From Marinobacter shengliensis (GTDB taxonomy: Bacteria > Pseudomonadota > Gammaproteobacteria > Pseudomonadales > Oleiphilaceae): a stretch of DNA of 64,000 bases. Positions 1 to 64,000 of this stretch are shown in pieces. Position 1 is the first letter of the stretch, and each line of letters begins with the position of its first letter. The notes beneath the pieces were generated by a model. That model searched no databases and was not told where the DNA came from. It saw only the letters and a program-made list of their open reading frames with translations. The DNA lies in contig NZ_PXNO01000021.1 of the NCBI RefSeq assembly GCF_003007715.1, forward strand, positions 1 through 64,000, in the 5' to 3' direction. A program made the translations under genes and the position numbers.

Positions 1-1335
1 GAAAGCACCTCTGCAGCCATTGCAGAGAATGCCGTCACGGCCTTCGAAAAACGCTTCGGTGACCGGCAAGCGTTTCCTTCCAGAGGCACCGCCTACGCTC
101 ATTCCGATAGCCTGCCACCACCGCCCAAGCTCGACTACACGCCGGAACCCCCGGTGATTGAGCCACCACCTGAGCCTCTACCCCCGCCGGTGGTGATCTC
201 GGAAAACTTTGGGCTTCCGCCCCTGGGGCCCAAGGTATTCGCCAAGTCTTGCACCCGGCCCTCCGGGGATACCGACAGTAATGAGGGCGAGGAAAAGGCC
301 AGCAATTTCGGCACCCTTGCGATGCTTGCCCCCGCCACGGTCACCAGCCCTGGGGCAAACGGCTTGCGGCCGCTGGGCCTGATCTCTGGTTCGGCAATGA
401 GACTGGCAAAAGGCTGGGCCATGGCCGCGCGCATTGGTGCCGGAGTACTCAGCACCGCCGGCAGTGCAGTGCTGTTGGCACTCTGGCCATCCAAATTGGG
501 CGACAGCACCCTGTACACCGAGGAAGAACTGCTTGAGATGGCTGAGGCGGCCATTCGGGTGCGTTTTCATCTGCACGTGGATGCCACCGGAAACCTCCGG
601 GTGGCCGGCTATCACGTCAACGACAGCACCGGATACAAAGACCGGGTTCCGGTTGCTCACGCAGAGCTCAAGGGCGAGAATTTTGAAGTGGTGGTTGATG
701 ACGACTTCACCCTCGTGTGGTACCCGGATGACAGCGGCCACCGCCCGGTAGTGAGCACCGAATACCCGGCGGATTCCGGTATTGATCCCTACAGCATTCT
801 GGTGACACCCATCCAGGAGGATGGCCAGGAACATTCGCCACCCGGCTACCAGCAGCCCTTTGAGGATCAGGTTGAGCTGATCGTGAGCTTTCCGGCGGAC
901 AGCGGGATTGAGCCGTTGTATTTGGTTTTCCGGAAGACTGCTCGCGATGAACGAGGGGTGGTCACTGGAGGCGGAGAAGAAATTACCGGAATCTGGTTAG
1001 AGAATGCCTCAAGAGATCTTGGAGCGCCGATACCTGCGCAGATTGCGGATCGGCTCAGGGGGCGTGAATTTGCCAATTTTGACCGGTTCCGTGAGGCCTT
1101 TTGGCTTGAGGTGGCAAAGGATACGGAACTCATGGGGCAGTTCAGTTCTCGAAATCAAAAAACCATCAGGGCCGGCAGAGCTCCTTTTACAAGGCTTAAT
1201 GATCAAGCCGGAAAAAGGAACCGGTTTGAAATTCACCATGTAGAAGAAATAGGAAACGGGGGCGCCGTATACGACGTTGAAAATTTGAGAGTGGTAACCC
1301 CCTTCAGGCATATTCAGGTCCACCGGAGGACATAA
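1..1335 (+). CDS. S-type pyocin/colicin-like HNH DNase toxin (5' end outside window)
   Basis: The frame is open from base 1, so the N-terminus and delivery domain lie outside the window. A proline-rich linker (about 115-195) precedes a Gly/Ala-rich hydrophobic stretch, then a segment of Pyocin_S type (about 540-960) and a colicin-type DNase domain (about 970-1330). The C-terminus carries the H-N-H signature: FEIHH, then GGAVYDVENLRVVTP, then RHIQVHR, matching the colicin E9/pyocin S2 nuclease, which cuts DNA non-specifically in rival cells. The stop overlaps the immunity gene by one base. Without the N-terminus I cannot tell a secreted bacteriocin from a type VI (PAAR/VgrG-borne) effector. 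Family assignment is firm; delivery route is unknown. Confidence 0.88.
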   Translation, partial: ESTSAAIAENAVTAFEKRFGDRQAFPSRGTAYAHSDSLPPPPKLDYTPEPPVIEPPPEPLPPPVVISENFGLPPLGPKVFAKSCTRPSGDTDSNEGEEKASNFGTLAMLAPATVTSPGANGLRPLGLISGSAMRLAKGWAMAARIGAGVLSTAGSAVLLALWPSKLGDSTLYTEEELLEMAEAAIRVRFHLHVDATGNLRVAGYHVNDSTGYKDRVPVAHAELKGENFEVVVDDDFTLVWYPDDSGHRPVVSTEYPADSGIDPYSILVTPIQEDGQEHSPPGYQQPFEDQVELIVSFPADSGIEPLYLVFRKTARDERGVVTGGGEEITGIWLENASRDLGAPIPAQIADRLRGREFANFDRFREAFWLEVAKDTELMGQFSSRNQKTIRAGRAPFTRLNDQAGKRNRFEIHHVEEIGNGGAVYDVENLRVVTPFRHIQVHRRT

Positions 1336-1592
1336 TGAAACTGCAAAAAAAACGATTGAGTGACTATACCGAAGAAGAGTTCATTGCCGCTCTAAACTGG
1401 TTTTGGAATGAGGATATTACTGAAGATGAGGAAAGTCAGTTTGTTGACCAATTCAATGAGCTGGTTGAGCACCCTGCAAAAAGCGATCTGATTTTCTATC
1501 CAGAGACTGACCGCGAGGATTCTCCCCAAGGCATCGTTAATGAGATCAAGAGGTGGTACCACGAAAAGGGAAGAGTCTGTTTTCGTGAGTAG
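1335..1592 (+). CDS. Colicin/pyocin DNase immunity protein (Im9-like)
   Basis: An 85-residue acidic protein that aligns along its length with Im2/Im9-type inhibitors: an SDYTEEEF opening, a central EHPAKSDLIFYP segment containing the Tyr of the toxin-binding helix III region, and a DSPQGIVNEIKRWY C-terminal helix. Such proteins bind the cognate HNH DNase beside its active site and protect the producer. The start overlaps the toxin stop (TAATG), the usual translational coupling of toxin and immunity. The base composition is lower in GC than the flanking chromosome, consistent with horizontal acquisition of the cassette. Confidence 0.9.
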   Translation: MKLQKKRLSDYTEEEFIAALNWFWNEDITEDEESQFVDQFNELVEHPAKSDLIFYPETDREDSPQGIVNEIKRWYHEKGRVCFRE

Positions 1593-1642
1593 GGATCAAA
1601 GTATCAGAGCCTGTCAATAAATCTGGGTAACATTCCAACTAG

Positions 1643-1927
1643 GTATGGCCCCCCGTCATCAACGTCGCCGGCCAGACTGTCACCGACGACCTGATCAAAA
1701 CCCTGAAAGCCCGAATCCGCGAAGGCACCAGCCCCCGGCACGTACCCAAACACATCGTGGAAGTGCCCGACATTCCCTACACCCGCAGTGGCAAAAAGGT
1801 TGAACTCGCGGTGGCCCGGCTGGTCAATGGCTCAAGTAAAGCGGACAACCGGGATGCCCTTGGCAATCCGGAAGCCTTGGACCGGATACGTGAGCGGTTG
1901 GTGGAGGTGGGGTTATTACCCGACTGA
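1643..1927 (+). pseudogene. Acetoacetyl-CoA synthetase C-terminal remnant
   Basis: An open frame of about 94 codons without a plausible start, bounded upstream by TAG at 1640, reads PVINVAGQTVTDDLIKTLK, then a SPRHVPKHIVEVPDIPYTRSG block, then KKVELAVARLVNG and a natural end at ...VEVGLLPD. This is the C-terminal adenylating-enzyme subdomain of acetoacetyl-CoA synthetase, including the SGKK catalytic-lysine region. The remaining ~550 residues are absent and the immunity gene lies 50 bases upstream. It looks like a deletion or recombination scar left when the toxin-immunity cassette was placed here. It cannot make an active ligase. Confidence 0.75.
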
Positions 1928-1960
1928 ATCAGGATAAATGTGAGCGAGAGATGCACCAAT

Positions 1961-1990
1961 ACGGGCTGTTTTGTTGACAAAACAGCCCGT
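1961..1990. terminator. Perfect 14-bp inverted repeat, terminator-like
   Basis: ACGGGCTGTTTTGT, two-base loop TG, then its exact reverse complement. It sits 34 bases after the aacS remnant stop and is probably the original terminator of that gene, acting in either direction. There is no long T-run outside the stem. Confidence 0.55.
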
Positions 1991-2045
1991 GTCTGCGAAC
2001 CCTGAGACGATGTCATCGGACTACCCGTACAGCGTTTGAGAGTGA

Positions 2046-2142
2046 CAGGGGGAGGGTTTTCCAAAACCTTGCGGAGCCATGGATGGCGGAGCAGAGCTTA
2101 CAGGGAAGTATTCACAGCGTGTTTTGGAAAACTCTCCCCCTG
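2046..2142. repeat. Large imperfect inverted repeat with inner hairpin
   Basis: Two 22-base arms (2046-2067 and 2121-2142) match in 21 of 22 positions when one is reverse-complemented, separated by 53 bases. The loop carries a small GCCAT-GG-ATGGC hairpin (2076-2087) and the string AAGTATTCACAGCG. I recall similar blocks scattered between genes in Marinobacter and Pseudomonas, so this is probably a dispersed intergenic repeat. No protein is predicted in it. Confidence 0.6.
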
Positions 2143-2242
2143 GCACGCTGACACCACACCTGATAAATGTTAGAAAGTTTCGTAAATTCCCGCCATTTCA
2201 TCGTCCTGTAACCGAAGATCAGGCATTTTTAGTCCGTTCTTA

Positions 2243-2287
2243 TACTAAGATCGTAACCAAAGTTTGGTAAAAAATGCTATCTTAGTA
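2243..2287. promoter_or_regulatory. Nested palindromes upstream of icd
   Basis: An outer inverted repeat TACTAAGAT (2243-2251) / ATCTTAGTA (2279-2287) encloses ACCAAAGTTTGGT (2256-2268), itself a perfect palindrome around one central base. A -10-like TATACT overlaps the left outer arm at 2241-2246. The arrangement suggests an operator or a leader hairpin controlling icd; the regulator is not identifiable. Confidence 0.4.
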
Positions 2288-2392
2288 GGTCTATCAAAAG
2301 TTCCGAATCAGTCATCGGCATAACCAGCCGTTCACAAGACGCCTGACCGTGCCATGACCGTCCTGAACCCACCCATTTGCCTGAGGACGAAA

Positions 2393-4636
2393 ATGACAAC
2401 ATCCAAAGCCAAGATTGTCTACACACTGACCGATGAGGCCCCCGCCCTCGCCACCCGGTCACTGCTTCCCATCCTGGAAACCTTCGCCAAGCCGGCCGGC
2501 ATCGACTTTGAAACCAGCGACATCTCTCTCGCGGCGCGTATTCTGGCAGGCTTCCCGGACTACCTCGAAGAAAACCAGCGCGTTCCGGATGCCCTGGCTG
2601 AATTGGGTGAGTACACCAAGGATCCGGACGCCAACATCATCAAGCTTCCGAACATCTCCGCGTCCATTCCCCAGCTCCGTGCCGCCATCAAAGAGCTGAA
2701 CGAACAGGGCTACAAGGTTCCGGAATATAAAGAACACCCGGAAACCGACGAAGAGAAAGAAATCCACGCCCGTTACTCCAAAGTACTGGGCAGTGCTGTT
2801 AACCCGGTACTGCGTGAAGGTAACTCCGATCGCCGTGCGCCGGCTGCGGTAAAAGCCTTTGCCCGCAAGTTCCCCCACAGCATGGGGGAGTGGAGCCCGG
2901 CGTCCCGTACGCACGTTGCGCACATGCGCGGTGGTGACTTCTACTCCAGTGAGCAATCGGTAACCCTGGACAAGGCCACCAACGCCCGCATCGTGTTTGA
3001 GAACAAGCAGGGCAAACAGACGGTACTGAAGTCCGACCTGCCGCTGAAGGAAGGCGAAGTGCTGGACGGCATGTTCATGAGCAAGAAGGCTCTGGTGAAG
3101 TTTTTCGAAGACGCCATTGCCGACTGCGAGAAAACCGGCGTGATGTTCTCCCTGCACGTTAAAGCCACCATGATGAAAATCTCCCACCCGATCGTGTTCG
3201 GTCACGCGGTGAAGGTTTTCTACAAGGAGCTGTTCGACAAATACGGCGACCTGTTCAAGGAAATCGGTGTTAACCCGAACAACGGCCTGTCTTCCGTCAT
3301 TGAGAAGATCAAGCAGCTGCCGGAGTCCAAGCAGGAGCAGATTCAGGAAGACCTGCACGCGTGCTATGAGCACCGCCCGGAAATTGCCATGGTGGATTCC
3401 GTTAAAGGCATCACCAACCTGCACGTACCGAGCGACGTGATTGTCGATGCCTCCATGCCGGCGATGATCCGCAACTCCGGCAAGATGTGGGCCCGTGACG
3501 GCAAGCTCAAGGACACCAAGGCGGTTATGCCGGAGTCCACCTACGCCACCATCTACCAGGAAGTGATCAACTTCTGTAAAACCCACGGCGCGTTTGACCC
3601 CACCACCATGGGTACCGTACCGAATGTGGGCCTGATGGCGCAGAAAGCCGAAGAGTATGGCTCCCACGATAAGACCTTCGAAATGAAGGAAGACGGCATT
3701 GTGCGTGTGGTGGCCGAAGACGGCACCGTACTGACCGAGCACAAGGTTGAAGAAGGCGACATCTGGCGCGCCTGCCAGACCAAAGACCTGCCGATCCGTG
3801 ACTGGGTCAAGCTGGCGGTTAACCGGGCCCGCTCCAGCGGCACGCCGGCGGTGTTCTGGCTGGACGATGAGCGCGCCCACGATGCTCAGCTGATCAAGAA
3901 GGTTGAAAAGTACCTGGCCGAGCTGGACACCGACGGTCTGGAAATCCACATCAAGTCTCCGGTTCGCGCCATCCGCTGGACCATGGAACGTCTGATTCGT
4001 GGTCTGGACACCATCTCGGTAACCGGAAACGTGCTGCGGGACTACCTGACCGACCTGTTCCCGATTCTGGAACTGGGCACTAGTGCCAAGATGCTGTCCA
4101 TCGTACCGTTGCTGAACGGCGGTGGCCTATACGAAACCGGCGCCGGCGGTTCTGCGCCCAAGCACGTACAGCAGCTGATCCAGGAAAACCACCTGCGTTG
4201 GGATTCCCTGGGTGAATTCCTGGCCACGGCGGTGTCTCTGGATGAGCTGGGTGAGAAACAGAACAACCAGCGTGCCCGTCTGCTGGGCCAGACCCTGGAT
4301 AAGGCCACCGAGCGCCTGCTGGAGAACAACCAGTCTCCGTCCCGGGTGACCGGTGAGCTGGACAACCGGGGTTCCCACTTCCACCTGGCTCGTTACTGGG
4401 CGGAAGAGCTGTCAAAGCAGGATGATGACAAGGAGCTGAAAGAGTTCTTTGCCAAGTTGTCGAAACAGCTGGAAGAGAACAAGGACAAGATCCTGGAGGA
4501 AATGACCGTGGTGCAGGGTCACCCGGCCGATATCGGTGGTTACTACCACCCGCCCATGGAGAAGGTGTGTGAGGTGATGCAGCCAAGCGCGACCTTCAAC
4601 AAGATCCTGGCCGATGCACGGGACTCCGTGAAGTAA
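2393..4636 (+). CDS. icd: Monomeric NADP-dependent isocitrate dehydrogenase
   Basis: A 747-residue protein that converts isocitrate to 2-oxoglutarate and CO2 with reduction of NADP in the TCA cycle. The start at [20 protein letters not shown] is chosen because it matches the family N-terminus and follows a GAGGA ribosome site; an in-frame ATG at 2354 would add 13 unrelated residues. Length (~740) and blocks such as [36 protein letters not shown] and [25 protein letters not shown] (given here in parts of a longer conserved run) identify the monomeric class (IDH-II), unrelated in length to the ~45-kDa homodimer. It stands alone, with two hairpins after the stop. Confidence 0.96.
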
Positions 4637-4651
4637 GGCCAGCGGTTCAGC

Positions 4652-4717
4652 CGGCCGGAGCCTGCTCCGGCCGTGATTGACAAAAACCGGGTTGCCCATG
4701 GTCGCCCGGTTTTTTTG
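4652..4717 (+). terminator. Double-hairpin rho-independent terminator of icd
   Basis: First hairpin CGGCCGGAG/CTCCGGCCG (4652-4673, loop CCTG); second AAAAACCGGG/CCCGGTTTTT (4682-4714) followed by more T residues to 4717. The A/T symmetry lets the second serve the convergent ybaK gene as well. Confidence 0.8.
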
Positions 4718-4732
4718 TGCTTGCTCCTGCCG

Positions 4733-5203
4733 TCAATCCTGCTGCAGAGGCACTAACAGGCCATTGGTCAGGCGTGCCAGATCGTCCGGCGTCAGCTCAA
4801 TCTCGAGTCCACGTTTGCCGGCGCTGACGAACACCGTCGGGAAGTGGTGGGCGGTGCTGTCGATAAACGTTCGGAGCCGTTTTTTCTGGCCCAGAGGGCT
4901 GACACCACCCAGCACATAACCGGTGGTTTTCTGGACCAGCTGTTTGTCCGCCATCGTGGCTTTCTTTGCCCCGGCGGCCCTTGCGATCTGCTTGAGGCCC
5001 AGCATGGCGGTGACCGGTACAATGCCGACCGCCAGTTCCTTGTCATCCAGGCTCACCACAAGCGTCTTGAATACTTGCTCCGGCGCCACACCCATTTTCG
5101 CCGCTGCTTCACCACCGTAACTCTCGGCCGCCGGATCGTGGTCGTACTCATGTATGGTGTAGTTCACTTTGGCCTTCTTGGCCGCAAGAATTCCAGGGGT
5201 CAT
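4733..5203 (-). CDS. ybaK: Cys-tRNA(Pro)/Cys-tRNA(Cys) deacylase YbaK/EbsC
   Basis: A 156-residue single-domain protein of the YbaK/ProX editing family, which hydrolyses Cys mis-attached to tRNA(Pro). Family marks visible: MTPGILAAKKAKVNYTIHEY at the start, then GVAPEQVFKTLVV, an invariant-type lysine in the KTLV motif, and TTGYVLGGVSPLGQKK with the GG-SP-G signature. Length fits (E. coli 159 aa). It converges on icd and seems monocistronic; the ribosome site is weak. Confidence 0.93.
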   Translation of the reverse strand: MTPGILAAKKAKVNYTIHEYDHDPAAESYGGEAAAKMGVAPEQVFKTLVVSLDDKELAVGIVPVTAMLGLKQIARAAGAKKATMADKQLVQKTTGYVLGGVSPLGQKKRLRTFIDSTAHHFPTVFVSAGKRGLEIELTPDDLARLTNGLLVPLQQD

Positions 5204-5260
5204 GCAGGGTCCCGTATTGATCGATGGTGGACGGAATTAAAGCATGCACTGCCGGCGACG

Positions 5261-6565
5261 TCATCCCTCTGGCACCACCGGCCAGTAACGGGAAATTTCC
5301 CCCAGTCTGGCATCGAAAACGGCGAGATCGCCGAACTGCAAAAACACAGACTCGCTCTGATGCGGCCTCAGGAATACCCAGTCGTCTTCCTGCAGTGGCA
5401 CCCCGGCGGCCAGGTTAAGCATCTCCTGATTACTGGACCGTCCGAACACCGGGTTGGTTGTCAGCCCCGCCGGTGACACCGGCCGAGCCTTCCAGTTGCC
5501 CCCGTAAATGAAGACCGCCCTGGCCCGGTTGGGGTTCCACAATCGCTGCAGTCGGCCAATGCCCGGTGTGCCGGGAATCCGGTTGGCTTCCTGCAGTTTC
5601 AGCACCGGAGTGGCAATGAAAGCCGCAGGCTGGTGGCCCGCCAGGGTGGCCAGGTCGAAATCCGTGGGCATCACCAGGCCGGAGCCGGCCGCCAGTTCGT
5701 TGGCGGTAATGGTGTTGGCCCGGCCCTTATATAACTGGTACGTGGTGGAGCCTCCGGTGTTGAAGGTGAGCCCTGCCAGATCACGCCCCAGGGTGTTCCG
5801 GGCCAGTGAAACATACCGGTTGTAACGGGCCATGGCCTTTTGCCACAACCAGTCGGTTGGCCCCGGTGCTTTCACGATATGGGGTTCATAACCCATAAAA
5901 CCGCTGAAGCTCAGCCAGCGGGATTGCTCTATGTCCAACAGCGCCCGGGATAGCAGCTGATCATCGTTGAACCCGCCCCGGTGCAGGCCGATATCCAGTT
6001 CCAGGTTCACCCGCATAGGCTCGTTCCGTTGCCGGGCCAGTTGCCCGTATTGCGCCAACCGGCGTGGAGAGTCGATCAGCCATTGCAGTTGCTGTCGGGG
6101 CTGGAAGTCGTTCTGGTCAGCCTGGTGCCGATCATAGAAACGGGCAGCCGCCGCGACCGGCAACGGTTTGCCCAGCAGAATGTCGGCGTCAGGGATGGAG
6201 CTGGCAATCTGGTTGAGGAAAGGCTGGTGAAACAGCATCAGCCGCCGGGTGCCGGCCTTGGCCATCACGTGCTCCAGTAAGGGCACCGAAGGCAGGGATT
6301 TCACCACAATCCGGTAGTCGAAGTCGTGGCCAAGGTGTTGTAGCAACACCTGAATGTTGTGGTCCAGGCGTTGCTGGTCAATCACCAGAGTGGGTGTGGC
6401 CAGCCCGCTGGCATCCAGCGCCCGGGACAGGGCGCGGAAGTAGTCTGAGTGGCCATCGCGAATAGCCGGGGGCCGGAGCCATGCGGCTGTACCCAGGCCG
6501 CCGGCCGCCACCCCGGCCAGAATGAGTTTGCGCCTTTGCTGACGGAACGCTTCGCTGTGAGCCAT
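5261..6565 (-). CDS. DSD1-family PLP enzyme (alanine-racemase fold), Tat-type signal
   Basis: A 434-residue protein. The N-terminus (QQRRKLILAGVAAGGLG) is a twin-arginine-like signal, so periplasmic export is predicted. The body belongs to the alanine-racemase N-terminal / D-serine dehydratase-like (DSD1) group: LATPTLVIDQQRLDHNI, the probable Schiff-base lysine in VVKSLPS, and GLTFNTGGSTTY as the phosphate-binding loop. The C-terminal domain has VFLRPHQSESVFLQFGD where relatives bind a metal ion. Relatives dehydrate or aldol-cleave D-hydroxy amino acids; the substrate here is unknown. It is the last gene of a three-gene operon, 6 bases after the flavoprotein gene. An exported PLP enzyme of this fold is unusual. 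Confidence 0.82.
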   Translation of the reverse strand: MAHSEAFRQQRRKLILAGVAAGGLGTAAWLRPPAIRDGHSDYFRALSRALDASGLATPTLVIDQQRLDHNIQVLLQHLGHDFDYRIVVKSLPSVPLLEHVMAKAGTRRLMLFHQPFLNQIASSIPDADILLGKPLPVAAAARFYDRHQADQNDFQPRQQLQWLIDSPRRLAQYGQLARQRNEPMRVNLELDIGLHRGGFNDDQLLSRALLDIEQSRWLSFSGFMGYEPHIVKAPGPTDWLWQKAMARYNRYVSLARNTLGRDLAGLTFNTGGSTTYQLYKGRANTITANELAAGSGLVMPTDFDLATLAGHQPAAFIATPVLKLQEANRIPGTPGIGRLQRLWNPNRARAVFIYGGNWKARPVSPAGLTTNPVFGRSSNQEMLNLAAGVPLQEDDWVFLRPHQSESVFLQFGDLAVFDARLGEISRYWPVVPEG

Positions 6566-6571
6566 GGTGGG

Positions 6572-7990
6572 TTATCCGTGGGAGGTATTGTCGCTGAAAA
6601 GGCCGGCCAGGTAAGGGTTCAGGAAACGGCCGTTCGGGTCGAGACTTTTCCTTACTTCACAGAACGCCTGCCATTTCGGGTACAGCGCCTGGAATTCAGC
6701 GGCGGTAAGCGTGTTCAGCTTGCCCCAGTGAGGCCTGCCACCATACCGGCGGAATATCGGCTCCACTGCGGCAAAGAGCGGCTGGTAGTCATCCTCGAAA
6801 AACCGGTGGACGGCGATGGATACTGAATCCCGCCGATAGAATGGGCTGAGCCAGGCATCATCGGCTTGCACAAAGCGCACCTCGAAGGGAAAGAACACCT
6901 CCGGGAAACGGTTTTCAACCAGATCCACCACCTCCCGGAAGGCCTTTTGCCAGTTTTCTCTGGGCAGGTGGTACTCCATCTCATTGAAGCGCACATTGCG
7001 GTCACTGGTGTAGTTCTGCCAGGACGGCGCCACCTTCTGCTCCCGGGCCAGGGTGCGCATATAACCCCCGAGAATCAAGCGCCGCAGCCTGGGGGACCAG
7101 GCCAGGTAGTCGCGGGCTTTCTGCAAATCCCGCGCGCCGTCGTTCTGGTCCAGTGCCGGGGTTGCCGAGAGGGGGTCGTCCGTCAGGTCGTGGGTGCTGG
7201 TGAAACCCATGCCGGAGAACGGAATGTAATAGAACTCAAAATTGCGATGCTGGTCTGCCAGGGTGTCCGCCGTTGCCAGAATGTCCTCGATGGGCAGCCA
7301 TTCGGTGGTTTTCCGGAGCCGATATGGGCGGGTATTTTGCAGGGTGACGTCAGTCACAATGCCCAGGCAGCCCAGCCCCACCCTGGCTGCCTGGAACAGG
7401 TCCGGATGCTGGGTCTGGCTGCACTCGATACGCTCGCCATTGGCGGTGACCAGTGTCAGCGCCGATACGTAGCCAGACAAGCACATCAGCTTGCTGCCAG
7501 TGCCATGGGTTGCAGTGGCCAGAAGGCCCGCCAGGGATTGCTGGTCTATATCGGGCATGTTGAACAGGGCCTGGTCAATCGCTTCCAGGGGTTGGCCCAG
7601 TTGCCCGAGCAGGGTGCCGGCGGCCACCTTGGCCTGGCACCGGCTGTCATCATGCCCCAGAACGCCGCTCAGGCGAGCCATGGATACCAGAATGCCGTCG
7701 GTGGGTACCAGGGCGGAGAATGAATGGCCAGAGCCAACGGGGCGAACGGGCAGGTGTCGATGGTTTGGGGCGGCAAGGAGTTCCTGCAGCTCGGTGACGC
7801 TCCGGGGGGCAACACGCATGGCAGGGACCGACTGCTGGGAGCCAGACCAGTTACGCCAAGGCAAAGGGGACTTGCTGCCCCCGGCGTTGCTTTGTGCCTG
7901 TGCCGGCGCTTGCTGTGCTGCCTGCAGCGACAGGGTGTGCCCGACGATGGCGGTACTGACCAGCAATTGCAGAAAATGCCGTCGTTCCAT
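6572..7990 (-). CDS. FAD-linked oxidase, D-arabinono-/L-gulono-1,4-lactone oxidase family
   Basis: 472 residues. The start MERRHFLQLLVSTAIVG has a twin-arginine-like motif, suggesting export as a folded flavoprotein. An FAD-binding PCMH domain follows (about 45-220), with RPVGSGHSFS, where the histidine of such proteins can carry covalent FAD, and ATATHGTGSK. The C-terminus has the ALO-domain signature HWGKLNTL and a final DPNGRFLNPYLAGLF. The family oxidises aldonolactones or polyols and passes electrons to O2 or a cytochrome. The cytochrome c gene lies 11 bases upstream, so I infer it accepts the electrons. Substrate unknown. Confidence 0.85.
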   Translation of the reverse strand: MERRHFLQLLVSTAIVGHTLSLQAAQQAPAQAQSNAGGSKSPLPWRNWSGSQQSVPAMRVAPRSVTELQELLAAPNHRHLPVRPVGSGHSFSALVPTDGILVSMARLSGVLGHDDSRCQAKVAAGTLLGQLGQPLEAIDQALFNMPDIDQQSLAGLLATATHGTGSKLMCLSGYVSALTLVTANGERIECSQTQHPDLFQAARVGLGCLGIVTDVTLQNTRPYRLRKTTEWLPIEDILATADTLADQHRNFEFYYIPFSGMGFTSTHDLTDDPLSATPALDQNDGARDLQKARDYLAWSPRLRRLILGGYMRTLAREQKVAPSWQNYTSDRNVRFNEMEYHLPRENWQKAFREVVDLVENRFPEVFFPFEVRFVQADDAWLSPFYRRDSVSIAVHRFFEDDYQPLFAAVEPIFRRYGGRPHWGKLNTLTAAEFQALYPKWQAFCEVRKSLDPNGRFLNPYLAGLFSDNTSHG

Positions 7991-8001
7991 ATGAATCTAC
8001 C

Positions 8002-8385
8002 TCAGGTTTCTGCCGGCCGCGCCATGAATTCGATGAGCGCCTGAAATTCTGCGGTGTCGCAGTCCATGCACAAGCCGTAGGGCGGCATACCACCCATGCC
8101 CGACACCACGTTGTCCACCAGCCGCTGCATGCCTCCCTCCAGGCGCCTGTTCCAGGCTTCGCTGTCACCGGTCAGGGGGGCATCCGAAGTACCCCGACTG
8201 TGACAGGCCATGCAGGAGCGCTGATAGATACCAGAAAGTTCAGGGTCTTGAGGGCGGGCTGTTTCGGCATAGTCCCGGATGGCCTGTTCAGAAGGGCCGG
8301 AGGGTGAACAACCGCCAATGATCAAGGCAAGGCTGGTAATGACCAGCAGCCTGGCGTGAGTATGGTGCAGAGGGTGTTGAATCAT
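8002..8385 (-). CDS. Cytochrome c5-like lipoprotein
   Basis: 127 residues. The ATG at 8385 is preferred over an in-frame TTG at 8403. The signal peptide ends in a lipobox (LIIGGC), predicting a lipid-anchored periplasmic protein. One heme site CMACH follows YQRS, and a distal MGGMPPYGLCMDC segment supplies the axial methionine and the Cys pair seen in cytochrome c5-type proteins. First gene of the cytochrome / flavoprotein / PLP-enzyme operon; it probably accepts electrons from the flavoprotein and passes them to the respiratory chain. Confidence 0.85.
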   Translation of the reverse strand: MIQHPLHHTHARLLVITSLALIIGGCSPSGPSEQAIRDYAETARPQDPELSGIYQRSCMACHSRGTSDAPLTGDSEAWNRRLEGGMQRLVDNVVSGMGGMPPYGLCMDCDTAEFQALIEFMARPAET

Positions 8386-8521
8386 TGTTTTTGCCCAAAA
8401 CAAAACTATGTGTCACGTTTAGTTTTGTGGAAATGCCGGGAAAATGCAACCTTGCCTCGACTGAACGTGTGAAACTGTCTACTTTTCCTATAGGACAGCT
8501 CCCCAAGGCAAAAGGAAGACT

Positions 8522-9742
8522 ATGCAGCCTGAACAACCAGAGCGAGGGAAAGAAACCGGCTGGAGTAGCAGTCAAAGCCCTTTGCGCCGTGCCCTGTCGG
8601 CCACCCTGGTGTACCTGGTGGCAGGTATCATCTGGATTACGTTTTCTGACCGGATGGTGGAGATCTGGTTTGCAGACCCCCGGTCCCTGTCAGCCATGCA
8701 AACCTGGAAAGGGTTTTTGTTTGTCGCGGTCACAGCGCTGGTGTTATTCACCGTTATGCTGCGCTTGCTCAGCAAGGATCGTTTGTTGCTGTCGCTCCAG
8801 CTGGACCAGCGGCGGGCGCTGCGCCAGAGGGAGCAGCAACTGCGGGTATTGATGGATAACCTCCCGGGCATGGCCTATCGTTGCCGGAACGACGACAGCT
8901 GGACCATGATGTTCGTTTCTGGTGGCTGTGAGCAGCTGACCGGTTATCTGCCCGACGACCTGATCAACAACAAGCTCGTCAGCTATGCCAGCCTGATGGA
9001 CCCGGATGCAATCGAACAGGTGTCCGAAGAGGTCGCCATTGCGGTGCGCAAAGGCCGGTCTTTTTCCCTGGAGTACGCTATTACCCGCAAAGACGGCCGT
9101 AAGGTGTGGGTCTGGGAGCGTGGCTGCGGTGTCGAGCACGAAGACGGCAGTGTTTTCCTGGAGGGGATAGTGCTGGATATCTCCGACCGCAAACAGCTGG
9201 AAACCGAGTTGGAGGAGATGGCCACCCGAGATCCTTTGACCGGCCTGCTCAACCGGCGGGAGTTCTCCAGAGTCCTGGAGGAAGAGTTGGAGCGCGCCCG
9301 CCGCTATGAACGTCCGATGGCGCTGCTATGGATTGATTTTGATCACTTCAAGGACATCAATGACAGCTGGGGCCACGCTGCTGGTGATACCGTGCTCTGT
9401 GCGGTGAGCGAGATCCTGACCGACCGGGTAAGAAGTGTCGATTCCGTCGGCCGGTTTGGTGGCGAGGAATTCGTTATTGTGCTGCCCGAAATGGATGTGG
9501 AGGGTGCCCGGGATACCGCCGAGCGTTTGCGCCAGCGGGTAGGTAACGCGCCGATACCGCTGGAGTCTGGCCACTCGGTGCCATTAACCATCAGCGTGGG
9601 TGTCGCGGTTTATCCTGTTCATGGTCACACAGTGGAAACACTTTGCAGCGCAGCGGACAAGGCGATGTATCAGGCCAAAATGCAGGGTCGCAACTGTGTG
9701 GCCATGGCGCAGCCGATCGAGCCGGTTCATAATGAAACCTGA
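8522..9742 (+). CDS. Membrane diguanylate cyclase with PAS domain
   Basis: 406 residues, start supported by AAGGAAG seven bases upstream. Two membrane segments (about 25-47 and 60-82) have only a short periplasmic loop. A PAS/PAC sensor domain (about 105-225, with ITRKDGRKVWVWERG) precedes a GGDEF domain. The active-site loop is GGEEF (313-317), competent for c-di-GMP synthesis, and the product-inhibition I-site RSVD (304-307) stands at the canonical five-residue distance. Transcribed divergently from the cytochrome operon, alone. The ligand of the PAS domain cannot be read from sequence. Confidence 0.92.
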   Translation: MQPEQPERGKETGWSSSQSPLRRALSATLVYLVAGIIWITFSDRMVEIWFADPRSLSAMQTWKGFLFVAVTALVLFTVMLRLLSKDRLLLSLQLDQRRALRQREQQLRVLMDNLPGMAYRCRNDDSWTMMFVSGGCEQLTGYLPDDLINNKLVSYASLMDPDAIEQVSEEVAIAVRKGRSFSLEYAITRKDGRKVWVWERGCGVEHEDGSVFLEGIVLDISDRKQLETELEEMATRDPLTGLLNRREFSRVLEEELERARRYERPMALLWIDFDHFKDINDSWGHAAGDTVLCAVSEILTDRVRSVDSVGRFGGEEFVIVLPEMDVEGARDTAERLRQRVGNAPIPLESGHSVPLTISVGVAVYPVHGHTVETLCSAADKAMYQAKMQGRNCVAMAQPIEPVHNET

Positions 9743-9816
9743 TAAAGGCTGAAATTTCGGCCCCAGCAAGTGTCCCGGGAGGGGCCAGTTCTCAATAACG
9801 ATAAAAGGCGTCCGTT

Positions 9817-11103
9817 ATGCATTCACTCGCCCGCCGTGCACTGCACACCTGCGATATTCCGGAAGACCTGACCTCTGTCACTTTCCGCAATCGTGACACC
9901 GAACACCCGGATCGGGTTGGTTTACCGCAGGACGCCGTGGAATCCGTATGGCGCAGTGTGGAGGGCTTGTACCGGACCGGTGTGCACCCGGGAATCCAGC
10001 TGTCGCTGCGCTACCGGGGCGAGCAGGTGCTGCATGGCGCCATGGGCCATACCCGGGGCAACGGCCCCCATGATCCGGCTGCCCTGCCCAGGCTGCCGAT
10101 GACCACGGAAACCCCGATCTGCTATTTCTCCGCATCCAAGGCGGTGACGGCGCTGCTGATGCACATGCTCGCAGAGCAGGGCCTGGTTAATCTGATGGAC
10201 CCGGTTTCCTACTACTGCCCGGAGTTTGCCAAGAACGGAAAGCGCACCATCACCGTGCACCAGATCCTCTCGCACCGGGGCGGTATTCCGGCGATTCCCC
10301 GTGAGACCCCCATAGACGTGCTCTGGGAGCGTGATGAAATCTGGCGCCTGCTGTGCGCTGCCAAACCGGTCGAGGTGGACGGCGCGAAGGTGGCTTACCA
10401 CGCCATTACCGGTGGCTTTGTGTTGCAGCGGGTCTTGGAGAAGGTCACGGGCGATACCATCGAAAATTATCTGGACCGGTACCTGCGCAAACCCATGGGT
10501 ATGAAGTGGTTCACTTACGGAATCGCTCCGGAGAAGCTGCACGAACTGGCCACCAATTATGCCACCGGCCCGACCCCGATGTTTCCGCTGTCGTGGATCG
10601 TCAGCCGGGCCCTGGGCGGAGACATTCGCACGGTGGAGAAAGTCACCAACGACCCGCGCTTCCAGGAGGCGGTCATACCCGCCGGTAATCTCTGTGGCAC
10701 CGCGGAGGAAATGGGCCGGTTCTTCCAGATGATGCTTAATGGCGGGGTCTGGAATGGTCAGCGAATTTGCAGTGAGTTAACCATCCGCCGTGCCATCCAT
10801 CAGTTCGGTTCATTGCAGATAGACCGAACCATGATGATCCCCATGCGCTTCAGCGCCGGCATGATGCTGGGCGGAAACCCGGTAGGGCTCTGGGGACAGC
10901 AGAGCCGTTATGCCTTTGGCCATGTCGGTCTGATCAACAAATTGTGTTGGGCGGACCCGGCCCGGGATATTTCCGTGAGCCTGCTCAACACCGGGTTTCC
11001 GATAGTGGGTCATCATTTACCGGCCCTGGCCAGATTTGTCTATACTGTGTGCAGGCAGTTCCCGGTGTTGCCGGAAAACAAGCGAAGGCTGGTGGCTGCC
11101 TGA
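9817..11103 (+). CDS. Beta-lactamase-fold serine hydrolase (EstB/class C-like)
   Basis: 428 residues of the serine beta-lactamase/penicillin-binding fold. The nucleophile motif SxxK is SASK in CYFSASKAVTALLMHML, the second motif is YHA in VAYHAITGG (Tyr kept), and the third is GHVGL in place of KTG. This set is typical of family VIII esterases and related lipases rather than true beta-lactamases. No signal peptide is evident, so a cytoplasmic esterase acting on lipid or secondary-metabolite esters is more likely than a resistance enzyme. Monocistronic. Confidence 0.85.
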   Translation: MHSLARRALHTCDIPEDLTSVTFRNRDTEHPDRVGLPQDAVESVWRSVEGLYRTGVHPGIQLSLRYRGEQVLHGAMGHTRGNGPHDPAALPRLPMTTETPICYFSASKAVTALLMHMLAEQGLVNLMDPVSYYCPEFAKNGKRTITVHQILSHRGGIPAIPRETPIDVLWERDEIWRLLCAAKPVEVDGAKVAYHAITGGFVLQRVLEKVTGDTIENYLDRYLRKPMGMKWFTYGIAPEKLHELATNYATGPTPMFPLSWIVSRALGGDIRTVEKVTNDPRFQEAVIPAGNLCGTAEEMGRFFQMMLNGGVWNGQRICSELTIRRAIHQFGSLQIDRTMMIPMRFSAGMMLGGNPVGLWGQQSRYAFGHVGLINKLCWADPARDISVSLLNTGFPIVGHHLPALARFVYTVCRQFPVLPENKRRLVAA

Positions 11104-11210
11104 GTCAGTAAAAGTGAAACCTTGTTCATTCTAATTGCACTTTGTCTGACAGTTCTGCAAAATCGGCATTCTGAAATGGATTATTCACCAGACTCAAAGG
11201 ATGAGGCACC

Positions 11211-11438
11211 ATGGACAAACCGGAACTTCCCCCGCCTGAACTTCAGCGTGTCAAGCTGGACCAGCACGACAGCGTACGCAGCCACGTACAACAGCAGGTA
11301 TGCGACGAGGTCCAGCGTCTGGAACGCCGTATCGAAACCCTGCGACTGACCAAAGCCCCCCATGCGGCCATCATGATCTCCACCTACGAGCGTATGATCA
11401 GCCGGAAGAAAGGCTTTCTGCAGAACTGGGACCTGTGA
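11211..11438 (+). CDS. Small charged protein of unknown function
   Basis: 75 residues with GATGAGG just upstream of the ATG. The middle (HVQQQVCDEVQRLERRIETLRLTK) is predicted to form one long amphipathic helix or coiled coil; no signal or membrane segment. I recognise no named family. It faces the lipoprotein gene on the opposite strand with two bases between stops. Confidence 0.65.
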   Translation: MDKPELPPPELQRVKLDQHDSVRSHVQQQVCDEVQRLERRIETLRLTKAPHAAIMISTYERMISRKKGFLQNWDL

Positions 11439-11440
11439 GC

Positions 11441-12517
11441 CTATTTGCGGGTTGAGGCCGACGCTGCGTTCCAGGTGGCGATGGCGAGATCTTCGCTCTG
11501 GTAGACGCAGTTATCGGGATTCTGCTTTGTTGCATCGTCGTCTTCCGCCCCGTCGTCCGGTACACGGGCAGGCTCGCCATCCGAGGTGTAGATATGCACG
11601 GTATCCATGGCGTAGTTGATCTCAACGCGCAGGCAGTCTGGCGGCGTGTTATCCGCACCGTACCGGCTCAGGTCTATGACCGTCTGCTCGGTATTCTTGA
11701 TGAACAGTGTGTCGAGTTGGGCGTCGGTTACAAAGGTTTGGCGTAGTTCAATGCCCCCGTGATTCCGGCTGACGTAATCGGCGGTGGCATACTCCGGCTG
11801 GTTGTAGCCACTGGCAACAAACTGCAAGGCGTCAAAGCGGGAACCGGCCAGCACGCTCAGCAGCTCCGGCTGCTCTTCCCTGACATCATCGTTGACGCTT
11901 CGGGCCACATACTGAATGGTCCGATAGACCTTTTCGGTAAGGTCACTGCCTTCGGGACCCTCCGGCAGATATCGCCAATCGAGGGTCTGGTAGTTCCATT
12001 CGTAGTCGTTCAGGGGCTGGAGACTGAAGGACGCCGCCTGGTCGGTAAAGCGGATACGGGCGCCGGCACTGCGGGTGTTGTAGTTGCCGGCCTGGGACAG
12101 CGCGATGCGATCCCGGATATAGCGCCGGCCTTCATCAAAGTTGGTAATACCGCCCACGCTGATCACCTGGTTCATCAGGTCCAGCGGGTTACGCACCCGG
12201 GTATAGTCCTGGCCGGTGTCGTCTGGCTGTGCACCGATGAAGATATCGATATGCCGCCGGATTTCTTCCACCGTAGCCAGGTGGTCCTCGTTGTCGGCGT
12301 CGTCGCCAGTGGGTTGTATGCTTTGGTAGAAATCGCTGAACCGGGTGAAGCTGAGGGTATCCGGCGCCTGCTCGGTGTTGGTCAGGTCAAAGGTTGAGAA
12401 CACCAGTTCAACATTGGTTGCCGGGTTGAACGCGGAGGAACCGGTGCTTTCCATCCGGCACCCCGACAGGGTAAGGACGGACAGGGAAACAGCAACAAAA
12501 AGGCAGGAATGTCTCAT
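11441..12517 (-). CDS. Predicted lipoprotein of unknown function
   Basis: 358 residues from MRHSCLFVAVSLSVLTLSGC; the lipobox LSGC predicts a lipid-anchored envelope protein. An upstream alternative start at 12592 would add 25 residues ahead of the signal and is rejected. The mature part is acidic, with no recognised domain; a repetitive Asp/Glu patch (DDGAEDDDATK) lies near the C-terminus. It is divergent from the hybrid kinase gene, about 100 bases away, so shared control is possible but not shown. Confidence 0.72.
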   Translation of the reverse strand: MRHSCLFVAVSLSVLTLSGCRMESTGSSAFNPATNVELVFSTFDLTNTEQAPDTLSFTRFSDFYQSIQPTGDDADNEDHLATVEEIRRHIDIFIGAQPDDTGQDYTRVRNPLDLMNQVISVGGITNFDEGRRYIRDRIALSQAGNYNTRSAGARIRFTDQAASFSLQPLNDYEWNYQTLDWRYLPEGPEGSDLTEKVYRTIQYVARSVNDDVREEQPELLSVLAGSRFDALQFVASGYNQPEYATADYVSRNHGGIELRQTFVTDAQLDTLFIKNTEQTVIDLSRYGADNTPPDCLRVEINYAMDTVHIYTSDGEPARVPDDGAEDDDATKQNPDNCVYQSEDLAIATWNAASASTRK

Positions 12518-12618
12518 TTCAGGTGGCCCCGGGGTGCGAAAAAACGGGTGAAAGGCTAAAGTGACTTGTGCTGACAATAAACGATAAAGCACGCAGCTAC
12601 CCGCGCGGAGATCACATT

Positions 12619-15600
12619 TTGCAGCAACGGTTTTACGAAACGCTCAACCGGGTGCTCGTCGCCCTGTTGATGCTGGTTGTTGTTTCCCTGCCATCTCTGG
12701 TACAGGCGAAAAGCGCCTGTCCCGCCGGGTCGGTGGTGCTGGAAAGTACGACCAGCAGTGTGCGTAATCTCGATGGCTGTATCTGGTATCTGGAAGATGC
12801 TGGCCATGAGCTGGTCATTGACGACATCCTGGCCATGCCGGACGAGCAGTTCAGCCTGCACCGGGGGGGCGTGCTCAATTTCGGTTATACCGACTCGGCC
12901 TACTGGACCCGTTTTGATTTGACCACCCGCGGCAGCCAGGTTGCCAGCAACTGGATACTGGAACTGGCGCTGCCACTGGTGGATGAAGTCTGGCTGTATC
13001 TGGTGCGTGACGGTCGTGTGGTTGAACAGCGCCGTGCGGGCTACCTCGATAACTGGGACGACCGGGATCTGGCCGTGCCCAACCCGACCTTCCGTCTGCA
13101 GTTGTTGCCCGATGCCACCACCACCGTGTATCTGCGAACCACAACCACCAATACCTTCAGGTTGCCAGTAACACTCTGGCACCCGGACAGTTACATTGAG
13201 AAAGTCTCCATCGATGAAGCGGTCAGGGGCGTGCTGTTGGGGGCCATCCTGGCCATCCTCGCCTATAACCTGTTTGTTGCTGTGTCAGTCCGGGAACGCA
13301 GCAACATCTATTATGTGCTGTACCTGGTCTGCGCGGCGGTGTTTATCGGCACCGAACAGGTGCACGGGGTTCAGTTGCTGGACAACCGGCCACCGATTCT
13401 GGACAAGGCCTACCTGCATTTTCAGATCATCCTGACCTGGTTCTTCGGGTTGCTGATGGCCCGTTCTCTGCTCGAGACCCAACAGCGCTCCCCGGACCTG
13501 GACCAGGTCATCCGCCTGTGCCTGTATTCGGTGACGGCCACCTTCGTGTTGTCGTTCTTCATGCCCTACTCGGTGGCGATGGAATGGATTGTGGTGGGGT
13601 CCATTCTGTTGAGCCTGATCCTGATTGTGGTCAGTTACCTGTCATGGCGCTATTACAACCCGGCGGCCCGGTCCTACTTCTTTGCCTGGACCATGGCGCT
13701 GATCGGTTTTGGGATCTATGCCCTGACGGTCATGGGGTATCTGCCGCTGAATACCTTTACCACCTATGCGCCCCAATTCGGCCTGGTGGCCCAGATCATT
13801 CTGTTTTCCTTTGCCCTTGCCGATCGTATCAAGCAGGTTCAGGGCGAAGCGCTGGCCTGGAACCAGCGGGCACTGGCTAATCTCCAGCGCTACCAGTCTC
13901 TGTTTGATAACGCCATTGAAGGGGTCTTCCAGATGTCGCCAGACCGGCGCTTTGTCACCGCCAATCCGGCGATGGCCGAGTTGCTGGGCTACAGCAGCAG
14001 CCGCGAGTTACTGCAGGACAACCCGGATGTGCTGGAAACCTGCATTGCTGATGACCGGCTGCGGCGCCTGGTGGTAGAGCAACTGGAAGTCCGGGGCATG
14101 GTCAAGGGTATTGAAGCCCGCTATTTCACCCGCAGTGGTGTTGAACGCTGGGCCACCATCTCGTTGCACACGGCCTACGATCTGGATGGCGAGCCCATGC
14201 ACCTTGAAGGTACCTGCATTGATGCGACCGAGAGCCACCAGCGCCAGCGAATCGAGCGGGAGCGTGAGCAGGAGCGCCTGGAGAAAGAGCTGGCCCGACA
14301 CTCAGCCCAGGCCAAGAGCCAGTTTTTGGCCAACATGAGCCATGAGATCCGGACACCGCTGGCAGCCATTATCGGGTATGGCGAAACCCTGCTGGACCCA
14401 GACCTTGATGAGCGGGAGAAACGCAGCAGTGCCGAGACTGTCGTGCGCAGTGGCCGACATCTGCTGGAGTTGGTCAACGACATCCTTGACCACTCGAAGA
14501 TCGATGCCAACAAGCTCGATGTCGATGTGGTACCGGTCATGCTGCCGGATTTGCTGGATGAGATTCGCGCCTTTTTCGAACCCCGGGCCCGGGAAAAGGG
14601 CTTGGAATTCACCATTATCTGCGACTTTCCCCTGCCCGAGCAGATCCTGACCGACCCAACCCGGTTTCGGCAGATCATCATTAACCTGTGTGGAAATGCG
14701 CTTAAATTCACCGAAAAAGGCACAATTTCTCTTATTTTGCGCTGTGACCGAGAGGCCGAAACCCTCTGTGCCCGGGTTGTGGACACCGGCATTGGCATGA
14801 AACCGGAGCAACTGGAGCGGCTGTTTGATCCCTTCGCCCAGGGCAGCACGGCTATCTCCCGGCAATACGGCGGGACGGGGTTGGGACTCAGCATTTCCCG
14901 CCGGCTGGCCGAGTTGCTTGGCGGCAGTATCCGGGTATCCAGTACCTACGGTGAGGGCAGTGAGTTTGACGTCTGCATTCGCACCGGCGACCTTGCCGAC
15001 GTTCATTTTCTGCGTGACGCCTCGGAGTTGAACCAGCGCCGACGGGGTATTGCCACGGTGTTGGCCCCCAGGCTCAAAGGCCGGATTCTGTGTGCTGAAG
15101 ATAACGACGTTAATCGACGCCTGGTATCCATGCTGGTAGACAGAACCGGTGCCGAGCTGGTGCACGTCAGTAACGGAGCCGAGGCGCTGGAATTGGCTAG
15201 CCGGGAGCGTTTTGACCTGATTCTGATGGACATCCAGATGCCGGTGATGAACGGCCGGGATGCCACTCAGGCGTTGAGAGAAGCCGGGGTAAATACCCCA
15301 ATCATCGCCCTGACAGCCAACGTAATGACGGAAGACATTGCCGAGTACCGGCTGGCGGGCTGTAACGAGCATCTGGCCAAGCCCATCGACAAACAACGCT
15401 TCTACGAGGTGCTGGCCCGGTACCTGACGGTTTGCCCTGAGGACTATCAGGGCGATACGCGCCAGTACTCGGGTAAGGTGCTGGTTGCCGAAGATAACGA
15501 CGACAATCGTTTGTTGGTTGAGCGGATATTGCGGCGCTTTGGTGTTGAGCCGGTTCCGGTCGCCAGTGGCGATCTGGCCGTCCGGCTTGCGCTGGCTGAC

Positions 15601-16161
15601 ACTGTGCACCTGGTCCTCATGGATCGGCACATGCCGGAAATGGACGGTGTAGCCGCCACCCGCCTGCTGCGCCAGGCCGGGTTCCGCCGCCCGATCATTG
15701 CCTTCACGGCCGGGGATCAGACCGAGAACGATGCTCTGCTGGCGGCGGGCTGTGATGGGGTGCTGAACAAACCGATCGACCAGTCGCATTTGCAGGCCAT
15801 TCTCGAACGGTACCTGGTGGCGTCACCGGCCTCAGCGGTCACCTCCGATGATATGGCGCATTTGGTGCCCCGGTTTCTGGGCGGGCTTGAGGATCGGCGT
15901 GAACGCATGCGTGTGGCATTCCGGGCCAGGGATGCGAGCGCACTACAGATGGAAAGCCACCAGATCAAAGGCACGGCCGGTGCCATGGGCTACCCCTTGA
16001 TGACGCGCCAGGCGACCAGCCTGGAAAATCGGTTGAGGGAAAATCCGCCGGATTGGGCGCGAATCGGCAGGGAGCTCAGAACTCTGGACGAGATGATTGA
16101 ACGGGCGCTGCAGGGAGCGCCAGATGAGCGGGAAACAACACAGGAACAGGCCAATGACTGA
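12619..16161 (+). CDS. 7TMR-DISM hybrid sensor histidine kinase (PAS-HisKA-HATPase-REC-REC-Hpt)
   Basis: About 1,180 residues. The TTG at 12619 is favoured because GGAG stands 8 bases upstream and it gives a clean signal peptide (ending SLVQA); a GTG at 12568 is the alternative. Order: periplasmic 7TMR-DISMED2-like sensor domain (~30-190), seven membrane helices (~200-405), PAS (~425-535), HisKA with H near 575 (FLANMSHEIRTPLA), HATPase (NALKFTEKG, GGTGLGLSI), two receivers with phospho-Asp in LILMDIQMP and LVLMDRHMP, and Hpt histidine in ESHQIKGTAGAMG. A BarA-like phosphorelay architecture. It overlaps the next gene by 8 bases and probably signals to the receiver at 16728. Confidence 0.94.
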   Translation: MQQRFYETLNRVLVALLMLVVVSLPSLVQAKSACPAGSVVLESTTSSVRNLDGCIWYLEDAGHELVIDDILAMPDEQFSLHRGGVLNFGYTDSAYWTRFDLTTRGSQVASNWILELALPLVDEVWLYLVRDGRVVEQRRAGYLDNWDDRDLAVPNPTFRLQLLPDATTTVYLRTTTTNTFRLPVTLWHPDSYIEKVSIDEAVRGVLLGAILAILAYNLFVAVSVRERSNIYYVLYLVCAAVFIGTEQVHGVQLLDNRPPILDKAYLHFQIILTWFFGLLMARSLLETQQRSPDLDQVIRLCLYSVTATFVLSFFMPYSVAMEWIVVGSILLSLILIVVSYLSWRYYNPAARSYFFAWTMALIGFGIYALTVMGYLPLNTFTTYAPQFGLVAQIILFSFALADRIKQVQGEALAWNQRALANLQRYQSLFDNAIEGVFQMSPDRRFVTANPAMAELLGYSSSRELLQDNPDVLETCIADDRLRRLVVEQLEVRGMVKGIEARYFTRSGVERWATISLHTAYDLDGEPMHLEGTCIDATESHQRQRIEREREQERLEKELARHSAQAKSQFLANMSHEIRTPLAAIIGYGETLLDPDLDEREKRSSAETVVRSGRHLLELVNDILDHSKIDANKLDVDVVPVMLPDLLDEIRAFFEPRAREKGLEFTIICDFPLPEQILTDPTRFRQIIINLCGNALKFTEKGTISLILRCDREAETLCARVVDTGIGMKPEQLERLFDPFAQGSTAISRQYGGTGLGLSISRRLAELLGGSIRVSSTYGEGSEFDVCIRTGDLADVHFLRDASELNQRRRGIATVLAPRLKGRILCAEDNDVNRRLVSMLVDRTGAELVHVSNGAEALELASRERFDLILMDIQMPVMNGRDATQALREAGVNTPIIALTANVMTEDIAEYRLAGCNEHLAKPIDKQRFYEVLARYLTVCPEDYQGDTRQYSGKVLVAEDNDDNRLLVERILRRFGVEPVPVASGDLAVRLALADTVHLVLMDRHMPEMDGVAATRLLRQAGFRRPIIAFTAGDQTENDALLAAGCDGVLNKPIDQSHLQAILERYLVASPASAVTSDDMAHLVPRFLGGLEDRRERMRVAFRARDASALQMESHQIKGTAGAMGYPLMTRQATSLENRLRENPPDWARIGRELRTLDEMIERALQGAPDERETTQEQAND

Positions 16162-16699
16162 AAACCGACAGCAACAGGAACAGTATTCCCTCAGCATGAT
16201 GTATGGTACCTACGCCGACGTTCTGTTCGTGCTGTTTCCGTTTCTGGTGATTGCCATGCAGCGGTTGTGGGATGGCAATCTTTACCAGACGCTGATGCGC
16301 CCGGACCTGAGCATCGCGGCGGCGATACTGGCGGGTCTGGCCATTGGCAAATTTGTGCTTGGCCTGGTGACCAATCGAGAGCTTGGGCGTTACAAAGAGC
16401 GTATTGTGTTCTTTATTGCCTTGACGTTGTTCGTGGTGCTGGGCCCGGCGATTATCCTGATACTGAGTATCACAGCCAACGCACAGGTCCCGGGATTTGT
16501 GGCGTTTGTGCAGCCGGTCTTGTTGATTGTGGCCATTTCGCTCTACACCACGGCGGTGAGCATCGCCAATATTCTGGTGCGTACCAACCAGGGGCCGTCA
16601 GGGGCGGAGGTGTCTGAAGCCACGTCGCCGTCGAAAGATGGTCGTCCCCGGCCCGCGCCCCTGGATTTGCCCAGACGAACCGGCAACGATGGCTACTGA
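16154..16699 (+). CDS. Integral membrane protein linked to the hybrid kinase
   Basis: 181 residues from MTENRQQQEQYS; the ATG overlaps the end of the kinase gene (translational coupling). Four hydrophobic segments (about 18-36, 52-70, 82-104 and 112-133) and a Pro/Arg-rich cytoplasmic tail. No known family recognised. Its place between kinase and response regulator suggests an accessory role in sensing. Confidence 0.75.
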   Translation: MTENRQQQEQYSLSMMYGTYADVLFVLFPFLVIAMQRLWDGNLYQTLMRPDLSIAAAILAGLAIGKFVLGLVTNRELGRYKERIVFFIALTLFVVLGPAIILILSITANAQVPGFVAFVQPVLLIVAISLYTTAVSIANILVRTNQGPSGAEVSEATSPSKDGRPRPAPLDLPRRTGNDGY

Positions 16700-16727
16700 T
16701 CGGAGCGGATAATACAGGAGACAATGG

Positions 16728-17141
16728 ATGACGGATCTGAGAATACTGGTAGTGGAAGATGAGCCCGTGATGCGGGAGCGGTTGGTTGAAATGCTCTACA
16801 AGGCGGGGGCGACGCAGGTGGCTGAATGCCCGGATGCGGCCTCGGCCCGGGCGGCTTTCGATGCCAGCGAGTGCCATATTGTTCTGCTGGATCTGGGTTT
16901 GCCGGATGGAGATGGTCATGAGCTAATGACGCGCTTCAAGCAGATTCGGGAGGATCAGCATATCGTGCTGGTCACCGCCGATGACTCCATTGAAAGCATT
17001 CAGCGGGCAATCAGTGCCGGTGCCAATGGTTATGTGGTCAAGCCCTACTCCCAGGAAAAAATTCACGATGTGGTGAATAACTACGCCATCGTGCATGGCG
17101 GCGATATGGCGATGATGCAGGGGCTGAACCGGCGCCACTGA
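16728..17141 (+). CDS. Single-domain response regulator (CheY-like)
   Basis: 137 residues, all receiver: acidic pocket VVEDEP, phospho-acceptor Asp in IVLLDLGLPDGDG, Thr in LVTADD and Lys in VVKPYS. There is no output domain; the short tail (YAIVHGGDMAMMQG) is unlike DNA-binding domains. Third gene of the kinase operon, 28 bases downstream. Likely a shuttle or protein-interaction regulator at the end of the phosphorelay. Confidence 0.9.
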   Translation: MTDLRILVVEDEPVMRERLVEMLYKAGATQVAECPDAASARAAFDASECHIVLLDLGLPDGDGHELMTRFKQIREDQHIVLVTADDSIESIQRAISAGANGYVVKPYSQEKIHDVVNNYAIVHGGDMAMMQGLNRRH

Positions 17142-17166
17142 CCGGTTCAGCACAGCATCGGAGTGT

Positions 17167-17439
17167 TCAGGCAACCTGGCGTGCAATCCAGGAGTTATAA
17201 CGGGTGGCCAGGGCACGCACGTAACGCGCTTCGGATCCATCCAGATTGCTAAGAACCCCTTTGAAAATCCAGCCTCGTTCATACAGGCCCAGCACCCGCT
17301 GTTCGTCATCCAGGTTGACACGCTGATTCAGTTTCTTGCAAATCGCATCCAGCAGCGGCAGCTTTTCCGGGCGCTTGATCGGAGCCTGACGATTGCTGAT
17401 CGGCTGATTGGCTGCACGGGTTGTCGGATGTCTTCTCAT
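17167..17439 (-). CDS. Small basic protein of unknown function
   Basis: 90 residues from MRRHPTTRAANQP; AAGGAG stands 8 bases upstream, which fixes this start over an in-frame one at 17475. The N-terminal third is basic and disordered-looking, the rest (LPLLDAICKKLNQRVNLDDEQRVLGLYERGW) looks alpha-helical. No recognised family. It lies downstream of the mini-ORF on the same strand but behind that gene's terminator, so it has its own promoter. Confidence 0.65.
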   Translation of the reverse strand: MRRHPTTRAANQPISNRQAPIKRPEKLPLLDAICKKLNQRVNLDDEQRVLGLYERGWIFKGVLSNLDGSEARYVRALATRYNSWIARQVA

Positions 17440-17470
17440 GATGTTCTCCTTGTCGTTTTGCGGCTGCAAA

Positions 17471-17506
17471 AACAAAAAACCCCGGGGCCTGAGGCAACCG
17501 GGGTTT
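17471..17506 (-). terminator. Rho-independent terminator downstream of the mini-ORF
   Basis: Read on the minus strand: AACCCCGG, loop TTGCCTCAGG, CCCCGGGGTT and then a T-rich run TTTTGTTTTTG. A textbook terminator located 55 bases after the 29-codon ORF at 17561-17650. Confidence 0.75.
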
Positions 17507-17560
17507 GGCAGAGAAGCTGCCCCGGTCGCCGCAATGGCTCCCGGGACTGACCGAAAGCCG

Positions 17561-17650
17561 TTAGATGTCTTTCACCATGGCGCGCACAGACTGCCCGTGA
17601 CGGCAACCGGTGGCGGAGTAAGCGGTGGTCTTGGTAATCATCCTGGTCAT
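17561..17650 (-). CDS. 29-residue mini-protein candidate
   Basis: The reading frame encodes MTRMITKTTAYSATGCRHGQ followed by SVRAMVKDI and TAA. An AGAG ribosome site lies 6-9 bases before the ATG, a promoter-like TTGCAA...TACACT with 16-base spacing lies just upstream, and a strong terminator follows. Promoter, ribosome site, ORF and terminator together make a transcribed small gene likely. The single Cys-Arg-His (CRHG) and the basic charge could suit RNA, metal or membrane binding; no function is known to me. Confidence 0.55.
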   Translation of the reverse strand: MTRMITKTTAYSATGCRHGQSVRAMVKDI

Positions 17651-17671
17651 ATCAGCTCTTTGGATTCGGTT

Positions 17672-17700
17672 CACTTACCAGTGTATAGGCAATTGGCCGG
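17672..17700 (-). promoter_or_regulatory. Promoter candidate for the mini-ORF
   Basis: Minus strand TTGCAA, 16-base spacer, TACACT (overlapping TATACA), about 22 bases before the mini-ORF start. Good match to a sigma-70 promoter. Confidence 0.4.
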
Positions 17701-17764
17701 TTTGCAATAGCCCCGGTGATTCGGCAAACCCGTACAGACGTGGCGAAGGTCGATCGGGATAATT

Positions 17765-17867
17765 CCCAGCGTCACGTGTTTTTACGTTGTGCAATCCGCG
17801 GTACCTCCGTATCAGGTATCGAATGGATCTCTCCTTTCTACGCAGCCGAATTGGCTGCGTTTTTTTT
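17765..17867 (+). ncRNA. Possible small RNA ending in a strong terminator
   Basis: A perfect hairpin CGCAGCC-GAATT-GGCTGCG followed by eight T residues (17841-17867) lies on the plus strand with no plus-strand gene ahead of it: the nearest ends at 17141 and minus-strand genes lie between. A GATAAT -10-like box is at 17757-17762. The proposed transcript has two unpaired-looking anti-Shine-Dalgarno stretches, ACCTCC and CTCTCCTTTC, as found in base-pairing regulators. Start site and function are inferred. Confidence 0.35.
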
Positions 17868-18010
17868 GCCCGGATATTGGCAGGCCAGGGTGGTTTCGGT
17901 TAGTTCGTAGCCACTAGTCCGTACAGCCTCTTGGGGTCGTTTTTGCGATAATTCGTACACTAACTTAATGCATTGAATTATCCGAAACCCAGAGGTTGAA
18001 ACCGAAGAAA

Positions 18011-18247
18011 ATGCCCGACGAACCCGGATCTGCCCGTAACAAATTCCGTTCCGATTTCATGGTTGAGCTTGCGTTGATTGTCGCTGTGGCCGTTTATCTG
18101 ATGATGGCTCAGGGGCAGGCAGTTGGAGAAAATCTGTCGTTCACCGTGGTGGGCGCGGCCCTGATGGCCCTGGCCACCTACTGGACGCTTCACACCGTCC
18201 GTGACGGCCTGGAAGTTATTGCACTGCGGCTTCGCCCTGGCAAATAA
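18011..18247 (+). CDS. Small two-helix membrane protein
   Basis: 78 residues from ATG 18011 (an in-frame TTG at 17996 is possible). Two hydrophobic segments, MVELALIVAVAVYLMMAQG and LSFTVVGAALMALATYW, with a basic N-terminus. No recognised family. The 3' end overlaps the convergent exonuclease gene by 32 bases, which would place both at risk of antisense interference. Confidence 0.6.
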   Translation: MPDEPGSARNKFRSDFMVELALIVAVAVYLMMAQGQAVGENLSFTVVGAALMALATYWTLHTVRDGLEVIALRLRPGK

Positions 18248-18728
18248 CCCGCTCCCAGGTTTTGTGCAGGATCAGCGCGTCGTTGGCGGCCCGGTGAACC
18301 GGTAGTCCCAGGTCGGCAATGACTTGTTGGCGGGTGCCCGACCACTGCCGCACCTGGGCCGGGTTCAGCAGCATGGACACCGATTCCAGCTGGAACTCCG
18401 GGGTTTCGCCGGCGGCCCGGAACAGCCGGTGCAGCCAGAAGCTGTCAAAGGTCCAGGCGTCGCAGAAGATCTGCTCCGGCAACAGCCTGTTCAGCGCCCG
18501 GGCCACTTCCCCTACCGGTGTGCCTTCCTGCTCCAGCCGTGCACGGGAAATGCCGTGTATGGTTTCCGCGCTCTCAGACCAGTCCTGCCAAAGTACGTGC
18601 GGCTGAATCAGCCAGCTGTGCAGGCTGCCATCGGGCATGCACACGCCAACTTCGATCGGATAACTTGCGATCAGATCGAGACTGGATGCTTCAAAGTCGA
18701 TGAATGCCGGGCTGCTGTCTGAGTTCAT
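18216..18728 (-). CDS. DnaQ-like 3'-5' exonuclease (DEDDh)
   Basis: 170 residues; the ATG at 18728 is chosen over a TTG at 18797. DEDDh residues are visible: D and E in FIDFEASS, D in CDAWTFDSFW and the H-x4-D of VHRAANDA. IHGISRARL matches the family's HGI element. It is close in size and layout to stand-alone 3'-5' exonucleases related to DnaQ and oligoribonuclease; whether DNA or RNA is the substrate is not evident. Convergent with the small membrane protein. Confidence 0.82.
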   Translation of the reverse strand: MNSDSSPAFIDFEASSLDLIASYPIEVGVCMPDGSLHSWLIQPHVLWQDWSESAETIHGISRARLEQEGTPVGEVARALNRLLPEQIFCDAWTFDSFWLHRLFRAAGETPEFQLESVSMLLNPAQVRQWSGTRQQVIADLGLPVHRAANDALILHKTWERVICQGEAAVQ

Positions 18729-18878
18729 TGAATCGTTGCTGGCTGTTTGTCGTTTTCCATCGAGTTTACCCCTGATCTTCCCATGACGCGAACCCAAGCG
18801 GCTCTGGCGCTGTTACAATATAGCCATGGTTTGTAAAAGCCCAATGACAAATCCCCTTCTTTTCCTGGTGAATACCCC

Positions 18879-19544
18879 ATGACTGACACCGTTGTCGTTA
18901 TCTATTCCGGGGGCATGGACTCCTTTACCCTGCTCCATCTTGCCCGGGCCCGTGGCTATAAAGTGCATGCACTGTCGTTTAATTACGGTCAGCGCCATGT
19001 ACGGGAGTTGGAGGCGGCAGCTGCGGTGTGTCAGGCGGAGGCGATTCCCCACAAGGTGATTGATATCCGCGCCATGAGTGAGGTGATGGCGGGGTCCTCA
19101 CTGACCTCAGACATTGCCGTGCCGGAGGGGCACTATCAGGAAGACAGCATGAAGTCGACGGTGGTACCCAACCGCAACATGATCCTGCTGTCGCTGGCCA
19201 CCGGCTATGCCGTCACGGCCGGTGCACAAGCCGTCTGGTTTGGCGCCCATGGCGGTGACCATGCCATCTATCCGGATTGCCGGCCGGAATTTATCGAAAA
19301 AATGGATGCGGTGTGCCGGGTGGCGAATTACCAGCCAGTGGCGGTAGAGGCACCTTTTATGGCGCTCGACAAGGGCGAGATCCTGGGCGAGGGTTTGAAG
19401 CTGGGCCTGGACTACAGCCAGACCTGGACCTGCTACAACGGCCGGGAGCGGGCTTGTGGCCGTTGCGGCTCCTGCGTTGAGCGCCTCGAGGCGTTTGCGG
19501 CTCATGGCCTGAAAGACCCCCTGGCTTATGAGAGTCACGCCTGA
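18879..19544 (+). CDS. queC: 7-cyano-7-deazaguanine synthase QueC
   Basis: 221 residues. QueC uses ATP and ammonia to turn 7-carboxy-7-deazaguanine into preQ0 for queuosine. The PP-loop motif is [15 protein letters not shown], the [12 protein letters not shown] block is present, and four zinc cysteines sit in the C-terminal [19 protein letters not shown]. Length fits E. coli QueC (231). It overlaps queE by one base, so the two are co-transcribed. I see no preQ1 riboswitch in the 150 bases upstream. Confidence 0.96.
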
Positions 19545-20200
19545 TGTACCGGGTAAAGGAAGCGTTTTACACCCTGCAGGGGGAAGGCGCCCAGGCTGGC
19601 CGGGCAGCGGTATTCTGCCGGTTCAGCAAATGCAATCTGTGGACCGGACGGGAGAAGGATCGGGCGGCGGCTGTCTGTAACTTCTGCGATACCGATTTTG
19701 TCGGTACCGACGGCCAGAATGGCGGACGTTTCGAGACTGCCGTGGAGCTGGCCGAACATATTCGTAAGCTTTGGCCCGGCGCCCCGGGCCAGCCCTACGT
19801 GGTCTGCACCGGTGGGGAACCTCTGTTGCAGCTGGACCAGCCGTTGATTGATGCCTTCCACGCTGCGGGTTTCGAGGTAGGGGTGGAAACCAACGGCACC
19901 CTGCCGGCGCCGGAGGGAATTGACTGGCTGTGTGTCAGCCCAAAAGCCGACGCCGAGGTGGTTATTACCCAATGTGACGAGCTGAAACTGGTGTATCCCC
20001 AGCCTCTGGCACAGCCGGAACGGTTTCTGGGAATTCGGGCCAGGCACTATTTCCTGTCACCAATGGCCTCGCCGTCTGTACCGGATCAGGGGGATGACCC
20101 GGTCAAACGCAGCAACACCCAAAAGGCCACCGAGTATTGCCTCGCGCATCCGCAATGGCGCCTGACCCTGCAAATGCACAAGATCCTGGGCATTGACTGA
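19544..20200 (+). CDS. queE: 7-carboxy-7-deazaguanine synthase QueE (radical SAM)
   Basis: 218 residues. It converts 6-carboxy-tetrahydropterin to 7-carboxy-7-deazaguanine, the step before QueC. The Fe-S cysteines lie in KCNLWTG...CNFCDTDF, with the expanded C-x14-C-x2-C spacing used by many QueE instead of the standard radical-SAM C-x3-C-x2-C. VCTGGEPLLQ is the SAM-binding GGEP motif. YTLQGEGAQAGRAAVFCRFS at the N-terminus is diagnostic. Coupled to queC by ATG/TGA overlap. Confidence 0.96.
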   Translation: MYRVKEAFYTLQGEGAQAGRAAVFCRFSKCNLWTGREKDRAAAVCNFCDTDFVGTDGQNGGRFETAVELAEHIRKLWPGAPGQPYVVCTGGEPLLQLDQPLIDAFHAAGFEVGVETNGTLPAPEGIDWLCVSPKADAEVVITQCDELKLVYPQPLAQPERFLGIRARHYFLSPMASPSVPDQGDDPVKRSNTQKATEYCLAHPQWRLTLQMHKILGID

Positions 20201-20243
20201 CCGAATGCCCGGGTGAGCCCCGCAGGCACTCTCCGGTCATGCT

Positions 20244-21287
20244 TCAGGCCGTTCGGCGCAGGGCCGTTTCCCGGGTGCGGAAATGGCTGGGGCTCAGACC
20301 GGTCCAACGCTTGAAGGCCCGGGTAAAGTTGGCCGCATCGGCATAGCCAAGGGCATCGGCAATCTGGCTCAGGTTCATGCCCGTGTTTTCCAGAAGTTCC
20401 TTGGCCCGCTCAAGGCGAACCTGATCCACCAGTTGCTGGAAGCTGGCCTCTTCTTCCTGGAGGCGGCGTTTCAGGGTGCGCTCGGACACAAACAGAGTAG
20501 CGGCTACCCGCGCCAGTTTTGGAGGAAACGGATGACTGGTCTCGATGACCCGTCGAACCCGGCAGGCAAAGCCGGCATCCTCCTTTAACTGCTTCAGGGC
20601 TTCCTCGCACTGCGCCCGTGAACTGGCGGCAAGCTGGTCGTCGCTGAATCGCACTGGCAGGCAAAGCTGGCTGACGGGCACGATAAGCGCGTTCTCGGTC
20701 GCGCCATACTCCACCGGCACCCCGATACGATTGCGAAAGCGGTGGAAGTGGTTGGGCTCTGGCCCGCGCCGAAGCACCCGTGTGCCGGGTACCAGGGTGC
20801 CGGTCAACTGAGCGCCCATGGTTACACAGCCAAACAGAACCGCATCCAGCACAAAACCCTGCAGTGGCCCCAGCTCGATGTCGCAGGTCACGTTATACCA
20901 GGCGTTCTGCCCGGATACCCGTTTCTGAACTTTCAGGTGGGGCGCTCGCAGCGTCAGGTAGCGGGTCATCAGCTCCAGCGCCTCTTCCAGGGTTCGGCTG
21001 CTCATGACCGCCGTTCCCAGGGCGCCGTGCAGGGGGAGCTTGAGCTCCCGGGCGAGCATGATGCCAAGGCCCGGCTCGCCACTCTCAATAATGGCGCGGG
21101 TGACAAACTCGCTGGCCTGGGCCTGGCTGACTCTTACTTCCGTTGAGTTCAGGCGGGTGGGGTCAAGACCGACCCGAAGAATGAGATCCCTTTCGTCCAC
21201 TCCAATGGTATGCAGCAATTCGGCCAGGGTATGCAGGTAGATGGCCGGCATGCCCAGATCCTGTGCAGTAGAAACTGAGACGCGCAT
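20244..21287 (-). CDS. AraC-family regulator (OruR/ArgR-like N-terminal domain)
   Basis: 347 residues; GAGGAAA precedes the ATG. The N-terminal ~210 residues have the Arabinose_bd-like domain of OruR/VirF-type regulators (LPLHGALGTAVMSSRTLEEALELM). The C-terminal ~100 residues hold two helix-turn-helix units: ARVAATLFVSERTLKRRLQEE and LSQIADALGYADAANFTRAFKRWTG, the AraC signature. Downstream on the same strand of the alpha/beta-hydrolase gene, 144 bases away; that hydrolase is a plausible target. Confidence 0.9.
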   Translation of the reverse strand: MRVSVSTAQDLGMPAIYLHTLAELLHTIGVDERDLILRVGLDPTRLNSTEVRVSQAQASEFVTRAIIESGEPGLGIMLARELKLPLHGALGTAVMSSRTLEEALELMTRYLTLRAPHLKVQKRVSGQNAWYNVTCDIELGPLQGFVLDAVLFGCVTMGAQLTGTLVPGTRVLRRGPEPNHFHRFRNRIGVPVEYGATENALIVPVSQLCLPVRFSDDQLAASSRAQCEEALKQLKEDAGFACRVRRVIETSHPFPPKLARVAATLFVSERTLKRRLQEEEASFQQLVDQVRLERAKELLENTGMNLSQIADALGYADAANFTRAFKRWTGLSPSHFRTRETALRRTA

Positions 21288-21431
21288 GGGTTTCCTCGTC
21301 AGCGACTGTTCTTGTTATGTAAGGGTGTTCAGTATTGCTGATTATGACCGTTTGCCCGGGCCAGCCCCATGACTTGATTGACGGGTCAATGGGCCAGAGA
21401 GGCCAATTCGGCACCTCTCCGCTCAGTCATT

Positions 21432-22319
21432 TCAATGGCTATGGCGCCGGATGAAGGTTTCCAGAACCTTGGCGGAACGGCCAGGATTTTCCAGCATGGG
21501 CAGGTGGCCGACGCCCCGGAATACATGCACATCGGCGTCTGGTGTGGCGGTTCTGAACCAGTTTACGCAACGGGTCGGGGTGATAACGTCTTTCTCGCCC
21601 CACTGCACCTGCAGCGGTGGTGTGCCCGGGCCGAGATATCGGGCCGGGGCAAGGGCGTCAGCGAGCATGTCGTTGAAAATGTGTCTCAGTGCTTGTCGGC
21701 GGTTCAGAAGGTCCGGGCCCAGTAATCCGGCCATGGCCAGCCCGGGTAACGTTGGTTTGCCGGTGCCCACACTGTTGAACATCCGGTAGACCCCGGCCCA
21801 GTCCTGGGGAATCAGGATGGCATCGCGATCAGACTCAAACGGAGCGTCAATATCCACATCCGCATGTTCCGGGATACCGGCACTGTTAAGCAGTGTCAGT
21901 GACCGAGGAGGTTGCTCCAGCTTATGGGCCAGAATTGACGCAATGGCGCCTCCCATGGAGCTGCCGGCAATGTGCAGGTTGTCTGTCGCGTAGCCGGATA
22001 GCCAGTCACTCAGCCGTCGGGCCTGGCTTTCATAGCGGTAGCAGGCGTCAGCATGGTACTGGCTCTCACCCAGTCCGGGTACGTCCGGAACCAGCAGGTG
22101 CCAGTCTGCAGGGAGTCTCTGCATCCAGAAGGCCCAGTTTTCCTTCATGGCGGCAAAGCCATGTATCAACACCAGGGTTGGTCGCCCGGGTGCCGGTTTG
22201 CCACGTTCCAGAAACACCATGCGATGGCCGTCGACAATGGCTTCCTGCCGTTGTGCGCGCAGCAGCCAGCGTTGGCCGGTGCGGGCGACCGGCCATAGGT
22301 TCGGGGTCGGGACTTTCAT
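21432..22319 (-). CDS. Alpha/beta-fold hydrolase
   Basis: 295 residues. Oxyanion HG motif in LVLIHGFAAMKENW, nucleophile elbow GSSMGG (Ser), acid in WGEKDVITP and catalytic His in GVGHLPMLENP: a complete triad. The N-terminal ~45 residues precede the fold and include an amphipathic segment. Similar enzymes cleave fatty-acid or aryl esters or monoacylglycerols; substrate not predictable. Confidence 0.87.
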   Translation of the reverse strand: MKVPTPNLWPVARTGQRWLLRAQRQEAIVDGHRMVFLERGKPAPGRPTLVLIHGFAAMKENWAFWMQRLPADWHLLVPDVPGLGESQYHADACYRYESQARRLSDWLSGYATDNLHIAGSSMGGAIASILAHKLEQPPRSLTLLNSAGIPEHADVDIDAPFESDRDAILIPQDWAGVYRMFNSVGTGKPTLPGLAMAGLLGPDLLNRRQALRHIFNDMLADALAPARYLGPGTPPLQVQWGEKDVITPTRCVNWFRTATPDADVHVFRGVGHLPMLENPGRSAKVLETFIRRHSH

Positions 22320-22425
22320 GGATACGACAACCTCTTGATGGTAAATCCGAATTCCAGTTTACCGCCCCTGTGGTTGGGTGCTATTGCCTGCCCGCCCCGA
22401 TCTGGCGTCGGTGCGGCAACCGGGT

Positions 22426-24192
22426 TCAAGGCGATGGCAGCCGGATATCCGTGATCACCGGGTTGTGATCCGAAGAGCGCCAGGGGCCGCTGACCGGTAT
22501 CCGAGGTGGCTGGTCGTAGCCCAGGGCCCGGGGTTCATCGGCGTTGATGTTCCAGGCCTGGGCGTGGATGACATGGGGCAGCAGGCTGGCCGAAGCCAGG
22601 GCATAGTCGAGGCTGCCTTTTTCTCCCCGGTATCGGTAACTGTGGTGTGGGCAGTGGTCCTGTTGGCAGGGATGGAAGTGGTGCACCAGGCTGGTAAAGC
22701 CCTGGCGATAAAGCACCTGCACCGGGTCTTCCTGAGCGTAGCTGTTGAGGTCGCCGGTGATCAGGGTGCCGGCGAGTGTGTCCGGTGCCGGAAGTGAGCC
22801 AAGCCAGTCGAGCATGGTTTCGGTAGCCTGGCTGCGCCGATAATTGAAACAGCCCTGGCCGTCTTTCTGATCGGAATCTTTGCCGCTGGCGTTCCGACAG
22901 GACTTCGATTTCAGGTGCGTCACTACGATGCGAACAACCTGGTCGCCATGCCGGGCCTGGAACATCTGGGCCAGGGGAGGCCTGCCCATGGGCTCTGACG
23001 GCTGCCGGCTGGCATCGCCAACAGGGGTTGCCCGGTCTGTCCGGTATAACAGGGCGCTGCGAATGGCGTCGGAGCCGTCATCGCCGGGTGTCGCCACAAA
23101 ACGCCACTCGGCGCCAAGTCGCGCGGCCAGTTCGGCAACGGCACTGTCTGGGCCATAGCCGTCGTTTTCAAGTTCGGTGACGGCCAGTATGTCTGGGTCT
23201 GGCAGGGTGAGAGCCGCCACCAGCCGCTGGTTCTGTTCCCGGAAGGCTGCCACGCTCTCTGCCCCCCGGGCAGTGGGAAAGCCTGCACCCTGGCCGTTAC
23301 CGTTGAAGTAGTTCTCCAGGTTCAGGGTGACGATCCGCAGGTCGACGTCATCGGGCTTTCCGGGTGGTTGCGGGCGCTCGTTGCTGGCTTTGAAGACCGG
23401 TTGCCTGTCTGGCTGGACACGCCACTGGCCAAAGCGGAAATCGAGAACACCCTGCAGTTGCGAGACGGTATCGCCGGCGCGTACCGTGTTCCGCCCATCA
23501 AGCCCGCCCGGTGGCCAAGGCACGGGATCGGGATTGCGCACGGCCAGGCCATCGTCCAGAAACACACGGTGTTGATGGTTGTTGCGGGCCTGCGTGACGG
23601 CTGCTGGCCCCGGTGCCAGGTATTCCGTCGGGATGACTTGATCCTCGGCGGCCAGAGTAAGCTCGCCGTAAAGGGCAAGGTTGTAGTGGTCAATAACCGT
23701 CAGCGGGGCGGCAAAGCGAACCCGCATGTTCTCAAGACTTTCCGGTGGTTGTGACCAGGGCAGTGACACCTCGATGGGCCTGGGCATTTTGCCCTCGCCG
23801 CAGACGGTCAGCTTGCCGACATCCACCAGTTCCGTCAGACCATGATATTCCTTGACGGTCCCTGTCAGTCGCAGGCGCTGGCCGAGCTTGCCCGCTGCCT
23901 GGCGTGTGTAGATGAACAGGGCTTCGGAGGTGGCCGGGTTCTGGTCCGTTTCAGCATCAGCCTGTTGCAGGTAGAAACCACCAAAACCACCTTTGTGGCG
24001 ACTGTCCTGGGTGAGGATGCCTTCGACGGTGACGGTTTGCCCGACCAGGGGCGAAGCAGGGCCGCTGCCCTGAATGGCGTGGATGGCAGTGGCCGGCGCG
24101 CCGCACGCCTCGGCCACTGCCTGCGTCGGGACGCAGAGCGTGGTAGCCAGGCCGAGGGCGGCGTTGAGCAGAAGTCTGGAAAGTGTCGTCAC
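22426..24192 (-). CDS. exeM: Secreted ExeM/NucH-type endonuclease (EEP domain)
   Basis: 588 residues with a signal peptide ending TQAVAEA. An OB-fold-like region (VGQTVTVEGILTQDSRHKGGFGGFYLQQ) precedes an endonuclease/exonuclease/phosphatase domain: RIVTLNLENYFNG, DILAVTELENDGYG with the metal-binding Glu, VTHLKSKSC, and a C-terminal SDHNPVITDIRL with the catalytic Asp-His. This is the layout of extracellular nucleases of the ExeM family, which degrade extracellular DNA in biofilms or for phosphate supply. The stop of a WYL-domain regulator lies 9 bases upstream, so they are probably one operon. Confidence 0.9.
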   Translation of the reverse strand: MTTLSRLLLNAALGLATTLCVPTQAVAEACGAPATAIHAIQGSGPASPLVGQTVTVEGILTQDSRHKGGFGGFYLQQADAETDQNPATSEALFIYTRQAAGKLGQRLRLTGTVKEYHGLTELVDVGKLTVCGEGKMPRPIEVSLPWSQPPESLENMRVRFAAPLTVIDHYNLALYGELTLAAEDQVIPTEYLAPGPAAVTQARNNHQHRVFLDDGLAVRNPDPVPWPPGGLDGRNTVRAGDTVSQLQGVLDFRFGQWRVQPDRQPVFKASNERPQPPGKPDDVDLRIVTLNLENYFNGNGQGAGFPTARGAESVAAFREQNQRLVAALTLPDPDILAVTELENDGYGPDSAVAELAARLGAEWRFVATPGDDGSDAIRSALLYRTDRATPVGDASRQPSEPMGRPPLAQMFQARHGDQVVRIVVTHLKSKSCRNASGKDSDQKDGQGCFNYRRSQATETMLDWLGSLPAPDTLAGTLITGDLNSYAQEDPVQVLYRQGFTSLVHHFHPCQQDHCPHHSYRYRGEKGSLDYALASASLLPHVIHAQAWNINADEPRALGYDQPPRIPVSGPWRSSDHNPVITDIRLPSP

Positions 24193-24201
24193 CGGGCCAG
24201 T

Positions 24202-25104
24202 CTAGCAGAGACCGGCCACCGCTTTGAGTGCCCGTTCGCGCTTGCTTCCAAAGCCAAGCTGGTCCGGGTTGGCCAGTTCCAGCTGCTGCACCAGTGGGTC
24301 CGGGTGGCTATTGTCAAAGGTAATTCCGAGCCGGGACAGGACATAGGGCGCCAACGCTGCACGGGTTTCGATGCTGAGGCAGCCCTGTTCCATACCGTAG
24401 TCGTTGGCAATGATCTGTTGTTGCGCCTCGGTCAGGCGCTGATCAGGTGCGATCTCCAGGGTGACCAGGCGTTGCCAGTCTTCATCCTGCTGCGCGGCGT
24501 GCCTGGATTTCTGCCGGAGTGCCTCCGGCTGGCCCTGAAAACGGCTCAGGGCGAAATCCCGGAATTCCCGGTTGGCATTGCACCAGGCCCGCACATGCCA
24601 GCTGTTACCCGTGCATACCAGTGAATGCGGCTCCAGCAGGCTGTCGGCAGCTTCCGGTCGGCTCAGGGACACGTAACTGGCCTTGAGTTGGCGGTGATAA
24701 CGGGTAGCGTTAACCACAGCCCGCATGGTTTCCGGGGCGATGCGCCGGGACGGTTCCGGGATGACGGCATTGCCCGGCAGTCCAAGCTCCAGGTCAGAAA
24801 ACGTGTCGCTCAGGCTCTGTTGCCGCGCAAGCAGGTCTTGATATTCGCTAACCTGGCCCCGTGTTACCACCGGTTTGAAACCGGCTGCCGGCACATAACC
24901 TTTCAGGTGCCGGTCGTAAACCAGGTTGCCGGGAGCCAGTTCCCGCAAGTAGGTGTTGATATCCTTTGATGCCTGCTGGCGACCAATGCCGAAACTGTGG
25001 CAGATGTGGTTAGTGGTCAGGCGTCCTTCCCACAAGGCGATGATTTCAATCAGTCGATAGCGAAGCAGTAAATCCCAGCGAATGGGCCAGTCCGTTTTCT
25101 TCAT
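24202..25104 (-). CDS. WYL-domain transcriptional regulator of BrxR/CapW type
   Basis: 300 residues. The N-terminal winged helix (RWDLLLRYRLIEIIALWEG, then LTTNHICHSFGIGRQQASKDI) closely resembles, from memory, that of BrxR and CapW, the repressors of BREX and CBASS defence systems. A WYL-like ligand domain (RYHRQLKASYVSLSRPEAADSL, HSLVCTGNSWHVRAWCN) and a WCX-type C-terminal domain follow. Here no defence genes adjoin; the partner is the secreted nuclease 9 bases downstream. A divergent MFS gene starts 249 bases away. Confidence 0.85.
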   Translation of the reverse strand: MKKTDWPIRWDLLLRYRLIEIIALWEGRLTTNHICHSFGIGRQQASKDINTYLRELAPGNLVYDRHLKGYVPAAGFKPVVTRGQVSEYQDLLARQQSLSDTFSDLELGLPGNAVIPEPSRRIAPETMRAVVNATRYHRQLKASYVSLSRPEAADSLLEPHSLVCTGNSWHVRAWCNANREFRDFALSRFQGQPEALRQKSRHAAQQDEDWQRLVTLEIAPDQRLTEAQQQIIANDYGMEQGCLSIETRAALAPYVLSRLGITFDNSHPDPLVQQLELANPDQLGFGSKRERALKAVAGLC

Positions 25105-25184
25105 AACCAGGCGCTCACGGTCCGAGTAAGTAGCTTGATGTTTATGTTACCCGCTACGGCTATCAGGTTCTGTTACGGCCCATT

Positions 25185-25197
25185 AATGTAAAACATT
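25185..25197. promoter_or_regulatory. Inverted repeat in the WYL regulator/MFS intergenic region
   Basis: AATGT-AAA-ACATT, a perfect 5-base inverted repeat with a 3-base centre, midway between the divergent WYL regulator and MFS starts. A candidate regulator operator; short, so chance is possible. Confidence 0.3.
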
Positions 25198-25353
25198 GTC
25201 AAATACCGCGCCACTACTGGGTTCGAGGTCTCGGCAACTGCTTAGTGGAGTCGTCTGGCGATGGCTGGTTAAATACACACCAGCAGACAACCCATAACGT
25301 TGCTATCTTTTCTTTACTGTCACCCTGATGTAACCCAATACCCGGAGCCACTC

Positions 25354-26637
25354 ATGACCCGAATGGTCACCTCCCTTTCGGCGCTGATCCTCAGCATTGT
25401 GTTGCTGGTCAGCGGCAATGCGTTTCTGATGACGCTGCTGGGTATTCGCCTGAGTATCGAAGAAGTCTCACCCAATGTCATTGGCTGGGTGCTGGTGTGC
25501 TATTCCATCGGTTTTGTCCTTGGCACCCTGTATGTCCACAAGATTATTGGCAGGGTAGGCCATATCCGCGCCTTTGCGGCATTTGCTGCTATGGCTGCCG
25601 TGGTGTCGCTGATGTATCCGATGGCGGTGTCGATGATTTTCTGGGCGGTCCTTCGGGTACTGTCTGGCTTCACCATCGCCGGTGTGTTGGTGGTGATTGA
25701 AAGCTGGTTCTCCAGCCGTGCCACTAACGCCAACCGGGGTGCGCTGTTTGCCGTTTACCAGATTGTTTTCTACTTGTCGGCCGCCGGCGGCCAGTTGATT
25801 GTCAACGTGGGTGACCCGGGCAGTTTCCTGCCGTTTTCGCTGGCGGCCATCCTGCTGACTCTCGCCCTGATTCCTCTGGCTCTCACTCGAATGGAAGCGC
25901 CGGCGATTGAGCAGGTGCACCGGATGTCGATCTTCAAACTCGGGCGGGAATCATTTTCCGGTGTCGCTGGCGCGCTGATCAGCGGCGTCATGATTGGCGG
26001 CTTCTATGCACTGGGGCCGGTATACGCCACGTTAGTGGGGCTGGACGTGGCCAGAACTTCGACCTTCATGGCCAGCGCCATCATTGCTGCCATGTTGTTG
26101 GCCTGGCCATTGGGCCGGGTGTGCGATCGATTTGACCGACGCCGGGTGATGTTCTGGGTGGCACTGATTGCTTCCGCTTCGGCCGTTGGGGTTGGCGTTT
26201 TCGGGGCGGCAAGCCTGGCGTTGCTCACCTTGCTGGTAGGACTTTTTACCGGTCTGTCGGCCACTCTGTACCCAATCGCGGTGGCCATCACCAACGACCG
26301 CATGGACAGCAACCGGATTGTCGCCGCCAGTGCCACGCTGTTGCTGAGCTACGGTATTGGCAGCGTGATCGGGCCGATCACCATGGCGGAGTTAATCAAC
26401 ATCATGGGGCCCTCCGGCCTGTTCTATGGCAATGCCGGCTTCCTGGTGTTGCTGGCAGTGATCACTAGCTACCGGATCAGCCACACCGACGACGTGCCGG
26501 TGGAGGAGCAGGAGCACTTTGTCCCGGCCATGCCGGAGGCGTCTCCGGTGCTTTCCGAGCTGGACCCGCGTAATACCGAGTTCCACGAATCTCCGGAAGT
26601 GGAGGAAATGCAGGAAGAGTTGCGTCAGGCTGGCTGA
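25354..26637 (+). CDS. MFS transporter (YcaD-like)
   Basis: 427 residues from MTRMVTSLSALILS; an upstream start at 25300 would add 18 non-hydrophobic residues and lacks a ribosome site, while GGAG precedes the ATG at 25354. Twelve predicted membrane helices with the MFS loop motif GRVCDRFDRRRVM between helices 8 and 9. A ~50-residue acidic cytoplasmic tail ends the protein. Similar in layout to E. coli YcaD, whose substrate is not settled. Confidence 0.87.
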   Translation: MTRMVTSLSALILSIVLLVSGNAFLMTLLGIRLSIEEVSPNVIGWVLVCYSIGFVLGTLYVHKIIGRVGHIRAFAAFAAMAAVVSLMYPMAVSMIFWAVLRVLSGFTIAGVLVVIESWFSSRATNANRGALFAVYQIVFYLSAAGGQLIVNVGDPGSFLPFSLAAILLTLALIPLALTRMEAPAIEQVHRMSIFKLGRESFSGVAGALISGVMIGGFYALGPVYATLVGLDVARTSTFMASAIIAAMLLAWPLGRVCDRFDRRRVMFWVALIASASAVGVGVFGAASLALLTLLVGLFTGLSATLYPIAVAITNDRMDSNRIVAASATLLLSYGIGSVIGPITMAELINIMGPSGLFYGNAGFLVLLAVITSYRISHTDDVPVEEQEHFVPAMPEASPVLSELDPRNTEFHESPEVEEMQEELRQAG

Positions 26638-26701
26638 CGCGCCTTTCGGTTTTCCCCAATTATATTTTCACCCTGATATCTGTTTTTATTTCAATGGTTA
26701 G

Positions 26702-26732
26702 CTTACTATTGGTGAATTTCCAATAAGGTAAG
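26702..26732. promoter_or_regulatory. Imperfect palindrome, MarR operator candidate
   Basis: CTTACTATTGG, seven-base centre, CCAATAAGGTAAG. The two halves match apart from small insertions. It lies 68 bases before the MarR start, in an AT-rich promoter region, and is the natural autoregulatory site for that gene. Confidence 0.45.
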
Positions 26733-26799
26733 TGTTTTCTCGGTTTTCGGGGTGGCGTTTGCTTGTCCCATGCCGGATCACCATCAGGAGTGTTTAACC

Positions 26800-27225
26800 A
26801 TGAGAGATCAATTCCCGTTTGCCGTTGCCCGGGTTACCCGCCGCTGGCGCAAGATGCTGGATGAGCGGTTGAAAGACTTGGGAGTCACGCAGGCTCGCTG
26901 GAGCACCATGGTGTATCTGCAGCAGGGTGGTGAAGGCCTTACCCAGCGCGAACTGGCCAGTCTGATGGCCATTGAAAATCCTACCCTGGTCAGGTTGCTT
27001 GATAGCCTGGAGCAGCAGGAGTTGATTGAGCGACGCCCCTGCCCGAACGATCGGCGCGCCCGCCGGTTGCATCTGACCAAGGCCGGTGCCGAGTTCATGG
27101 ATGAGCTGTCCGAGCGTGCCGCTGTGTTGCGTGAAGAGATGCTGGAGGGCGTGACTGACAAGGAAATCGAATGCGCGCTCAAGGTGTTCCACAAAATTAT
27201 GGATAATGCCGAGAAGCAGAAGTAA
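26800..27225 (+). CDS. MarR-family regulator of the adjacent efflux gene
   Basis: 141 residues from MRDQFPFAVARVTRRW; CAGGAG upstream supports this ATG over one at 26752. The winged helix is clear: LTQRELASLMAIENPTLVRLLDSLEQQELIERRPCPNDRRARRLHLT, cited in part, with the D-R-R-x-R wing. MarR proteins typically repress a neighbouring efflux pump and release DNA on binding aromatic ligands. The pump gene begins 4 bases after its stop. Confidence 0.92.
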   Translation: MRDQFPFAVARVTRRWRKMLDERLKDLGVTQARWSTMVYLQQGGEGLTQRELASLMAIENPTLVRLLDSLEQQELIERRPCPNDRRARRLHLTKAGAEFMDELSERAAVLREEMLEGVTDKEIECALKVFHKIMDNAEKQK

Positions 27226-27228
27226 CGC

Positions 27229-28620
27229 TTGATCGATAATTCTGTCGAGGGCCTGACCGCCCGTTACGGCGAACGCTGGCGCTGGCTGGCCGTTGCTACG
27301 GTTGTCCTTGGCACCATGGCCACGGTGCTCAGCGCCACGGTGGTGAATGTTGCGCTCCATGACATCATGATGGAGTTCGGCATTCGCCAGGGCCAGGTGC
27401 ACTGGCTGGCCACCGGATTCATCGCCGCCATGACCACCACCATGCTGGCGTCCGCCTGGCTGCTGGACCGTTTTGGTGTGCGCCTGACCCTGGGTGTTGC
27501 CATGGCGGTGTTCACCGTCATATCCCTTGTCGGCGGCTTTGCCGAGTCTCCTGAACAGCTGATTGCCGCCAGAATAGGCCAGGGCGCCATGGCCGGGTTG
27601 ATGCAACCCATGGGCATGTACCTGGTGTTCCGGATATTTCCGGCAGACAGGCGTGGTCAAGCCATGGGCATTTATGGCATGGGGGTGATTCTGGCACCGG
27701 CATTGGGCCCTGTGCTGGGTGGCTTTCTGGTGGACCAGTTCAACTGGCGCTATGTGATGTTTGCGCCGGCACCGGTCACCCTTCTGGGTGTCTGGATGGC
27801 CTGGCGGTTCCTGCCGCTGCCCCGCTCCCGCCCTGCGCCTTATCCCTTTGATCTGCCCGGTTTGTTACTGCTTGGGGCAACCATCGCCCTGACCCTCGAT
27901 ACCCTGACCCGAATGCAGGCCTGGCCAGGCCAGGAACTGCGAATCGTGATGCAATGGGCGTTGGCCCTTGGCCTTCTGTTCGCCTTTGTCTTTCGGGAAC
28001 GCACGGCGAAGCATCCCCTGGTTAACCTGCTACTGTTGCGCCAACCGGTGTTTCTGTTCGCCACGCTGGGCGCCATGGCGCTTGGGCTGGCGCTGTTTGG
28101 CTCAACCTACCTGATTCCCCTGTTTGTGCAGACCACGCTGGGCTTCTCCGCGACGGAGGCGGGTCTGCTGATGCTGCCCGCCGGGGTGGTGCTGGGCATT
28201 GTTTTTCCGCTGTCAGGCCGGCTGGCAGACAAGCGCAGCGCCCGCAGCCTGGTGCTGTTTGGAATCGGGGTGTTCGCCCTGTCTGCGGTCCTGTTTGCTC
28301 TGACCGGCCAGTACGCTGGGTTTGGCTGGCTGGTACTCTGGGCAGTGTTGGGCCGGATTGGGATTGGCTTTATGCTGCCGGCCCTGTCCACCGGTGCGCT
28401 GAATCCACTGCCCAAGGAACAGCTGGGCGCCGGGTCCAGCACCATCAATTTCGCCCGCCAACTCGGGGGTGCCCTGGGGGTAAATGTGGTGGCACTGACC
28501 ATCGAGTTCGGTGAACACCAGGGCAGTGTGCCTACCGTGGCTGCGTTCGAGGCAGCCTGGTGGCTGGTAGCGGTGTTTGTGGCGTTGGCTGCCGTGCCGG
28601 TCTGGAAAATGCGGGTGTAA
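27229..28620 (+). CDS. DHA2-type multidrug MFS transporter (EmrB/QacA-like)
   Basis: 463 residues from a TTG start, four bases after marR. A hydrophobic protein with about 14 membrane segments, the early VVNVALHDIMMEF element typical of drug:H+ antiporter-2 pumps (helix 1), and motif C-like GMGVILAPALGPVLGGFLVD in helix 5. Control by the upstream MarR protein is inferred. Substrate range unknown. Confidence 0.87.
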   Translation: MIDNSVEGLTARYGERWRWLAVATVVLGTMATVLSATVVNVALHDIMMEFGIRQGQVHWLATGFIAAMTTTMLASAWLLDRFGVRLTLGVAMAVFTVISLVGGFAESPEQLIAARIGQGAMAGLMQPMGMYLVFRIFPADRRGQAMGIYGMGVILAPALGPVLGGFLVDQFNWRYVMFAPAPVTLLGVWMAWRFLPLPRSRPAPYPFDLPGLLLLGATIALTLDTLTRMQAWPGQELRIVMQWALALGLLFAFVFRERTAKHPLVNLLLLRQPVFLFATLGAMALGLALFGSTYLIPLFVQTTLGFSATEAGLLMLPAGVVLGIVFPLSGRLADKRSARSLVLFGIGVFALSAVLFALTGQYAGFGWLVLWAVLGRIGIGFMLPALSTGALNPLPKEQLGAGSSTINFARQLGGALGVNVVALTIEFGEHQGSVPTVAAFEAAWWLVAVFVALAAVPVWKMRV

Positions 28621-28663
28621 GGTGGCCAGTTGCCATTTCCGGCGGGATTCATTAGCATGTGCC

Positions 28664-28850
28664 CAACTTCGGGGGAGTAGCCTTCGCTTCTGGGTAGCAG
28701 GAGCGGACGGTAGTCAACATACTTGGAGCTCATTCTCCATGGCTACCGTGTTCCGTGATTGATCGCGGAATTGGCAAGACCTGAGGCAGCTCACCTCCAC
28801 TGGGCGGAAGGTGAGCTGTCTCATGTCTGACGATTTCCGCCCTGAGGTCT
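28664..28850 (+). ncRNA. yybP-ykoY manganese riboswitch
   Basis: The signature GGGGAGTAGC (28672-28681) is followed by GTCAACATACTTGG (28712-28725), a CATGGC element and GGCAAGACC (28773-28781): the conserved metal-binding loops of the Mn2+-sensing yybP-ykoY class. The expression platform has a hairpin CAGCTCACC/GGTGAGCTG (28787-28818). The aptamer end AGACCT can also pair with AGGTCT over the ribosome site (28845-28850), which suggests translational control. The controlled gene is a TMEM165-type Mn exporter, the expected partner. Confidence 0.85.
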
Positions 28851-28856
28851 CTTCGA

Positions 28857-29426
28857 ATGGATGCGTTTCTCGCTTCAACCCTTGCCGTGGCCGTTGCCGA
28901 AATTGGCGACAAAACCCAGCTCCTGTCTCTTTTCCTGGTTGCCCGATACGCAAAGCGTACCCCTATCATTCTTGGTATTCTGGTTGCGACCGTGCTCAAT
29001 CACGCGCTCTCAGCGTGGCTGGGGGCCTGGGTGGCCAGCTGGATTCCGTCCCAGTGGCTGCCCTGGATTCTCGCAGTGAGCTTTGTCGCCATCGCCCTGT
29101 GGTTGCTGATACCGGATAAAGACGACAGTGCCGAATCTCGGTTTCTCGGCATGGGCGCCTTCTGGGCTACTACGGTAATGTTCTTCTTGGCGGAGATAGG
29201 TGATAAAACCCAAGTGGCTACGGTGGTCCTGGCGGCAAGGTATACGGAAACGTTATGGGTTATCATCGGCACGACGGTAGGCATGCTCCTGGCCAATATT
29301 CCGGTGATCCTGGCAGGGCGCTGGCTAATGGAGCGACTGCCGCTGGCGACGGCCAGGATCAGTGCCAGCGTATTGTTTGTGGTGCTGGCGGTGGTAACGG
29401 TCTGGACCACCCTGGTGAACTCCTGA
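28857..29426 (+). CDS. mneA: TMEM165/GDT1 (UPF0016) manganese exporter
   Basis: 189 residues, six predicted membrane helices in two homologous halves. Each half has the family signature E-x-G-D-K-[TS]: AEIGDKTQLLSLFLVARY and AEIGDKTQVATVVLAARY. Bacterial members (MneA/MntX type) export excess Mn2+ and are commonly preceded by the riboswitch found here, so expression should rise with Mn2+. The ribosome site TGAGG lies in the riboswitch expression platform. Confidence 0.92.
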   Translation: MDAFLASTLAVAVAEIGDKTQLLSLFLVARYAKRTPIILGILVATVLNHALSAWLGAWVASWIPSQWLPWILAVSFVAIALWLLIPDKDDSAESRFLGMGAFWATTVMFFLAEIGDKTQVATVVLAARYTETLWVIIGTTVGMLLANIPVILAGRWLMERLPLATARISASVLFVVLAVVTVWTTLVNS

Positions 29427-29486
29427 CACGGAACCGTGTCTTTCAGAGCAGAGGCCCGGAATGAATGTTTATGGGAACTGGTTGAT

Positions 29487-30527
29487 ATGTGGTTGAAAAA
29501 ATGTGTCGCCGTTCTGGTGTGCCTGATGTTCCTGGCGTCAGCTGTCAATGCTGCGCAGAACCAAAAGCCGTCAGACACTGCAACGGTGGAAAACGATCGT
29601 TCGCCCCGGGTACCAACGTTCGCTCTTAACGGCGATCTGGCGGGGGAGCTGCAGGTTTTCACGACCCGCTATGAGGATACCTTTGCTGCTATTGGCCATG
29701 ATGAGGCTCTGGGTTACCTGGAGTTGGTGAAGGCCAATCCGGGTGTTGACCCCTGGTTACCGGGAGACGGCACGACCATTACCCTGCCGCGTATGTATGT
29801 TCTGCCCGATGCACGCCGGGAAGGCATCGTGATTAACCTGGCCGAGTATCGGCTCTATTATTTCACCAACGATGGCGTTCAGGTGTATCCGGTGGGCATT
29901 GGGCGTGAAGAGAATCCGTCACCGCTAACCGACGCCGAGGTAACCATGCCACTGGAATCGCCTGCGTGGTATCCGCCGGCCAGTATCCGGGCATCCTATG
30001 AGGCCCGTGGAGAGTATCTGCCGCGTATGATCCCGCCCGGCCCGGATAATCCGCTTGGCACTCATGCCCTGATGTTAAGCGAGAAAGGCTACCTGATCCA
30101 CGGAACCAATAAGCGTTTCGGTATCGGCTTGCCGGTCAGTGCCGGCTGTTTCCGTATGTACAACGAAGACATTTCCCGGTTTGTCTATCAGGTTCAGAAG
30201 GGCACGTCGGTCCAGATTATTCGCGAACCTGTCAAGCTTGGCTTGTCTGGCGGCGAGGTTTGGCTTGAAGTGCACCGGCCCCATGAAGATTACTCGCCCG
30301 AGGATCGCGAACAGCTATGGCGTGTAACACTGGAAAAATTGGAAGCCTTCCGCCAGCAACACCCGGATGTGGAAGTCCAGCGCCGGTCCATCGAGCTGGT
30401 GGTGGATCAGGCCGATGGCATTCCCACCATGGTCGGTGAGCGGCTGACCCGGGTGGCTTCTGATAAGGGGCAGACGGAAAGCAACCCGGAAGAGCCTGCA
30501 GAGCCGGAGCAAAAGCTGTACTTTTGA
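29487..30527 (+). CDS. L,D-transpeptidase (ErfK/YbiS type)
   Basis: 346 residues from MWLKKCVAVLVCLMF (signal peptide, cleavage near VNAAQ). A LysM-like segment (EALGYLELVKANPGVDPWLPG) precedes a YkuD catalytic domain with the HGT...SAGCFRMYNED motif: His, Ser and nucleophilic Cys are present. Such enzymes attach Braun-type lipoprotein to, or form 3-3 cross-links in, peptidoglycan. An Lpp gene with C-terminal Lys is in the window (33728-34009), a plausible substrate. Start downstream of 29436 is chosen because it begins directly at the signal peptide. Confidence 0.92.
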   Translation: MWLKKCVAVLVCLMFLASAVNAAQNQKPSDTATVENDRSPRVPTFALNGDLAGELQVFTTRYEDTFAAIGHDEALGYLELVKANPGVDPWLPGDGTTITLPRMYVLPDARREGIVINLAEYRLYYFTNDGVQVYPVGIGREENPSPLTDAEVTMPLESPAWYPPASIRASYEARGEYLPRMIPPGPDNPLGTHALMLSEKGYLIHGTNKRFGIGLPVSAGCFRMYNEDISRFVYQVQKGTSVQIIREPVKLGLSGGEVWLEVHRPHEDYSPEDREQLWRVTLEKLEAFRQQHPDVEVQRRSIELVVDQADGIPTMVGERLTRVASDKGQTESNPEEPAEPEQKLYF

Positions 30528-30597
30528 CCCTGGCGCCAGGCTTTGCTGAAGTACCCGCTCCGCGACAACCAATAATAACCAAACGGCAGGAGTACTC

Positions 30598-31350
30598 ATG
30601 AGTCGTACTATACTGATTACCGGAGCCAGTTCCGGACTGGGTGAAGGCATGGCCCGGGAGTTTGCTGCCCGGGGTGATCACCTTGCCCTGTGTGCCCGTC
30701 GTACCGAGCGGCTGGACCAGCTCCGGGCCGAGCTGGAGGGCATCTATCCGGGAGTGAAGATTAGTGTGCGGGCCCTGGATGTGAATGATCACGCACAAGT
30801 GGCCGAGGTTTTTCAGGCTTTCCGGGAGGAGTTTGGTCAGCTCGACAGGATCATCGTCAATGCCGGGATTGGCAAGGGGCAGCCGCTGGGCACCGGGCGC
30901 TTTGATGCCAACCGGCAGACCGCAGAAACCAATTTTGTTTCCGCCCTGGCCCAGATAGAAGCCGCCATGGAGATTTTCCGGGCACAGAACCATGGTCACC
31001 TGGTTGCCGTATCATCGGTAACGGCTGTTCGGGGGATGCCGGGCAACGTCACCACCTATGCGGCGACCAAGGCCGGATTGGCGGCACTTTGCGAGGGTTT
31101 GCGTGTCGAACTGAAAAAACGCCGGTCTCCCATTCGCGTGACCACGCTCTATCCGGGGTATATCCGGACTGAGATCAACGAAAAGGTCAAGAACACACCT
31201 TTCATTGTGGACGCGAAGACCGGATGCCGGGCCATGGTCCGTGCCATTGAGTCCGGCAAGGCCGAACGTTTTGTGCCAGGTTGGCCCTGGACGCCCATTG
31301 GTTTCATACTGAGGCGACTGCCGGAGTCCGTACTGGCCCGAATATTCTGA
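30598..31350 (+). CDS. Short-chain dehydrogenase/reductase
   Basis: 250 residues; GGCAGGAG precedes the ATG. Cofactor loop TGASSGLGEGMARE, NAGIGKG in place of NNAG, and catalytic Ser, Tyr and Lys in VSSVTAVRGMPGNVTTYAATKAG. CARRTERLDQL after the second strand, with Arg residues, suggests NADP(H). The family member resembles YdfG/SadA-like reductases; substrate unknown. Followed closely by the NfeD gene (22 bases), possibly one operon. Confidence 0.9.
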   Translation: MSRTILITGASSGLGEGMAREFAARGDHLALCARRTERLDQLRAELEGIYPGVKISVRALDVNDHAQVAEVFQAFREEFGQLDRIIVNAGIGKGQPLGTGRFDANRQTAETNFVSALAQIEAAMEIFRAQNHGHLVAVSSVTAVRGMPGNVTTYAATKAGLAALCEGLRVELKKRRSPIRVTTLYPGYIRTEINEKVKNTPFIVDAKTGCRAMVRAIESGKAERFVPGWPWTPIGFILRRLPESVLARIF

Positions 31351-31372
31351 TCACTCTGCCTGGGAGATCGCC

Positions 31373-32833
31373 ATGACGCCAAACCCGATGCAACGTCAGA
31401 ACCTCCGCTTGCCCCTCTGGTCCCTGATTTTTTTCCTGGGAGGGCTGCTGGGACTGATCGGGGCTTCCTGGCAGGCAATTGCCCAGCAGGACACGCCGAG
31501 AACGGCACTGGTATTGACGGTCGAGGGTGCTATCGGCCCGGCCACAATGGATTATGTCACCCGTGGCATCAGACGGGCCGAGCAGGAGAATGCTGGCCTG
31601 GTCATTCTGGAAATGGATACGCCGGGTGGCCTGATGGATTCCATGCGGGAAATCATCAAAACCATCCTCGCCTCCGAGGTGCCGGTGGCAACCTACGTGT
31701 CACCCCAGGGCGCCCGCGCCGCCAGTGCCGGTACCTTCATCCTCTACGGCAGTCATATTGCGGCTATGGCGCCCGCCACCAACCTCGGTTCGGCAACGCC
31801 GGTTCAGATGGGCGGCCTGCCAGGCTCGCCAGAGCAAGAACCGGAGCAGCCCGCCGGGGACGACGAAGCTTCAGAGACCAGTGCCGACGACTCGGCCGCC
31901 GAACCACAGAAACGCCGGGGCGACACGGCGATGGAGCGTAAGGTTCTGGAGGATGCCGTCAGTTATATCCGTGGCTTGGCCGAGCGCCATGGTCGGAATG
32001 CCGACTGGGCGGAAGAGGCCGTCCGCGAAGCCGTCAACCTCGGCGCAACCGAGGCGCTGGAACTGAATGTTATCGATGTCGTGGCGCCTAACCTCCGCGA
32101 ATTGCTGGAGGCCATTGATGGTCGCACCGTGCAGATGGCCACCGGCGAGCGGGAGCTGGTCACGGCGGACCTGGAACTGGTCCGTTCAGAACCGGATTGG
32201 CGAACCCGGTTACTGTCGGTGATCACCGATCCGAACGTCGCCTATTTCCTGATGATCATCGGTTTCTACGGCATTATCTTTGAACTGTCGAATCCCGGTG
32301 CCGTGTTCCCCGGGGTGATCGGTGCTATCTGTCTGATACTCGCGTTGTTTGCATTTCAGGTGTTGTCGGTGAATTACGCCGGCCTTGCCTTGATTCTGTT
32401 GGGGCTGGCGTTCATCGTGGGGGAAGCCTTCATGCCTAGTTTCGGCATTCTTGGTGTCGGTGGCATAGTCGCCTTTGTCACGGGATCGGTGATTCTGATG
32501 GATGGCAGCCACTCGGATATCTCATTGCCCACCGTTGGCGGCACGGCTGTTGTGGCGGGCGGGTTTATTCTCTGGACGGTTACCCGCTTCATCGGTTTGC
32601 GACGCCGTACGCCGGTCAGTGGCAGCGAACACATGGCTGAGGAAAAAGGCGTGGCACTGGACGACTTTGAATCTTCTTATGACGGCTACAAGGGCCATGT
32701 CCGAGTCAGTGGGGAGCGTTGGAATGCCCGTTGTCCGCATCAGATCACCAAGGGCACGCAGGTGCAGGTAAACGGTATGGAGGGGCTGACCCTTCTGGTT
32801 GAAGCCAGGCCTGATTCTGATCAAGGTCATTGA
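31373..32833 (+). CDS. nfeD: NfeD-type membrane serine protease
   Basis: 486 residues: signal/anchor helix, a ClpP-class protease domain (TVEGAIGPATMDYV, LEMDTPGGLMDSM, the nucleophile Ser in RAASAGTFILYGSH, and Lys in the AMERKVLEDA segment), an acidic Glu/Ala-rich insert, 4-5 membrane helices and a C-terminal NfeD OB-fold. It cleaves membrane or stomatin-like proteins; the gene partners a slipin 42 bases downstream, the classical NfeD-stomatin operon. Confidence 0.93.
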   Translation: MTPNPMQRQNLRLPLWSLIFFLGGLLGLIGASWQAIAQQDTPRTALVLTVEGAIGPATMDYVTRGIRRAEQENAGLVILEMDTPGGLMDSMREIIKTILASEVPVATYVSPQGARAASAGTFILYGSHIAAMAPATNLGSATPVQMGGLPGSPEQEPEQPAGDDEASETSADDSAAEPQKRRGDTAMERKVLEDAVSYIRGLAERHGRNADWAEEAVREAVNLGATEALELNVIDVVAPNLRELLEAIDGRTVQMATGERELVTADLELVRSEPDWRTRLLSVITDPNVAYFLMIIGFYGIIFELSNPGAVFPGVIGAICLILALFAFQVLSVNYAGLALILLGLAFIVGEAFMPSFGILGVGGIVAFVTGSVILMDGSHSDISLPTVGGTAVVAGGFILWTVTRFIGLRRRTPVSGSEHMAEEKGVALDDFESSYDGYKGHVRVSGERWNARCPHQITKGTQVQVNGMEGLTLLVEARPDSDQGH

Positions 32834-32875
32834 ACGAGCAATTCGTACTAACCAACGGCAAATCAAGGAGGCCGT

Positions 32876-33661
32876 ATGAACCTGGGTGACATTATTCCCT
32901 ATATTGCACCGACTGTGGTGCTGCTTCTGATTCTCGGTTCCGCCATCAAGATCCTGCCGGAATACGAGCGCGGTGTGGTGTTTTTCCTGGGCCGCTTTCA
33001 GGGTGTCAAAGGCCCCGGCCTGATCATCGTCATCCCCGGAATTCAGCAAATTGTCCGGGTGGATCTGCGGGTGATCACCCTGGATGTCCCAAGCCAGGAT
33101 GTTATTTCCAAAGACAACGTGACGGTCAGAGTAAATGCAGTGCTGTACTTCCGCGTGGTTGACCCCGAGAAGGCGATTATCCGGGTCGAAGACTATGGCG
33201 CTGCTACCAGCCAGTTGGCGCAAACAACCTTGCGCTCTGTGCTCGGCAAACACGATCTCGATGAAATGCTGTCTGAGCGAGACAAGCTGAATTCGGATAT
33301 TCAGGAAATCATTGATTCCCAGACCGAGGATTGGGGTATCAAGGTGGCCAATGTGGAAATCAAACACGTTGACCTGAATGAGTCGATGATTCGTGCGATT
33401 GCCCGGCAGGCTGAGGCTGAGCGGGAACGTCGTGCGAAGGTCATCCACGCAGAGGGCGAATTGCAGGCTTCCAAAAAGCTGGTCGAGGCCGCAGAGGTGA
33501 TGTCTGTGAATTCCGGTGCCATGCAGTTGCGTTATCTGCAGACCCTGTCAGACATGAGCAACAACAACTCCTCCACAATTGTGTTCCCGCTACCGATGGA
33601 CATGATGAAAACCTTTATGCAAAACCAGCAACAGAAGGCTTCCGGCAACCCGGAGGGGTAA
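32876..33661 (+). CDS. Slipin/stomatin (SPFH/Band 7) protein
   Basis: 261 residues; CAAGGAGG precedes the ATG. One N-terminal membrane helix ([19 protein letters not shown]), then an SPFH domain: [24 protein letters not shown] and [21 protein letters not shown], and a coiled-coil tail ([26 protein letters not shown]). It forms oligomeric membrane scaffolds and is the typical substrate and partner of the NfeD protease encoded just upstream. Confidence 0.95.
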
Positions 33662-33684
33662 GACAAAACATTTTGAGCGAGCAC

Positions 33685-33713
33685 AAAAAAGGCCGGTTGA
33701 ACCGGCCTTTTTT
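33685..33713. terminator. Bidirectional rho-independent terminator
   Basis: AAAAAAGGCCGGTT-GA-AACCGGCCTTTTTT: A-run, 8-base GC-rich stem, tiny loop and T-run. It serves the slipin gene (+) and the convergent lpp gene (-). Confidence 0.9.
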
Positions 33714-33727
33714 GCTAAACGGCAGCC

Positions 33728-34009
33728 TTACTTCTGGCTGGCACGCTCGAGCATGCGCTTGGCGCGCTCGTTCGCTTCGTCAGCGGACTTCTGAGCAGCA
33801 CGGGCAGCAGCCAGGGCTTCTTCAGCAGTCTGCTGAGCAGTGCGAGCGGAGCTTGCAGCGCTGTTAGCAGTGTTCAGAGCGTTGTTAGCAGTTTGCTCGG
33901 CGGAGCTTGCAGTCGCATTGGCCTCGTCGATAGCGCCCTGCTCAGTGGTGGCACAGCCTGCAGTCAGAGCAGCGGCCATTGCAAACCCGGCGATCGTCAG
34001 TTTACGCAT
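33728..34009 (-). CDS. lpp: Alanine-zipper outer-membrane lipoprotein (Lpp/OprI type)
   Basis: 93 residues from MRKLTIAGFAMAAALTAGC; a lipobox (LTAGC) precedes a mature part of Ala/Ser/Thr/Asn heptads (SAEQTANNALNTANSAASSA) that forms a trimeric coiled coil. The last residue is Lys (RASQK), needed for covalent attachment to peptidoglycan by L,D-transpeptidases, two of which are in this window. The upstream alternative start at 34057 would add 16 residues before the signal peptide. Confidence 0.92.
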   Translation of the reverse strand: MRKLTIAGFAMAAALTAGCATTEQGAIDEANATASSAEQTANNALNTANSAASSARTAQQTAEEALAAARAAQKSADEANERAKRMLERASQK

Positions 34010-34083
34010 GGTAAATCCCCTTATTGGTCGTTTTATTTCCTGTGATCCAGAAGTCATTAAGACGACTTCCTGTCAGCTAAGCC

Positions 34084-34112
34084 CGATAGGCGTTGACTAC
34101 CGGAGTCGTCAA
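34084..34112 (-). promoter_or_regulatory. Promoter candidate for lpp
   Basis: Minus strand TTGACG (34112-34107), 17-base spacer, CTATCG (34089-34084), about 75 bases before the lpp start. A strong -35 with a weak -10; plausible for this abundant protein. Confidence 0.35.
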
Positions 34113-34218
34113 ACAGTGTAAAACACTCAGAGACAAAATGTTAACTAAGGATACGTAAATTTTCTTAGGCTATGACAACAACTTAATACTCCCGTCATGA
34201 ACGGGGTGGGTTCTGCGG

Positions 34219-34773
34219 TCAGGGAAGAATCCGAATGGGGGTGCCGTTATCGACCAGTGCCCAGATCTCATCCATCTCTTCATTGGTGACCGCAATACAG
34301 CCTTCGGTCCAGTCCAGGCCGGTATACGCGAAGGCAAGGTCGCCCGCTTCGTTGGGCAGTCCGTGGATCATGATGCTGCCGCCGGGATTAAGCCCCCAGG
34401 CTTCGGCCAGCTCCCGGTCACGGGCGTTCGGGTAGGATATATGGATGGACTTGTAGAAATCGCTGTTCGCGTTGCGCCAATCGAGAATGTAATCCCCTTC
34501 TGGCGTTCGCTTGTCACCCTCATACAGCTTGTGTCCTACCGGATTGCCTCCCAGTGAAATCCGATAGCTGCGCACCTTGTGCTCACCGCTCAACAGATAA
34601 AGCCTGCGCTCACTTTTGCGCACCAGAACCTTGGTGATGTTCAGGTGCTCTTCCAGCGTTGGTTCGCTGCCAGGCATGGCCATGCGTGTATCAGCCCGGG
34701 CCAGCAACTCCGAGCTACTGGCCATGGCAGGCAATACGACAAGCATTAGTGATAGAAAAACTCTGAAGATCAT
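34219..34773 (-). CDS. L,D-transpeptidase catalytic-domain protein
   Basis: 184 residues with a signal peptide (cleavage near AMASSS). YkuD domain without LysM: KSERRLYLLSGEHKVRSYRISLGGNPVGHK, then MIHGLPN and DWTEGCIAVTNEEMDEIW, with His, Glu-Gly and catalytic Cys. Shorter than ErfK/YbiS enzymes. It may cross-link or trim peptidoglycan or attach Lpp, which is encoded 209 bases downstream on the same strand; a separate terminator-free spacer leaves co-transcription open. Confidence 0.88.
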   Translation of the reverse strand: MIFRVFLSLMLVVLPAMASSSELLARADTRMAMPGSEPTLEEHLNITKVLVRKSERRLYLLSGEHKVRSYRISLGGNPVGHKLYEGDKRTPEGDYILDWRNANSDFYKSIHISYPNARDRELAEAWGLNPGGSIMIHGLPNEAGDLAFAYTGLDWTEGCIAVTNEEMDEIWALVDNGTPIRILP

Positions 34774-34896
34774 GATGCTGGCACAGGTCGCTGGATGGTT
34801 AAACTTTGTTCACGTGTGTTTATAACATAGCCAGCAAGGGGATTGATAAGGGGTTTTGTTACGGTTTTTGGTTTTCCTGCACAAACCGGACGGGCG

Positions 34897-36609
34897 TCAC
34901 GCATCCATTTTCAGGCCAACCTTGGTTACCCGGTCGGCTTCGGTGGCCCGGGCCACGAGCGTTACTGGCCCCAATATGACGGTGTCGCCAACGACTGGAT
35001 GCCCCTTGGTGCGTTTGGCGAAACACTCGGCCAGCGACAACTCGGGAGGCAACTCGTCGAACTCGATACCATAGACCTGTTCCACATCGCCGAGCAGGGC
35101 ATCTCCGTTCAGCACGAAGTCGCCGAAGAAGGCTCGCTCTGCCAGGTGTTTCGGAGCTTGCCGCCCGCTCAATGCCTTGCCGAGATCGGGTAGAACCGAC
35201 GGCGTGGCGAACATGGCCAACATATCGCCGGCGGTCACTTCGAGGTCCTTTGTGGGCTGAAGGCACTTACGGTCGCGAAACACCCCGGCCACGGCGGTGT
35301 TTTCCGGCAGGCGCAGCTGGCCAAGGGCTCTGGGCTTGTCCCAACCCTTGCCCCGGAGTGGAAACAGCATCAGCTCGTGGTCGCCAGCGGCGGGCGCATC
35401 CAGTGGTAGCCGCCGGTAGGGATCTTCGCCGGCGGGAACTTCAAGCCGCAACTTGCGGGCGAGAGGTGCCATGGTGGTGCCCTGCACAATCAGCGACACC
35501 AGAACGATAAAGAACGCCGCGTGGAAAACCAGTTGCGCATCTGGCAGGTCGGCAATGATCGGGAACAGCGCCAAAACAATGGGCACCGCGCCTCGCAGGC
35601 CCACCCAGCTGATAAAGCCCAGCTCCCGCCGGTTGAAGCCGAATGGCCAGAGCGTGATCAGCACGGTTAATGGCCGAATAACAAAGATAAGCGCCAGAGC
35701 CAGCACCAAACCGGCGCCTGCCAGGGGGATCAGGTCTGATGGGCTCACCAGCAGGCCGAGCATCAGGAACAGACAGAGCTGTGCCAGCCAGGCCATGCCG
35801 TCGTGCACCTGAAGAATCATCGGCATCATCCGGACATGACGGTTTCCAATGACCACACCGCACAGGTAAATGGCGAGGAATCCGCTGCCTCCGACAGCGT
35901 TGGTGGCTGAAAACACCGAAATGCCGGCCGCACCCACCAGCAGGGGGTACAGCGCGGGGGTCAGGCGCATCCGATTGGCCAGTTCCACCACCAGAAAGCC
36001 ACCCAGAACGCCGGCTGCGGCGCCGATGCCGAACTGTTGTACCAGCATGATCAGGCCCGAGAGAATGGACCCCTGCTCATGTTGGCCAATCAAGGTCACC
36101 AGCATCAGGGTGAGGAAAATGGCCATCGGGTCGTTACTGCCAGACTCGATCTCAAGGGTGGCACTGACCCGCTCGTTCAGGTGCAGGCCCCGGCCCTGCA
36201 GCAGAGAGAAGACCGCGGCCGCATCGGTTGAGGAAATAATGGCCCCGATCAACAACGCCATCATCCAATGCAAATCGAATACCCACCATGCCACGATGGC
36301 CGCGCCACCCGCGGTCAGGGCAACGCCAAGGGTGGCAAGTACCAGGGCTGGCCGCAGACCTACCCTGAAGGTCTCTACCCGGGTGCGCATTCCGCCATCC
36401 AGCAGGATAACGGCCAGTGAAAGATTGGCGATAAGAAAAGCCAGCTCAAAGTTATTGAACTGGATGCCGCCCGGTCCATCCTCGCCCATCATCATGCCAA
36501 CAGCCAGAAAAACCAGCAGCACCGGCATGCCGACCCTGCTTGAAAGCGGGCTGAGAACGATGCTGAACACAAGCATCAAGGCGCCAATCAGAGTAAACGT
36601 GGGATCCAT
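34897..36609 (-). CDS. cvrA: Potassium/proton antiporter CvrA (NhaP2 type)
   Basis: 570 residues from MDPTFTLIGALMLVFS, with AGGAG upstream; a longer start at 36669 overlaps nothing useful. About 12 membrane helices of the CPA1/CPA2 antiporter fold (PVLLVFLAVGMMMGEDGPGG; GAIISSTDAAAVFSLL with the key Asp pair), then a cytoplasmic TrkA_C/RCK-like domain and a CorC_HlyC-type C-terminal domain, the order found in CvrA/NhaP2. It exports K+ in exchange for protons and helps with osmotic and pH balance. Confidence 0.92.
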   Translation of the reverse strand: MDPTFTLIGALMLVFSIVLSPLSSRVGMPVLLVFLAVGMMMGEDGPGGIQFNNFELAFLIANLSLAVILLDGGMRTRVETFRVGLRPALVLATLGVALTAGGAAIVAWWVFDLHWMMALLIGAIISSTDAAAVFSLLQGRGLHLNERVSATLEIESGSNDPMAIFLTLMLVTLIGQHEQGSILSGLIMLVQQFGIGAAAGVLGGFLVVELANRMRLTPALYPLLVGAAGISVFSATNAVGGSGFLAIYLCGVVIGNRHVRMMPMILQVHDGMAWLAQLCLFLMLGLLVSPSDLIPLAGAGLVLALALIFVIRPLTVLITLWPFGFNRRELGFISWVGLRGAVPIVLALFPIIADLPDAQLVFHAAFFIVLVSLIVQGTTMAPLARKLRLEVPAGEDPYRRLPLDAPAAGDHELMLFPLRGKGWDKPRALGQLRLPENTAVAGVFRDRKCLQPTKDLEVTAGDMLAMFATPSVLPDLGKALSGRQAPKHLAERAFFGDFVLNGDALLGDVEQVYGIEFDELPPELSLAECFAKRTKGHPVVGDTVILGPVTLVARATEADRVTKVGLKMDA

Positions 36610-36680
36610 CAGACTCCTGACCAAAGGGACTTGCCCGGACGCTGGTCCGGGCCTATATTGCTGTGGCAATCATTATGCAG

Positions 36681-36754
36681 GCGGGCGTAGCTCAATGGTA
36701 GAGCAGAGGCTTCCCAAGCCTACGACGTGGGTTCGATTCCCATCGCCCGCTCCA
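36681..36754 (+). tRNA. tRNA-Gly (CCC anticodon)
   Basis: 74 bases including CCA. Acceptor GCGGGCG/CGCCCGC, D-arm GCTC-AATGGTA-GAGC, anticodon loop TTCCCAA (anticodon CCC), T-arm GTGGG-TTCGATT-CCCAT. One G-A mismatch closes the anticodon stem. It reads GGG codons and resembles E. coli glyU. Confidence 0.96.
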
Positions 36755-36790
36755 AGACACTATCTCTGCATAGTCTGCAATTTTCCACCC

Positions 36791-36920
36791 CCAACCTTTT
36801 TAGGATTTCCGAGGTTGGCCCCTGTGTCCTGGCTGTGAATCTGTTAACAAAGCCGGCCTGTAATGCAACTGCCACACTACGCGATTAGTGTTCGAGGCAT
36901 CTGAGTTTGGCCGGCCAAAC
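36791..36920. other. Gap with a hairpin and a 16-bp palindrome
   Basis: The 246-base spacer between tRNA-Gly and the GGDEF-EAL gene holds a hairpin CCAACCT/AGGTTGG (36791-36818), perhaps the tRNA terminator, and a perfect 16-base palindrome GTTTGGCCGGCCAAAC (36905-36920), a possible operator for the downstream signalling operon. No gene is seen. Confidence 0.4.
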
Positions 36921-37000
36921 GGCACGCTCAGTTCATAGGATTAGTACGGCCACTGGAGAGGCTGCCTGTAATCTATCCCCTTTCTCCAGGTTCTAGCTTG

Positions 37001-39325
37001 ATGACAACGAAGTCCGATACCCCCCTTAATAGCGTTCAGCTAACCATGCTGGCACTTGGGGTGATTATCGTTTTGTTCCTCTGGGTGTTATTTCTTTGGC
37101 AAGGATCATCGACAAAGGCAGAAACACTCAATGCGAGGCTGTCCGAGAACCGCAATCTGGCGTTAATTGTGTCGGAGAGCCTAAAGCAGATGACTGATCG
37201 TGCCAAGGCCATGGGTAGCTTGGTGACTGACGATGTCATCGCGCATCAAGGGGCAGAAACTCGGCTTCTGACCCTTCTGGCAGAAGATCCGGTGTTCAAC
37301 CGGCTCAGTGTTTACAACTTATCTGGAGATCTGATCTATACCAGTCATTTGGGTTCAGCACGGTCAAAGCTTGGTAGTTGGTTGGCTGGAACTGAGACGC
37401 ACTTTGCCGGAACTGGATCTGCGCCTGTGCTTCCCGACCGAGTTGCGGATCCTGCATACGCGCCGGGAGAACCTGCCTGGCGATTGCCATTCCTGGTTCC
37501 GCTCAGGCTGACAGACGTGTCCCAATCCTCAAGATTGATATTGATTGAGCTGGACATCGCCTACCTGGCAGGGCTTATACAGAATGTTGAGCTGGGCGCG
37601 GGCTTTATTCAGATTTTGGATTCCAGGGGTGGTGAGTGGATGCGCGCCAATGAAAGCGGCATTGTGGTCGGAGGTCCACAGGTTCCAAAAGTTCAAATTG
37701 CAGGTGAAGGTCGTGTTGTCACCGGAGAAGCCACGCTGGAGCTGGCGGGCGAGCGTTACCAGTACGTTTTTGTTACCCGTCCCGCTAACGGTTTCACCGT
37801 CAGTGTGGCCCAGCCCTATTATGAAATCTTTGCACCGATTACGCCTGGCCGGAACAAGCAACTGGTAGCTAATAGCGTGATGACGTTACTGGTTCTGGGC
37901 ATTGTGTTCTGGCTCATTCGTAGCCTGACCCAGCAGCAACGGATTATGGAAGCATTGCGGTTGTCGGAGCGGAACAACCAGCGACTGATTGGGCGTCTTG
38001 AGACCGAGCATGCCCGCAGTAGCCGTGCCGCTTCCATTGATCATCTCAGTGGTCTGTTCAACCGTCGCCAGTTTCTGGATGTGGCGGATTCGCTGGTGCT
38101 GGAACAACGCCGACAGCGTAAGTTATCAACGATGCTGTTCATTGACCTGGACCGTTTCAAATCCATTAATGACTCGCTCGGTCACCATATCGGCGATCTG
38201 TTGTTGCAAGCGGTCGCGGGTCGTATTCAGCGAATGCTTGGAACAGGTGACATCGCCGCTCGTTTCGGCGGTGATGAGTTTGTGGTGTTGCTGGCTGGCG
38301 ATCGCAGTGAGGCAGACATTGAGCAGTGGGCCTCAGCATTGACTGCGCACTTGTCCGCTCCCTACATGCTGGAAGGCACGGAACTGGTTACCAGTCCCAG
38401 CATCGGTATCGCCATCAGTCCTCGGGATGGCCAGAGTATTGATGAACTGACGAAATGCGCTGATGCAGCCATGTACTCGGCCAAGAAAGCCGGGCGTGGC
38501 CAATATCGCTTTTTCGACCAGTCATTGAATGTAGCTGATGTGGAAGAATTTCACTTGGAACAAGCCTTCGCCGAGGCTCTCAGAAAACGGGAGTTCGTGC
38601 TGCACTACCAGCCCCTGGTGTGTCTGGAGAGTATGGAAGTCATCGGCTATGAGGCCCTGGTGCGCTGGCAGCATCCAGGTATTGGTTTGCTTTATCCGGA
38701 TCGGTTTATTCCTGTCGCCGAGAAAACGGGCTTTGTGGTGGCACTGGGTATGGAAGTACTTCGATTGGCGTGTGTCCAGATATCTGACTGGAAACAGAAA
38801 TACGGTAGCTCAAAGCCAGTCGCAGTCAATGTTTCCCCGATACAGCTTGCCCAGCCGGAATTCTGTAAAGAGGTCCTGGCGATGGTGGCTGAACACGACT
38901 TGACGACAGACCTGTTGGAGCTGGAAATTACGGAAACCGCCATGCTGGAGGGCCGGGCCGTCGAGAGTCTGCACTGCCTCAAGCGGGCAGGTATCCGGCT
39001 CAGTCTTGATGATTTCGGCACCGGTTATGCAGGGTTTGCCCACCTCGAGGCGGTACCGGTAGACAAGCTGAAGATTGACCGAAGCCTGATCAATCGAATA
39101 TCAAACAGCCACGATGACAGTCCCATTGTGTCCTCAACCATTATTCTGGCCAAGCGAATGGCGCTCAAGGTGGTGGCCGAGGGGGTAGAAACCCGTGAAC
39201 AGCTGGTGCACCTGAAAGTCGCCGGCTGCGATATCGCTCAGGGCTATCACCTTGGGCGTCCAATGCCCGCAGAGCAAATACCAGAGTTTCTCAGAACCTT
39301 TGCAGAGGAGGCCGCCAGCGCATGA
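37001..39325 (+). CDS. Membrane GGDEF-EAL c-di-GMP enzyme with periplasmic sensor
   Basis: 774 residues; ATG chosen over the TTG directly before it. A first membrane helix (~13-33), a periplasmic dCACHE/CHASE-like region of about 250 residues, a second helix (~290-308), then GGDEF (RFGGDEF near 423, intact) and EAL domains. EAL residues are complete: YEALVRW, VNVSPIQL, LELEITETAML, LDDFGTGY, DKLKIDRS, AEGVETREQ, QGYHLGRP, so phosphodiesterase activity is expected and cyclase activity possible. The stop overlaps the next gene (ATGA), a PhnD-like binding protein that may act as its periplasmic sensor. Confidence 0.93.
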   Translation: MTTKSDTPLNSVQLTMLALGVIIVLFLWVLFLWQGSSTKAETLNARLSENRNLALIVSESLKQMTDRAKAMGSLVTDDVIAHQGAETRLLTLLAEDPVFNRLSVYNLSGDLIYTSHLGSARSKLGSWLAGTETHFAGTGSAPVLPDRVADPAYAPGEPAWRLPFLVPLRLTDVSQSSRLILIELDIAYLAGLIQNVELGAGFIQILDSRGGEWMRANESGIVVGGPQVPKVQIAGEGRVVTGEATLELAGERYQYVFVTRPANGFTVSVAQPYYEIFAPITPGRNKQLVANSVMTLLVLGIVFWLIRSLTQQQRIMEALRLSERNNQRLIGRLETEHARSSRAASIDHLSGLFNRRQFLDVADSLVLEQRRQRKLSTMLFIDLDRFKSINDSLGHHIGDLLLQAVAGRIQRMLGTGDIAARFGGDEFVVLLAGDRSEADIEQWASALTAHLSAPYMLEGTELVTSPSIGIAISPRDGQSIDELTKCADAAMYSAKKAGRGQYRFFDQSLNVADVEEFHLEQAFAEALRKREFVLHYQPLVCLESMEVIGYEALVRWQHPGIGLLYPDRFIPVAEKTGFVVALGMEVLRLACVQISDWKQKYGSSKPVAVNVSPIQLAQPEFCKEVLAMVAEHDLTTDLLELEITETAMLEGRAVESLHCLKRAGIRLSLDDFGTGYAGFAHLEAVPVDKLKIDRSLINRISNSHDDSPIVSSTIILAKRMALKVVAEGVETREQLVHLKVAGCDIAQGYHLGRPMPAEQIPEFLRTFAEEAASA

Positions 39326-40206
39326 GGTTGTTGATGTTGACTATAGGGCTTGTCTTCGTGGCTTTTGCACCATTCTCCCGTGCAGAAGCCGTTCAGGAGG
39401 TCAAATCCTGCAGCATGAACCGATTGACCTTCACCATGGTTCCTAAAAAAGACATTGACCAGCAGCGCACTGAATATCGGCCGTTAATCATGCTGTTAGA
39501 ACAGGGGCTTGGAATGCCAGTTGAGCTGGTCAGAGCAACTTCCTACGAAAGCGTGGTGGATGGCTTACTCTCGGGCGGTGTCGATCTGGCCGTCATGGGG
39601 CCGGCGTCCTATGTTATCGCCCACGCTCAAGATTCGGGCCTGGATGCCTTTGCGTCATTAACCACAGAGGCCGGGTTCTTTACGCCAAAGGGAAGTTTCT
39701 ATTACTCGTTGTTGGTGGTTCCAAAAGCGGCAGGAATAGATAGCATTGAGCGCCTGAGACATGCCCAGGTGTTGCTGACCGACCCCTCCAGTACATCGGG
39801 GGCCCTGGTTCCAAAGAAAGAGTTTGCCACTACTATCGGCGAGCCGTTCTCCGATTTCTTTGGCGCAAACATATACGCGGGCAGCCATGACAAGGCATTG
39901 ATGGCGTTGCTGGATAACAAGGCGGATGCAGCCTTTGTTTCCAGCTCAAGAGCAGATGAAGCCTACAGGCGCGGCGTGATTGATAAGAATACTCTAACCG
40001 TTCTCTGGCGCTCTGCACCGCTTCACTATGACCCGTTTGTATTCCGCAGTGGGATTTGCGAGGAAGTTCGCAGCCGGGTAATTGATTTACTGACAACACC
40101 TTCACCAATGCTTACCGAGTATTTGAATACCCAGCGCGCGATGGGAATAAACCGCGTGACCCACGATGACTACAGGGCGATTGAGGTCATCGCCCTGCCG
40201 AAATAG
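39322..40206 (+). CDS. PhnD-like periplasmic binding protein, orphan
   Basis: 294 residues with signal peptide (FAPFSRAEA); GGAGG nine bases upstream. The fold is of phosphate/phosphonate-binding PhnD/PtxB type: FTMVPKKDIDQQRTEYRPL, GVDLAVMGPASYVIA, LLTDPSSTSGALVPKKEF and AGSHDKALMALLDNKADAA. No ABC permease or ATPase gene is near. It overlaps the GGDEF-EAL gene by four bases, so I infer a sensor role: it would bind an anion or phosphonate and present it to the periplasmic domain of that enzyme. Confidence 0.87.
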   Translation: MRLLMLTIGLVFVAFAPFSRAEAVQEVKSCSMNRLTFTMVPKKDIDQQRTEYRPLIMLLEQGLGMPVELVRATSYESVVDGLLSGGVDLAVMGPASYVIAHAQDSGLDAFASLTTEAGFFTPKGSFYYSLLVVPKAAGIDSIERLRHAQVLLTDPSSTSGALVPKKEFATTIGEPFSDFFGANIYAGSHDKALMALLDNKADAAFVSSSRADEAYRRGVIDKNTLTVLWRSAPLHYDPFVFRSGICEEVRSRVIDLLTTPSPMLTEYLNTQRAMGINRVTHDDYRAIEVIALPK

Positions 40207-40240
40207 CCGCGTTCGGAAATTCCAGTATTCAGGTCATCAT

Positions 40241-41551
40241 TCAATGCAACTTCAGGCGAGGATGCATCGCTCGGCTGATCTTGTCCATCAGCCAGATAAT
40301 GCCCGTGCGCAGGAACCCGTGCAGGGCAACCTGGTGCATCCGGTACAGGGACACATAGAACAACCTGGCCACCTTCCCTTCGATGTACATGCTGCGACCA
40401 GACAGGTTGCCCATCAGGTTGCCGACCGTCGTGTAACGGCTGAAATTGATCAGTGAGCCATGGTCATTGTAGACAAAGGCCACTGGATCTTTGCCCTCCA
40501 GGCGGTTGCACAGGGTCTTGAACAGGGCATCGGCCTGCTGATGGGCGGCTTGGGCCCGTGGTGGCACGGGATGGTCGGAATCGGGCTGCGGGCAGGCTGC
40601 GCAATCACCGAAGGCAAAGATGTCGGTATCCCGTGTGGTTTCGAGGGTTTGTTTCACCAACAGCTGATTGCTGCGATTGGTTTCCAGGCCGCCGAGCTCC
40701 GCCAGAAACGGCGGAGCCTTGATGCCCGCGGCCCAGATGGTCATTTCAGATGGCAATTCGGTGCCGTCTTTCATGACCAGGCTGTTTTCACGCACTTCGC
40801 TGACTGGCTGCCCGGTCAGTACTTTCACCTTCTGGCGTTCCAGTTCACGGGTGGCTGCCGCTGACAGGCGCCCGGGCAGGGCCGGCAAAATCCGGTCTGC
40901 CGCTTCGATCACGCTGATGGAAACATCCGAGGACTGCAGGTGGTTCATGCCGTAGACCGGCAATTCCCTGGATGCCAGTCGCAGCTCGGCAGCCAGCTCC
41001 ACACCCGTGGCGCCAGCGCCGATGATGCTGATGTTCAGAGTATGGGGTTTGCCCTGATTGGCCTCGTGGTTCTTGCGCAGGAAGGCGTTGAGCATCAGGT
41101 TATGGAATCGCCTTGCTTGCCTGAGGCTGTCGAGAAACAGGCAGTGTTCCTGGGCGCCGGGTGTGCCGAAATCGTTGGCTGTACTGCCCACGGCGATCAC
41201 CAGGGTGTCGTATTGAATCCGACGCTCGGGCACCACCTCGTGGCCCTCTTCGTCCAGGAACGGCGCGATGATGATTTCCTTGGCCGCCCGATCAAGGCCG
41301 TTCATGCGCCCCAGCTGAAATTCATAGTGATGTTTCCGTGCGTGGGCCCGGTAATTAATTTCGTTGGCACTGGCGTCCAGTGAGCCGGAGGCCACTTCGT
41401 GCAGCAGAGGTTTCCAGACGTGGGTCAAGCCGGCGTCGACCAGGGAGATGCGAGCCTTGTTTTTTTTGCCGAGTTTGTTGCCGAGGCTGGTGACCAGTTC
41501 CAGGCCTCCGGCGCCACCGCCGACGACAACAATGTGATGCAGGTTTTCCAT
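40241..41551 (-). CDS. ndh: Type II NADH dehydrogenase (NDH-2)
   Basis: 436 residues from MENLHHIVVVGGGAGGLELV; the longer open frame to 41830 is discarded because the family begins at this FAD loop. Two Rossmann motifs: FAD at GGGAGGLE and NADH at ISIIGAGATGVELAAEL; FAFGDCAACP is the conserved FAD-ribityl segment. The C-terminal amphipathic end (GIIWLMDKISRAMHP) anchors it to the membrane. It oxidises NADH and reduces quinone without pumping protons. Confidence 0.95.
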   Translation of the reverse strand: MENLHHIVVVGGGAGGLELVTSLGNKLGKKNKARISLVDAGLTHVWKPLLHEVASGSLDASANEINYRAHARKHHYEFQLGRMNGLDRAAKEIIIAPFLDEEGHEVVPERRIQYDTLVIAVGSTANDFGTPGAQEHCLFLDSLRQARRFHNLMLNAFLRKNHEANQGKPHTLNISIIGAGATGVELAAELRLASRELPVYGMNHLQSSDVSISVIEAADRILPALPGRLSAAATRELERQKVKVLTGQPVSEVRENSLVMKDGTELPSEMTIWAAGIKAPPFLAELGGLETNRSNQLLVKQTLETTRDTDIFAFGDCAACPQPDSDHPVPPRAQAAHQQADALFKTLCNRLEGKDPVAFVYNDHGSLINFSRYTTVGNLMGNLSGRSMYIEGKVARLFYVSLYRMHQVALHGFLRTGIIWLMDKISRAMHPRLKLH

Positions 41552-41878
41552 AACAGTCAGACCTTCAGAAGATGAGAGCCAAGCGCTCTCGCGGGAAAAC
41601 GCTTGGCTGTCTGCTCTGATCAGTCTGACCTGTGAACACAAAAGGTAGGCTGCTAACTCCGTTATACTAACGTTGACGGCCCGGGATGACAATTGGACAG
41701 AAGTGTTGCCTGGCGGGTGCTTTGGGTTACACCTGAGCGCAGAAGCCGTGTTTTCCGCCGCTAGTTTGCTAATCTGGACAAAGACCTGACGTGGTTGATA
41801 AAACCGGAACACCGGCCGGTCCCGTATCATTCGGCGATGGCTGAATTAATCAAAAGCCGCTCGACAGGAGAGACGATC
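41552..41878. other. Intergenic region between ndh and the PEBP gene
   Basis: No gene supported in these 327 bases. It holds a hairpin CCAAGCG/CGCTTGG (41579-41606) near the ndh start and a -10-like TATACT (41663-41668), so divergent promoters are probably here. Confidence 0.35.
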
Positions 41879-42502
41879 GTGAAACTAGAGGTTCGTGGTG
41901 TAGAAGAGGGACAACCCATTCCAGAGAAGTTTGCCTTTGGGGTTTTCAGCGAGCAGGACCACATGAGCTTTGGCCCCAACCGAAACCCCGAGTTGGTCTG
42001 GTCTGGGGCACCGGAGGGTACGAAGAGTTTTGTGGTGATGATGTTTGACCCGGATGTGCCCAGCGTAGCCGATGATGTGAATCAGGAAGGCAAAACCGTG
42101 CCCGCCGACCTGCCCCGGGTGGATTTCTTCCACTGGCTGCTGACAGACATTCCCGCCAATATCGGCCGCATCCCGGAAGGCGAAGACAGTGACGGCGTGT
42201 TGCCCAAGGGCAAGGACCATGGGCCGGGTCCGATTGGCGTTCGGGGCGTGAATAATTACACCCAGTTCCTTGCCGGCAACCCGGACATGGCGGGCACCTA
42301 TGCCGGATATGACGGCCCCTGCCCGCCCTGGAACGACGAGATCATCCACCACTACCATTTTGAAGTGCACGCGCTGGATGTGGACAGTCTTGGTCTGGAA
42401 GGTGAGTTTGATGGGAACGATGTGCGCCAGGCGATGGCCGGCCATGTGCTGGCCAGTGCCAGGGTGACCGGCACCTACACTCTCAATCCAGATCTGCGCT
42501 GA
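41879..42502 (+). CDS. YbhB/YbcL-family PEBP-like protein
   Basis: 207 residues from a GTG (KLEVRGVEEGQPIPEKFAFG) preceded by AGGAGA at ideal distance; an ATG at 41837 would add 14 residues. Phosphatidylethanolamine-binding fold: NPELVWSGAPEGTKSFVVMMFDPDVP, DFFHWLLTDIP (the D-x-x-H pocket), YDGPCPPWNDEIIHHYHFEVHALD. Role in bacteria is not settled; possible binding of small anions or kinase inhibition. Monocistronic. Confidence 0.9.
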   Translation: MKLEVRGVEEGQPIPEKFAFGVFSEQDHMSFGPNRNPELVWSGAPEGTKSFVVMMFDPDVPSVADDVNQEGKTVPADLPRVDFFHWLLTDIPANIGRIPEGEDSDGVLPKGKDHGPGPIGVRGVNNYTQFLAGNPDMAGTYAGYDGPCPPWNDEIIHHYHFEVHALDVDSLGLEGEFDGNDVRQAMAGHVLASARVTGTYTLNPDLR

Positions 42503-42637
42503 CGCTGTTTGTCGCCGGGCGGACGGTTCTTCGCCCGACTTCATAAAACTGACTTGCCATTGTCACCCGGGTGTCACCGGAGCTTGCCAAGGTTGTTACA
42601 GGAAACCGAAGGCAGGCCTGACACCACGGGAGGCACC

Positions 42638-43489
42638 ATGCGAGCGTATCGCAGCGTATTCATTTCCGATGTTCATCTGGGAACGGCCGATTGCCAGGCC
42701 GACTACCTGCTGGATTTCCTCAACAACGTTCGCTGCCAGACGCTGTACCTGGTAGGCGACATTATCGACCTGATCGCCATGCAGCGCCGGGCCCATTTCC
42801 CGGACAGTCATCGGCAGGTTATCCACAAGCTGCTGGAGCTCGCCGCCACCGGTACCCGGGTGGTATACATTCCCGGTAATCACGACGAGTTTTTCCGGCG
42901 CTTCTGCGGTCAGACCTTCTCCGGCATAGAGCTGCAATACAAGGCAGTGCACACCACCGCCGACGGTCGTCAGTTTCTGGTCTGCCATGGCGACCAGTTC
43001 GACCAGGTGGTGCGCTGCAGCCCGCTGATGCTGCTGGTGGGAGACCGCGCCCACGGCCTGTTGCTGCGCCTGAACCGCTGGTTCAACGCCCTGCGTCGGC
43101 TTCAAGGCAAGCCTTACTGGTCGCTGGCGGCCTGGATCAAAAGCCGGATCGGTAAGGCCAGAACCTTTATCCGGCGATTCGAGCTGGCGGCGCTGACGGC
43201 TGCAGAGAAAGGTCATTACCACGGTTTTATCTGCGGCCACATCCACTCGGCAGGCTTTCTTCGCAGTGAAGATGGACTCTACTGCAACGATGGCGACTGG
43301 GTGGAGCATTGCACCGCGCTGGTTGAGCGGGACGATGGGCGGCTGGAGTTGCTGCACTGGTCAGAGCATCCGGAAATAGTAGGCTGCGAACCGGAGTCAC
43401 CGGATCCTGAAGTGGCCGGTAATATGCGCCCTATGATCGATGTTTTGCCTTCGGCTTTCATCGAGCAGGCCAATCGCCTTGCCAGGTGA
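42638..43489 (+). CDS. UDP-2,3-diacylglucosamine diphosphatase-like phosphoesterase
   Basis: 283 residues from MRAYRSVFISDVHLGT. Calcineurin-like metallophosphoesterase motifs are complete: SDVHLG, LVGDIIDL, GNHDEFF, CHGDQFD and CGHIHSA, binding two Mn ions. Close in pattern to LpxH/LpxH2-type hydrolases of lipid A synthesis, but longer and with an arginine-rich middle (LLRLNRWFNALRRLQGK), so LpxH identity is not certain. Monocistronic. Confidence 0.85.
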   Translation: MRAYRSVFISDVHLGTADCQADYLLDFLNNVRCQTLYLVGDIIDLIAMQRRAHFPDSHRQVIHKLLELAATGTRVVYIPGNHDEFFRRFCGQTFSGIELQYKAVHTTADGRQFLVCHGDQFDQVVRCSPLMLLVGDRAHGLLLRLNRWFNALRRLQGKPYWSLAAWIKSRIGKARTFIRRFELAALTAAEKGHYHGFICGHIHSAGFLRSEDGLYCNDGDWVEHCTALVERDDGRLELLHWSEHPEIVGCEPESPDPEVAGNMRPMIDVLPSAFIEQANRLAR

Positions 43490-43576
43490 AGCCGGGTGGC
43501 TCGTGGTGCGGGACATTCCAGCGTAATGGTCTACACTGCAATGAAATGGAGGAGACCGATTGCCTGGAGATAACTC

Positions 43577-44341
43577 ATGCCTTTCGCCAGACCTGATTCG
43601 AGAAGGGCGTTTTATCAGCTGGTACTGGCTTTAGCTTGCCTGTTCGCACCGCCGCTAGTCCAAGCAGAGCCGGTGTCTGGTAATGTCGAGCAGCCAAAGT
43701 TGACAGTATTGCTCGGTGAGTTTCCGCCCTATATCGAAGATGAAGCATCAGGTGGCTTTTTTATTGATGTGTTGAAAGAGCTGTCTCGTCGATCCGGTGT
43801 GTCACTTGAGTTGGTCATGCGCCCATGGCCGAGAGCTCAGCAGCAAGTGGCTTCAGGGGCCAATCTAGGCATTGCGCCGCTTACCCGCACTGAGGCCCGT
43901 GAGACGCATTACAAATGGATAGTGCCGATCCTCTCGGACCCATACTACCTGTATCGTTTGTCTTCGTCTGTCGATGAATCGCCCCGCCGGGATACTCTGA
44001 TCGTTGTGCAAAGGGCAAGCCCCGGCGAAGATTTCCTACGAGACAACGGTTATGTCAATCTGTTTGCAACAAGTAGCGAGCGAATTGCCGCACGTATGCT
44101 TTTACACAAGCGAACCTCATACTGGTTTGCCCGAGAAATGGTCGCGCATGTGCTGCTTCGCCAAGAGGGAGGAAATCCTGTTGAGTTGGAGGCTTTGATG
44201 GGGTTCGACACGGATCCGATGTACTTGGCCGGAGGGCATGGCGTATCCCCGTCCATTATTGACCGTTTGCGCACGGCGATGACATCGCTCAGAGAGGATG
44301 GAACGCTTGATGAGATTTTTCGCCGTTATGTTCAGCAGTAA
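43577..44341 (+). CDS. Orphan periplasmic solute-binding protein (family 3-like)
   Basis: 254 residues; GGAG seven bases upstream. Signal peptide ending PPLVQAE. Bacterial extracellular solute-binding fold type 3: LTVLLGEFPPYIEDEASGGFFIDVLKELS and LREDGTLDEIFRRYVQQ at the end. No ABC partner adjoins; such single proteins often feed sensors or act as chemoreceptor ligands. The lower GC than neighbours suggests a different history. Confidence 0.8.
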   Translation: MPFARPDSRRAFYQLVLALACLFAPPLVQAEPVSGNVEQPKLTVLLGEFPPYIEDEASGGFFIDVLKELSRRSGVSLELVMRPWPRAQQQVASGANLGIAPLTRTEARETHYKWIVPILSDPYYLYRLSSSVDESPRRDTLIVVQRASPGEDFLRDNGYVNLFATSSERIAARMLLHKRTSYWFAREMVAHVLLRQEGGNPVELEALMGFDTDPMYLAGGHGVSPSIIDRLRTAMTSLREDGTLDEIFRRYVQQ

Positions 44342-44389
44342 GCAACAGAACATAACTACCCCGAGGTATTGAAAAAACACGATTGCGCC

Positions 44390-44995
44390 CTAATCCCTTA
44401 ACTTGTAGCTATCCAGAATCGCCGCCATGTCGTCGCCGAGCTGTTCAAGCTCGGTGGCCGACAGGTTGCGCTCAGCCATGGAGCGCAGCCCCATAATCTG
44501 GCTCTGAAGCAGCCTTGCCAGCCGCCGGCAATCGGTCTTGACGGCAATCTCTCCCTGATTTTTTGCACTTTCCAGCAGCTCGGCAAAGGACGTTTCAATA
44601 GCGGCCAGCACACTCTGGGCCTGTGAATACAGTGCCGGGTTGGTGCTGCTGGCCTCCAGCAGGGTTTTCACGATCAGGCAGGCGCGTGCGGGGGCGCAGT
44701 CAACGTCTGTGCAGCTGCTCGCGATTTTCCGAAGATACGCCTGCAACCCTTCGACAATGCTGTCATAGCCGGCCATGTGCTCTGAAAGATCAGTCCCGCC
44801 CTGTTGGGCGTAACTGGCCAGGGCTTCAGAAAACAGGCCATCTTTACTGCCAAACGTGGCGTAGATGCTGCCCGGGCGCATATCCAGCGCTTGCTCAATC
44901 TGCTTCATTGAACTGCCGTGATAGCCCTTGTGCCAGAACAGACTGACAGCCTTGGCCAAGGCTGTATCCCGGTCATAGCTTGGAGGTCTTGGCAT
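44390..44995 (-). CDS. TetR-family repressor
   Basis: 201 residues from MPRPPSYDRDTAL. The N-terminal helix-turn-helix is KGYHGSSMKQIEQALDMRPGSIYATFGSKDGLF; the ~150-residue ligand domain has a CTDVDCAPARACLIV stretch with two cysteines. It is divergent from the AhpD-like gene, and three copies of a shared 14-base box lie between them, making repression of both genes likely. Confidence 0.9.
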   Translation of the reverse strand: MPRPPSYDRDTALAKAVSLFWHKGYHGSSMKQIEQALDMRPGSIYATFGSKDGLFSEALASYAQQGGTDLSEHMAGYDSIVEGLQAYLRKIASSCTDVDCAPARACLIVKTLLEASSTNPALYSQAQSVLAAIETSFAELLESAKNQGEIAVKTDCRRLARLLQSQIMGLRSMAERNLSATELEQLGDDMAAILDSYKLRD

Positions 44996-45020
44996 AACGA
45001 CACCCTTGTGTGGTGCTTTT

Positions 45021-45091
45021 GAATACTCGCTCAATTATAGCTTGAATGGCCGCTCAAAAACAGATACCGTTTGGTTGTTGAGCGATCATTC
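45021..45091. promoter_or_regulatory. Triple TetR-operator repeat
   Basis: Consensus GAATNNYCGCTCAA occurs three times: 45021-45034, 45044-45057 and, inverted, 45078-45091. The last also reads as a near palindrome, TGAGCGATCATTCA. They fill the 119-base divergent region between the TetR gene and the AhpD-like gene. Confidence 0.6.
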
Positions 45092-45114
45092 ATAAACTTG
45101 ATTGGAGTACCGCA

Positions 45115-45666
45115 ATGGCAGATTTCAAATTACACGATGCCCAGTCCGCTCCCGAGGGAGCCAAGCCGTTCCTGGAAAATTCCCAAAAGAACTTCGGTAT
45201 GATTCCCGGCCTGCATGCGGTCATGGCAGAATCGCCGCAAGTGCTTGAGGCCTACCAGAAACTGCATCAGCTGGTACTGGACAGCAGTTTCACCAACGAT
45301 GAAAAAACTGTGGTCTGGCAGACCATCAACGTTGAGAACGCTTGCCACTACTGTGTTCCCGCTCATACCGGGATCGCGAAGATGATGGAAGTGTCTGACG
45401 ACATCACCAATGCCCTGCGTGACGAGACCCCGCTTCCGAACGACAAACTTGAAGCGCTGCGTGATTTCACCCTGGCAGTCATGCGCAAGCAGGGTAACCT
45501 GAGTGAAGATGACTTAAACGCGTTTTTCGAGGCAGGTTACGATAACCGGCATGTTTTGGAAGTGATTATGACGTTGTCTCAGAAAACCCTGAGTAACTAC
45601 ATCAATCACATTGCGAAAACACCGGTCGATGAGCCTTTTAAAAAGTTTGAATGGAAAAAGGCCTGA
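45115..45666 (+). CDS. AhpD-like carboxymuconolactone decarboxylase-family protein
   Basis: 183 residues. The redox motif CHYCVPAH (C-x-x-C with a following His) is that of AhpD-type alkylhydroperoxidases in the CMD family; NFGMIPGLHAVMAESPQVL is the conserved N-terminal block. It would reduce peroxides or act as a thiol reductase. Divergent TetR and the repeat boxes suggest induction by an electrophile or peroxide. Confidence 0.9.
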   Translation: MADFKLHDAQSAPEGAKPFLENSQKNFGMIPGLHAVMAESPQVLEAYQKLHQLVLDSSFTNDEKTVVWQTINVENACHYCVPAHTGIAKMMEVSDDITNALRDETPLPNDKLEALRDFTLAVMRKQGNLSEDDLNAFFEAGYDNRHVLEVIMTLSQKTLSNYINHIAKTPVDEPFKKFEWKKA

Positions 45667-45671
45667 TGTCC

Positions 45672-45710
45672 GGCGGTGATTGGCCGGCTGCTTGCCGGCC
45701 AATCACCGCC
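45672..45710. terminator. Strong 17-bp stem-loop after the AhpD-like gene
   Basis: A perfect 17-base inverted repeat (GGCGGTGATTGGCCGGC, loop TGCTT, exact complement) six bases after the stop. There is no long T-run, so it could stabilise the mRNA end rather than terminate. Confidence 0.6.
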
Positions 45711-45776
45711 TTGCCGTAACAACTCGCCCTGAAGTGTGTCGATATATCCTATTTAGACACCATGAATGGAGTTGTT

Positions 45777-46637
45777 ATGACCGGTTATTTCTCGATTTTC
45801 AGCAAAACCCTGTCGCGCGGGTTGATCGCGCTAGGGTTCCTGTCGGCCAGTGTGCTGGCGGACACCTCCCCTTACGAGCCGTTCCAGCAGCTTGTCACCG
45901 ATCATCTTATTGAGCACATGCTGCCGGGAAATGGTCTGGTCTCCGCCTTTGATTATGAATCGGCTCTAGCCGATGATAAGACGCTGCCGCGTCTCGAACG
46001 ACAGCGAAGCCGTTTGGCGTCCTTTGATCTGAACCAGCTTGAAACACAGGCGCAAGCCGTGGCCTTCTGGATCAACGCCTATAACTTTTTCATGATCGAC
46101 CAGATTCTGACCGAGCGGCCGAATGGCCAGCTGGTGTCTTCGGTGTGGGATTACGGCGGCCGAATCAATCCGTTTGTCAAAAATGTCTTCGGCCGCGCCC
46201 ATTTTACGGTGGCTGGCCAGGCTTACAGCCTGGATGATATCGAGAAAGGGATTCTTCTGGGCGATGACTACCAGGCCCGTGGCTGGAAAGACGCGAGGGT
46301 GCATTTTGCCGTTAACTGCGCCTCTGTGGGTTGCCCGCCTTTAAGGGCAGAGATCTATACCGCGGCGAACCTGGAGCGATTGCTGGCCGAGAATACCCGG
46401 CGGGCATTGAGCACCGAGCGCCAGCTCCGGGTTGAATCCGGACGTTTGTATGTGAGTGAGCTGTTCAAGTGGTACGAGGAGGATTTTCAGGAGGCTTCCG
46501 GATCAAACCGGGCATTCATTCTGGAGTGGGCGACGCCTGAGGTGTCTGAGCGTGTTAAAAGCGCGGCCGGGCTGAGCTACATCGACTACGACTGGAGCCT
46601 GAACACGCCTGAGAACTTTCCAGAGATTCGCCGATAG
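45777..46637 (+). CDS. DUF547 secreted protein
   Basis: 286 residues from MTGYFSIFSKTLSRG; GGAG upstream fits this ATG, not the one at 45762. Signal peptide ends near SVLADT. The DUF547 core is visible: AVAFWINAYNFFMIDQIL, VFGRAHFTVAGQAYSLDDIEKGI and VHFAVNCASVGCPPLRAEIY. Its biochemical role is not established to my knowledge. Monocistronic. Confidence 0.88.
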   Translation: MTGYFSIFSKTLSRGLIALGFLSASVLADTSPYEPFQQLVTDHLIEHMLPGNGLVSAFDYESALADDKTLPRLERQRSRLASFDLNQLETQAQAVAFWINAYNFFMIDQILTERPNGQLVSSVWDYGGRINPFVKNVFGRAHFTVAGQAYSLDDIEKGILLGDDYQARGWKDARVHFAVNCASVGCPPLRAEIYTAANLERLLAENTRRALSTERQLRVESGRLYVSELFKWYEEDFQEASGSNRAFILEWATPEVSERVKSAAGLSYIDYDWSLNTPENFPEIRR

Positions 46638-46651
46638 AGAAATCGAAAATT

Positions 46652-46683
46652 GATTGGCCGCCATACCGGAAGGACAGCGGCCA
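46652..46683. terminator. Stem-loop between convergent genes
   Basis: TTGGCCGC (46652-46659) and GCGGCCAA (46676-46683) form an 8-base stem between the convergent DUF547 gene and the small secreted protein. Terminator-like; weak T-runs. Confidence 0.5.
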
Positions 46684-46691
46684 AATTCTGT

Positions 46692-46850
46692 TTACTTGGA
46701 TTGTGAACCCGCGCGTGACGCTACCTCAACGGTTTTGTCCGGATAGCTGCGAGCTTCGTTAAAGCGATCAGCCTGGCCATTCATTGCCATTGAGACGCTG
46801 GCGGATGCTGTCAGGACAATCGCTGTCATCAAAACAGTGAACTTTCTCAT
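46692..46850 (-). CDS. Small exported protein
   Basis: 52 residues: MRKFTVLMTAIVLTASASVS is a signal peptide with cleavage near SMAMN, leaving a ~30-residue hydrophilic mature peptide rich in charged residues. GAGAGG stands 9 bases before the ATG. No recognised family. Missed easily because of its length; ribosome site, signal peptide and terminator-like stem support it. Confidence 0.6.
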   Translation of the reverse strand: MRKFTVLMTAIVLTASASVSMAMNGQADRFNEARSYPDKTVEVASRAGSQSK

Positions 46851-47142
46851 GGCTCAAATCCTCTCGTTGTTTGGTGATCGGTGCGAGCCTCCTTTTGATG
46901 AGGAGATCTCTGCGCCTGATATACAGACACTCGAGAGAGACTACTTGTTACAGTTCAGCAGGAGTTTCAAACAGGGTTTGGCTCTGTTGATATAGCTATA
47001 TGAGTTAACCGGTGGTTGAGTGTCAGCAATTCTTGCAAGAAACTGGCCTCATTCCAGCGCTTGCCTACTATCAGGAGGAAGATGCAGTACACTATTGCCA
47101 CGGCTTTCCACGATTTTTCAAATACAGCCATGGCACAGAATT
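46851..47142. other. Intergenic region before the MarR-like gene
   Basis: Nothing coding is seen in about 290 bases. A 12-base palindrome ATATAGCTATAT (46990-47001) may be a regulator site or part of a promoter. Confidence 0.3.
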
Positions 47143-47607
47143 ATGACGGTTAGTTTTACTGAGCGGGGCACACCACTTGCCGAAAGCGACACCCTCACCC
47201 TGGTGCAGACCTCGGGCATGGTGAAAGACAGGATCTCTGAAGTTGCAGCCGCCCGGCTTCGTGATCGAGGCTATGCGGATGTATCCGCTTCCTTACTTGG
47301 GTTTCTGGGTGCCCTGGACTGCGGGGTGAACTTTGGTTCTGACATTGCCCGAAGGCTCGATATTTCACGCCAGATGGTGGCAAAAACCGTGAGGGAGTTG
47401 AGCGAAGCCGGTTATCTTGTCCAGGGAGCCGGACCGGGTAAGCTCAAACCTATTGAGTTTACGCTGAAGGGCGAGAGGTTGATGTCCGAGGTTCGACAGA
47501 TCCTTGCAGAGATGGATCGTGAGCTGAACAAGAGCGTCGGCAAGAAAAGCCTCAAGGATCTGGTGCGAGAACTGGATGCGCTAGCCGGCACTCTTGGAAC
47601 TCTCTGA
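47143..47607 (+). CDS. MarR-like winged-helix regulator
   Basis: 154 residues from MTVSFTERGTPLA (an open frame continues upstream to 47020 but without family features). Winged helix: NFGSDIARRLDISRQMVAKTVRELSEAGYLVQGAGPGKLKPIEFTLKG (cited in part), with a C-terminal helix for dimerisation. The last genes before it are not obvious targets; the membrane-SRPBCC gene lies convergently downstream. Confidence 0.8.
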   Translation: MTVSFTERGTPLAESDTLTLVQTSGMVKDRISEVAAARLRDRGYADVSASLLGFLGALDCGVNFGSDIARRLDISRQMVAKTVRELSEAGYLVQGAGPGKLKPIEFTLKGERLMSEVRQILAEMDRELNKSVGKKSLKDLVRELDALAGTLGTL

Positions 47608-47751
47608 TCGCACGAAGGCTGGTTGTCAGTTCTCGCAGTTGGATCCCAGCCTGTCAATTTCTTCCCCACTCATTGTAGCCCCTCCTAAACAATCGCCACA
47701 GGCTTTAACAATGGTGTCGTGAGCGACCACTAGTTGCAGCCCAAGCGCTAG

Positions 47752-48642
47752 TCAAGCTGTTGCCTGATCTTCAGAGTCTGCGAGTTCTCCAGAATCCCGT
47801 GAAAGCGCCTGTGTTTCCATGTTTACGATCACACTAGGAAATGTTCTGTCGACACCGAAGGCCAGCATTGCCATGATCACCGGCGCCAACCATTTGGGTT
47901 TCGGATGTAGCTTCCACCAGACGACCACTTCGGATCCGTCCGGGATCTGTTCAACCCGCCAGCCCCCAACCATCCAGGTCGCCGGATAAGGAAAGCCTGC
48001 CTCGTCGGTCAGGAATTCAACCTCATAGCATCTGCGGTGTTCGTCATACTCGGTACAGCGCTCCCGCCATTGGTTGCCTTGGTTATCTTCACAGGCTCGC
48101 AATGGAAGGTCGCCGTCGTGAACGTCTTCAATTCGCGAGGAAGCCAGATTCGGAGCATACTGGGCGATGGCCCCCAGATTTCCGACAATGTGCCAGAGGC
48201 TGTCTGCATCCGAGACGGACTTGTGCCGGATGAAATAGCCATAACAACGGTCCTTTGGCAGGAAGTACATTTTTTTCAATCCAGCCATCTGGGTGAGCCC
48301 AAAGCAAAGCACAACCGCAGCAACGGCAAGTATCCCAAAGATTCCCTGAGGAGTGAGGTGTGAGCTCCAGAGGATCAAGCCCAATATGGAACCCAGAACC
48401 CAGATGAAATCACCGGCGCTGGCGTACAGTGCTCGCCAGCCGGCGACCTGGTTCCGAGTGGCTTGATGCAATAGATCCATAGAAAAAATCAGCAACCCCA
48501 ACCCCACTGCTTGAAAGGCCATGGGGGAGACTATTCCAATCAACCCGCCTATGAGATCTGGCAGGAAAAGCAGGAAAAGTCCTGAAATACCCGAAAACGC
48601 CGCATTGAGTTTCAGTGCTGTGCGAACGAGTGTCTGGTTCAT
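47752..48642 (-). CDS. Membrane protein fused to an SRPBCC (polyketide-cyclase-like) domain
   Basis: 296 residues. The first ~125 residues hold four membrane helices (LNAAFSGISGLFLLFLPDLIGG, FQAVGLGLLIFSMDL, FIWVLGSILGLILW and IFGILAVAAVVLCFG). The rest is a START/SRPBCC-type ligand-binding domain (SVSDADSLWHIVGNLGAIAQYAPN and VWWKLHPKPKWLAPVIM). Such domains bind lipids or aromatic ligands. The fusion is uncommon. Convergent with the MarR gene. Confidence 0.72.
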   Translation of the reverse strand: MNQTLVRTALKLNAAFSGISGLFLLFLPDLIGGLIGIVSPMAFQAVGLGLLIFSMDLLHQATRNQVAGWRALYASAGDFIWVLGSILGLILWSSHLTPQGIFGILAVAAVVLCFGLTQMAGLKKMYFLPKDRCYGYFIRHKSVSDADSLWHIVGNLGAIAQYAPNLASSRIEDVHDGDLPLRACEDNQGNQWRERCTEYDEHRRCYEVEFLTDEAGFPYPATWMVGGWRVEQIPDGSEVVVWWKLHPKPKWLAPVIMAMLAFGVDRTFPSVIVNMETQALSRDSGELADSEDQATA

Positions 48643-48851
48643 GTTGATTCTCCCAGGTTAATATATGTCAACCGAGTAGACAAAGTAGGGAGGGTTATGC
48701 AGTTTGTCAACTATATTGACACATGAAATTCGAGCCGTGTTTGCGTGGGGGAGGTTTTAATTTGAATGAGTTGAGTGCTTCTCGTTATCTCTGAGGTGTA
48801 GAAATCTGCCCTACACTGAATAATGATTTCCCACTGAAAAGGAGGTAAACC

Positions 48852-49010
48852 ATGAACAAAGTTTGCGCAGTGATGGGCGTCGGTGCGGGAATGGTGAAGC
48901 CTTTGTGAGACGCTTCTGCAGTGGCCCACGCTGTCTGGTCTCTCATCCAGCAGGACCCGTCTGCCTAGACCTTTGAGCTGGATATCCGACCGTTCGGGGA
49001 AGCCTGGTAA
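48852..49010 (+). pseudogene. Short-chain dehydrogenase remnant (internal deletion, nonsense codon)
   Basis: An intact AAAAGGAGGTAAACC ribosome site and ATG start MNKVCAVMGVGAGM, the Rossmann start of an SDR, but the frame ends after 18 codons. The same frame resumes DASAVAHAVWSLIQQDPSA, then TAG where Trp is expected, then TFELDIRPFGEAW and TAA: the SDR C-terminus. The ~200 central residues are gone. A decayed gene, not functional. Confidence 0.7.
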
Positions 49011-49025
49011 TAACTTCCCGGCTCT

Positions 49026-49772
49026 TCAGACAGGGTTGGTGGCGAGAATCTTCTTCAGAAAATCCTTCGTTCGAGGATCCTGCGGGTTGTAGAAGATCTC
49101 GCTGGGTGGGCCCTGTTCCACGATGCGGCCGCCGTCGATAAAGATCACCCGGTCCGCTACGTCCCGGGCGAATGACATCTCGTGGGTGACCACCATCATG
49201 GTCTGGCGTTCTGACGCCAGCTGTTTCATCAGCCCCAAGACTTCCTCCACCCACTCAGGGTCCAGCGACGACGTGGGCTCATCAAACAGGATGACCTCGG
49301 CGCCGGCGGCCATGGCACGGCCGATACCAACCCGCTGCTGCTGGCCGCCGGACATGGATGCGGGATAGGCATCGGCTTTTTCGCCCAGGCCGATCTGGTC
49401 GAGGATCTCGCGTGCCCGTTGGTAAGCCTTTTCCTTGGGCCAGTTGTCCACTACCAGCAGCCGCTCGGCGATGTTCTGCAGGGCCGTCTTGTTGGCAAAC
49501 AGCGCGTAGTTCTGGAACACGAAGGCGGTTCGCCGCCGCATGGAGAGAATATCCGCCCGGCTGGCTTTCTTCACATCCACAGTAAGGTCCCCAACGGTCA
49601 TGGTGCCTGCGGTGGGTTGCTCCAGGAAATTGATGCAGCGCAGCAGGGTGGATTTGCCGGTTCCCGAAGGCCCGATGATCACCACGATTTCGCCCTTCTC
49701 AATAGTAAGGTCGATGCCGTTGAGGACCACGGTCTTGCCAAAGTGTTTGCTCAGTGATTCCAGTTTGATCAT
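49026..49772 (-). CDS. Polar amino-acid ABC transporter ATP-binding protein
   Basis: 248 residues. Walker [11 protein letters not shown]-loop, signature [16 protein letters not shown], Walker [15 protein letters not shown] and switch VVTHEMSFA. Layout and motifs match GlnQ/HisP-type PAAT ATPases. Translationally coupled to the permease gene (ATGA overlap). Confidence 0.95.
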
Positions 49773-50443
49773 CGGCTATAGGCCTTGTTCAGGCGGATCT
49801 CCAGGTAGTGCTGAAGTTTTGACAGCAGTTCAACCACGATCCAGTAAATGATGGCGGCGACAATGAACGCCTCAAAGTAGAGGAAGCTACCGGCGGCCTC
49901 TTTCTGGGTGGCACCCATCAGTTCGGTGACCCCCAAGGTGAACGCCAGGGAGGTGGCCTTGATCATGTCGATGAAGTAGTTCATCAGCGTGGGCAACGCC
50001 ACCCGTGTGGCTTGGGGCAGGACGATCCGCCGCATCATCTGGCCGTTGGTCATGCCGATCGACAATGCCGCTTCGGTCTGACTGCGGTCAACACCCACAA
50101 TAGCAGCGCGTATTGATTCGGCCATGTAGGCGGAGAAGTGCATGGTCAGGCCCATGATGGTTGCGGTAATACCGTCTATCACGGTTAGTGCACTGACCAG
50201 TTGTGGTAATCCGTAGTAGAACAGGAACAGCTGCACCAGCAGCGGTGTGCCCCTGAAGAACGAAATGAACACGATGGTCAGCTGGTTGAGCACCGGAATG
50301 CGAAGCACCCGGACTACGGCAAACAGGCAGGCAAGAATCAGTGCAAGCACCATCCCGATACCGGCCAGTTGCAGGGTCAGGGGCAGGTACCTGAGCAGCA
50401 CAGGTACCAGCCCTAGCATGTATTCGACGTTCAACACGTCCAT
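49769..50443 (-). CDS. Polar amino-acid ABC transporter permease
   Basis: 224 residues with about five membrane helices, a HisMQ-type permease. ILIN-type cytoplasmic loop [24 protein letters not shown] carries the EAA motif that contacts the ATPase. Middle gene of the binding protein-permease-ATPase operon; a homodimer is expected as no second permease is present. Confidence 0.94.
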
Positions 50444-50469
50444 AGGGAATCAGGCCTTGGTGGGTGCCC

Positions 50470-51225
50470 TCAGGGCTGGGTGATATCCGTGCCGAACCAT
50501 TTCTCGGAAATGGACGCCAGGGTGCCATTGTCTCTCAGGGTCGCCAGGGCCCTGTTGACCTCGTCACGCAGAGCTCTGCCGGCCTCGGTGTCGCGGAACG
50601 GATAGGCGTTGGTGATCTGCGAGAAGGTGGGGCCGGCCAGCTCCAGAGGCAGAGGCTTCTCCTTGATGATCTGGCTGGCACTGACCCTGTCCATCACAAA
50701 GGCATCGACGCGGCCCAGGGCGGTGTCACGCTCCAGGTTGCTCTCATAGGTCTTGATATTAATCTCGTCCGCGTAGGGCAGCTCGCGCAGCAGTGCCTCG
50801 AAGTTGGAGCCCAGGTTCACGGCAACAGTTTTACCCTTTAGGTCTTCCACACTCTCGACTTCGGTGTTGCCCTTTTTGATCACCACCTGGGCACCGTCAT
50901 AGACGTAGGGATCGCTGAAAATATACGCCTTCTGCCGTTCTTCGGTGATGGTGATCTGGTTCGCCACCGTGTCGATGCGCCCGGATTCCAGCATGCCAAA
51001 CAGGCCGGAGAAATTGGCGGTTTCATACTTGACCTCGCGGCCCATCTCTTTGGCCAGGGCATTCATGACATCGACATCAAAGCCTTTGAGCTCATCCTGC
51101 TCTACAAACGTAAACGGGAAATACTGGCCGGACATTCCGACTCGCAGTGGGCCCTCCTGCGCAAGCAAAGGTGCGCTCGCGAGCAAGGTGATCGTCAATA
51201 ACGTGTTGATCAATAGCGTTTTCAT
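50470..51225 (-). CDS. Amino-acid ABC transporter substrate-binding protein
   Basis: 251 residues; GGGAGG precedes the ATG. Signal peptide ends ASAPLLAQE. SBP type 3: LRVGMSGQYFPFTFVEQDELKGFDVDVM, ESGRIDTVANQITITEERQKAY. The cystine-binding TcyA/FliY group is the nearest match by pattern, but ligand specificity cannot be read reliably. First gene of the transporter operon. Confidence 0.92.
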   Translation of the reverse strand: MKTLLINTLLTITLLASAPLLAQEGPLRVGMSGQYFPFTFVEQDELKGFDVDVMNALAKEMGREVKYETANFSGLFGMLESGRIDTVANQITITEERQKAYIFSDPYVYDGAQVVIKKGNTEVESVEDLKGKTVAVNLGSNFEALLRELPYADEINIKTYESNLERDTALGRVDAFVMDRVSASQIIKEKPLPLELAGPTFSQITNAYPFRDTEAGRALRDEVNRALATLRDNGTLASISEKWFGTDITQP

Positions 51226-51294
51226 AATAACTACCTCCCAGCGTGGATCCTACTTGAAGCATAGTCGGAGGTGAAAATTGGGCAATGATGCCTA

Positions 51295-52470
51295 TCATTG
51301 GCTGTTAATCAGCTTCTCAATATCCGTGAGGAGACCAGAGGCATTGGTTACCCGCGCCAACCAGCTCAGAGGGATGCCATGCTGGCCGCCCACCCCATGC
51401 AGTGCCGCCATGGCCGGCCCGATGATCCAGGCCCGGCCACAGGAATCGCCGCCGCAATGAATGTTGGCGCGGACGGCTTCGGTATAGCTCGTGGCATGGT
51501 TGAGAATATGGAATATCACCGGCATGGCTTCGTGCAGATAGCAGGTGCGGCCGAAGGTGTTGCCGGCTTTGATCGCATCCAGTGATGAACCGAACTGGGC
51601 GTTGCTCAGGCTTTCCTGGTCTGGCGCCTCGGTTTTGGCAGTTTCCAGGGCTTCGGCCATGGGTTTGCCCTGGAAAATCTGGTCCAGAAGGGTCGCGGCG
51701 CACTTAGCCCAGGCCACGGCCTCGTCATTGTGGTTGGTCACCCGCACGGCAGCTTCGGTGGCCTCCATCAGCTTGTTGCTGCCGGAATAGCAGGCTACCA
51801 GTGGTGGTAGCTTGGACACTGCAGGCAGTTGCATATCGTCGGCGCCGCTTTCCGGTAGCAGATGCTGATCGATGGTTTTAGCGAGGTAAATGCCTGCTTC
51901 CTGTATCTCGGGTTCCTGATAGGTAAGGCTGATGGCCTTTCGAACCGGTTCAGCCAGTTGGTCGCCGCTCAGGCGTCGGGTGTAGGGCAAAACTTTCTGC
52001 ACCAGTATCCGTTTCTGCTTTTCGGTCAGTTCGGCAGCGGTGCCCGATTGCGCCTGTTCAATGGCATTCTGTTCGATGGTGTTCAGATTGTTCAGAGTGA
52101 CCCGGGTGGGGTTGTCGATATAACCCTGCCAGTGGCCACCAGGTCCGAAATACGCCCGGAAACGCCGCTGGTAATCGCGGATATCCAGCTTGCCTTCACT
52201 GGCCAGAAGGCTGTCGATCAGCACCCCGGTGGCCGCCCCGTAGTGGCTGATATCGCCGGACTGTTTGCCTTCATGCGCAAAGTAGCCAAATCCGCCTTTG
52301 AAATAGTCCGCCTTCGGCGGCAGGAATTCCGGCGACTGGCCGCCCACCTCATCGATTCGCTGGCTGTCATACAGCCAGTGCAAACCGAGGCCGGCCGCAT
52401 CCGCCACCCAGCCGCCGGCAAGAGCGGCGACTATGGCGGGTTTTCTCTCGATGGACACGCTGCTGGTCAT
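51295..52470 (-). CDS. ADP-ribosylglycohydrolase family protein
   Basis: 391 residues, AAGGA upstream. DraG-like fold: AGGWVADAAGLGLHWLYD and, in the C-terminal part, CGGDSCGRAWIIGPAMAALHG, the GGD-x-[CDS]-GR metal-binding element. The first Mg-binding site (usually T/S-D-D-T) appears as GDISHYG, so metal coordination may differ. The family removes ADP-ribose from proteins or nucleic acids. Same strand as the ABC operon upstream end, 69 bases apart. Confidence 0.87.
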   Translation of the reverse strand: MTSSVSIERKPAIVAALAGGWVADAAGLGLHWLYDSQRIDEVGGQSPEFLPPKADYFKGGFGYFAHEGKQSGDISHYGAATGVLIDSLLASEGKLDIRDYQRRFRAYFGPGGHWQGYIDNPTRVTLNNLNTIEQNAIEQAQSGTAAELTEKQKRILVQKVLPYTRRLSGDQLAEPVRKAISLTYQEPEIQEAGIYLAKTIDQHLLPESGADDMQLPAVSKLPPLVACYSGSNKLMEATEAAVRVTNHNDEAVAWAKCAATLLDQIFQGKPMAEALETAKTEAPDQESLSNAQFGSSLDAIKAGNTFGRTCYLHEAMPVIFHILNHATSYTEAVRANIHCGGDSCGRAWIIGPAMAALHGVGGQHGIPLSWLARVTNASGLLTDIEKLINSQ

Positions 52471-52617
52471 TGGAAATCCTTATCAGTCGGTTTCAGAATT
52501 CGATATGACTAAGAGATAAGGCGGTTGCCACCTTCGAGGCACCGGACACTGCTGATCACGTGCAGCACCTGTTCGACGGTAAAGCCGACCAGATACGTGA
52601 GCTGTGCGCGACAATCC

Positions 52618-53052
52618 TCAGTACGGATCAACGACGCCCGTAGCCAGATTCCAGGCCACCAAGATGAGCATGGCCAACAATATCACGCATCCAAACACAA
52701 ACAGCCGCAATCTCAAGGGTACATAATTGGAGCCTACATGCACGTAGGCATGAGCGTACCGACTCAGTGCAAACAGCCAAGCCAGGGCGATGGCCAGTGT
52801 ACCTGCCGCATTGATGCTGTATGTAACCAGACAGAGTACGTAGAACAACACTGGCGCCTCAAACTGGTTCGCAATGTTGTTAGAGACCTTGACCACCTCC
52901 CCGGGCCATACCCGGTTATCCAATGCCGCCTGCTGACGATTCACCTTACCGGTTTTTACTGCTCTGGCCTTCCTGATCCCAAGCATAATGAACATCGCCA
53001 GGGTCAGAGCAATCTGGGCTAGAACAGGCCAGAAAATATCGCTTGAGTTCAT
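52618..53052 (-). CDS. MAPEG-family membrane protein
   Basis: 144 residues, four membrane helices, the MAPEG pattern: RQQAALDNRVWPGEVVKVSNN, IANQFEAPVLFYVLCLVTY, YAHAYVHVGSNYVPLRLRLFVFG. This family includes glutathione-linked membrane enzymes; in bacteria the role is mostly unassigned. Divergent from a TetR gene with 63 bases between them. Confidence 0.9.
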   Translation of the reverse strand: MNSSDIFWPVLAQIALTLAMFIMLGIRKARAVKTGKVNRQQAALDNRVWPGEVVKVSNNIANQFEAPVLFYVLCLVTYSINAAGTLAIALAWLFALSRYAHAYVHVGSNYVPLRLRLFVFGCVILLAMLILVAWNLATGVVDPY

Positions 53053-53088
53053 GGGGTTCCTCGCTAAAAAATACCTGCTGCTGCTAAA

Positions 53089-53132
53089 ATGGACAGCGTC
53101 AATTTATGCTGATATATGGACGGTGTCAATTT
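53089..53132. promoter_or_regulatory. Tandem 17-bp repeat, TetR operator candidate
   Basis: ATGGACAGCGTCAATTT (53089-53105) and ATGGACGGTGTCAATTT (53116-53132), 27 bases apart, with palindromic GACNNNGTC cores. They lie in the divergent MAPEG/TetR region; the second overlaps the annotated TetR start. Confidence 0.5.
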
Positions 53133-53748
53133 GAAAAGGCAACAGAAACGCACGGTGGGACAAAAGCATGGTGATCTACGAATGGAACTGCTTCGTGAAG
53201 GAGTAATTCTGTTAGACAGTGAGGGTATTGGCGGTGTCACAATTCGTGCGGTAGCACGTAATGCAGGCGTCGCTCATTCAGCGCCAGCCAATCATTTCCC
53301 CTCCAGGCGCGCTATGCTGACTGCCATAGCCGCAATGATCTTTGCCGACCTGGCTGATTTAATAGCAGAGGCGGTAGCTGATACGGTTGATGAACCCGAA
53401 CAATCCATAAAGGCATTCGCTGAAACCTGCTTCCAATTTGCTCTTCATTCCCCACATCGCTATCAACTAATCTGGCAACGCCAGTTGGTCGATCATGACG
53501 ATCCAGTCTTAGCCAAGGAAATGGAGCGTGTGTATTCAACCCTGCTCTCACTGTTGCGGCAAGGCCAGGTAAACCGCCGCGTGGACATGGAAACCAACGC
53601 AATTGCAATCTGGTCAATGATTCACGGCTACATCAGCCTGCGGCTGGATGGAAACTTGGTGGCTGCAGAAGACACTGTAACGAACCTTCCTCGTAGTAAG
53701 GCAATTCTGCTGTCGCTCCTCGATGGCATCTACTGCCGTGAAACTTGA
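53116..53748 (+). CDS. TetR-family repressor
   Basis: 210 residues. Helix-turn-helix VTIRAVARNAGVAHSAPANHFPSRRAML in a TetR N-terminal domain, then a TetR_C_13/WHG-like ligand domain (FQFALHSPHRYQLIWQRQ). The ATG at 53116 coincides with one operator-like repeat, so the true start may be further in (TTG at 53131 or later). Divergent to the MAPEG gene, its likely target. Confidence 0.85.
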   Translation: MDGVNLKRQQKRTVGQKHGDLRMELLREGVILLDSEGIGGVTIRAVARNAGVAHSAPANHFPSRRAMLTAIAAMIFADLADLIAEAVADTVDEPEQSIKAFAETCFQFALHSPHRYQLIWQRQLVDHDDPVLAKEMERVYSTLLSLLRQGQVNRRVDMETNAIAIWSMIHGYISLRLDGNLVAAEDTVTNLPRSKAILLSLLDGIYCRET

Positions 53749-53753
53749 ACCCA

Positions 53754-53995
53754 GTGAGCACCCTGGCCTGGCTGGCCAGATGGGTCGTGTTGATCGTGGC
53801 AGACGTGGAACCGGACCTGCGCAGAATAATCTACCAGTTCGGGCTTCTGCCCTGGTTTGCCGTGGCATCTCTGGTGCTGGCGTTGATACTGGTTTACTGG
53901 AAGTTTCGTATCGCTGGTGAATGTTGGGCGGCATTATGTTGGTTTGGATCTTCGCCGGTGGTGAAATCGGCAAACACCTCAGTAGCAGGTCCTGA
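53754..53995 (+). other. Weak, possibly decayed membrane ORFs
   Basis: After the TetR stop an open frame (GTG 53754, or TTG 53745, to 54077) begins with one membrane-helix-like segment (FAVASLVLALILVYWKF) but then turns low-complexity, and another short frame (53921-53995) gives MLGGIMLVWIFAGGEIGKHL. No ribosome site or known family. It reads like a frameshifted remnant of a small membrane gene; I would not annotate a protein. Confidence 0.25.
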
Positions 53996-54163
53996 TGGGG
54001 ATTGGGTCGGCACTCGCGCTGGGACTTCGCTTCAGCAGACATTGGGCACTTGGGCAAAAGCGGTAATGCGCAGATAGGCACTTCTTGGCCATGTAACATT
54101 CGGCTGGCAGGCGTGTCAGTGTTCAGTAAGACACAAAACGGCAACTGCCGTTGGAGGCATGAT

Positions 54164-54460
54164 ATGAAATCTGCGCTACTGGTTGTGTTTTCTCTGATCT
54201 GGTCTGGTTCTGTTCTCGCCTCGGGCTCTGAGACGGTGCCGGGTTATGTTAACTACGACTATGCATCGTCTAACGCTGGCGAGCCGTTCAGCTTGTTGAC
54301 GACAGGCATCGTGGTGCCGCCGGGCATTTATGAACCAGGCTACGTGAATTACCGCTATCCCTCAGCGAACGATGGGCCAAAATCGGCTAACACCGGCAAA
54401 TGGTTGGCCTCTGGTGTGTTTGAGCCGACTTACCTTAATTACTGCATTGAATCTGTGTGA
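54164..54460 (+). CDS. Small secreted protein with YVNY repeats
   Basis: 98 residues; GGAGG precedes the ATG. Signal peptide (VFSLIWSGSVLASG), then three imperfect repeats: VPGYVNYDYASSNAGEP, EPGYVNYRYPSANDGPK and EPTYLNYCIESV at the very end, each starting [VE]-P-[GT]-Y-[VL]-N-Y. No known family recognised. Tandem aromatic motifs suggest a binding or assembly function on the cell surface. A perfect terminator follows at 54494. Confidence 0.65.
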   Translation: MKSALLVVFSLIWSGSVLASGSETVPGYVNYDYASSNAGEPFSLLTTGIVVPPGIYEPGYVNYRYPSANDGPKSANTGKWLASGVFEPTYLNYCIESV

Positions 54461-54493
54461 CCCCTGCATTGTTGGTCGGGGCGTAAACCCCTT

Positions 54494-54521
54494 GGGTGGA
54501 GCTGGTCTCCACCCTTTTTTT
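54494..54521 (+). terminator. Rho-independent terminator
   Basis: GGGTGGAG, loop CTGGT, CTCCACCC, then seven T. Ends the YVNY-repeat gene. Confidence 0.9.
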
Positions 54522-54677
54522 GATGGCCCCTTCGATAACCCAGAGCCGGCGAGCCTCATGGCATCTCGCGAGTTGATGAAAACCCGAGCCAGGTGCTGTT
54601 CGCCCTGGACAGGGCGCGGGCGAACCAGGGCATTAGGTCTGCATTTTCGGGGCGGCGCATCGGACATTCTTTTGTTG

Positions 54678-55349
54678 CTATTGGTTCAGTTTCAGCCAAC
54701 GGGCCAGCCTTGAGCCGGGGCGTCGGCTGATCGACCAGGGTAACCATACCATGGCGGCCAGAATCGCAGCGCCAGCCAGCACGGTCAGCATAGGGTTTAG
54801 CCTGAAGGTATTCCCCAGCCCTGCGAAGACCACCGTCATCGGGAGCATGCCCAACAGAGTCGCGACGGCGAAACGCCAGGCCCTGATGGCCGTCACGCCA
54901 GCGGCGTAGCTAATGAGGGCGAATGAGAACACGGGAATCAGCCGCATCAGCAGGATGGCGATGGTGAGGAAGCGCTGTGAGCCATCTTTGGCCAGAACAG
55001 GGTTGTCAGGGAACCGCTTGCAGATGGCTTCCCGGCCGAGGAACCGGGCAATCCAGAAGGCTGCAAGGGCGCCGATCACGGCACCCGTGGCAGCAATAGC
55101 GGTTCCCGGCAGGATGCCAAAGGCGAGTCCGGCGGTGGCACTGACTGGAAGTGTGGGGATTGGGCCTACAACCACCGCGATTAACATCAGCAGCATTAAC
55201 AGCATGGGCCCGGCCGCACCCTGGCTTTGTAACCAGGTTGCCAGGGCATCCGGTGACAGGTTTGGCGGCATTCCCAGGATCTGCAGCAGCCACCAGGCAC
55301 CCGCCAGTGCGGCGATTATCACCAGAACAACCGCAATTCGTGATGTCAT
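54678..55349 (-). CDS. TVP38/TMEM64 (DedA-like) membrane protein
   Basis: 223 residues, about six membrane segments. TVP38/SNARE-associated domain: PTLPVSATAGLAFGILPGTAIAATGAVIGALAAFWIARFLGRE (cited in part) and RLIPVFSFALISYAAGVT. The family takes part in lipid-carrier or phospholipid scrambling; exact role unknown. Divergent from the TTL-domain gene by 231 bases. Confidence 0.9.
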   Translation of the reverse strand: MTSRIAVVLVIIAALAGAWWLLQILGMPPNLSPDALATWLQSQGAAGPMLLMLLMLIAVVVGPIPTLPVSATAGLAFGILPGTAIAATGAVIGALAAFWIARFLGREAICKRFPDNPVLAKDGSQRFLTIAILLMRLIPVFSFALISYAAGVTAIRAWRFAVATLLGMLPMTVVFAGLGNTFRLNPMLTVLAGAAILAAMVWLPWSISRRPGSRLARWLKLNQ

Positions 55350-55580
55350 TAAACAGCCTTATCGATTGCCCGTGAACAGACTCACCTGACCATGAGCGCC
55401 AGCGCGTGTGAGGGCATTATGCACAAATTGAAGGCCACCCCGAAGCCCAACCGATAGGCCGGAAAATTTCGAGCCGTGCTGTAACAGTTGCAGATCTCAT
55501 GTGTCGGTATTCGTGAAACGCAGAAATCAGTGCCCTGACAACGACGGGCAACGGACAACCGGAACGGAGAGCGCGACAAG
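55350..55580. other. Promoter region of the TTL-PqqD gene cluster
   Basis: 231 bases between divergent genes with no ORF of note. It should contain the promoter of the cluster that runs to 60.6 kb; no clear operator is visible. Confidence 0.3.
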
Positions 55581-57953
55581 ATGACTCGGCACTATTGGAT
55601 GGGTGGCAACAGGTCTTATGAACAGGACCGTTTTTTCGAGCAATCCCTCGATAAATCTTTGTGGCGCAAGGCTGAGAGCGCAGACCAATGGGATGCCTGC
55701 TGGTACACCGGCATGCCTGCCCCCGAATTTTTCAGCCAGGTGGGGCCGGAGCGGAAAATCAATCACATCCCCGGCAACAATGCCCTCACGGTGAAAAGCC
55801 GCCTTTACCGCAGCCTGATGGACTTGCGGGATCGCGTCGAGCGGCAGCAAAAGGGCGGCAAACATCTGACCGACCGCCTGGCGTTCGTGCCCAGGGTGTT
55901 CTCGATGCCTGAGGACTACCATGCCTTCCAGCAGGCGGCGTTGGATAATCCGGACAAGCGCTGGTTGCTAAAGCCGAAGAATGCCGCCCGAGGCAAGGGT
56001 ATTCAGCTGGTGGGTGATCCGGCCGAAGTGCCGATGGAATCCTCCTGGATGGTTCAGGAGTACCTGGAAAATCCTCACACCATGCACGGCCGGAAATACG
56101 TTTTGCGGTTGTATGTGCTGGTCTCTTCGGTCTCGCCCTTTCGCGTTTACCTGTACCACCAAGGGTTCGCCAAGCTGGCGTCCATGCCTTACAACGAGGA
56201 AAACGCGAATAATCCCTACAGCTACCTCACCAATCCGGATGTGAACGCGCTGAATCTGGATGCCGAAGTGCCCGTGGAATTCGTGGATTTCGAACGTTAC
56301 CGGGCCTGGCTCCGGGAGCAGGGACACGACGATGAAGCCCTATTTGCCAAAATCGAGGACATGGTCGCCCTGACCTGTCTGGCTGCCCTGGAACCCATGC
56401 GTGAGCGTTCCCGGGTGATCGGTGCCGATACCCGAGGCTGTTATGAATTGATGGGCATTGATTGCCTGATTGATGCGGACATCAAACCCTGGATCCTTGA
56501 GTGCAACCTCAGCCCTTCGCTAGAGGTGTGCGCCGGCCCGGAGAGTGGCGGCGACATTGAGGAGCAGATCAAGGGCGGCATGGTGGCCGACATGGTAAAG
56601 CTGCTCGGGTTGAACAATTCGTCCGCCAGGGCAGCCGATGGCTCAATGGTTGAACGCCTGGTCCGGGAAACTCAGGTGGAACTGGCCAACCGGGGCGGCT
56701 TCCGAAACCTTATCCCCGGAGCGGATCCGGCCGCCTACCTGCCATTTATGGCCCTGCCCCGATTATCCGACTGGGTAGTCGCTCAGGCGCTTTCAGATCG
56801 CCCTTTGAAACAGCCCCGGTTGGAGCGCTGGGTGGCAGAGGAAACCTTCAGCGAAGACCAGGTTTACCTCTACGACACCCGCCTGGGCCACCTGAGCAGC
56901 CTGAACGAGACCGCGTCTTTGATCTGGTTGATGGCCACAGAGGGCGCCGGGCCCGATGACATTGCTTCGGCGTTGGTGGAGTCTGCGCTCAAGACCACGC
57001 CTTCGGCTCCTGATGCGTGGGCGATTCGCAATGATGTCTGGAATACCCTGGCGGACTGGATCAACAACCGGTTCCTGATTCAGTCAGAACAAGCCGCCTC
57101 AAACCCTGCCCCGGTGGAGGCTCAGCCTCCAGTACCGGAAACCTCGGCAATGATGTCGATGACGTTGTCCTGCGGTCGTTTCCGGGCGCGGTTCTACACA
57201 GACAGTGCCCCCCTGGTTAACCAGATTGAACACCTGTTCGAGCCCCTGGCTGTCCATGATGAGGCGGGTAAAGACTCCTTGCCCAGGCTGGAAATTGTTC
57301 GGGATATTCCGGGTTTTACTCTGATTCTTGATGGTCAGGTGGTCCGCTCTCGGCTGCCGCTCTCCGGCGTTGCCCAGGCGCTGGCCGATTGCCTGGCTGC
57401 CCATGCGGCTAAACACCATGACATTGCAGTGGACGCCGGACTGGTCTCCCGGCAGGACTCGGATCACCCCCTGTTTATGATCAGCCATTGCCGGCTGGAT
57501 CTAAGAGATACCCTGACGTTGGCCCTGGCCAATCGCTGGCGGGGCAACTACGGCCGGGGAGCAATACTGAACGCCGCGGAGGACTATCAGGTTGAGGGTC
57601 TAAGTCTGCCGTTGCTGCACCGGGCTGAGGGTGACGGCATTGAGGTTGCTAAGGCGGCCACAAGCCAACACTCAGGCTTGGTGCGGGCGCTGCTGGTGCC
57701 GACGGAAGGGCCTCTCCCCGAGGCGAACGGTATCCAGAGCCTGGCGGTTAATGAAGCCCTGACCCACCTGATTGCCAGTTGCTGTGCCGAAGGCGGCGTG
57801 CCTCTGGATGCCCATGGTTTCAGCCGCTTGTCGGGTTGGCTGGAGGTCTGTGAACGCTATCTGGTGGATATGAACAATCTGGAGGCCGCCGCAGAGGCGC
57901 TCTCCGTGCGGTATTCCGACAAGGTGCCGCAACGACTGTCCGGGAGTCGGTGA
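55581..57953 (+). CDS. Tubulin-tyrosine-ligase-like / PqqD-like / HprK-like fusion protein
   Basis: 790 residues. About 1-345: TTL-type ATP-grasp ligase with RWLLKPKNAARGKGI (ATP-binding Lys and Gly loop near 128-142), KYVLRLYVLV, and the metal-site end of the fold in WILECNLSPSLEV (near 304). About 414-500: PqqD-like domain (the RiPP-recognition fold) with HLSSLNETASLIWL. About 525-790: HprK-like end (ALANRWRGNYGRGAILNAAEDYQ) lacking a clear GxxxxGK[ST] P-loop. TTL enzymes form peptide bonds between an amino acid and a protein carboxyl group. First gene of the acidic-repeat cluster. The combination suggests recognition of a leader by PqqD and ligation by TTL; inference. Confidence 0.85.
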   Translation: MTRHYWMGGNRSYEQDRFFEQSLDKSLWRKAESADQWDACWYTGMPAPEFFSQVGPERKINHIPGNNALTVKSRLYRSLMDLRDRVERQQKGGKHLTDRLAFVPRVFSMPEDYHAFQQAALDNPDKRWLLKPKNAARGKGIQLVGDPAEVPMESSWMVQEYLENPHTMHGRKYVLRLYVLVSSVSPFRVYLYHQGFAKLASMPYNEENANNPYSYLTNPDVNALNLDAEVPVEFVDFERYRAWLREQGHDDEALFAKIEDMVALTCLAALEPMRERSRVIGADTRGCYELMGIDCLIDADIKPWILECNLSPSLEVCAGPESGGDIEEQIKGGMVADMVKLLGLNNSSARAADGSMVERLVRETQVELANRGGFRNLIPGADPAAYLPFMALPRLSDWVVAQALSDRPLKQPRLERWVAEETFSEDQVYLYDTRLGHLSSLNETASLIWLMATEGAGPDDIASALVESALKTTPSAPDAWAIRNDVWNTLADWINNRFLIQSEQAASNPAPVEAQPPVPETSAMMSMTLSCGRFRARFYTDSAPLVNQIEHLFEPLAVHDEAGKDSLPRLEIVRDIPGFTLILDGQVVRSRLPLSGVAQALADCLAAHAAKHHDIAVDAGLVSRQDSDHPLFMISHCRLDLRDTLTLALANRWRGNYGRGAILNAAEDYQVEGLSLPLLHRAEGDGIEVAKAATSQHSGLVRALLVPTEGPLPEANGIQSLAVNEALTHLIASCCAEGGVPLDAHGFSRLSGWLEVCERYLVDMNNLEAAAEALSVRYSDKVPQRLSGSR

Positions 57954-58035
57954 GCGCATGCGCACACCGGTTCCGGGATTTGGTAGGGCCGGGCTTGTTG
58001 TCCGGTCAACGCGTTAAAACCAAGGAGGACACATC

Positions 58036-58323
58036 ATGTCCAGAGAAGCATATAAACAGCGATTGCTAGGAAAACTTGCACGCGGCATGGCCTACACCGG
58101 CCCGGTATTTGCGGTTGTCATGGGTGCCTCGGCATTCAACGTTTCGGCATCCGAAGTATCTGCCGAGCCAGCCTACATGATGCTGGCAGCGGGAGAAGCC
58201 GAAGCGGAAGGCAAGGCCGGCAAAAAAGGCTATGGCGAAGGTGAGGCTGAAGGCAAAGCCGAAGGTGAAGGTGAAGCCGAGGGAGAAGGCGAAGGCGAGG
58301 CGGAAGGAAAAGCTGAGGCCTGA
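58036..58323 (+). CDS. Exported protein with Gly/Glu/Ala-repeat tail (candidate substrate A)
   Basis: 95 residues; GGAGGA upstream. N-terminus MSREAYKQRLLGKLARGM, then a hydrophobic signal segment (PVFAVVMGASAFNVSA) and cleavage region near VSAEPA. From residue 53 it is a nearly pure Gly/Glu/Ala/Lys tail (GEAEAEGKAGKKGYGEGEAE and on to GKAEA), strongly acidic and presumably unfolded. Its N-terminus matches that of the cytochrome-bearing protein at 59842. It follows the TTL-PqqD gene by 82 bases. Proposed substrate of that ligase; function otherwise unknown. Confidence 0.8.
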   Translation: MSREAYKQRLLGKLARGMAYTGPVFAVVMGASAFNVSASEVSAEPAYMMLAAGEAEAEGKAGKKGYGEGEAEGKAEGEGEAEGEGEGEAEGKAEA

Positions 58324-58392
58324 TCTGGTCATCGGTGTGAGCAGGAGCGCGGCTCATGCTCACCCGAACTGTCCAAAACCTGAAAACAATGG

Positions 58393-58965
58393 ATGACAAG
58401 AATGACACAGCCAAATTCAGATCACGATCCGGGTATCAGCGGCCTCATTGAGGAAAACACCCTTGCGATCGACCAACTGGTGAACCTGCTGAACATACTC
58501 CCAGCGGAATGTTATCGACAGGGTTCCGGTGTCAAGAAGCCGCAGGCGATTGGCAAGCATGTTCGGCACATCATTGATCATTACACCGCTCTGCTGTCTG
58601 CATCTTCACGCCCGGGCGCGCTGCTGGACTACGAGAACCGACACCGCGAGTTAGTGCTCGAAACGGACCGGAGGGCCGGTCGCGACCGGCTCATTCGTAT
58701 CGCACAGGAGTTGCAGGATCAGTGGCGAGAGGGTTGTGAGGGTGAACTGGCGATGCTGCACAACAGCGCCGGTGCGCGACAAATGGTCAGCACCAGTGTT
58801 GAGCGTGAGCTGGTATTCCTGGCCAGCCATACCATTCACCACATGGCGATCATCGGCATGTTGGCGGAACAGGCCGGCATGGAGGTCAGCTCCAATTTCG
58901 GCGTTCATCCATCCACGTTGCGTTACCTGGAAAAACAGGCCGAGGGTCTGGCCAGAAGTGCTTGA
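58393..58965 (+). CDS. DinB-fold protein
   Basis: 190 residues. DinB/YfiT-like four-helix bundle with the three metal-ligand histidines: one in GKHVRHIIDHY and two in FLASHTIHHMAIIGML. Such proteins are thiol-dependent or metal-dependent transferases. Its start (58393 or 58402) is uncertain: neither has a strong ribosome site. It is 9 bases before the TANGO2-like gene, so translated with it. Confidence 0.8.
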   Translation: MTRMTQPNSDHDPGISGLIEENTLAIDQLVNLLNILPAECYRQGSGVKKPQAIGKHVRHIIDHYTALLSASSRPGALLDYENRHRELVLETDRRAGRDRLIRIAQELQDQWREGCEGELAMLHNSAGARQMVSTSVERELVFLASHTIHHMAIIGMLAEQAGMEVSSNFGVHPSTLRYLEKQAEGLARSA

Positions 58966-58974
58966 GGTCACATC

Positions 58975-59754
58975 GTGTGTACGGTCAGTTGGTGCCACTC
59001 GCCCCATGGGCTGGATCTGCTTTTCAGCCGGGATGAGTCCCTCGAACGGCCCATGGCCGAGCCGCCTGTTGTGGATCGATATGAGGGCGTAAGTACGGTC
59101 ATGCCAATAGATCCTCTCGGTGGTGGTACCTGGATAGCGGCAAATGACCGGGGTGTGGCTGTCATGATTCTTAACGACTATCGATATACGTCCAGAGTAC
59201 CCCCGGGCGACGCGCAGAGCCGCGGAATGCTGGTAAGGAGCTTAAGCCAAATGAGCAACGCTGCCGAAGTCCGCAATTACCTGTTTCGGGCGACACTCAA
59301 GAACTTTCCACCTTTTCTTCTGTTGGCGTTTGAGCCTGAAAGAGCCAGCCCGACCCACTGGGCGTGGGACGGGGAGACGCTGCGGGAATCGACGTTGACA
59401 GGTGGTTCCTGCATCAGCACCTCTTCCTGGTTGCCCAGGCTGGTGCCGGCGTTACGTCGACTGTTGATTCGCAGGGCACTTGGGCACTGTCAGCCGGATC
59501 AGGCGTTCTCGAAGCTGTTGTCACTGCATCGCAATATCGAGCCCTCCCTACCGCCAAGGCTGGCTGTGGCCATGCGGCGGGAGGGCCGAGAAACCGTGAG
59601 TCTCACACACCTGCGTGTGGGTAAGAGCGAGGTGATCATGCGGTATTGGCCGGGGCACCCCTCGGAGTCTTACAGCAACGATCCTTTCCTGGCCTCGATT
59701 GGCCTGGACAGAGTGCCAGCCGAGCCAGGATGGCCAAAGACCAACTCAAAGTAA
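58975..59754 (+). CDS. TANGO2/NRDE-family protein
   Basis: 259 residues from a GTG with GAGG upstream. It opens MCTVSWCHSPHGLDLLFSRDE, the TANGO2 (NRDE, formerly transport and Golgi organisation 2) signature; after Met removal Cys2 becomes N-terminal, as in Ntn-hydrolases. GGGTWIAANDRGVAVMILNDY is the second conserved block. TANGO2/HRG-9 relatives have been linked to heme handling, which fits a cluster encoding a c-type cytochrome. Biochemical activity is not established. Confidence 0.88.
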   Translation: MCTVSWCHSPHGLDLLFSRDESLERPMAEPPVVDRYEGVSTVMPIDPLGGGTWIAANDRGVAVMILNDYRYTSRVPPGDAQSRGMLVRSLSQMSNAAEVRNYLFRATLKNFPPFLLLAFEPERASPTHWAWDGETLRESTLTGGSCISTSSWLPRLVPALRRLLIRRALGHCQPDQAFSKLLSLHRNIEPSLPPRLAVAMRREGRETVSLTHLRVGKSEVIMRYWPGHPSESYSNDPFLASIGLDRVPAEPGWPKTNSK

Positions 59755-59841
59755 CAAATACGCGGCCGGGGTGTCCGTGTTCAAAGGCCAGAAACAGGCC
59801 AGCACCCTGAATAATGAAAAAACGACCGGAGGTGACTGATT

Positions 59842-60543
59842 ATGTCCACAGAAAACAAACGCAGGGCCCTGCTTGGCAGGTTGTCGCGAAATCTAATGGT
59901 GACGGTTCCCATGATGACCGTCGTGGCGGTTGCGGGTGCAGGCTTCAACGCCGGTGTTGGTTCCGGCTTCGGGCTGATACCGTCGGCCGAAGCGGCGCAG
60001 GGAGAAGCAGAAGGTAAGGCCCGGGGAGAAGCGGAAGGCGAAGCCCGCGGTGAAGCTGAAGGTGCGGGCGAAGCCCGGGCTGAGGGAGAAGCGGAGGGCT
60101 ATGCCGAGGGGGAAGGTGAAGCCGAGGGCGAGGCAGAGGGTGAGGCAGAAGGCGAAGCGGAGGGAGAAGGCGCCTCTGCAGCTCTCAAAAAAGCGGTTCG
60201 CCGGCCTGAAGGTTACCAGCCCTACCAGGGTAACGTAGCGGAACTCCGGGAGTTGGGTGAAAAGCTGTTTAACGATAACAGCCTGTCTTCCAATGGCCTT
60301 TCCTGCGCCACCTGTCATGCCAATGGCGCCGGATACAACGCCACATTCAAGAATGAATACCCGCATAGGGTTGCCATGGGGCAGCGCGACTTCGGACTGG
60401 ACATGGTGCATCTGGATGAAATGGTCCAGATCTGCATGGTCGCGCCAATGGCTGCGGACCCTCTGGCATGGGGTTCGAAAGAACTGGCAGCGCTAACCGA
60501 GTATTCCCGGGTGGAACAGAAGAAGTTTATCGACAAGCAATAG
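59842..60543 (+). CDS. Exported Gly/Glu/Ala-repeat protein fused to cytochrome c (candidate substrate B)
   Basis: 233 residues; GGAGGTGA upstream. Leader MSTENKRRALLGRLSRNL, hydrophobic segment and SAEAAQ cleavage region; a Gly/Glu/Ala/Arg repeat (about 54-111, starting GEAEGKARGEAEGEARGEAE); then a c-type cytochrome domain with a single heme site CATCH (155-159) and a Met-bearing MVAPMAADPLAWGSKEL segment for the sixth ligand. It would carry an acidic tail between export signal and heme domain. Shares its N-terminal pattern with the protein at 58036. Last gene of the cluster; terminator at 60578. Confidence 0.85.
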   Translation: MSTENKRRALLGRLSRNLMVTVPMMTVVAVAGAGFNAGVGSGFGLIPSAEAAQGEAEGKARGEAEGEARGEAEGAGEARAEGEAEGYAEGEGEAEGEAEGEAEGEAEGEGASAALKKAVRRPEGYQPYQGNVAELRELGEKLFNDNSLSSNGLSCATCHANGAGYNATFKNEYPHRVAMGQRDFGLDMVHLDEMVQICMVAPMAADPLAWGSKELAALTEYSRVEQKKFIDKQ

Positions 60544-60577
60544 TCGATTCCTGAGTCGTTCGTGTTGAGTCCAGGTT

Positions 60578-60607
60578 GGGTGGAGCCGAAAGGTCCACCC
60601 TTTTTTT
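60578..60607 (+). terminator. Rho-independent terminator ending the acidic-repeat cluster
   Basis: GGGTGGA, loop GCCGAAAGG, TCCACCC and seven T. Very similar in stem to the terminator at 54494. Confidence 0.9.
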
Positions 60608-60666
60608 GTAATACTGCTGTGTTTCGGGTGTCTCTTTAATACAACAAGCTGACTCAAGAGGCGCAT

Positions 60667-62820
60667 ATGAAACCGGGTGTTGGTGTAGGCGTGAATGAAC
60701 GTGCTGGCGGGCCGGCTTCAGTTAGATTTCCGCTCAACAGGCGTACTTTGCGGCACTGGGCAAAGCAATTAGTGGCATGTCGGCTCTGCCGCAACCTCAC
60801 CCTGACGGCATTTCTGGCGATACTGGTCATCGAAGCGGCGATCCTGATCCCCTCTTACCGAAACTACGAAGAAAATCTATTAAGTGAACGGGTGGATGTC
60901 GCAAGCCAGGCGGTGATCACTTTTCTCAAGCATACCCAAAGCCATCCGATTCATCCGGAGGATCTGAATACGCTGATTGCCAGCAGCCCGCTGGTCGGGA
61001 TTTCCCTGAGTAGGGATGGCGTGATGTATACGGCGGGCGAGGCCATTGAACAGCCAAAGCCCGCCGATGGAGTGCTTCGTAATGCGCCAAGAACCGCGGC
61101 AGGGGCCATCGATCTGGTTTGGACCTCAGACCCAACGCTCTCTGACTACGAGGTGCAAGCGCGCGTGGATGTAAGCGAGGTTCCCGCCGAACTGCTCGCC
61201 TTTGTTTTCAGGATATTGGGCTTGTCGTTGTTGATTGCGGTGTTTGTAACCGCAGTCACTATGTTTGTGATTGACCGGATGATGTTGTCTCCTCTCCTCA
61301 AACTTCGGGAGCGGATTTCCCGGGCTGGTGAAGACGCGGAACACCCGCTGAAATATCTGACACCCACCGGCCGCCACGACGAGTTTGGGGAAGTCGAAGG
61401 CGCTTTCAACAGCATGCTCAAGCAGAATGCTTCTTACCTCGCACGCTTGCATCTGCTCAATCGGGAGCTGGATCAACTACTGGATGAACGTACCCAAACT
61501 CTTCGCAAGACTGAGCAGGAACTGCAAATCCGCACGTTGTATGATCAGCTTACCGGGCTTGCCAACCGGAACCTTTTTGAAGAGCAGCTCGACCGTCATT
61601 TTGATCAGGTGACTCCGGGAGAATCCGTTAAAGAGGCCGTTCTTGTGCTTGGGCTGAACGATTTTCAGGCCCTGAACGGCCTGGCCGGACATAAGACCGG
61701 GGATCGCGTGCTACAGGAAATTGCCCGAAGGATTGGGGGTTTCAGTGCCGACCATGGTCATGTCGCCCGGTTGGGGGGTGATGTCTTCGGCTTGCTGGTC
61801 CGTGAGCACCATCGCCACCCGTTTGAGAACCTTCAGGCGCGGATATCCGCCATCATTGAGGCTTGTCAAAGGCCGGTCCAGGTGGCTGGCAAGTCCTACG
61901 AATGTGAGGTCAGTGCGGGAGTGGCCGTTATCCTTTTGGACGGCCGGGATGCCCGAACCCTGCTAAGCCATGCCGAAATTGCGATGCGTCGGGCAAAGAA
62001 ATCGTCAAGTGAGCGGGTACAGTTCTTCGCTTCGGAATTCGGAGAGCAGGTTCATCGCCGGCAGGAGATGATCAGCAGTCTGAAGGCAGCCATCCAGAAT
62101 CAACAACTTGAGTTACATTTTCAGCCTCAGTTTGATCGTCTAAGGCACTGTGCCGGCTATGAAGTTCTTCTCCGTTGGCATCACCCGATTCTGGGCGGCG
62201 TGTCACCTGCAGAATTCATCCCCCTGGCAGAGGAAACCGGGCTCATTGTCAGCATCGGTGACTGGGTGCTCGATCAGGCGGTTGCCCGGCTAAAGCTTTG
62301 GGTCAACCAAGGGTTCAGAGGTCGGATGGCGGTAAACGTGTCTGCCATGCAGCTTCACGACGAGGCCTTTGCCGATCGGATTGCGGCTCTTCTGCAACGA
62401 CACGGCGTATCGGCCGGGCAACTGGAGCTGGAAATTACCGAGACCGCATTAATGGAAGATGTCGAACGGGCCATGGCCACGTTAAATCGCTTTCGACAGC
62501 TCGGGCTGGACCTGGCCGTTGATGATTTCGGTACCGGTTACTCTTCGCTAGCGTATTTTAAGGTGATGCCGGTATCCCGAATCAAAATCGACCGGAGTTT
62601 CGTGAACGGTTTGCCAGATAGCGAACAGGATGAAGTGCTTTGCCGGACGATTATCAATATGGCTCACAGCATGGGCTGCGAGGTGATTGCCGAAGGTGTT
62701 GAAACCGAAGCGCAGGCGAGCTGGTTGGCCTTGGCGGGTTGCGATGAGCTGCAGGGGTATCTGTTGGGACGTCCGAACTCGGAAGGCTTCACCAAAAGCG
62801 GACGCCAGCATGTCCGCTAA
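60667..62820 (+). CDS. Membrane GGDEF/EAL protein with degenerate GGDEF
   Basis: 717 residues. An N-terminal helix (FLAILVIEAAILIPSY), a ~130-residue periplasmic domain, a second helix and HAMP-like segment (RMMLSPLLKLRERISRAGED), then GGDEF and EAL domains. The GGDEF loop reads GGDVF (near 371), so cyclase activity is doubtful and a GTP-sensing role is possible. The EAL domain begins YEVLLRW (E kept, A changed to V), with NVSAMQL, LELEITETALM, VDDFGTGYSS, RIKIDRSF, AEGVETEAQ and QGYLLGRP present, so phosphodiesterase activity is likely. Confidence 0.9.
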   Translation: MKPGVGVGVNERAGGPASVRFPLNRRTLRHWAKQLVACRLCRNLTLTAFLAILVIEAAILIPSYRNYEENLLSERVDVASQAVITFLKHTQSHPIHPEDLNTLIASSPLVGISLSRDGVMYTAGEAIEQPKPADGVLRNAPRTAAGAIDLVWTSDPTLSDYEVQARVDVSEVPAELLAFVFRILGLSLLIAVFVTAVTMFVIDRMMLSPLLKLRERISRAGEDAEHPLKYLTPTGRHDEFGEVEGAFNSMLKQNASYLARLHLLNRELDQLLDERTQTLRKTEQELQIRTLYDQLTGLANRNLFEEQLDRHFDQVTPGESVKEAVLVLGLNDFQALNGLAGHKTGDRVLQEIARRIGGFSADHGHVARLGGDVFGLLVREHHRHPFENLQARISAIIEACQRPVQVAGKSYECEVSAGVAVILLDGRDARTLLSHAEIAMRRAKKSSSERVQFFASEFGEQVHRRQEMISSLKAAIQNQQLELHFQPQFDRLRHCAGYEVLLRWHHPILGGVSPAEFIPLAEETGLIVSIGDWVLDQAVARLKLWVNQGFRGRMAVNVSAMQLHDEAFADRIAALLQRHGVSAGQLELEITETALMEDVERAMATLNRFRQLGLDLAVDDFGTGYSSLAYFKVMPVSRIKIDRSFVNGLPDSEQDEVLCRTIINMAHSMGCEVIAEGVETEAQASWLALAGCDELQGYLLGRPNSEGFTKSGRQHVR

Positions 62821-62823
62821 CGC

Positions 62824-63576
62824 CTATTCCTTCCATGGGAATTGCCGATAATCAAACCCTTGCTCCAAAGTAGGTTTGATCACAGCGAAATAGGGCGATG
62901 CATCAAAGTCCCGGGGGGCGAACAGGGAATGATGTCGAATCCGGAAGTACTCCCGTTGCTGGGCCTCAGAATCCGCGTCATCTTCTGAATCGATCAGACG
63001 CTCAGGCAGTATCGGATACCGGATCGACTGGAAGCCTTGAGCGATAAATGTCGAACAAATGGCCCGGGTTGGGTCGCCACTGCCCAGTGCCAGCATGGAA
63101 CGACGATAACGGGTTGGTACCGGTGGCGTGGGGCATAGGTAGCGTGCCAGGTCCCAGACGTTTTTCAGGTCGTACTGGTGCCCGAGCCGGCTTTTCGAGT
63201 AGTCGATCAGCTTACTGATATCCTGCTCACTGAGCCCCACTGGCCGGCAGATCCGGGTGTGAAAGTGCCGGTAAAACGACAGAGGCAGACAACGAATGCC
63301 TTTCTCAAGATCCGCCTCAACAAGAACATACGCTTCGCCGTCTTCAGCGACGCCCAGGCCTGCCTCTGGGCCCAGGTACAGCGCCGCATGGGACCAGGTG
63401 GACTGGGTCAGGTACTTGATGGCGGTGCTGATTCTTGTATTGCCTTCCACCAGAATCACATCGCCGGGTTTGATCGAGCCCTGAAAGGCCGCCCAACTGG
63501 ACGTTCGGGCAGAGTAGCATTTGATCTGTTTGGAAAGGTAGGCGGCGAGGCGCCTCGACAGCCAGTTTAATAACAT
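62824..63576 (-). CDS. YiiX/YebB-like permuted papain-fold protein
   Basis: 250 residues from MLLNWLSRRLAAYLS. The N-terminal motif IKPGDVILVEGNTRISTAIKYLTQSTWSHAALYLG holds the catalytic His of the permuted NlpC/P60 (YiiX) group and the ICSTFIAQGF segment the Cys. Such enzymes act as peptidases or amidases on cell-wall peptides or lipids; target unknown. The basic N-terminal helix may attach it to the membrane. The start at 63624 is rejected. Confidence 0.85.
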   Translation of the reverse strand: MLLNWLSRRLAAYLSKQIKCYSARTSSWAAFQGSIKPGDVILVEGNTRISTAIKYLTQSTWSHAALYLGPEAGLGVAEDGEAYVLVEADLEKGIRCLPLSFYRHFHTRICRPVGLSEQDISKLIDYSKSRLGHQYDLKNVWDLARYLCPTPPVPTRYRRSMLALGSGDPTRAICSTFIAQGFQSIRYPILPERLIDSEDDADSEAQQREYFRIRHHSLFAPRDFDASPYFAVIKPTLEQGFDYRQFPWKE

Positions 63577-63656
63577 AGTTACCCCGATTGCATGTGTGTT
63601 GTTATTGGTACTAGGGACAGGCAACCGGGGTGAATGTTACAGGTTAATGCACCAAT

Positions 63657-64000
63657 TCACGCAGTTGCAGGGGCCGGTTGGCGGGAGAGTGTCAGGGTAT
63701 CGTATTCCCGCAACAGGAATAGAGCGGCGCAGGCGGCGAGCATCGGCCAGGCAGCAAAGAACAGGAGGTTGTCAAAAGGCTGAAGGTATTTGCCGAAAGC
63801 CGACAAGGTAGAAACGCCGTGAAAGATCAGAATGGCACCATAGGTCCAGGTTTTGAAAACACCCGCCACGAACGCAAGGATCAGTACGAGTTGCGCGGCG
63901 CCGATCAGGTAGAAAGCCGTTTCTCCCAGACCATCCAGCCCGTAGAAAGCCCCGAAAACTTTAGCAGCATGGTCTGGCTGAACAAGCTTGTCCAAAGTCC
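63657..64000 (-). CDS. DoxX-like membrane protein (5' end outside window)
   Basis: The frame is still open at the window edge; at least 112 residues from a TTG near 63995 and probably more upstream. Three or four membrane helices (ETAFYLIGAAQLVLILAFVAGVF, YGAILIFHGVSTLSAFG and FFAAWPMLAACAALFLL) resemble the DoxX/DoxD quinone-related group. The N-terminal part is missing, so the family is only tentatively assigned. Confidence 0.6.
   Translation of the reverse strand, partial: TLDKLVQPDHAAKVFGAFYGLDGLGETAFYLIGAAQLVLILAFVAGVFKTWTYGAILIFHGVSTLSAFGKYLQPFDNLLFFAAWPMLAACAALFLLREYDTLTLSRQPAPATA

Follow-up and report, generated by a model that had tools for sequence, protein, structure and literature searches.

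In eukaryotes, the Glu-Gly repeats of RPGR are a substrate of TTLL5, a glutamylase of the tubulin-tyrosine ligase (TTL) family. Recruitment involves a TTLL5 domain and the RPGR basic domain, which is separate from the repeats (excerpts of PMC13052805). RimK adds Glu to ribosomal protein S6 (excerpts of PMC8939145 and PMC4431377), acting at the C-terminus, and the graspetide enzymes form internal links. Bufferins and oxazolins, RiPPs of the MNIO type, have a Sec signal peptide on the precursor, an RRE-type partner and modification before export; oxazolins have a repeat-rich core, the clusters contain DoxX, and the signal peptide has been reported, preliminarily, as part of the recognition sequence (excerpts of PMC12452194). 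As of 2010, 19 bacterial TTL proteins were known (excerpts of PMC2824747). Lastly, other gammaproteobacteria carry a cassette consisting of a cytochrome with a Cys-rich, NPCxxK-type linker and a DUF6969 gene.

Here we describe a locus of Marinobacter shengliensis that encodes a TTL fusion protein together with two exported proteins bearing Gly-Glu-Ala segments. The locus lies in a 64,000-nucleotide stretch of contig NZ_PXNO01000021.1, referred to below as the window. Like the TTLL5-RPGR pair, the locus appears to combine a TTL-family glutamylase with a Glu/Gly-rich repeat substrate. Unlike that pair, it is bacterial, its candidate substrates are exported, and it is predicted to recruit them by their N-terminal signal region with a PqqD-like domain. 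The small exported protein, tail1, may be related to the EGKCG precursors of oxazolins, which it resembles, and DoxX is also encoded at two related loci (L035, by Pfam; L123, by eye). However, the locus differs from the bufferin and oxazolin systems in its ATP-grasp chemistry and in window repeats that lack Cys, and no Pfam match to MNIO or DUF2063 was found among ten window proteins or four neighbours at L035. ATP-grasp ligation on ribosomally made proteins is common ground with RimK and the graspetide ligases, which belong to another ATP-grasp family. The Cys-rich cassette has an orthologous cytochrome domain and in several genomes lies next to a C92 peptidase gene, an arrangement also seen at several fusion loci, but it has DUF6969 in place of the fusion, tail1 and DinB genes.

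Our literature search found no publication that joins ATP-grasp and PqqD with TTL or HprK. No described system with this gene set appeared among the matches listed for bacterial TTL, TTL/RiPP, TTLL/RRE and Marinobacter, as judged from titles and abstract openings. An older amidoligase survey may mention bacterial TTL operons. A term search of the survey PMC4431377, on a clade of related ATP-grasp enzymes, returned no mention of PqqD, HprK or Marinobacter.

Layout of the locus

Five open reading frames on the + strand span positions 55581-60543 of the window, separated in order by gaps of 82, 69, 9 and 87 bases (Table 1). The first-pass annotation had read five same-strand genes with short gaps and a terminator at the end, and both the frame coordinates and a hairpin followed by a T-run agree with it. 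A 48-base stretch at the terminator folds with -16.5 kcal/mol, a value equalled in 5 of 200 shuffles. A consensus scan of the locus gave no sigma-70-type promoter; the same scan overlooked the hairpin terminator. Spread of the cassette on plasmids was not seen, with 0 matches among 72,556 records.

Table 1. Features of the M. shengliensis locus (window positions)
Feature	Position	Strand	Size or basis
TTL - PqqD-like - PEPCK/HprK-like fusion protein	55581..57953	+	790 aa, N-terminus not hydrophobic
TTL-type ATP-grasp ligase domain, about residues 1-400	55581..56780	+	PF03133, TTLL6 by profile and fold
R137, opposite TTLL6 Q180	55989..55991	+	profile alignment
L310, opposite TTLL6 H362	56508..56510	+	profile alignment; L in 16/16 homologues
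PqqD-like peptide-binding (RRE-type) domain, residues 412-501	56814..57083	+	PF05402 + fold
PEPCK/HprK-like fold without P-loop, residues 522-781	57144..57923	+	fold match, homologue alignment
tail1, small exported protein, Gly-Glu-Ala tail at C-terminus	58036..58323	+	95 aa; recurs next to fusion
Conserved N-terminal signal/leader region of tail1 (LLxKLxRG...P)	58036..58200	+	alignments
DinB-superfamily protein	58393..58965	+	190 aa; PF05163 1.4e-7
TANGO2-family protein	58975..59754	+	259 aa; PF05742 1.2e-9
c-type cytochrome, signal peptide-like N-terminus, internal Gly-Glu-Ala linker	59842..60543	+	233 aa; PF03150 4.6e-7, PF21342 1.3e-6
Gly-Glu-Ala linker of cytochrome, residues about 54-111	60001..60174	+	composition
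Haem-binding motif CATCH	60304..60318	+	in cytochrome c domain, after linker
Intrinsic terminator	60578..60607	+	hairpin 60578-60600, T-run 60601-60607

The TTL domain and its likely relatives

The fusion protein matched the Pfam TTL family (PF03133) over residues 58-315 with an E-value of 2e-54 and 185.3 bits, against a cut-off of 20.1. In a search with a profile of 16 homologues, the glutamylases TTLL6 (7e-46), TTLL7 (2e-43) and TTLL11 ranked on top, whereas tubulin-tyrosine ligase (1e-14) and 5vlq, which we take to be the TTLL3 glycylase, were far lower. The fold ranking agrees, and TTLL6 was the best Foldseek match of the predicted TTL fold (E 4e-23). As judged by profile and fold, the TTL-type ligase named in the first-pass annotation has its closest solved relatives in the polyglutamylases TTLL6 and TTLL7 rather than in tubulin-tyrosine ligase. 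The same ranking bears on the idea that the leader-guided enzyme attaches glycine, or some further amino acid, to these substrates. Glycylases belong to the TTL family (excerpts of PMC12340829) and the sequence does not reveal the donor; set against the lead of TTLL6, TTLL7 and TTLL11 and the 1e-15 of 5vlq, we consider a donor other than glutamate unlikely.

Eight residues, K131, Q159, R171, R176, K198, D294, E307 and N309, are invariant in the aligned fusion homologues, and K131, D294, E307, N309 and others of this set are presumably the ATP-grasp catalytic residues. Loss of ATP-grasp residues among homologues had been named beforehand as a finding that would speak against the proposal; all 16 of 16 were identical at the eight positions. 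In the three homologues of family f178, Gly or Ala stands in place of E160 and Arg in place of K139.

Position R137 is Arg in 15 of 16 homologues and Lys in the other, and it is Lys in L123 as well. In TTLL6 the equivalent position is Q180, and Arg there favours chain initiation, in which glutamate is gamma-linked to the acceptor Glu (excerpts of PMC7970040). The R137/L310 pair is absent from four further proteins of bacteria whose ATP-grasp part is related, two of them Pfam-confirmed TTL proteins. By alignment, the pair appears to match the chain-initiating glutamylases, although the wording of the review on H362 is ambiguous.

The GAK ATP-grasp system was also considered as an identity for the enzyme. 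NCBIfam, which we understand to contain a model for the GAK enzyme, gave no such match, and the fusion matched only two other models up to E 1.

The PqqD-like and PEPCK/HprK-like parts

The PqqD family (PF05402) matched residues 430-497 of the fusion at 6e-4, which is under the Pfam cut-off. The predicted fold of this part matches 6jx3_B with Z 12.2 and an rmsd of 1.8 over 84 residues; it is the fold of the lasso-peptide TbiB1/TfuB1 proteins, whose structures include leader peptides (Z 12). With the TTL match above, the proposed joining of a TTL-type ligase to a PqqD-like domain is upheld.

An HprK part had been proposed for the C-terminus. Its predicted fold matches the PEPCK 1ii2_A with Z 12.5 and an rmsd of 3.8 over 243 residues; no HprK chain was among the best 50 fold matches listed. 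A P-loop was not found in the 16 aligned fusion homologues, 15 of which span this part (L037 ends early there), which rules out a working HprK kinase. Additionally, the fusion frame of one genome (G418) is 617 aa long and lacks most of the PEPCK-like part.

Two exported proteins with Gly-Glu-Ala segments

The first-pass annotation had described two acidic tails. The 44-residue tail of tail1 (15 E, 13 G, 10 A, 5 K, 1 Y) is indeed C-terminal, but the second segment is an internal linker of the cytochrome, with 58 residues (22 E, 16 G, 15 A, 3 R, 1 K, 1 Y). Since one acidic stretch is internal, a C-terminal, tyrosination-like addition is ruled out as the common step, and the earlier suggestion of a modified C-terminus is to that extent not supported. 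Neither segment contains Cys. G, E and A are each encoded by several synonymous codons; thus, the segments are not a plain DNA repeat. In alignment, tail1 and the cytochrome have in common an N-terminal region in which LLxKLxR... precedes a hydrophobic stretch, which bears out the shared N-terminus proposed earlier and exceeds an ordinary signal peptide.

The composition of the tails also bears on graspetide-like cross-linking, in which the ATP-grasp enzyme would close macrocycles within a chain by linking Glu side chains to its Lys, Ser or Thr residues, with no amino acid added. Leader-guided ATP-grasp enzymes forming such links are established for graspetides, and the five Lys of the window's tail1 could serve as partners. 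However, the tail repeats of L037 contain no Lys, Ser, Thr or Asp, those of L036 no Lys and two Ser, and those of L035 one Lys and two Ser; judged on the L037 repeats, and with the five Lys of the window's tail1 noted, the graspetide core pattern of Glu/Asp with Ser/Thr/Lys partners is missing. The enzyme, moreover, is of the TTLL kind, and a term search of a graspetide survey (PMC8939145) returned neither 'tubulin' nor 'TTL'. Cross-linking is in our view highly improbable.

Co-occurrence of the genes and the linker switch

A whole fusion is present in 27 of 124 genomes of the genus, counted on G genomes alone, as several L loci are the same contigs (for example L005 = G018, L008 = G003, L007 = G033), and with the G000 row of the genus table entered from the window itself. 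Carriers of the fusion include the cultured, non-pathogenic species M. santoriniensis and M. guineae. Alongside it we found the Gly-Glu-Ala cytochrome in 27/27 genomes, tail1 in 26/27, DinB at 27/27 loci and TANGO2 at 9/27. In the genome without tail1 (G455), inspection showed that the profile match is the N-terminus of its cytochrome. Co-occurrence of the fusion with Gly-Glu-Ala proteins, expected from the first-pass annotation, is thus near-perfect, and the neighbourhood, whose lack of conservation had been set beforehand as a ground for rejection, recurs across relatives.

Beyond the genus, the fusion and tail1 were found together in Tamilnaduibacter, three f178 genomes, G883 and one Competibacteraceae contig. 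Across a class sample of 369 genomes, the N-terminal region of tail1 occurs in exactly the four that match the TTL and PqqD-like parts. No cytochrome was found near the fusion at the three f178 loci, and locus L013 stops within tail1. The gene set occurs in no fewer than three bacterial families and perhaps in a fourth, which is more than chance.

Among the 31 genus genomes that have the cytochrome and no fusion, the linker is Cys-rich in 29, mostly with a DUF6969 gene next to it; of the remaining two, one has a broken gene and one is an incomplete genome. The cytochromes of L133 and L137 have Cys-rich linkers by reading, and those of other families have Cys-rich repeats in 6/6. A Gly-Glu-Ala cytochrome without a fusion match occurs in G476, a genome of 76% completeness whose contig breaks off inside the cytochrome gene. 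Decayed cytochromes are present in G004, G491 and G025, none of which has a whole fusion. On the cytochrome tree the linker type changed only once or twice, and a single grouping of all Gly-Glu-Ala cytochromes is not rejected (p-AU 0.24). Because so few changes are needed, the co-occurrence counts are not independent, and we set aside the Fisher values of 3e-25 and 2e-13.

These patterns bear on whether the segments are modified at all. They might stay unmodified, in which case the target of the fusion would be a different protein or a small molecule and the genes would have only their operon in common; acidic stretches could bind metal or partners unaided, and DinB and TANGO2 may hint at thiol or haem chemistry. 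We hold this to be quite unlikely, given the N-terminal motif common to both candidate substrates, the tracking of the fusion by linker type, and the joint decay of the genes.

A proposed modification system

We favour, as the probable reading, a leader-guided protein-modification system in which the PqqD-like part grips the leader and the TTL part glutamylates Glu side chains before Sec export. It builds on the fusion architecture, the intact active site, the TTLL-type kinship, the conserved leader, the co-occurrence and the linker switch, as read from sequences and predicted structures. From these we infer leader binding, the donor, the acceptor Glu residues, the timing before export and a periplasmic role, as follows. 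The cytoplasmic fusion would hold the common signal/leader region of the two Sec-exported proteins via its PqqD-like domain. Its TTL domain, using ATP, would attach amino acids, most probably glutamate and less so glycine, through isopeptide bonds to Glu side chains of the Gly-Glu-Ala segments while the chains are unfolded inside the cell. The PEPCK/HprK-like domain would be a scaffold and not a kinase. Export would follow decoration, the cytochrome gaining its haem in the periplasm, and the products would be a peptide in the periplasm and a cytochrome whose linker is branched and strongly acidic. Such a linker may be a metal- or partner-binding sleeve that replaces the Cys-rich linker of related cytochromes. 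Leader-guided glutamylation does not account for the conservation of DinB with the fusion.

A broader form of this reading is possible, and we put it forward tentatively: a bacterial polyglutamylation resembling the 'tubulin code', in which a TTLL enzyme, directed to Sec signal peptides by an RRE-type domain, writes branched Glu chains on a secreted peptide and on the linker of a periplasmic cytochrome. The acidic linker would have replaced an ancestral Cys-rich one upon acquisition of the cassette, exchanging one metal- or partner-binding chemistry for another. If true, polyglutamylation of acidic tails would reach beyond eukaryotic cilia and microtubules to the bacterial periplasm, and an RRE-type domain on the same chain would be a new mode of steering a TTL-family enzyme. 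The locus would also offer a small genetic system for studies of glutamylase specificity in E. coli. Lastly, with one cytochrome having swapped its Cys-rich linker for a Glu-rich one in nature, the function of such linkers becomes testable.

Architecture and predicted fold of the fusion protein

The cassette lies in a 4.17 Mb genome and had been described in the first-pass annotation as five genes with short gaps and a single end terminator, an arrangement that held on inspection. The first gene encodes the fusion, whose closest named relatives are from Marinobacter. Pfam identified its TTL part clearly (PF03133, 2e-54); the PqqD-like part fell under the cut-off (E 6e-4) and the C-terminal part gave no Pfam match. 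The four further genes encode tail1, which is a small Gly-Glu-Ala protein, then proteins of the DinB (Pfam 1.4e-7) and TANGO2 (1.2e-9) families, and last a c-type cytochrome that matches CCP_MauG (4.6e-7) and SoxA/TsdA (1.3e-6). Two proteins with acidic tails had been proposed, but the acidic stretch of the cytochrome is an internal linker. In many relatives, as in the window, a GGDEF-EAL gene and then a C92 peptidase gene stand downstream of the cassette.

Coordinates of the cassette genes and of the related loci discussed in the text
Feature	Sequence	Positions	Strand
TTL/PqqD-like/PEPCK-like fusion	window	55581-57953	+
tail1	window	58036-58323	+
Gly-Glu-Ala cytochrome	window	59842-60543	+
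GGDEF-EAL gene	window	60667-62820	
C92 peptidase gene	window	62824-63624	
Fusion in two overlapping frames	L113	7702-10204	
Fusion in two overlapping frames	L146	2188-4655	
f178 tail	L035	6952-7254	
f178 tail	L036	6773-7093	
f178 tail	L037	3430-3699	
DUF302-like exported and DoxX-like proteins, G883	L123	4749-5758	
Decayed locus, G025	L095	6000-6800	
Decayed locus, G004	L042	8950-10250	
Decayed locus, G491	L111	7800-8800	
Cys-rich cytochrome, DUF6969 and neighbors	L104	4415-7189	

A profile built from 16 fusion homologues (A5) was searched against PDB sequences and matched TTLL6 (7e-46), TTLL7 (2e-43), TTLL11 (2e-22), 5vlq (1e-15), tubulin-tyrosine ligase (1e-14) and the lasso protein TfuB1 (0.006). 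An AlphaFold2 model made from the A5 alignment (mean pLDDT 79.1, pTM 0.64) had TTLL6 as its top Foldseek match (4e-23). Residues 405-785, modelled separately (pLDDT 81.2), matched leader-bound PqqD-like proteins of lasso-peptide systems, with 6jx3_B at Z 12.2 (rmsd 1.8 over 84). The same model also matched PEPCK (1ii2_A; Z 12.5, rmsd 3.8 over 243). PEPCK and HprK have a common fold. The earlier HprK label was thus right in kind, but the aligned fusion homologues contain no P-loop (L037, an f178 locus, ends early in that part).

Active site residues point to chain initiation

Eleven positions of the fusion (K72, K131, Q159, R171, R176, K198, D294, E307, N309, L310 and S311) are invariant in all 16 homologues. 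R137 is arginine in 15 and lysine in one, and lysine also occurs in the later-found L123. In the alignment from the PDB profile search, R137 and L310 face TTLL6 Q180 and H362; the TTLL6 numbers were taken from a review and the facing positions were read off manually. The aligned chain carrying A-R and I at these sites is that of 6vzq, 6vzr and 6vzs, titled engineered TTLL6. According to excerpts of two papers, the acceptor preferentially undergoes gamma-linked glutamylation when Q180 is replaced by arginine (PMC7970040, where the wording on H362 is ambiguous), and Q180 is the primary determinant of TTLL6 elongase selectivity (PMC12366701). Four other related bacterial ATP-grasp proteins, two of which were scanned with Pfam and found to be TTL, carry Asn in place of R137, and their counterpart of L310 is Arg, His or Gln. 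Taken with the published role of Q180, the R137/L310 pattern suggests that the fusion starts new chains on the side chains of Glu residues. Sequence alone does not reveal which amino acid it donates.

Candidate substrates

Tail1 and the cytochrome have in common the N-terminal motif MSxExxRxxLLxKLSR...P, which, as far as sequence can tell, is more than a signal peptide requires. Both have a hydrophobic N-terminus and the fusion has none. CXXCH cytochromes receive haem in the periplasm, which means that any encounter of the fusion with its presumed substrates would have to precede export. The Gly-Glu-Ala repeats use several synonymous codons and differ in length among species, as expected if selection keeps the protein sequence and not the DNA. 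In the three genomes of family f178, the tails carry E/G repeats and then end in Tyr; alpha-tubulin likewise ends in Tyr. Lys, Ser and Thr are nearly absent from these tails, which counts against cross-linking as the alternative modification.

Co-occurrence within and beyond the genus

Among 124 genus genomes, the fusion profile matched 29, comprising 27 whole fusions and two remnants (G004 and G491). Two of the 27 (G473 and G460) are split into two frames. At L146 the split falls near the disordered linker preceding the PEPCK-like domain. The split fusion lies on the contig also listed as L012 (Marinobacter sp. AC-23), whose name points to Ion Torrent data, which makes a sequencing error possible. 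All 27 whole-fusion genomes encode DinB and a Gly-Glu-Ala cytochrome, 26 encode tail1 (missing in G455) and nine encode TANGO2; the tail1 profile had zero matches in the other 97. In G482 and G488, the fusion and tail1 end one contig while DinB and the cytochrome are on another.

The fusion profile matched eight of 369 genomes in the class sample. Four of these matched the TTL and PqqD-like parts together (G000, which is the window genome; G212; G322; and G418, whose 617-aa frame is without most of the PEPCK-like part) and the remaining four matched the ATP-grasp part alone. Among the 369, tail1 was found in exactly the four genomes that matched both parts. Three of 398 genomes matched in the phylum sample, including G883, from another family of the same order, which has a row of fusion, tail1, DinB, DUF302-like and DoxX-like genes (the last two named by eye) and a Gly-Glu-Ala cytochrome on the opposite strand within a few kb. 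DinB is present in two of the three f178 loci, and DoxX lies between fusion and tail1 in one (L035). A Competibacteraceae contig (L013) carries the fusion and ends within tail1. The fusion and tail1 therefore occur in at least three families, with a fourth if f178 differs from that of L013.

Two kinds of cytochrome linker

The cytochrome domain is found in 60 of the 124 genus genomes. In all 27 with a whole fusion the linker is Gly-Glu-Ala, while 29 of the 31 cytochrome genomes without a fusion match have a Cys-rich linker (NPCxxKNPC type). All 29 of the latter encode DUF6969, within about 1 kb of the cytochrome in 28 by manual comparison of positions (exception G489; the G016 copy is partial). 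The two others without a fusion match have a Gly-Glu-Ala linker, interrupted by a stop in G025, where CATGH also replaces CATCH, and on a contig ending within the cytochrome gene in G476 (76% complete). The final two of the 60 are the remnant genomes, whose cytochrome genes are also broken. The decayed loci of G025, G004 and G491 are ELB17-like in form by eye and their breaks differ; in G025 the apparent end of another enzyme lies immediately upstream of the broken cytochrome. Fusion and DUF6969 occur together only in G451, with the DUF6969 gene elsewhere in the genome.

A class sample of 274 yielded six further cytochromes from six other families, three with DUF6969 nearby. Because all six have Cys-rich repeats (seen only after the haem domain in L172), the Cys-rich type is probably ancestral. 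In the cytochrome tree, the Marinobacteraceae Gly-Glu-Ala forms make up one side of a branch (100/97) with G883 placed apart, and a single origin of this linker is compatible with the data (p-AU 0.24). Since the tree needs just one or two linker changes, the genus counts are not 56 independent cases. The C92 peptidase gene adjoins both linker kinds in several genomes, and in L100, a Cys-rich locus, the GGDEF-EAL gene is present as well.

Proposed mechanism and parallels

Each single domain is already known, and we found no description of the combination, its bacterial setting or the predicted substrates in the literature searched. The cassette is not categorically new, because RimK is an existing case of bacterial ATP-grasp glutamylation. 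We propose that the PqqD-like part would bind the leader, that the TTL part would add Glu onto Glu side chains of the unfolded acidic stretch, and that export would come after modification. As far as the available excerpts go, the closest parallel for this chemistry is TTLL5, which glutamylates the Glu-Gly repeats of RPGR (PMC13052805), and the closest for leader-guided action on Sec precursors is the bufferins, where preliminary results place the signal peptide within the recognition sequence and DoxX is recurrent (PMC12452194). For DinB, roles as an eraser, a thiol enzyme or a metal enzyme are guesses. The position of TANGO2 beside the cytochrome would fit the haem traffic for cytochrome c reported for bacterial TANGO2 proteins in one excerpt (PMC10470608), a role disputed in another (PMC12782551).

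DUF6969, a protein of unknown function that is His-rich by eye, had no mention in the literature library searched. At one locus (L104), the Cys-rich cytochrome and DUF6969 adjoin a sigma-70-type factor and a zf-HC2 protein. The Cys-rich cytochrome and DUF6969 may form a modification or metal system of their own.
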